Shown here one piece after another: positions 1-20,318 of a DNA stretch of 20,318 nt. Under the pieces are notes generated by a model. The model ran no database searches. It was not told the DNA's origin and saw nothing but the letters and a program-made list of their open reading frames with translations. Source of the DNA: a virus; the IMG/VR virus record IMGVR_UViG_3300040801_000403, positions 1-20,318 of that record, one strand, 5' to 3'. The first letter of the stretch is position 1. Each line of letters opens with the position of its first letter. A program made the translations under genes and the position numbers.

Positions 1-59
1 ACCTGGAACGGCTGCGCAAGCGCGAAGGCAGCAAGGCATCTGCGGATGCGGGCCAATGA
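1..59 (+). CDS. 3' end of an unidentified phage gene (partial)
   Basis: Only the last 18 codons are in the window, read from position 3 to a TGA at 57-59. The tail is basic and polar (LERLRKREGSKASADAGQ), too short to assign a family. The reason to accept it as coding is the ATGA joint: the ATG at 56 of the next frame overlaps this stop by the pattern used at many joints in this window. The upstream start and product are outside the window. Confidence 0.5.
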   Translation, partial: LERLRKREGSKASADAGQ

Positions 60-259
60 CCGAGCGCAACGAGACTTGCGCCAGTCACGGCGCGATCACG
101 ATCACTGCACGCGGCGGACCCTCCTCCGCTTGGACCCTCATGCCGGGGGAGGCGCGTGTCAGTGCCCCGGCAACCTCCCTGTTGGACTGCCTGTCCAGCG
201 CAACTCCCGCCGGCGGTCCTCCGGGGCAGTCGGCGGGCCTTTCGGGGGCGGTGGCGTGA
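56..259 (+). CDS. Small hypothetical protein (67 aa)
   Basis: A 67-residue ORF that starts with ATG at 56 in an ATGA overlap with the preceding stop and ends with TGA at 257-259, which overlaps the GTG start of the next gene (GTGA at 256-259). This double coupling is the main evidence, because no convincing Shine-Dalgarno site or known domain is seen. The protein is rich in Ser, Ala, Gly and Pro, has three Cys, and shows no transmembrane segment or clear motif. I do not recognise it. The alternative reading, a long 5' extension of the following methyltransferase frame from 46, gives an Arg-rich low-complexity peptide typical of an out-of-frame shadow, so this separate small gene is preferred. 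Confidence 0.5.
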   Translation: MTERNETCASHGAITITARGGPSSAWTLMPGEARVSAPATSLLDCLSSATPAGGPPGQSAGLSGAVA

Positions 260-831
260 AGGCCCTCGTCGCCTGCGAATACAGCGGGCGCGTCCGCGAC
301 GCGCTGATCGCTGTCGGCGTTGACGCCATCTCGTGCGACCTGCGTGAGACGGAACAGCCCGGCCCTCACATCGTCGGCGACGTGCGCCCGCTCCTGCGCA
401 AGCGGTGGGACCTCGTGATTGCGCACCCGCCCTGCACCTATCTCGCAAACAGCGGCGTCCGCTGGCGCGTCGAGCGCATGGAGTGGGCCGAGGTCAGCGA
501 CGCGGCGCGGTTCTTTCTCGGTTGCCTCAACGCAAACGCACCGCGCGTCGCGGTCGAAAACCCGGTGATGCACTCATACGGGCGCGACGCCATCGGCGGA
601 ATGCGTCCGGCCTTCACGGTCCAGCCGTGGCAGTTCGGCGACCCCGAGAGGAAGCGGACGTGCTTCTGGACGCGCGGACTGCCGCCGCTCGTGCCCGAGA
701 TCACGACACCACCTGCAAACCTGGGCGCGTCCTGTCACCGCGAGCCGCCCGGCCCGGATCGTGAGCGCAATCGGTCCCGAACCTTTCCCGGCATCGCACG
801 CGCGATCGCACAGCAGTGGGGGCGGGCATGA
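256..831 (+). CDS. C5-type DNA methyltransferase-like protein (compact)
   Basis: A 191-residue protein with the layout of a Rossmann-fold cytosine-C5 methyltransferase. An N-terminal SAM-site-like strand/loop ALVACEYSGRVRDAL lies at residues 3-17. An acidic residue follows the second strand (CDL, 27-29). The Pro-Pro-Cys motif (HPPCTYLANSG) is at about 57-67, with Cys60 as candidate nucleophile, and a motif-VI-like VENP is at 100-103. A late PGIARAIAQQW helix resembles motif X. No large target-recognition domain is present, and the protein is about half the length of typical cytosine-C5 methyltransferases. The family is common in phages, where it may protect or modify DNA; activity here is inferred. 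The GTG at 256 is chosen because it overlaps the preceding stop (GTGA) and starts just before the first core strand. The stop overlaps the RuvC-like gene (ATGA at 828). Confidence 0.72.
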   Translation: MKALVACEYSGRVRDALIAVGVDAISCDLRETEQPGPHIVGDVRPLLRKRWDLVIAHPPCTYLANSGVRWRVERMEWAEVSDAARFFLGCLNANAPRVAVENPVMHSYGRDAIGGMRPAFTVQPWQFGDPERKRTCFWTRGLPPLVPEITTPPANLGASCHREPPGPDRERNRSRTFPGIARAIAQQWGRA

Positions 832-1274
832 CCATCCTCGCCCTCGACCTCGGCACCCGCACCGGCTGGGCCACGCTGCACGATGGCATCGTGACAAGCG
901 GCACGGTCGACCTGCGCCCGCGACGCTTCGACGGCGGCGGAATGAGGTATCTCCGCTTCACGCGGTGGCTGGACGAGATCCACGCCGCGCCCATCGCCGC
1001 GATCTATTTCGAGGAAGTCCGCCGGCACGCCGGCACGGACGCAGCTCATGTCTACGGCGGGTTCATGGCCACGCTCACGGCATGGGCCGAGCTTCGGGGC
1101 ATCCCCTACGAGGGCGTTCCGGTCGGCACGATCAAGAAGCACGCCACCGGCAAGGGTAACGCGAACAAGGACGCCATGATCGCGGCAATGCGCGCGGCCG
1201 GCTTCAATCCGCAGGACGACAACGAGGCCGACGCGCTGGCGATCCTGCAATGGGCTCGGGAGGCGGCGCAGTGA
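828..1274 (+). CDS. RuvC-like Holliday junction resolvase
   Basis: 148 residues with the RNase H-like fold pattern of phage RuvC-type resolvases. Asp7 lies in the first strand (ILALDLGTRTGWA). An acidic pair Glu62-Glu63 is in YFEEV. A basic VGTIKKHATGKGNANKD segment precedes the C-terminal acidic cluster, residues 130-135 (DDNEADA), which supplies the last metal ligands. The length is slightly below bacterial RuvC (about 170 residues). The expected role is cutting four-way or branched DNA during recombination, replication or before packaging. The ATG at 828 overlaps the methyltransferase stop; an upstream in-frame ATG at 816 adds only MGAG and lies inside that gene. The next gene starts at GTG 1271, overlapping this stop. 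Confidence 0.85.
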   Translation: MTILALDLGTRTGWATLHDGIVTSGTVDLRPRRFDGGGMRYLRFTRWLDEIHAAPIAAIYFEEVRRHAGTDAAHVYGGFMATLTAWAELRGIPYEGVPVGTIKKHATGKGNANKDAMIAAMRAAGFNPQDDNEADALAILQWAREAAQ

Positions 1275-2275
1275 AGCGGCTTACCCTCGATACGTTTGAC
1301 GTGCCTTTCGCAAAGAGCGCGGCCGTGGACGAGACGCAGGGCATAGCGTTTCGCGACTTCACGCGCGCGGACAGGACACGCCGGCAGATCATCGAAGCGA
1401 TCCAGTCCATCGAGGCGCTGCACGACCTCGAGACATACATGGAGGCCGAGGCGCCCGTCATCGACGCCCTCGGCGCATTCTCTCCCGAAATGCAGGCCAG
1501 CATCGCGCAGGCCGCACAAGATCAGGCGGCGTTCATCAATCCCGACCGCCTGAAACCGCGCGCGGCGGACCCCGCGCAAGTCAAACATGGAAAAACGACC
1601 ATGAACGCGAAGAAGTTCTCCCCGTTCCACAAGCTGATGTTCAACGACGTCACGCTGCTCTATCCGCGGCTGGATCAGACCTACCGCTTCAACAACGCGC
1701 AGAAGAAGAGCGAGGCGTGCGATCCGAAGGTCCAGGGCGCGCAATGGACCTGCACGATGGAGGTGACGAAAGCCGTCGCCGCCGAGATCAAGCGGCAGTG
1801 CTTCGACCACTACAACGAGTGCCGCAAGCACGACAACAAGCTGGCCGAGGTCGACTTCGCCGACTTCCGCGTCTTCGGCTCCAAGGTGAAGACCGGAGAA
1901 GACGGCAAGCCCGTCAAGAACGACGCCGGCGACGTGCTCGTCCACTTCCGCGCGAAGAAGAACGGCACCAACGGCAAGGGCGAGATGAACAAGGCGCCGC
2001 TCGTGTTCGACGCCGACATGACGCCGCTCGACAATCTCGGGATCTGGTCCGGATCGGTCGGCAACGTCCGCGTGCTCGCCTACCCGGTGATCGACCCGGA
2101 CGGCGTCTGCGGCATTTCCCTCCTGCTCGACGTGATCCAAGTCACCGAAGCCGTCTACGGCGGCGACGGCATCGAGGACGATTTTGCGCCAGTCAACAAG
2201 CCCACCCTCGCCGACTACGAGACCGAGACGCCCGCCGAACGGCCGGCCGACGTCGACGACGAATTGGCGTTCTGA
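1271..2275 (+). CDS. ssDNA-binding protein (DUF2815/gp2.5-like) with N-terminal extension
   Basis: 334 residues in two parts. Residues 1-110 are a mainly helical-looking, charged extension of unknown role. From about residue 111 (MNAKKFSPF) the protein matches the pattern of phage OB-fold ssDNA-binding proteins: a LLYPRLD strand, KAPLVFDADMTPLD, a glycine-rich IWSGSVGNVRV strand and GISLLLDVIQVTEAVYGG, followed by an acidic linker. The last residues DVDDELAF form an acidic tail ending in Phe, the classical SSB/gp2.5 partner-binding tail. It should coat ssDNA and contact replication and recombination partners; the neighbouring resolvase and primase-helicase agree. GTG 1271 is preferred for its GTGA overlap and GGGAGG 7 nt upstream; ATG 1250 adds seven residues. 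An in-frame ATG at 1601 lies at the SSB domain boundary and could give a 224-residue short form. Confidence 0.72.
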   Translation: MKRLTLDTFDVPFAKSAAVDETQGIAFRDFTRADRTRRQIIEAIQSIEALHDLETYMEAEAPVIDALGAFSPEMQASIAQAAQDQAAFINPDRLKPRAADPAQVKHGKTTMNAKKFSPFHKLMFNDVTLLYPRLDQTYRFNNAQKKSEACDPKVQGAQWTCTMEVTKAVAAEIKRQCFDHYNECRKHDNKLAEVDFADFRVFGSKVKTGEDGKPVKNDAGDVLVHFRAKKNGTNGKGEMNKAPLVFDADMTPLDNLGIWSGSVGNVRVLAYPVIDPDGVCGISLLLDVIQVTEAVYGGDGIEDDFAPVNKPTLADYETETPAERPADVDDELAF

Positions 2276-2571
2276 TGGTTCGGGAACTTCATGACCTTTG
2301 GTCCAACCCTCAACACGGCGACGAGGGTTGGGCCAACGTGGAAGAGTTTTGCGCAATCATGGAAATGTTCCCTGCCGTGGAATTCTTCCACCCAAACTAC
2401 GACGAAGCGCCGTGGCATGTGCAGGCCGAAATTGACGGCGTGATCTACAACTTCTGGCCGCACGTGATGAAGGCGCAGCAGGAGTATTGCAAGAGCGTCC
2501 AGGGGTCGAGAAAAATCACGGCTCTGCTTCGCGACGCGACCGCAACAGAAATCCCGCTCTTCGAAGACTGA
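2275..2571 (+). CDS. Hypothetical small acidic protein (98 aa)
   Basis: 98 residues, starting at an ATG that shares its A with the preceding TGA (TGATG), so translation is probably coupled to the SSB gene. It is rich in acidic and aromatic residues, with the stretch IDGVIYNFWPHVMKAQ near residues 54-69 and the C-terminus IPLFED. I see no catalytic motif, membrane segment or signal peptide. Its base composition looks less GC-rich than its neighbours, with more A/T third positions (for example gtt, ctt, cat and ttt codons), which may mark a recently acquired gene. Product unknown. A small acidic early phage protein could be an inhibitor or DNA mimic, but nothing in the sequence proves this. Confidence 0.7.
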   Translation: MVRELHDLWSNPQHGDEGWANVEEFCAIMEMFPAVEFFHPNYDEAPWHVQAEIDGVIYNFWPHVMKAQQEYCKSVQGSRKITALLRDATATEIPLFED

Positions 2572-2576
2572 CAACT

Positions 2577-2600
2577 CCCCGTCCGGCACGCCGGGCGGGG
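2577..2600 (+). other. Strong 10-bp hairpin after the small acidic gene
   Basis: CCCCGTCCGG at 2577-2586 pairs with CCGGGCGGGG at 2591-2600 around the tetraloop CACG; one pair is a G-U wobble. It starts six bases after the preceding stop and lies in the only gap between the SSB operon and the primase-helicase. No T-run follows, so it is not a standard intrinsic terminator. It could be an attenuator, an RNA-stability element or a processing site limiting read-through into the primase gene. Confidence 0.6.
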
Positions 2601-2632
2601 CAACCAGAAGACACGGACAAGGGACGGGCGCA

Positions 2633-4747
2633 GTGTCAGCAAAGCCGAAATATGAAAAGCCCGGAAGCATTGTCGAGCTGGCAACAAGGCTGTCGGATCT
2701 AGGCTACTGGCCCGTTCCCATCCCGGCCGGCCACAAGGGGCCGACAATCGAGGGATGGCAGAACCTGCGCCTCGCCTTCGACACGATCCCCGACTATTTT
2801 ACCGCGCCGCAGATGCTCGTCGGCGTCCTGCACGTCAACCTGCTCGCGCTCGACGTCGACGTCTACGATGCCGACCTGTCGCGCGAGATCGCGGCCGAGG
2901 CATTCCGGCGATGGCCGACCGCGCTGGAGCGGATCGGTCAAGAGCCGAAGACCGCCATCATCCTGCGCATGGACGAACCCGGCTTCAAGGTGCGCAACAC
3001 CCTCAAGGCCGAACGCATCACGGACGACGGCGAGGTCATCGAGGCCCAGGTCGAAGTGCGCTCCGTCACCCGCCAAATGGTCGCCTATGGTCGCCACCCC
3101 GACACCGGCAACGTCTACCGCTGGACCCGCGGCGAGCTTTGGGAAACCCCAAGAGGTGATCTCCCGGAGGCAACGCAGGCCGACGTGCAATCGTTCCGCG
3201 ACTGGTGCGACGATCGCATCCGCGAATGGGCCGGCATCCCGAAAGACAACGTGGTCCACATGGCCGACCACACGCGCAGGGAGGACGCGCCGCCAAGCGA
3301 AGCCGCGTTCATGGAGGCGCTCAGCTACCTCCCCGCGTCCTGCCCCTACGACGACTGGCTGCGCGGCCTCATGGGCATTCACGAATTCTTCGGCGGCTCG
3401 GCGCACGGCCTCAACGTCGCGCACCAGTGGTCCAGCCCGTATCCGCATTACAGCCGCGCCGAGGTCGACGCCAAGTGGCGCAGCTTCGAGGTCGGCAAGG
3501 GCGTCTCGCATCGCTCCATCTTCCACATGGCCCGCACGCATGGCGCGGACCTGTCAGCCATCGCGCGCAAGCACGCCGAGCCGCAGCGCAAGCACGCCGC
3601 ACCGGACCTGTCCGACTTCGCGCCAGTCGCCGCGTCAGCACCAGTGCGCGGCGCTATTATCATCCCCGGAGCGGCCGAGGAACGGGCCGCCGCGCGGCTG
3701 GAATGGTTCGAGGACATCGAGCCAGCGCTTACCGACACATACCTCGTCAAGAACCTGATCGGCGCCGGAACGCTGTCGGCCGTCTACGGGCCGTCGAACA
3801 GCGGCAAGACGTTCTTCGTCATGGACCTGCTGTTCCACATCGCAGCGGGCATCCCGTGGCGCGGCAGGCGCGTCAACAGGGCCGCAGTGCTCTATCTCGC
3901 GGCCGAGGGCGGGCAGGGCATCAAGAACCGCGTCGCCGCCCTGAAACGGCATACAGGCGTCACGACGCTGCCCTTCGCCATCCGCCGCGCCGGCCTTGAC
4001 CTGTTGCAGGACGAAGCCGACATCCGCGCCGTTTGCGAGCTGGCGCAGGAAGTCCGGGAGCGCAGCGGAGAAGAACGGCTCGTGATCGCCGTCGACACGC
4101 TGTCCCGCGCCATGGCCGGCGGCGACGAGAACGCCGCGCAGGACATGACCGCGCTCATTCGCAACATCGACGCGATCCGCGAAGCGACCGGGGCACACAT
4201 CGTGCTCGTCCACCACACGGGCAAGGACGCAGCGCGCGGCGCCCGCGGTCACTCGTCCCTTCGTGCCGCTCTGGACACGGAAATCGAATTGCAGGCCGAG
4301 GGGGATTGGCGCTGCGCTTTCGTTTCCAAGCAGCGCGATTACCAAGGCGGCGAGGAATTCCCGTTCTCCCTGAAAAGCATTCCTCTCGGCATGGACCAGG
4401 ACGGCGACGAGGTGACCTCCTGCGTCGTCACCGAGGCGGAGGAAGATGCGAGCAGAAAAGCCAGAAAAGGGCTCGGCGGAAATCAGAAGATAATCTTCGA
4501 GACGTTTTGCCAGATGCTCGGAGAGGGCCTTGGAAAGCCCAACCCGGCCGGTGTCGGACTGCCCGACCAGGGCACTTTCTGGACAGTCCCGATGGACGAT
4601 CTGCGGCACCATTCGACCGGCAAATTCAGCGGCTCCAACCCGCGCGAAGCGTGGAGAACGGCTTGGAAGGGACTGACCGAGGACCGGGGCCTGTTTTTTG
4701 CGGCGTCAGGTTTGGTGTGGTGCTCTGACAAGAAGGTAAAACAATGA
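2633..4747 (+). CDS. Prim-Pol (AEP) primase fused to RecA-like helicase
   Basis: 704 residues, a one-polypeptide replication engine. Residues about 10-200 match the bifunctional primase/polymerase (AEP) domain: LALDVDVYD with Asp74/Asp76 as the metal-binding DxD, then QVEVRS (140-144) and a later His in AYGRHPDTGN (about 151-160). Residues about 228-310 resemble a primase C-terminal linker domain (YDDWLRGLMGIHEFFGG, then KWRSFEVGKGVSHRSIFHMA). Residues about 375-600 are a RecA/RepA-type ATPase: Walker A GPSNSGKT (386-393), Walker B LVIAVD (483-488) and sensor-like HIVLVHHTGKD (522-532). The C-terminal about 100 residues may be a DNA-binding module. It would make primers and unwind the fork. 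GTG 2633 has AAGGGA 8 nt upstream. The gene ends immediately before the CCTGAC repeat cluster, the likely origin; one repeat copy lies within its 3' end. Confidence 0.88.
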   Translation: MSAKPKYEKPGSIVELATRLSDLGYWPVPIPAGHKGPTIEGWQNLRLAFDTIPDYFTAPQMLVGVLHVNLLALDVDVYDADLSREIAAEAFRRWPTALERIGQEPKTAIILRMDEPGFKVRNTLKAERITDDGEVIEAQVEVRSVTRQMVAYGRHPDTGNVYRWTRGELWETPRGDLPEATQADVQSFRDWCDDRIREWAGIPKDNVVHMADHTRREDAPPSEAAFMEALSYLPASCPYDDWLRGLMGIHEFFGGSAHGLNVAHQWSSPYPHYSRAEVDAKWRSFEVGKGVSHRSIFHMARTHGADLSAIARKHAEPQRKHAAPDLSDFAPVAASAPVRGAIIIPGAAEERAAARLEWFEDIEPALTDTYLVKNLIGAGTLSAVYGPSNSGKTFFVMDLLFHIAAGIPWRGRRVNRAAVLYLAAEGGQGIKNRVAALKRHTGVTTLPFAIRRAGLDLLQDEADIRAVCELAQEVRERSGEERLVIAVDTLSRAMAGGDENAAQDMTALIRNIDAIREATGAHIVLVHHTGKDAARGARGHSSLRAALDTEIELQAEGDWRCAFVSKQRDYQGGEEFPFSLKSIPLGMDQDGDEVTSCVVTEAEEDASRKARKGLGGNQKIIFETFCQMLGEGLGKPNPAGVGLPDQGTFWTVPMDDLRHHSTGKFSGSNPREAWRTAWKGLTEDRGLFFAASGLVWCSDKKVKQ

Positions 4748-4857
4748 CTTACGCACCCATAAACCTGACAAACCTGACGGAACCTGACGGCAAACCTGAC
4801 AGCGCACCCCAAGCGTCAGGTTTGTCAGGTTTCCCTTTAGGGGAACCTGACACCTGA
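4744..4857 (+). CDS. Possible 37-codon ORF over the iteron cluster (doubtful)
   Basis: An ATG at 4744 forms an ATGA overlap with the primase-helicase stop, and the frame stays open to TGA 4855-4857. The 37-residue product (MTYAPINLTNLTEPDGKPDS and onward) is repetitive because it reads across the CCTGAC repeats. The coupling geometry is like that of real joints nearby, so translation is possible, but the repeats and lack of any domain make a DNA-site function the simpler explanation. Confidence 0.25.
   Translation: MTYAPINLTNLTEPDGKPDSAPQASGLSGFPLGEPDT
4824..4851 (+). other. 12-bp hairpin within the iteron cluster
   Basis: GTCAGGTTTCCC (4824-4835) pairs with GGGGAACCTGAC (4840-4851) around the loop TTTA, with one G-T wobble. 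Its arms contain an inverted and a direct copy of the iteron core. No T-run follows. As DNA it could extrude a cruciform or serve as a priming/initiator site; as RNA it could be a terminator-like or attenuating stem after the primase gene. Confidence 0.6.
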
Positions 4858-4893
4858 CGGTGCGACCTGACGCCCTTCGATGGAGAGATCGAG

Positions 4894-5463
4894 ATGACCC
4901 GACCGAGACGCCAGAAGAAGCCCGACCGCCTCCTGCACCCCGACGCCGTGGAGGTCGACATCCGCGTCGACATGGCGGTCGGCTGCTTCGACGAGGTGGC
5001 CCGCGAGATGGACCGCAAGTGGGGAATAGACCGGCTGCAACAGGTCGTGCCCGTGGAGGTGGCCGACAAATACGGCCGCGCGCTGGCCGCCCTCAATGAA
5101 GCAATCCGCGAACGCGATCCGGAAAAAACGAAATGGAATGCGGAAAACTGCGTAAAGGGAATGCGCAAGATGGACGAGATTGCGGAGGCCGCCGGCAGGT
5201 CGAAAGCGGAGCCGCGATCCTTCGAATACGATTTTGACGGGCTGCACTTCATCGTCGTGGACGACGAAAGGCTTTGGCCGGCATTGCGCGAACAGCGCGG
5301 CGATAAGGTGCTGATCGTCACCCTTCGCGAGGTGGGCGTCGCGCTCAAGGCGCTGCGCGACCCGGCAGTCGCCGCGGTCAAGCACGAGTTCGACCGATCC
5401 GAGATCGTGGCGATCCGACCGCCCGTGACGGGGCCGGACCCCGAAGATGAGATCCCCTGGTGA
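4894..5463 (+). CDS. Hypothetical early protein with acidic DEIPW C-terminus (189 aa)
   Basis: 189 residues starting at ATG 4894 with GGAGAG six bases upstream. The N-terminus is basic (TRPRRQKKPDR). The middle is charged and helical-looking, with EVADKYGRALAALNEAIRER near residues 55-74. A KVLIVTLREVGVALKALRD segment near 138-156 is compact, alpha/beta-like. No family is recognised. The last residues PDPEDEIPW resemble an SSB acidic tail (DDDIPF type) with Trp in place of Phe. Its position immediately after the candidate origin suggests a replication or recombination role, but that is inference. The next gene starts 13 bases after the stop with its own GGAG site. Confidence 0.75.
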   Translation: MTRPRRQKKPDRLLHPDAVEVDIRVDMAVGCFDEVAREMDRKWGIDRLQQVVPVEVADKYGRALAALNEAIRERDPEKTKWNAENCVKGMRKMDEIAEAAGRSKAEPRSFEYDFDGLHFIVVDDERLWPALREQRGDKVLIVTLREVGVALKALRDPAVAAVKHEFDRSEIVAIRPPVTGPDPEDEIPW

Positions 5464-5476
5464 CGGAGCACGACCA

Positions 5477-5860
5477 ATGAGACCCATCCCGATCTATCAG
5501 ATGATGGACAGCGCGACGCCGGAATTGCAGGCGGCAGTCGGCGCCGTCATGCGCAAGATGGCCCAGGCCGAGGGCCAGCGCCCGCGACTGCCGGTGAGCG
5601 CCGACGAGAACCAGCGCGCCATTGCCGGCCGGGCGGCAGCCGAAGCGCGCGCCGCCCTGCGGGGCCTGCCGTCCGTCCGCGCGTCGATAGAGGCGGCAAT
5701 CTCCGACGAGTGGCAGACCGCGCGCGAGATCGCGGCAGGGTCGGGGCGCCGCATCGAGAGCATTCAGCGCGAACTCAATCGGCAGGCCAGCGACGGCCTG
5801 ATCGAGATGCGCGCGCATCGCCGCGGCACGGCAAGCGAATACCGGAGGGCAAGGCGATGA
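5477..5860 (+). CDS. Small winged-helix-like protein (127 aa)
   Basis: 127 residues from ATG 5477, with GGAG at 5465-5468 giving eight-base spacing; an earlier in-frame ATG at 5447 would run inside the previous gene. Residues 1-66 are Ala/Arg-rich and probably helical. Residues about 68-123 have winged-helix spacing: DEWQTAREIAAGSGRRIESI, then RELNRQASDGLIEMR as recognition helix and turn, and RRGTASEYRRA as a candidate wing. This suggests a DNA-binding accessory or regulator protein. No specific family is assigned. Its stop overlaps the next start (ATGA at 5857). Confidence 0.72.
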   Translation: MRPIPIYQMMDSATPELQAAVGAVMRKMAQAEGQRPRLPVSADENQRAIAGRAAAEARAALRGLPSVRASIEAAISDEWQTAREIAAGSGRRIESIQRELNRQASDGLIEMRAHRRGTASEYRRARR

Positions 5861-6096
5861 TCTGTCCGACATGCTACGGCGTCGGCGCCGTGCCAGATCC
5901 TGACGGCGGCTGGCGTCCCTGCCCCGCAGACGGGTGCCACGCAGGACACGCCCACTGCTGCGACGGAGACACGATGCCGGAGCCGACGACATGGGAGCGG
6001 GTCGAGATCATGCGCCATCGGGCGCGGGAGCAATACGAGCACGGGCTTGCAGTGGCCCGCCGCAAGGCACGGGAGGCCGACAATGGGCAAGGGTGA
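5857..6096 (+). CDS. Cysteine-rich mini-protein, likely zinc-binding (79 aa)
   Basis: 79 residues beginning MICPTCYGVGAV at ATG 5857 in an ATGA overlap with the previous stop. Cys3 and Cys6 form a CPTCYG knuckle like DnaJ-type zinc fingers; Cys22, Cys27, Cys34, Cys35 and His28, His31 and His33 supply further ligands in residues 22-35. The C-terminal half is a charged helix (WERVEIMRHRAREQYEHG). A zinc-ribbon-like fold followed by a helix is the simplest reading. The target could be nucleic acid or protein, but none is known. The gene overlaps the next start by 14 bases. Confidence 0.7.
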   Translation: MICPTCYGVGAVPDPDGGWRPCPADGCHAGHAHCCDGDTMPEPTTWERVEIMRHRAREQYEHGLAVARRKAREADNGQG

Positions 6097-6658
6097 TCGC
6101 AAAGGCGGTCGCCCGCGCAAAAGCGGACCCCGCGAGCCGTCCGGGCGGATCAGCCGCCGCAAGTCGTCCACCATGGACCGCATCGAAGAGGCGACATTCG
6201 CCGAAATGCCGCACCAGCACGCACTACAGCGCCGCGCGCGCGCCCTCGGTCATGTCGTGACCGGCCCGATCACGCGGGCGCAGGCCGAGCAGTGGGAGCT
6301 GCAAGGATGCGGCGACATCCTCGGCGAAATGCGGCTGCGCGGGCAGATCACGCGGGAGCAGGAGCAGGCGGGCCGATCTTACGCCCAGGCATGGGAGCGG
6401 TATCGGGTGCTCTGCGGCCTTCCGGCTGGCACGCCCTCCGGGCCTTCGTATGGCGCTGTCCGGGGTGGCGGGCCTGATCCGGACCCGGAGACGGCGAGGC
6501 AGGCGCGAGACCGTTATGCGGCGATGGTGGCAATCCTCGACGCTGGCGGCGCGGCGATGCGTCGAGCCGTAGACCGTGTGGCGCTGCGCGATCGGCCCGC
6601 GACCGTGAACCTTGTGTCGCTCGGCCTTGCGGCGCTGGCGGAAAAAAACTGGCGCTAA
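6083..6658 (+). CDS. Hypothetical basic N-terminus protein (191 aa)
   Basis: 191 residues from ATG 6083, with GGGAGG at 6071-6076 upstream; an earlier in-frame ATG at 6047 lies inside the previous gene. The first 35 residues are strongly basic (GKGDRKGGRPRKSGPREP), with a GRP core as in DNA-binding AT-hook-like tails. The rest is helical-looking: ITRAQAEQWELQGCGDI near residues 64-80, an EQAGRSYAQAWERYRVLCGL segment, then a Gly/Pro linker and a C-terminal helix pair. The function is unknown. Proteins with this start are common in phages of alphaproteobacteria, in my recollection without assigned function. It is the last gene before an inverted-repeat promoter region, which begins at its final codons. 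Confidence 0.72.
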   Translation: MGKGDRKGGRPRKSGPREPSGRISRRKSSTMDRIEEATFAEMPHQHALQRRARALGHVVTGPITRAQAEQWELQGCGDILGEMRLRGQITREQEQAGRSYAQAWERYRVLCGLPAGTPSGPSYGAVRGGGPDPDPETARQARDRYAAMVAILDAGGAAMRRAVDRVALRDRPATVNLVSLGLAALAEKNWR

Positions 6659-6695
6659 GCGCACTTTTCCCCTTGCGGACCATGTGCGCTTAGCG
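6653..6695 (+). promoter_or_regulatory. Perfect 12-bp inverted repeat, candidate operator
   Basis: CGCTAAGCGCAC (6653-6664) and GTGCGCTTAGCG (6684-6695) are exact reverse complements separated by 19 bases. Each half itself contains a near-palindrome CGCT-A-AGCG. The right arm ends directly at the candidate -10 of the promoter below and the left arm overlaps the preceding stop. The layout is that of an operator for a dimeric or tetrameric regulator. The XRE-like HTH encoded about 200 bases downstream is the obvious candidate to bind it. A transcription terminator is less likely because the spacer is long and no T-run follows. Confidence 0.65.
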
Positions 6696-6701
6696 TATCT
6701 A
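6673..6701 (+). promoter_or_regulatory. Candidate promoter for the 56-aa/HTH gene pair
   Basis: TTGCGG at 6673-6678 and TATCTA at 6696-6701 are 17 bases apart, the optimal sigma70 spacing; a TATAGG at 6700 is an alternative -10. The -35 lies in the spacer of the inverted repeat and the -10 abuts its right arm. A strong AAGGAGAG ribosome site and ATG 6731 follow. Match to consensus is only partial, so this rests mainly on placement. Confidence 0.4.
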
Positions 6702-6730
6702 TAGGTCATCGCAAGCAAGGAGAGACCGAG

Positions 6731-6901
6731 ATGACCGACGTTTTCGCAGTTTGCCAGTGCGACCTGATCCGTCGCCTTGGAGCACCGCAAAACGAGCGAA
6801 TGCTTGAAACGGGCTTTGCAACCGCCGGGAAGGCGATGGACAGGGCAAACGAACTCCGCCGCGCCGACCGGCACCACAGCTATCTTGTCGGCTTGGAATG
6901 A
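6731..6901 (+). CDS. Small hypothetical protein (56 aa) upstream of HTH gene
   Basis: 56 residues from ATG 6731, preceded by AAGGAGAG at 6717-6724 at good spacing, ending at TGA 6899-6901 where the HTH gene starts (ATGA at 6898). It begins MTDVFAVCQCDLIRRLGAPQ and ends with RRADRHHSYLVGLE. Two Cys lie close together (CQC) and a His pair is near the end. No family is recognised. It is first in a two-gene unit behind the operator/promoter. A co-regulator or antirepressor role would fit the context but is speculation. Confidence 0.7.
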   Translation: MTDVFAVCQCDLIRRLGAPQNERMLETGFATAGKAMDRANELRRADRHHSYLVGLE

Positions 6902-7092
6902 CCGCCGACCAGTTCCGCGAGGCCCGGCAATCGCTGGGCCTTAGCGCGTCCGACATGGCCGCCGCGCTTGGCTTCTCCCGCACCGCGACCGTCTACGAGA
7001 TCGAAAGCGGTCGACGCAAGATCGGCGCACCGGCCGCGCGTTTGGTCTGCGCGTATCTCGACGGATACCGCCCGCCAGACTGGCCCAGTTGA
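6898..7092 (+). CDS. XRE-like helix-turn-helix regulator (64 aa)
   Basis: 64 residues, essentially one HTH domain. TADQFREARQSLGLSASDMA forms helices 1-2, then AALGFSRTATVYEIESGRR gives the turn and recognition helix (residues about 18-40), with conserved-type Leu-Gly-Phe and Glu-Ser-Gly-Arg positions. A last helix APAARLVCAYLDG follows. This is the classical Cro/XRE layout, except that the loop before YEIESG is Arg-Thr-Ala-Thr. It is start-coupled to the 56-residue gene (ATGA). It is likely the regulator acting on the inverted-repeat operator upstream, and perhaps also the switch between the early and late blocks. The protein is very short and lacks a C-terminal dimerisation domain beyond the HTH, as in Cro-type proteins. 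Confidence 0.78.
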   Translation: MTADQFREARQSLGLSASDMAAALGFSRTATVYEIESGRRKIGAPAARLVCAYLDGYRPPDWPS

Positions 7093-7117
7093 CAGGTTTC
7101 TGACTTTGGTCCAGTAT
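7089..7117 (+). promoter_or_regulatory. Possible promoter at the end of the HTH gene
   Basis: TTGACA at 7089-7094 is a perfect -35 match overlapping the HTH gene stop. CAGTAT at 7112-7117 is 17 bases away but is a weak -10; TATCAT at 7115 is a better -10 with a long 20-base spacer. It points rightward into the structured gap and the packaging genes, so it could start the late transcript, but a terminator-like stem lies 30 bases beyond. Confidence 0.3.
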
Positions 7118-7146
7118 CATCGCGCGCGGCGCAGTTCGCCGCAAAG

Positions 7147-7171
7147 AAAGGCCCGCCATTGCGCGGGCTTT
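7147..7171 (+). terminator. Terminator-like hairpin in the early/late gap
   Basis: AAAGGCCCGC at 7147-7156 pairs with GCGGGCTTT at 7163-7171 around the loop CATTGC, a 9-bp stem with one bulged G. The stem ends in TTT, then CGCCTTTCC, so the U tract is interrupted. It follows the HTH gene by 54 bases and is well placed to end the early transcript. Confidence 0.5.
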
Positions 7172-7212
7172 CGCCTTTCCGGTGGGCCGCCGTTTCCCTT
7201 GCTCGCGGCGGC

Positions 7213-7390
7213 CCTCCCGAGCGGCGGCGTCCGGACGCCAGAGGCCCATAACTATGCCGGGTGGTAGTGGCTTAGCCCGGCCCGCTCAAATACCCCGCCT
7301 TTCTGGTGGGTGCGCCAAGGCTGGGCAGACCCCGGCGCCGCAAATGGGCTGGGCAGAAAACCCGGCCGGCGCATCCTCCCGAGCGGCGGC
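7213..7390 (+). repeat. 16-bp direct repeats with internal 11-bp repeats
   Basis: CCTCCCGAGCGGCGGC occurs exactly at 7213-7228 and again at 7375-7390, offset 162 bases. Between them GGCTGGGCAGA occurs at 7319-7329 and 7347-7357, each followed by a run of C and a CCGG. The exact 16-mer could be a trace of duplication or insertion, or protein-binding sites near the packaging genes. Confidence 0.6.
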
Positions 7391-7484
7391 TAGTATCTCA
7401 CAACTCACAGGCCCTGCCAGCCGCGTGACGCACCTCGCGCAACGCAAGGCCGTCGCTCAACTTTCAAAGCGAGAAGGAAAGACC

Positions 7485-7523
7485 ATGCCGAAGAAGTGCA
7501 AGGGCAAGGGACGGAAGAAGTAG
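7485..7523 (+). CDS. Possible 12-residue Lys/Cys micro-ORF upstream of TerS
   Basis: ATG 7485 opens a 12-codon frame (MPKKCKGKGRKK) ending TAG 7521-7523, with AAGGA at 7474-7478 six bases upstream, a better ribosome site than many larger genes here. Eight of twelve residues are Lys or Arg. It could be a leader peptide controlling the TerS gene 19 bases downstream, a tiny nucleic-acid-binding peptide, or a relic of the end of a longer frame open from 7182. Confidence 0.35.
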   Translation: MPKKCKGKGRKK

Positions 7524-7542
7524 CTTCATAGGATAGAAAAAG

Positions 7543-7905
7543 ATGCAGGGCGTAGAGCACAAGCCGACCGACGAAGCGCGCGATCTGGTTAAGCGCATGG
7601 TGATGGCGGGCATTCCGCAAGAGAACATCGCGCGCGTTGTCGGCATTGCCCTGAGCACTCTGCACAAATACTACCGCGAAGAGCTGGACACAGCCGCAGA
7701 CCAGGCGACAGCCCAAGTCGCCCGCACGCTGTTTGCCAAGGCCACGGACCAAGAGATGACCGGCCCCAGCGTGACTGCGGCGATCTTCTGGCTCAAGACG
7801 CGTGCAGGATGGCGCGAGACCGACCGGCACGAGATCACGGGGGGAGACGGCGGCCCGATTGAGCACAGCATTGCCGTCGACTGGATAAAACCGGAGAAAC
7901 ACTGA
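7543..7905 (+). CDS. terS: Small terminase subunit-like DNA-binding protein
   Basis: 120 residues from ATG 7543 (AGGA nine bases upstream). Residues about 10-46 are a helix-turn-helix: DEARDLVKRMVMAGIPQENI, then ARVVGIALSTLHKYYREEL. A helical middle follows (AQVARTLFAKA), then the conserved-looking AAIFWLKTRAGWRETDRHE (79-97) and an acidic/Gly tail GGDGGPIEH. This pattern is widespread in small phage proteins next to large terminases and is usually taken as the DNA-recognition subunit. The role would be choosing the packaging start and delivering DNA to the motor. Its stop shares a base with the next start (TGATG). The one-gene gap to TerL is unusual but not rare. An unrelated HTH regulator is the alternative. 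Confidence 0.7.
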   Translation: MQGVEHKPTDEARDLVKRMVMAGIPQENIARVVGIALSTLHKYYREELDTAADQATAQVARTLFAKATDQEMTGPSVTAAIFWLKTRAGWRETDRHEITGGDGGPIEHSIAVDWIKPEKH

Positions 7906-8189
7906 TGGGCATCACCAGCGTAACTTTTGGCACTCGCGACCCGGCTGGCGTTGTTCATCGCGGCCTTCCGCGCGTCTCCGAGAGCCTGGACGGATCGGCT
8001 GCCAGCGCAGCCACCACTGGCGCCGCGCGGCTAGGCGAGGTCGCGCGGATCGCATGCCAGAACGCGGCATGGGTGACTGTCGGGACGTCTCCAACGGCGT
8101 CGGTCGGCACGACGTGGTACATTCCGGCCGGTGGTGTGCTCGACCTCGAGATGGCCGCCGGGCACAAGGTGGCCGTTCTCGAAGCGTGA
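7905..8189 (+). CDS. Small beta-rich protein between TerS and TerL (94 aa)
   Basis: 94 residues from ATG 7905 (TGATG joint, GGAGAA six bases upstream). The second half alternates hydrophobic and small residues: ARIACQNAAWVTVGTSPTAS, then WYIPAGGVLDLEMAAGHKVA and VLEA. Such Cys-x-x-Ala-Ala, VGTSPTAS and AGHKVAV spacings resemble small beta-sandwich or barrel proteins encoded by many phages beside head genes, often of unknown or decoration/fibre-related role. No enzyme motif is seen. The TerL GTG overlaps its stop (GTGA at 8186). A minor virion protein is my best guess. Confidence 0.7.
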   Translation: MGITSVTFGTRDPAGVVHRGLPRVSESLDGSAASAATTGAARLGEVARIACQNAAWVTVGTSPTASVGTTWYIPAGGVLDLEMAAGHKVAVLEA

Positions 8190-9451
8190 CCCGCGTTGAG
8201 TTCCCGGACTATTTTCGCGAGTTCACGCGCTCGGCCAGATACAAGGGTCTGTATGGCGGGCGCGGCTCGGGGAAGTCGCACTGTTTCGCGGGGTATGCGA
8301 TCCTGCGCGCGGCGAGCGAGCCGGGCTTGCGCATTGTCTGCGTTCGCGAGGTGCAGCGCTCCATTGCGGACAGTGTGAAGCAGCTTCTGGAGGACAAGAT
8401 TGTCGCGTTCGGGCTGGGCGAGTTCTTCAAGAGCACGGACGTTGAGATCACCGGCCGCAATGGCTCAAAGATTATCTTTCGCGGCATGCAGAACCACACG
8501 GCGGCAAGCATCAAGTCGCTGGAGGGATATCACGTCGCTTGGGTGGAAGAAGCGCAGACGATCTCGCAGAGATCGCTTGATCTACTGACGCCGACGATCC
8601 GCGAGAAGAGATCGGAGCTTTGGTTCTCGTGGAACCCTGAGAACCCGGACGATCCGGTTGACCTGATGCTGCGGCACTCGGCGCCCGATGATGCGATCAT
8701 TAGCCGGGTGAACTGGGACGACAACCCGTGGTTCCCCGACGAGCTGCGTGCAGATATGGAGCGCGATCGCAAGCGCGACCCGGACAAGTACGCGCATGTG
8801 TGGGAGGGCGAATACAGGAGCCTTAGCGAGGCGCGCGTGTTCCGCAACTGGCGCGTCGGAGAGCTGGACGTACCCGACGACGTGGTCTGGTTCTACGGCG
8901 CCGACTGGGGCTTTGCGCAGGACGAAACGGCAGCCGTTCGGTGCTGCATGCCGGGAAAAGATACGCTTTACGTTGACGCTGAGGTCTACGGCCTGGGCAT
9001 CCCGACTGATGCTCTTCCGGGCTTTCTGGCGGGTCTACCAGACGCGACGCGCTGGCCGATGCGAGGCGACAACGCCAGACCGGAGACAATCGACTACGTG
9101 CGCCGCAACGGCTTCAAGAGGCTTGTTCCTTGCAAGAAGGGCAGGGGCAGCGTTGAGGACGGCATCACGTTCCTGCAAGGCATGGATATCGTGGTGCACC
9201 CGAACTGTGTAAATCTGATCCGCGAGCTTCGCGGCTACGCATACAGGACTGACCCTCGGACCGAAGAAGTCCTTCCGGTTATCGAGGACAAGAACAACCA
9301 CGCAATCGACGCGCTGCGATATGCCGTTGAAGGCCTGCACCGGCGCGGCAAGCGGATCGTGAAGCAGCCGCCCAAGCGCGAAGAATACCTGAAGCCGCCG
9401 CCCGATTATCGAAGCCGGCACCGTGAGACGCAATCGTGGAAGGTGGCCTGA
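8186..9451 (+). CDS. terL: Large terminase subunit (ATPase/nuclease)
   Basis: 421 residues, the DNA-packaging motor. The ATPase domain has Walker A GGRGSGKS at 24-31, Walker B HVAWVEEA at 116-123 with catalytic Glu, and the coupling-type FSWNPENP at 147-154. The C-terminal RNase H-like nuclease has Asp240 (YGADWGFAQDE), DAEVYG (264-269), Asp295 (RGDNARPE) and Asp376 (NHAIDALRYA), the expected acidic cluster. Length and order fit the PBSX/Terminase_3 type family. GTG 8186 is chosen: it overlaps the preceding stop, and the frame upstream to 8054 would add a Gly/Arg-rich shadow of the previous gene. The motor would cut concatemeric DNA and pump it through the portal encoded next. Its stop shares a base with the portal start. 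Confidence 0.95.
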   Translation: MTRVEFPDYFREFTRSARYKGLYGGRGSGKSHCFAGYAILRAASEPGLRIVCVREVQRSIADSVKQLLEDKIVAFGLGEFFKSTDVEITGRNGSKIIFRGMQNHTAASIKSLEGYHVAWVEEAQTISQRSLDLLTPTIREKRSELWFSWNPENPDDPVDLMLRHSAPDDAIISRVNWDDNPWFPDELRADMERDRKRDPDKYAHVWEGEYRSLSEARVFRNWRVGELDVPDDVVWFYGADWGFAQDETAAVRCCMPGKDTLYVDAEVYGLGIPTDALPGFLAGLPDATRWPMRGDNARPETIDYVRRNGFKRLVPCKKGRGSVEDGITFLQGMDIVVHPNCVNLIRELRGYAYRTDPRTEEVLPVIEDKNNHAIDALRYAVEGLHRRGKRIVKQPPKREEYLKPPPDYRSRHRETQSWKVA

Positions 9452-11268
9452 TGCTCGACCTGAACAAGCTCAAGGTGCTAGTCGAGAACTCGGCAGACCT
9501 GACCAGCACGGCGCGTCTGCTGTCCGAGCGGGATCGGGACTACTACGACGGCCACCAGTGGACGCAGGAAGAGATAAGCGTTCTGCAGCGCAGGCGGCAA
9601 CCGGTCATTACGATCAACCGTATCAAGCGGAAGGTCGACGCAATGGTCGGTCTGGAACAGCGCAGCCGAGTGGACCCGCGCGCTTACCCGCGGATGCCTG
9701 GCGACGACGATGCTGCCGATGCCGCGACCAAGGCGCTTGTGTTCGTGGACGACAACACGCGGTTTGATCTCAAGCGCTCGCATGCGTTCGAGGATGCGCT
9801 CGTTTACGGATACGGCGGTGTGGAGGTTATCGCCGAAGAAAAGCGCGGCCGCATGGAGATCGTCGTCAACCGCCTGCGCTGGGAGGAGATATTCTTTGAC
9901 CCTCACAGCCGCGAGCGCGACTTTTCCGATGCGGCCTACATGGGCGTTCAGAAGTGGATGAGCCTGGACGCTGCCATGTCGTGGCTCGCGCCAATGTGGG
10001 AAGGCGACGAGGCGGAGCTTGAAAGGATGCTCACGCAGTCTTTCCGGCAGACACAGGAGGGCGAGACCTACGACGACCGGCCGCAGCACTCGAACAGCTA
10101 TCGATGGGCCGATGAGCGCTACAAGCGCGTCCGTGTGGCGCAGATGTACTATGAGCGCGCCGGGCAGTGGCATTTGGCGATTTTCTGCGGCGGCGGCGAG
10201 ATCATGAACGACGTCTCGCCCTACTATGACGAAGACGGCAAGCCTTGCTGCCCGATGGAGCTATTCACAGCCTACATCGACCGGGAGAACCAGCGCTACG
10301 GCGTCGTGCGCGACATGATCTCGGCACAGGACGAGATCAACAAACGCCGGTCGAAGCTTCTGCACCAGCTGAACAGCCGCCAAACGCTTGGCGTAAAGGG
10401 CGCTGTTGACAGTGTGGACGAAATGAAGCGCGAGCTCGCCGCGCCAGACGGGCACGTCGATGTGAACGTGGAGGCGTTCGAGGACGCTGCGCGGGCCGGC
10501 ATGCGGCCTTTCGAGATCGTGCAGAACCAAGACCAGACAAGCGGGCAGTTTTCGCTTCTGAGTGAGGCGAAGGGCGAGATTGATATGGTCGGACCGAACG
10601 CTGCGCTGATGGGCGAAAGCGGCGACAGCGCAAGCGGGCGGGCGATCCTGGCGCAGCAGCAGGCGGGCTTTGCCGAGCTTGCGCCGGTCTATGACAGCCT
10701 GCGCGACTGGACGGTGCGGGTGTATCGCGCGATGTGGGCGCGCATTCGGCAATTCTGGCAGGAGGAGCGCTGGGTGCGCGTGACGGATGAGGCGGGCCGC
10801 GCCGAGTTTGTCGGGCTCAATCGCGTGGTCGGGCAGGCGCCTGTGATGGACATGATGGGCAACGTGGTCGCGGTGCAGCCGCAAGTCGAAAACCCGATCG
10901 CGGAGTTGGACGTTGACATCATCATCGAGGAAGCGCCCGACTTCGTGACGCTGCGCCAAGAAGAGTTCCAGCAGCTATCGGAGCTTGCGCAGCGGGGCAT
11001 TCCGGTCCCGCCCGAGATGATCATCGAGGCGTCGAGTGTGCGCAACAAGGCGCGGCTTCTGGAGATGATGCAGGAACAGCGCGAGCAGATGCAGCAAGCG
11101 CAGATGATGCAGGCGCAGCAAGAGGCGCAGACGCAGCAAGCGGAGGCGCGTGCCAGCGTCGCGAAGGACATGGCGTCTGCCCAGAAGACGCTGGCCGAGG
11201 TCGATGAGACCCGCGCCGACACGTTCAAGACCATGATCGAGGCGCGGCGCCTCGGGATGGGCTTCTGA
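9451..11268 (+). CDS. P22-type portal protein
   Basis: 605 residues from ATG 9451 (TGATG joint, GGAAGGTGG four bases upstream; the GTG at 9436 is inside TerL). Features of P22-like portals are an N-terminal RDRDYYDGHQWT (27-38), the PVITINRIKRKVDAMVGLEQ block (51-70), SHAFEDALVYGYGGVEVI (110-127), a WEEIFFDPHSRERDFSDAAY segment (144-163) and YIDRENQRYGVVRDMISAQD, where the chain returns to the wing. Residues about 539-565 are Gln/Met-rich, helical, comparable in place to the barrel of P22 portal. It is shorter than P22 gp1 (725 residues). The dodecameric ring would sit at one capsid vertex, join TerL during packaging and later the gp4-like neck protein. Confidence 0.93.
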   Translation: MLDLNKLKVLVENSADLTSTARLLSERDRDYYDGHQWTQEEISVLQRRRQPVITINRIKRKVDAMVGLEQRSRVDPRAYPRMPGDDDAADAATKALVFVDDNTRFDLKRSHAFEDALVYGYGGVEVIAEEKRGRMEIVVNRLRWEEIFFDPHSRERDFSDAAYMGVQKWMSLDAAMSWLAPMWEGDEAELERMLTQSFRQTQEGETYDDRPQHSNSYRWADERYKRVRVAQMYYERAGQWHLAIFCGGGEIMNDVSPYYDEDGKPCCPMELFTAYIDRENQRYGVVRDMISAQDEINKRRSKLLHQLNSRQTLGVKGAVDSVDEMKRELAAPDGHVDVNVEAFEDAARAGMRPFEIVQNQDQTSGQFSLLSEAKGEIDMVGPNAALMGESGDSASGRAILAQQQAGFAELAPVYDSLRDWTVRVYRAMWARIRQFWQEERWVRVTDEAGRAEFVGLNRVVGQAPVMDMMGNVVAVQPQVENPIAELDVDIIIEEAPDFVTLRQEEFQQLSELAQRGIPVPPEMIIEASSVRNKARLLEMMQEQREQMQQAQMMQAQQEAQTQQAEARASVAKDMASAQKTLAEVDETRADTFKTMIEARRLGMGF

Positions 11269-11276
11269 ATCCCGCC

Positions 11277-11341
11277 GCCGGGGTACGGGCGTTTCGTTAG
11301 CTGCTGACGTGTGAGCAGCCCCGTCGCCGGGGTTCGGGCGT
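11277..11341 (+). repeat. Near-duplicate 16-mers around a small hairpin before scaffold gene
   Basis: GCCGGGGTACGGGCGT (11277-11292) and GCCGGGGTTCGGGCGT (11326-11341) differ at one base. Between them GCTGCT (11300-11305) pairs with AGCAGC (11314-11319) around eight bases. The whole lies in the 107-base gap between portal and scaffold genes. It may be a regulatory RNA element, a binding site or duplication scar. No T-run indicates a terminator. Confidence 0.55.
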
Positions 11342-11362
11342 GGTCGTGTCTCTCGACGTTAT

Positions 11363-11370
11363 AGGAGGTG
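11363..11370 (+). promoter_or_regulatory. Near-perfect Shine-Dalgarno site of scaffold gene
   Basis: AGGAGGTG lies five bases before ATG 11376. It decides the start over the upstream in-frame GTG at 11340 and suggests high translation of the scaffold. Confidence 0.8.
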
Positions 11371-11375
11371 CCGCT

Positions 11376-12116
11376 ATGGCGGATGACAAGTTGTCTTTCA
11401 TGGACGAAGGCGAAGCAGTTGAGCGAGGCCCGGAACAGCCGGAGCCCGAGCAACCGGAAGCGGAGCCGGTAGAGCCGGAGCCGCAGGAAAAGCAAGCCGA
11501 GGGCGAAGATCAGGGTGAGCCGCCGTCACCCGAGCCGGAAGAAGACCGCCAGGCAATCCCCATCACGGCACTATTGGAGGAGCGGGAACGTCGCCAGAAG
11601 GCCGAGCGTGAGGCGGAAGCCTTGCGCAGATGGCGCGACGAGCAGGAGCGAAAAGCACGCGAAGCCCAACAGCCCAAACCGGACTTCTACGAGGATCCGG
11701 AAAAGGCAATCGGGCATCACTTGCAGCCTGTTCAGAAGCAGGTCATGGCGACGAAGATGCAGATGAGCCGGTTTCTGGCCGAGCGCGAGTTCGGCGCGGA
11801 GACTGTGGAATCGGCAGTCAAGTGGTTCGACCAGAACCCGGAAATGTCGCATCGGTTCATCAACGAGCCTTCGCCGTTTCATGCCGCGGTCGAATACTTC
11901 AAGCGCCAGCAGTTTGCGCAGGAAGTGCAAGACCCGGAGAAATGGCGACAGCAAGAGCGCGAGCGCATCAAGGCCGAGATCATGGCCGAGATGCAGTCGC
12001 AACAGCCCTCCCAGCCTTCCGCACCGAAAGCGCCGCCCCGCTCGCTTGCCTCTGCGCAATCGACTGGGCGGGACGCAACCAAACCCGGAAGCGGTTTCGA
12101 CCGCATCTTTGAGTAA
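11376..12116 (+). CDS. Scaffolding protein (P22-type position)
   Basis: 246 residues from ATG 11376, with AGGAGGTG at 11363-11370, the best Shine-Dalgarno site in the window, implying strong expression. The N-terminus to residue about 60 is highly acidic and Pro-rich (PEQPEPEQPEAEPVEPEPQE). Residues 65-105 are a charged coiled coil (LLEERERRQKAEREAEALRR). The C-terminal half is helical (SAVKWFDQNPEMSHRFINEP), with a Gln/Pro/Ala linker and short tail GSGFDRIFE. The composition and the position between portal and coat genes identify a phage scaffold, which would direct procapsid assembly then exit. It is shorter than P22 gp8 (303 residues). An upstream in-frame start at 11340 would add 12 residues but lacks the good site. 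Confidence 0.85.
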   Translation: MADDKLSFMDEGEAVERGPEQPEPEQPEAEPVEPEPQEKQAEGEDQGEPPSPEPEEDRQAIPITALLEERERRQKAEREAEALRRWRDEQERKAREAQQPKPDFYEDPEKAIGHHLQPVQKQVMATKMQMSRFLAEREFGAETVESAVKWFDQNPEMSHRFINEPSPFHAAVEYFKRQQFAQEVQDPEKWRQQERERIKAEIMAEMQSQQPSQPSAPKAPPRSLASAQSTGRDATKPGSGFDRIFE

Positions 12117-12121
12117 CCTCG

Positions 12122-12144
12122 GCGCGGCCCGGTGATGGGCGCGC
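12122..12144 (+). other. Hairpin between scaffold and capsid genes
   Basis: GCGC-G-GCCC (12122-12130) pairs with GGGCGCGC (12137-12144) around GGTGAT, an 8-bp stem with one bulged G. It sits six bases after the scaffold stop and just before the capsid ribosome site (GGAGAA at 12152). No T-run follows. It may tune scaffold-to-capsid expression or stabilise the capsid message. Confidence 0.5.
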
Positions 12145-12162
12145 AATCATCGGAGAACTGAC

Positions 12163-13263
12163 ATGGCACTGACGACCGTTGCGACGGCGTCCCAAGTTGA
12201 AGAATGGGACGCCAGCTACTTCGCCGAATACGTCCGCAACTCGGGCTTTTCGCAGTACATGGGGCGCGGCATGAACATGCCGATCTGCGCCAAGTACGAA
12301 CTGACCGACGTTGGCAAGGCGATCAACATTCCGCTTGTGACGCGCCTCACCGGCTCGGGCGTCTCGGGGCAGACGGCGCTTGAAGGCGCCGAGGAAAGCC
12401 TGGGCAACTACAACCACCGGATCGAAATCGAGTGGTATCGGAACGGCGTTGCCATCCCGAAGAACCAGGCGCACTACACCGAAATGGACCTTCGGGCGGC
12501 GGCGCGCGAGCAGCTCACCAACTGGGCCATGAACTCGCTGCGCGACGACATCATCGCCGCGATGCAGTCGGTATGGAACCCGGCCGGGAACGCCTCTGTT
12601 GCCTACGGTTCGGCCACGGAAGAGCAGAAGGATGCCTGGCTCGACAACAACCTCGACAGGGTTCTGTTCGGCTCGGCGAGGGGCAATGTGTCCACTTCTG
12701 CACCGGCCGGTGGCGCGACGAACGACCATTCGGCGTCGCTGCTCAATGTCGACACGACCAGCGACAAGCTGGACAAGGACATTGTTTCCTTGATGAAGCG
12801 GATCGCGAAGACTGCCGATCCGCACATCCGGCCGATGCGCGTCAACGACCGGAGCGGGCGGGAGTACTTCATCCTGTTCTGCGGCTCGCTTCCGTTCCGT
12901 GATCTGAAGTCTTCGCTGGACACGGTGAATATCGACGCGCGTCCGCGCAACGTCGAGAGCAACCCGGTCTTCCAAGACGGCGATCTGGTCTATGATGGCG
13001 TGATCATCCGCGAAGTGCCGGAGATCCCTGTGCTGAGCGGCGTTGGCAACAGCTCTTCGGACGTGGCGCCGATCTTCCTGTGCGGTGCGCAGGCCGTCGG
13101 CGTGGCGTGGGGGCAGGAGCCCCGGTCGACCACGGAGACGCGCGACTATGGCTTCGTGCGCGGCGTCGGCATCGAGGAAGCCCGCGGCGTGGAGAAGATC
13201 GTCTTTAACGACGTTGACCATGGCATGGTCACCGGCTTCGTCTCGGCGCCGGCCGACAGCTGA
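12163..13263 (+). CDS. Major capsid protein, N4-gp56/DUF4043-type
   Basis: 366 residues from ATG 12163 (GGAGAA at 12152-12157). The pattern is that of the N4-gp56 capsid family: an N-terminal WDASYFAEYVRNSGFSQYMG (15-34), early GKAINIPLVTRLTGSGVSGQ, EIEWYRNGVAIPKNQAHYTE (about 88-107), the QLTNWAMNSLRDDIIAAMQS helix, MRVNDRSGREYFILFCGSLP, SNPVFQDGDLVYDGVIIREV, and the late AVGVAWGQEPRSTTETRDYG block followed by VEKIVFND, all in the usual order. It would form the icosahedral shell over the scaffold. P22 itself has a different coat protein, so the module is mosaic. The downstream small gene begins two bases after the stop. Confidence 0.92.
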   Translation: MALTTVATASQVEEWDASYFAEYVRNSGFSQYMGRGMNMPICAKYELTDVGKAINIPLVTRLTGSGVSGQTALEGAEESLGNYNHRIEIEWYRNGVAIPKNQAHYTEMDLRAAAREQLTNWAMNSLRDDIIAAMQSVWNPAGNASVAYGSATEEQKDAWLDNNLDRVLFGSARGNVSTSAPAGGATNDHSASLLNVDTTSDKLDKDIVSLMKRIAKTADPHIRPMRVNDRSGREYFILFCGSLPFRDLKSSLDTVNIDARPRNVESNPVFQDGDLVYDGVIIREVPEIPVLSGVGNSSSDVAPIFLCGAQAVGVAWGQEPRSTTETRDYGFVRGVGIEEARGVEKIVFNDVDHGMVTGFVSAPADS

Positions 13264-13265
13264 TC

Positions 13266-13496
13266 GTGAAGGTCAGATACAACGGCCCTCTCCCGGAGCG
13301 CGAGCTTTGGGGGAGGGTGTTCAAGCGCGGTGAAGCGGCCGAGGTGGCCGACGATCGCCTGTTTCGCAAATGCCTTGCGCTGGAGGGCTTCGAGGAAGTC
13401 AAGCGCGGGCGTCCCCGGAAGGTGAAGGCTGATGACGAAGACAGCGCGGGAAGTGATCACGCGGGCGTATCGTCGGGCGGGGATCGCGGACAGTGA
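13266..13496 (+). CDS. Small post-capsid protein (76 aa)
   Basis: 76 residues from GTG 13266, two bases after the capsid stop. The first 45 residues are compact (VKVRYNGPLPERELWGRVFK, then RGEAAEVADDRLFRKCLALE), reminiscent of short phage proteins that follow capsid genes. After KRGRPRK (46-52, an AT-hook-like core) the rest is a disordered Asp/Ser/Gly tail. That tail overlaps the start of the gp4-like gene by 65 bases in another frame, so selection probably acts on the first two thirds. A head-completion or joining role is inferred only from position. No clear ribosome site is visible; translational coupling to the capsid gene is likely. Confidence 0.68.
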   Translation: MKVRYNGPLPERELWGRVFKRGEAAEVADDRLFRKCLALEGFEEVKRGRPRKVKADDEDSAGSDHAGVSSGGDRGQ

Positions 13497-13824
13497 AGAA
13501 AGTCTTGAGGCCCACCAATACGCGACGGGCCTTGAGATCATGCAGGGCATCATGGACGAGCTCGTCACCGTCCATGGCGCAACGATTGCGTGGGATGTCG
13601 ATACGGTGCCTGACGGGCTGTTTTTGCCGATGGCGCATGCCGTGGCGGTAGAAGTCAACGTTGATTATCCGGTTCGGCCGCCGTTTGATACGCGGTCACG
13701 AGCGCTCATGCGTCTTCGCGCTGCGTTGTTCCCGGATGACCGGGCCGCGCGGGCGGACCTGGATGACGACGGCACCGTCACGGCAGACGAGGCAGCGGCA
13801 GACGCGCGGGGCGCCTTCTACTGA
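13432..13824 (+). CDS. P22 gp4-like neck/tail accessory protein
   Basis: 130 residues from ATG 13432, with a GGAAGGTGAAGG purine-rich site just upstream. The start TKTAREVITRAYRRAGIADS and the next helix SLEAHQYATGLEIMQGIMDE match the helical N-terminal pattern of gp4-type packaged-DNA stabilisation proteins; LPMAHAVAVEVNVDYPVRPP continues it. An acidic end follows (DLDDDGTVTADEAA). It is shorter than P22 gp4 (166 residues), so it may lack the C-terminal extension and muramidase-associated part. It would attach under the portal and close the neck after packaging. Its stop shares a base with the gp10-like start (TGATG). Confidence 0.82.
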   Translation: MTKTAREVITRAYRRAGIADSEESLEAHQYATGLEIMQGIMDELVTVHGATIAWDVDTVPDGLFLPMAHAVAVEVNVDYPVRPPFDTRSRALMRLRAALFPDDRAARADLDDDGTVTADEAAADARGAFY

Positions 13825-15146
13825 TGCTCTACGTCCCTTTTGCCACGCAGTCGGTCGAGGCCGGCTACAGCCGCGCGCGATTGAAGAACCTGTTTGCCCG
13901 CCAGACGCCGCAGGCGGTTGCTCCCGTGGCGCTGATGGGGCGCAGCGGATTGCGACGCGTCAGGAAGCTTCGCGGCTCTGTGCGGGCGTTCGCGGCGCGC
14001 GGCGATACCTTGTTCATCGCGTCAGGGGGGGAACTCTACAGTTACAGCGGCGGCACGCTGACATCGCTCGCGTCCATCGTTGACGGTCCTTCCCAGATGA
14101 TCGCAACGGCGAGCCATGTCGTCGTTCTGGTATCGGGGCAGTATTACGTCTGGGACGGCGCGCGCATTTCAGCGCCGAGCCTGGGCGCGCTGACGAACCC
14201 GCGCGGGGTGGCGTATCTCGGGGGCTATACCATCGTCATCGGCGACAGCGGCGGGCGCGGGGATGCGTTCACCTATTCTGCGCTAGACGATCCTACGAGC
14301 TTCAACGCGCTGGACTTTGCCTTTGCCGAGAGCAACGACGACCGGTTGAACGCGATTGTCGTGGATCACGCCGAAGTCTGGTTGATGGGCGAGCGATCCA
14401 TCGAGACGTGGCGCAACACGGGCGCTGCGAGCAATCCGTTTCAGCGCAACCCAGGCGGCATTCTGGAGCGCGGTTGCATCGAGCGCACCGCAGCGAAGGA
14501 GGACAACGGCGTCTTCTGGGTGGGGCGTGACCGCGTGGTGTATCGCAGCGACGGGGTGCAGCTTTCCGCGATCAGCACGCGCGAGGTTGACGAGGTTCTT
14601 GAAGGGGCGACGATAACCGGGGCTTTCGTGTTCAAGGATCGCGGGCACAAGTTCTACGTGGTGCAGCTTCGGGACCGCCCTTCTTATGCCTACGACATGA
14701 CCACGCAGGCGTGGTGCGAGTTTTCTACGGGCGTTGGCGAGGGGGAGTTCATCGCGACGACCGCAATGCGGGTGGGTTCGACGGAATATGTCGGCGCCAG
14801 TACGGGCGCGCTTTGCACGCTTGGCGGCTTCACGGATGACGGGCAGGTGCTGGAAGCCGAGGCGATATCGACGCCGGTCGCGCAGCCCGATTTCCTGAGC
14901 GTTTCCCGGCTGACCGTGAACGTGGACACCGGGGACGCCGGCGCGCAGGAAAGCCCGAAGATCGTCATGCAGGTCAGCAAGGACGGGCGCACCTGGGGGC
15001 AGGAGCGGTGGCGCGATCTCGGCGCCGTGGGCGACTACCATCGCCGGGCGGCCTGGCACGGACTGGGGGCAATGCGGCGGCTTCAGGTGCGCCTGCGGAT
15101 CACCGACGAGTGCAGCCGCGACATCATGGGCGTTGCCTATGACTAG
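13824..15146 (+). CDS. P22 gp10-like packaged-DNA stabilisation protein
   Basis: 440 residues from ATG 13824. The start LYVPFATQSVEAGYSRARLK NLFAR and the repeated beta-propeller-like segments (GDTLFIASGGELYSYSGGTL; VVLVSGQYYVWDGARISAPS; RGVAYLGGYTIVIGDSGG; AEVWLMGERSIETWRNTG; GVFWVGRDRVVYRSDGVQLS) are typical of the gp10 family. The length is close to P22 gp10 (472). It would form the ring below the gp4-like protein and hold DNA in, with the next gene product as plug. Glu/Trp/Arg-rich ESIETWRNTG-type motif is a family hallmark. The next gene starts at ATG 15139, overlapping this stop by eight bases. Confidence 0.88.
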   Translation: MLYVPFATQSVEAGYSRARLKNLFARQTPQAVAPVALMGRSGLRRVRKLRGSVRAFAARGDTLFIASGGELYSYSGGTLTSLASIVDGPSQMIATASHVVVLVSGQYYVWDGARISAPSLGALTNPRGVAYLGGYTIVIGDSGGRGDAFTYSALDDPTSFNALDFAFAESNDDRLNAIVVDHAEVWLMGERSIETWRNTGAASNPFQRNPGGILERGCIERTAAKEDNGVFWVGRDRVVYRSDGVQLSAISTREVDEVLEGATITGAFVFKDRGHKFYVVQLRDRPSYAYDMTTQAWCEFSTGVGEGEFIATTAMRVGSTEYVGASTGALCTLGGFTDDGQVLEAEAISTPVAQPDFLSVSRLTVNVDTGDAGAQESPKIVMQVSKDGRTWGQERWRDLGAVGDYHRRAAWHGLGAMRRLQVRLRITDECSRDIMGVAYD

Positions 15147-15948
15147 GAACTTTCGCGCGCAGGCCCGGCGGCTCGGGTGGCCGTTGGAAACGGTGCGGGA
15201 GTTCGAGCAACTGGACCGCGCCGCGACCGTCGATGCCATTACCGATGACCGGATCACGGAGAGCAGCGTCAAGCAGCACGAAGCCGCGTTCAGCATTGCG
15301 ACGACGCAGCTAACCGGGACGCTGCTGGACGGCACCGTTGCCGAGACCAACGTAACGCAGCACGAAGCGGCGTTGTCGATCGCGACCACGCAGCTTGCGG
15401 GGCTCCTGCTTGATGCGACGGTGGCGGAAAGCAACGTAACGCAGCACGAGGCGGCGCTTTCGATTGCCAGCACGCAGGTCACGGGGTCGCTGCCCGACGC
15501 GAGCGTTTCCGAAAGCAGCGTCACGCAGCACGAGGCGGCGCTTTCGATTGCTCAATCGCAGATCACCGATCCTTTCGGCTACTACGTTGCCGCGGTCGAG
15601 AATACCGACACGACGACGGATCTCGCCGGAACGGGCGTAACAATCCCCCTGACCGGCGGGTCGGTTCACATCGACGCGGCCGAATACGGAACGAGCGGCG
15701 ACGGGATCGAGGTCGCGACGGCCGGCCGGCATCGCGTGTCGGCGGTGGTGGATAGCACGGGCGACCCGATCACGCTGCGGTTCAGCGTCAACGGCACGGC
15801 AACCGGCCCCGTCGGCAGCGGCGCGATCACGGCCATTCTGGACCTGAGCGCGAGTGATGTCGTGACGGTCGAGGCGTCGGGCGCGGTCGCGACCACGACA
15901 CTGGCGGCGAGCGGCACCAGTTCGCTTTCCGTCGAGACTTGGAGGTAG
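15139..15948 (+). CDS. Repeat-shafted fibre or tail-needle-like protein with beta knob
   Basis: 269 residues from ATG 15139, overlapping the gp10-like gene by eight bases (a TTG at 15133 adds only MP). Residues 1-40 are a helical attachment-like head. Residues 41-147 hold three full 28-residue repeats and a partial fourth, each around VTQHEAALSIA, in the length of four heptads. Residues about 148-269 are Thr/Ser/Val-rich beta strands (YYVAAVENTDTTTDLAG; SVHIDAAEYGTSGDGIEVAT; TLRFSVNGTATG; LSVETWR), like a jelly-roll knob. The gene occupies the place of the P22 needle gene 26, after gp10. Sf6-type needles are known to end in a TNF-like knob, so a needle with knob is a good reading; a head or tail fibre is the alternative. 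It would plug the tail and touch the cell surface. Confidence 0.7.
   Translation: MTRNFRAQARRLGWPLETVREFEQLDRAATVDAITDDRITESSVKQHEAAFSIATTQLTGTLLDGTVAETNVTQHEAALSIATTQLAGLLLDATVAESNVTQHEAALSIASTQVTGSLPDASVSESSVTQHEAALSIAQSQITDPFGYYVAAVENTDTTTDLAGTGVTIPLTGGSVHIDAAEYGTSGDGIEVATAGRHRVSAVVDSTGDPITLRFSVNGTATGPVGSGAITAILDLSASDVVTVEASGAVATTTLAASGTSSLSVETWR
15259..15579 (+). repeat. 84-bp coding repeats (3.8 units) in fibre gene
   Basis: Units of 84 bases start at 15259, 15343, 15427 and 15511 (last partial). Each encodes 28 residues with consensus E-S-x-V-T-Q-H-E-A-A-L-S-I-A-x-x-Q-L-x-G. A 29-base stretch at 15439-15467 is identical to 15523-15551, while earlier units differ at several third positions, suggesting the last two units duplicated most recently or underwent conversion. 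Confidence 0.85.
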
Positions 15949-15950
15949 GT

Positions 15951-17150
15951 ATGGCATTCCCACTCGGGGCAGTCGTTGCGGGCGCGGGTGCGCTTCTCGG
16001 CGGGATCTCGTCGTCTCGTGCAGCGAGCCGGGCAGCAGACGCACAGGAAAAGGCGGCTCGCGAGGCCATCGACCTTCAGCGCGAGATGTATGGCGACGCC
16101 GTTGATCGGTTCCAGCCTTACTATGACGTCGGCACGAATGCGCTTGGCGCGCTGGGCTATCAGTTCGGGGTGGGGCCAAGGCCGGGCAGCGACGCATCCC
16201 TTCCGCAGATCACGACGCGGACCATTCCGGGCGCATCAGTTGGCGTTTCTCCGCGGAACATTGGCGAAATCGCCGACCTTCAGCAGCGCCGGGCCATGTC
16301 TCAACAGGGTGGGGACAACGAATACCTCTTCACCAACGGCGACCGACGGAGGCTGAAAAGCCTTCTGGAGGCCAACCAGCCCCAAGGCGGCACGCCGGAT
16401 CGCGAAGTCTACATGGTCGGCGACATGGAGTTCGGCAACCGTGGCGAGGCGGAAGCCTACAGGGAGAGCCTGCGCGCGGCCCAGGGCGACTTCGAGCGCA
16501 TTGACCGCCCGTTGTGGGATACGGGCACGCGGGCTGACATTGGCCGCGCCATGATCTCGGACGGGCAGGCCGGCGTCAGCGTCAACGACGGCAACGTGTT
16601 CTTCGATCCGGGTGCGGGCTTCGAGACTTCGCCCGGCTTCGAGTTCATGCGCGACGAGAGCGAGCAGGCGCTTTCGCGTATGGCCGCCGCGCGCGGGCTC
16701 AGGCTATCCGGAAACACGCTTGAAGAAGCGCAGCGCAACGCCATGGGGCTCGCGCAACAGGACTACTGGAACTACTTCGGGAACAACGCGGGCGTGCTGG
16801 AAGGCAACTTTCTACGCAACCTCAATGACGAGATCCGCGGCTTCAACTCGGAGACGGCAGGCTACAACAGCAACATCGCCAACCTGTTTCAACTTGCCGG
16901 CATGGGGCAGGCGGCTGCGGCTCAGCAGGGCGCCGGGCAGATGCAGCTTGCGAACAACACGACGAACCTGCTCGGGCAGGCCGGGCAGGCTCAGGCCATG
17001 GGCGCGATCGGGCAGAACAACGCGCTACAAGGCACGCTCGGCAATTTCGCGCAAATCTACGGGATGAACCAGGCGGGCTACTTCGATCAGCCGCAGGGCC
17101 GCATGAGCGCTTACGGGTCTGGCAACATGCTTTCGGGGGCGTCGGCATAA
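15951..17150 (+). CDS. Ejection-type internal virion protein (DNA transfer protein p32-like)
   Basis: 399 residues from ATG 15951 with GGAGGT at 15941-15946, overlapping the previous stop. The N-terminus has a small hydrophobic Gly/Ala segment (PLGAVVAGAGALLGGISSSR, 4-23), then a helix AADAQEKAAREAIDLQREMY and the motif QPYYDVGTNALGALGYQFG. The second half includes the typical SPGFEFMRDESEQALSRMAA, RGLRLSGNTLEEAQ and DYWNYFGNN segments, then Gln/Gly/Asn-rich helices (GMGQAAAAQQGAGQMQLANN). Proteins of this pattern are commonly annotated DNA transfer protein p32 and sit where P22 carries its ejection proteins (gp7/gp20/gp16). It likely enters the cell envelope with the DNA. The stop shares a base with the next ATG (TAATG). 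Confidence 0.78.
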   Translation: MAFPLGAVVAGAGALLGGISSSRAASRAADAQEKAAREAIDLQREMYGDAVDRFQPYYDVGTNALGALGYQFGVGPRPGSDASLPQITTRTIPGASVGVSPRNIGEIADLQQRRAMSQQGGDNEYLFTNGDRRRLKSLLEANQPQGGTPDREVYMVGDMEFGNRGEAEAYRESLRAAQGDFERIDRPLWDTGTRADIGRAMISDGQAGVSVNDGNVFFDPGAGFETSPGFEFMRDESEQALSRMAAARGLRLSGNTLEEAQRNAMGLAQQDYWNYFGNNAGVLEGNFLRNLNDEIRGFNSETAGYNSNIANLFQLAGMGQAAAAQQGAGQMQLANNTTNLLGQAGQAQAMGAIGQNNALQGTLGNFAQIYGMNQAGYFDQPQGRMSAYGSGNMLSGASA

Positions 17151-18397
17151 TGGTCTACAACTTCCTTCGAGACATGGCCGGACCTGCGAACATCGGCGGT
17201 GCGATGGCGCAGGGCTCGATGAACGCGTTGCGTGTGGGCGGAGAGCGGCAGCGGCAAAACCTTCTGGCGAGGCAGGATCAGCGCGCGGCCGAGATGCACC
17301 CGCTTGAAATGCAGAGCGCCCGGCAGGCGATGGACATTCGGGGGCAGCAGGAACGGCGTGCAGCCGAAAAGCATCCGCTTGAGATCAAAGCGGCTCGACA
17401 AGCTATCGCGGCCAACACGGTAGAACTGGCGCGGGGACAGCGCGAGGAAGAGATCATTTCGGGGCTGGACACTGCCACACAGGCGCTTGCGACGCTTGAG
17501 CGCGAAGGACCGGAAGCCGCATTGCGCATCGGGCAGTCGCTTTTTAACGAGCCTTTGCCGATCGAGGCGATGCCGCCCGAGGATCAGGTGGTCGAGCTGG
17601 GGCAGCTTTTCGCGGGAATGCGCGATGGCTTCCGCCGATCTGCGGAAATTCGAGGGCTGCTGCAGGGCGAACAGCCGCAAGTCAGACAAATCACGGGCGA
17701 AGAAGCCGCCGCCATCGGGCTGGACCCGAACAGGGCTTACAATGTGGATCCCGACGGGAAGATAACGGCCATCGGGTCGTCGCAGACATCGCAGGAGTTC
17801 TACAGCCCGGAGGGGCAGCTTCTGTATCGCACCGGGCCTGCGTCGGCGGGCGGCGGCCAAGAGCAGCCGCTGCTCGATCTGCCGGCTTCGCCCGTGCCGC
17901 AAGGCGACAGGCCGGAAGCAGATGCAGGCTTTGGGCCGGGGGGCTTTTTCGGGAACGCATTCAACATCGTTGTCGAGGCTTTCGGGCGCGATCCGGTGGC
18001 GCCGGACGTTGCCGCCACGGTTTCCGATTGGGCGGTCTTCTCCGAATCCGTTTCGCGCGACATCATGAACGCCTACGACCGGCAACCGCCGCTCGTCATC
18101 GCCCAAGCGATCCGGGCGCTCGTCCCTCCGGCCGGTCGGCCGTTTTCCAGTGCAGGGGGCGCGGTGCGCTCGCTGCAAGCGTTGCGACGCGAGATGGCAA
18201 CCGAGCTTAATTCGCTGGGCAACCAGTTGAGCCAGACGCGCAACAATCGAAACGAGCAGGACGACGTGCGTCGTCGCATGGTTGCGGTGCGCACGAACAT
18301 CGACCGCGTAGACGACATGCTTTCGCGCTTCAGAGCGGCGCGCGGCGATACGGAAATTCCTGCTGATCTTGACGAAAGGCTGCGCCGCTATGAGTGA
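17150..18397 (+). CDS. Second internal virion/ejection-type protein (415 aa)
   Basis: 415 residues from ATG 17150. Residues about 30-105 are a long charged Gln/Arg/Ala-rich helix with an imperfect 25-residue repeat: QRAAEMHPLEMQSARQA (44-60) and RRAAEKHPLEIKAARQA (69-85). Residues 125-165 are helical; GEEAAAIGLDPNRAYNVDPD and GKITAIGSS (about 183-211) form a short beta motif common in phage internal proteins. A Gly/Pro linker follows, then a helical end (TELNSLGNQLSQTRNNRNEQ). No catalytic domain is seen. By position between the p32-like protein and the giant next gene it corresponds to the gp20 place of P22. The next gene ATG overlaps by eight bases. Confidence 0.72.
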   Translation: MVYNFLRDMAGPANIGGAMAQGSMNALRVGGERQRQNLLARQDQRAAEMHPLEMQSARQAMDIRGQQERRAAEKHPLEIKAARQAIAANTVELARGQREEEIISGLDTATQALATLEREGPEAALRIGQSLFNEPLPIEAMPPEDQVVELGQLFAGMRDGFRRSAEIRGLLQGEQPQVRQITGEEAAAIGLDPNRAYNVDPDGKITAIGSSQTSQEFYSPEGQLLYRTGPASAGGGQEQPLLDLPASPVPQGDRPEADAGFGPGGFFGNAFNIVVEAFGRDPVAPDVAATVSDWAVFSESVSRDIMNAYDRQPPLVIAQAIRALVPPAGRPFSSAGGAVRSLQALRREMATELNSLGNQLSQTRNNRNEQDDVRRRMVAVRTNIDRVDDMLSRFRAARGDTEIPADLDERLRRYE

Positions 18398-20318
18398 GAT
18401 GCAGCGCCTTATCGACGCGTTCAACAAGGCGGACGCACTGGCGCAGCAAGGCGACCAGCAGGCGGCCGATGATGCTGCGGCATTCGCCAAGGCCATTCGG
18501 CAGATGCAGGCAAGCGGCGAAGGAGCGGCGGGAGACGCCCCGCGCGGGCCTGTCATGGAAACGATGGCGCAGGTCAACCGCGGGATTGCGAACACGGCGG
18601 GCGGCGTGGTCGATCTGCTAAATCCGTTCGACGCGCAGACCGGCACGGCTTCGGAGATGATGCAGCGCGTCGGGATCGACTTGGCCGAGGGCGATCCGCA
18701 GAACCTCGGGCAGGCCGCCGCGAGGGGCTTGGGGGAGGCGGCCGGCGCGCTTCCGACTGTTGCGCTTGGCTTGGCCCAGTTGCGCGGCGTGGGCGGCGCG
18801 GTGGGCGCAGCGGCGGATGATGCGTTGCGCAGCCTGTCAAGCCGGCTTGGCGTCTCTGCGGAGGTTCTTGCGGGCGCTGGCGCGGGCGCGGGGGAGAAGG
18901 CGGCCGAAGATCAGGGTGCTGGTCCTGTCGGACAAATGGCCGGAGCGCTTGCCGGCGGCTTGGGTGTTGGTGGCGCGGCCGTCGCGGCGGGGTCGGCGGG
19001 GCGTGCGGCCGGGAGGGCGGCAACCAGGCTCCCCGTTGTGGGACAGGCGGCGCGTGCGGTGCGGGCTGCAACCGTGCCCATGACGGAAGCGGGCGCCATG
19101 GACGTTGCCTCGCGCCGTGTGCTCGATGTGGTGGGGCGGGAGCGGGCCGAGGGCATCGCCAACGAGATTTCGCCAGCGGACCGATTCAACCGCACGGCGG
19201 CGCAGCAGACGGGCGATCCAGGGCTGATGGGACTGGAGCAGGCCGCGCGGGTAAACCCGCAGGCGCGCGAAACTCTTGACGCCAACCTTGGTCGCTCGCG
19301 GTCTCTCATGGCGGAAGACCTTGACGCAGTCGGCGGCATGGGGCGCCGCGAAGATGCTGATGCGTTCTTCCGCGAGCGTGTCGCGGCCAGTCAGCGGCGC
19401 ATTGAAGAACAAGCCGACCGGATCATTTTCCTGGCCGACGACGCGGTGAAAGGCATCACCGAAGGCGTCGGGCCGAACACGGAGACATCCCGCAACGCGG
19501 TCAACAAGATCAAGCAGGCGCTTGAAGCGGCGCGCGAGGAAGAAGCCGGATACTGGCGCGATATCCCTGACGAAACGCAGGTGCGCACGACCAATTCGGC
19601 GGCGGCTGCTGCGCGCATGGCGGAAGAGGAACCGTGGGCCTTGCGGCGCGACATTCCGGGCGACCCGCAAATTGCCTTCGGCCCGGAAGGTCAGCTTGGG
19701 GACGTCACGACCGCGAAAGAGTTATACGGGCTTTACAAGCAGATGCGCGGGATCGCCCGTACCGCGATGGCAGGCGCCGACCAACGGCCGAATGCGGCGC
19801 GTCTGGCGAATGAGGTGGCCGATGCGATCCTGGTCGATCTTGGAGCCACGGCAGATCCGCAAACAGAGCTAGGCCGGTCGATCAATGCCGCGCGCGATTT
19901 CAGCCGGCGCTTCCACGAGACATTCGACCAAGGGCCGGTCGGGAAAATCCTGCAACGCACGATTGACGGCGATGAGACCATGCTTCCGGAAACCGCGTTG
20001 CGTGGAACGGTCGGGCGTGGCGAGGAATATGGCGCGACGAGCGTTGACCGGATCAGGGACGCCGCACCGGCGGCGCAAGGTGAAATCGAAACCTATCTCC
20101 GCAGCCGCTTCGGGGACGCGATAGTTGCAGAAGATGGCGCGTTCACGCGTTCGCAAGCTCTGTCATGGTTGCGCTCCAATCGGGAAGCCCTAAGCAAGTT
20201 CCCCGAATTGCGTTCAGAGTTTCAGCGCGCGTTGCAAGGCAAAACGCAGGCTGAGGCGTTTGCGGTGCGCGCGCAGCAGCGGGCGAAACTGGCTGGCGAA
20301 ACGATGCCTGCGCAGGTC
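18390..20318 (+). CDS. Large internal virion/ejection protein, 5' part (643+ aa, partial)
   Basis: An ATG at 18390 overlaps the previous stop by eight bases and the frame is open to the window end, so 643 residues are visible and the C-terminus is missing. Residues 1-60 are a soluble helical start (SEMQRLIDAFNKADALAQQG). From about 70 to 225 it is rich in Gly/Ala with membrane-compatible segments (LGEAAGALPTVALGLAQLRG; GQMAGALAGGLGVGGAAVAA). The rest is long charged helices, with YWRDIPDETQVRTTN and the ARDFSRRFHETFDQGPVGKI motif near residues 504-523. This shape, hydrophobic patch plus long helices, fits a P22 gp16-type ejection protein that helps DNA cross the envelope. No lysozyme or protease motif is seen in the visible part. 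Confidence 0.78.
   Translation, partial: MSEMQRLIDAFNKADALAQQGDQQAADDAAAFAKAIRQMQASGEGAAGDAPRGPVMETMAQVNRGIANTAGGVVDLLNPFDAQTGTASEMMQRVGIDLAEGDPQNLGQAAARGLGEAAGALPTVALGLAQLRGVGGAVGAAADDALRSLSSRLGVSAEVLAGAGAGAGEKAAEDQGAGPVGQMAGALAGGLGVGGAAVAAGSAGRAAGRAATRLPVVGQAARAVRAATVPMTEAGAMDVASRRVLDVVGRERAEGIANEISPADRFNRTAAQQTGDPGLMGLEQAARVNPQARETLDANLGRSRSLMAEDLDAVGGMGRREDADAFFRERVAASQRRIEEQADRIIFLADDAVKGITEGVGPNTETSRNAVNKIKQALEAAREEEAGYWRDIPDETQVRTTNSAAAAARMAEEEPWALRRDIPGDPQIAFGPEGQLGDVTTAKELYGLYKQMRGIARTAMAGADQRPNAARLANEVADAILVDLGATADPQTELGRSINAARDFSRRFHETFDQGPVGKILQRTIDGDETMLPETALRGTVGRGEEYGATSVDRIRDAAPAAQGEIETYLRSRFGDAIVAEDGAFTRSQALSWLRSNREALSKFPELRSEFQRALQGKTQAEAFAVRAQQRAKLAGETMPAQV

Follow-up and report, generated by a model that had tools for sequence, protein, structure and literature searches.

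A Candidate Replication Origin behind a Phage Prim-Pol/RepA-Type Primase-Helicase Gene, with Iterons that Covary with the Recognition Helix of the Adjacent Protein

The primase-helicase gene and the array behind it

The stretch of DNA analysed here, referred to as the window, is a 20.3-kb fragment of a tailed phage and contains terminase, portal, and capsid-type genes. It encodes a 704-residue primase-helicase composed of Prim-Pol, PriCT-2, and RepA-type (AAA_25) domains (Table 1). Just upstream, at 816-2275, a RuvC-like resolvase gene is followed by a gene for a Gp2.5-like ssDNA-binding/annealing protein, and these neighbors identify the region as a replication module. Both sequence and predicted fold assign the helicase core to the RecA fold of RepA-type hexameric helicases, the respective matches to RSF1010 RepA being 1g8y (hmmsearch, E 4e-9) and 1nlf (Foldseek, E 6e-11). 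The C-terminal domain is modeled by AlphaFold2 as a winged helix, whose third (recognition) helix opens with NPREAWRT. A sequence search yielded no solved homolog of this domain; its Foldseek matches are weak, many of them being winged-helix proteins of the CRP/CAP type.

The gap behind the gene is filled by an array of short repeats, the first of which lies within the last codons of the gene. The first-pass annotation had described about ten copies of CCTGAC in both orientations, far more than expected by chance, with roughly helical-turn spacing and two strong inverted repeats next to the primase-helicase gene, and this description holds in every part. Ten exact copies start at 4705 (minus strand), 4764, 4773, 4783, and 4795 (plus), 4815 and 4824 (minus), and 4846, 4853, and 4866 (plus), all within the 167 bases of 4705-4871. 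Since the whole window is expected to contain only 9.2 copies (17 are observed), about 0.08 would be expected in this segment (Poisson P ~1e-18). The excess persists when the choice of the word is corrected for: the best 6-mer has nine copies in the tested stretch, compared to a mean of 2.9 in shuffled sequences, and none of 100 shuffles reached nine.

The actual repeat unit comprises about nine bases rather than six, X being GTCAGGTTT and X' being AAACCTGAC. The units are arranged in the order X, gap, X' X' X' X', X X, CCCTTTAGGG, X' X' X', and the spacing within blocks is 7-13 bases, mostly 9-12. The two inverted repeats are CAAACCTGAC (4791-4800) with GTCAGGTTTG (4815-4824), and a near-perfect dyad at 4823-4852 formed by TGTCAGGTTTCCCT (4823-4836) and AGGGGAACCTGACA (4839-4852); in addition, the array contains a perfect inverted pair of 19 nt (4761-4779 and 4814-4832). 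Multiple short repeats at helical-turn spacing beside a putative initiator gene are the hallmarks of an iteron origin. The array region had no match in Rfam.

Table 1. Coordinates of the primase-helicase gene, the array elements, and the adjacent gene in the window
Feature	Position	Strand	Basis or remark
Primase-helicase, Prim-Pol / PriCT-2 / RepA-type (AAA_25), 704 aa, proposed initiator	2633..4747	+	Pfam PF09250, PF08707, PF13481; PHROG primase/helicase families; RSF1010 RepA by sequence and fold
C-terminal winged-helix domain, proposed iteron reader	4478..4744	+	AlphaFold2 helix-strand-helix-helix-wing, domain pLDDT 87; weak Foldseek matches
REAWRT codons, first turns of the recognition helix (p3-p8)	4643..4660	+	Best covariation window of 364; partial Mantel test; same-branch changes
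Iteron X, GTCAGGTTT	4705..4713	+	Within the 3' end of the coding sequence, whose stop codon runs to 4747
IHF-like site AAACAATGACTTA	4739..4751	+	One mismatch to WATCARNNNNTTR; lies in the gap after the first X, ahead of the four inverted units
Four inverted iterons X'	4761-4769, 4770-4778, 4780-4788, 4792-4800	-	Repeat search
Two iterons X	4815-4823, 4824-4832	+	Repeat search
Central palindrome CCCTTTAGGG	4833..4842	.	CCTWTAGG type, conserved even where the word differs
Three inverted iterons X'	4843-4851, about 4851-4858, about 4864-4871	-	Repeat search
189-aa protein, function not assigned	4894..5463	+	Homologous gene in CRP phages, 32-34% identical

The array in related phages

Related loci were collected from scans of virus collections and from cultured CRP isolates, giving 97 near-nonredundant loci. 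The closest cultured relatives are the Roseobacter phages CRP-811, CRP-821, CRP-823, and CRP-831, in which a gap of 175-186 bp at the same place behind the helicase gene holds the same arrangement, composed of GTATAAA or CTACAAA words around the same CCCTTTAGGG as in the window. The window shows no obvious AT-rich unwinding element (53% AT in the gap, 43% in the array); the CRP arrays, in contrast, are AT-rich (66-70%). Arrays were also found behind RepA-type helicase genes in cultured phages of Alteromonas, Idiomarinaceae, Salicola, and Rhizobium. An origin is not annotated in the retrieved feature tables, and the paper describing the CRP phages mentions neither repeats nor iterons nor a replication origin.

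At 66 of the 97 loci, the best 6-mer behind the gene exceeded all 100 shuffles. Among the loci failing this test, 22 belong to a clade with a related C-terminus (L265-L323) that has no array behind the gene or elsewhere within the DNA fetched, except for an unrelated-looking CATCGC cluster in L315. The recognition helices of this clade are of the PRSTYKQAV type; the somewhat similar L397 has an array of GTATGAA/GTAGGAA words, which fits its KQ helix. Three more distant helicases, those of Caulobacter phage GB2A, Microcystis phage Mae-JY30, and ctyzp037, likewise have no array behind their genes.

The layout recurring among the relatives consists of two direct units, a gap, four inverted units, two direct units, a CCTWTAGG palindrome, and at least two inverted units. 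It is filled with different words, GTCAGGTTT in the window and, among others, CGGATAAA, CGGTAGAAA, GTACGATTT, GTATAAA, CTACAAA, CTACATA, GTAGGAA, GTCGGGT, CTACGAT, GTGTAAA, and GGAGGAA at other loci. Thus, of the expectation that the repeat should recur beside homologous primases, the array, its place, and its layout stood, while conservation of the exact CCTGAC word had to be rejected: layout and center are conserved, and the word is not. As one word is replaced by another in the same layout, the lack of an exactly conserved repeat would be a misleading reason to dismiss such an array.

The gap before the four-unit block often contains a site resembling WATCARNNNNTTR, the E. coli IHF consensus. 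Perfect IHF-like sites occur in 17 of 46 arrays compared to 0.9 expected, a count inflated by the shared ancestry of the array loci.

Several loci add to this general picture. In L060, L082, L397, and L475, two words (GTAGGA and GTATGA) are mixed in the presence of a single KQ-type helix; these arrays are perhaps intermediates of a word change, or the reader is perhaps relaxed at one base. Four loci (L383, L408, L484, L485) combine helices of the DRPKK.FDQAI family with GTCCTAAA arrays in the canonical layout. The helicases of L138, L149, L153, L157, L163, L168, and L196 have a different, seemingly unrelated C-terminal domain (…KRGLKVLEWL), and behind their genes lie arrays of TGCGGAAGT / TACGGAGGT words, mostly in a single orientation; IHF-like sites lie between the blocks, and several of these arrays have a CCTAAAGG-type center. 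This domain is perhaps a second reader for the same kind of origin. Finally, on two planctomycete contigs (L016 and L017, Phycisphaerae), related helicase ORFs have similar repeats at their 3' end, with ACGGTCA and CGGCCAAC words around a GC-rich dyad with a CCTTAGG center.

Covariation of the array word with the recognition helix

Comparison of the four CRP phages localizes the protein part that changes together with the word. Without the last 100 residues, their helicases are 89-97% identical. The last 100 residues are of two kinds, 98-99% identical within and 70-71% between kinds, and these match the two words; the arrays are 99% identical within a word kind vs. 53-55% between. Most of the difference between CRP-821 and CRP-823 lies in the C-terminus and the array, which were swapped together; judging from the sequences, this is a module exchange.

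On the larger scale, word distance correlates with distance at six helix positions after removal of RecA-core distance (partial r 0.35, 0 of 5000 permutations, 32 helix/word combinations), whereas the other 96 columns of this domain show no such correlation (partial r about 0.015, p 0.41). As the word registers in this partial Mantel test were assigned manually and the helix positions had been picked after viewing the data, the test was redone with word models built automatically, and every six-column window over the core and C-terminus was scanned blindly. The REAWRT window was the best of 364, with r 0.41 compared to a permutation maximum of 0.30 (n=1000), although the permutations treat related loci as partly independent and thus ignore part of the phylogeny. 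The four loci with DRPKK.FDQAI helices were left out of the covariation tests.

At single positions, arginine at p3 is paired with G at word position 1: Arg is accompanied by G in 18 of 18 cases, and a non-Arg residue by a base other than G in 11 of 12, with His as the one exception. Each of the five G1 changes on the core tree maps to a branch on which the p3 Arg changes as well (tip shuffle 0.0005). Among 17 regions fetched later, the ones that have both an array and an unambiguous helix again pair Arg with G (7/7, all of the KQ-type helix) and Asp with C (2/2). A second pairing, of an acidic residue at p4 with C3, is suggestive: all five acidic cases have C, a result that is not significant on tip shuffling (0.08). 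The covariation points strongly to the recognition helix in the C-terminal winged helix of the helicase itself as the likely reader of the array word.

The proposed origin, alternative explanations, and known systems

As the architecture is conserved and the word changes with the recognition helix of the helicase, that part of the first-pass proposal which ties origin-type iterons to the primase-helicase is strongly supported; the array at 4705-4871 is most probably the replication origin of the phage, with iterons read by the adjacent primase-helicase itself. Further points in favor are the IHF-like sites, the concentration in the array of nearly all word copies of the complete CRP genomes, and the proven origins behind the initiator genes of PICI and pRN1. 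Two other points were not supported. One is the initiator role suggested for the 189-residue protein, considered below; the other is a change of GC skew at the array, which had been named as a check. In the four complete CRP genomes, the sign of the skew is unchanged across the array; in the window, the skew is ambiguous, with the raw minimum at 4271 and a turn of the detrended curve at ~8 kb, where the structural genes begin. The missing skew turn, the lack of an obvious AT-rich unwinding element in the window, and the array-less L265-L323 clade count against an origin.

Initiation might proceed in three steps. Firstly, the winged helix would bind the 9-bp units and touch the word with REAWRT, the initial turns of its third helix, as the covariation suggests. 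Secondly, the units, spaced by roughly one helical turn and grouped in blocks that face each other, would build a compact complex, probably with IHF bending the DNA at the gap site; the conserved layout and the IHF-like sites argue for such a complex. Thirdly, we infer that the mirror-image core XX-CCTWTAGG-X'X' would position helicase subunits symmetrically, the DNA would open near the palindrome, two helicase rings would be loaded facing apart, and the Prim-Pol part would prime. As reader and word lie side by side, they could drift or be exchanged jointly.

The main rival explanation is that the array is an operator through which the primase-helicase, using its winged helix, controls its own or the next operon, and that replication starts elsewhere. 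Covariation indeed points to a reader and not to a purpose, the array lies directly before the next gene (4894), and IHF-type bending sites occur in operators too. On the other hand, about ten units in a long symmetric layout are large for an operator, and a consensus scan of 4500-5100 showed neither a sigma-70-like promoter nor a terminator. Moreover, the array keeps its place behind the helicase gene even though the genes that follow it vary from family to family. An operator accounts for size, symmetry, and position less well than an origin does, and we consider it improbable.

It is distinctly less plausible that the array is a partition, incompatibility, copy-control (handcuffing), or packaging-related site rather than a starting point. 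Plasmid iterons do serve copy control as well, and P4 carries a further repeat region (crr) in addition to its ori, but each complete CRP genome has a single such array, which holds 10-11 of the 11-13 word copies genome-wide, and in these genomes the array adjoins the helicase gene, far from the terminase genes.

Hitch-hiking, in which the neighboring C-terminus and array are exchanged together without any reading, would explain the block exchange between CRP-821 and CRP-823, and yet is very hard to sustain: the rest of the domain is equally linked and only the recognition helix correlates, and the same residue-word pairing recurs on separate branches. Least credible of all is an iteron-binding initiator role for the 189-residue protein, which adjoins the array and is conserved in the CRP phages, because its 190-residue homologs, 87-96% identical throughout the four CRP phages, are still 87-93% identical between phages with different words, and other array-bearing families have different downstream genes.

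Several known systems share features with the proposed origin. RSF1010 (IncQ), with RepA/RepB'/RepC and oriV, provides the closest solved helicase core (1g8y/1nlf). There, helicase, primase, and iteron reader act together as three separate proteins on 20-bp iterons, whereas the window encodes one polypeptide with its own winged helix. The helicase of the alpha protein of satellite phage P4 belongs to SF3. Alpha is a fused primase-helicase with a Toprim-type primase, and its C-terminal winged helix binds the origin repeats (PMC4234260). The window protein, according to its AlphaFold2 model, likewise has a C-terminal winged helix on a primase-helicase, but it combines Prim-Pol and PriCT-2 with an AAA_25 / RSF1010 RepA-type core instead of Toprim and SF3, and both layout and palindrome differ.

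In the pri-rep-ori modules of PICI / SaPI, a proven iteron origin lies directly 3' of the primase-initiator gene, and iterons differ between elements (PMC6092414). The window and its relatives share the position of iterons immediately 3' of a (putative) initiator gene; however, PICI are phage satellites in which two iteron sets flank an AT-rich region, compared to the CCTWTAGG-centered layout with IHF-like sites in tailed phages described here. ORF904 of pRN1 is a Prim-Pol-helicase with a C-terminal winged helix and a proven origin directly behind its gene, and origins of this type are poorly conserved in sequence and conserved in structure (PMC4234260). Here the differences are an SF3 helicase and a 100-bp stem-loop without iterons, as opposed to iterons and a RepA-type helicase in the window.

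For the evolutionary pattern, we regard RepA of PLE, the Vibrio satellites, as the closest parallel. Its DNA-binding domain and iterons covary and are swapped as a module, as was shown functionally, the exchange being driven by escape from an origin-directed nuclease, Odn (PMC8263062). PLE differ in having a RepA_N initiator, ~30-bp iterons, and two module types, in place of many 9-bp words with residue-level covariation. By this comparison, the window system resembles P4 alpha, PICI, and pRN1 and yet is a member of none, since the primase/helicase class and the layout differ. Within the literature that could be searched, the features that appear to be new are a fused initiator of the RepA type combined with this layout, its wide occurrence among phages, and covariation with the word at the residue level.

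We think it rather likely, from the sequence comparisons, that phage Prim-Pol/RepA-type primase-helicases carry an origin address behind their gene throughout the superfamily, together with a learnable residue-to-base code of the helix. If so, origins, incompatibility groups, and origin exchanges would be predictable from sequence for many uncultured phages. Few phage origins have been mapped, and almost none for uncultured phages; here, a candidate origin can be located by layout alone. The pairs of word and helix also represent a natural experiment, in which a DNA-binding helix shifts its target without losing function. An origin-directed nuclease can favor such switches, as in the PLE/ICP1 case (PMC8263062), and by this analogy the diversity of words may record conflicts over phage origins.
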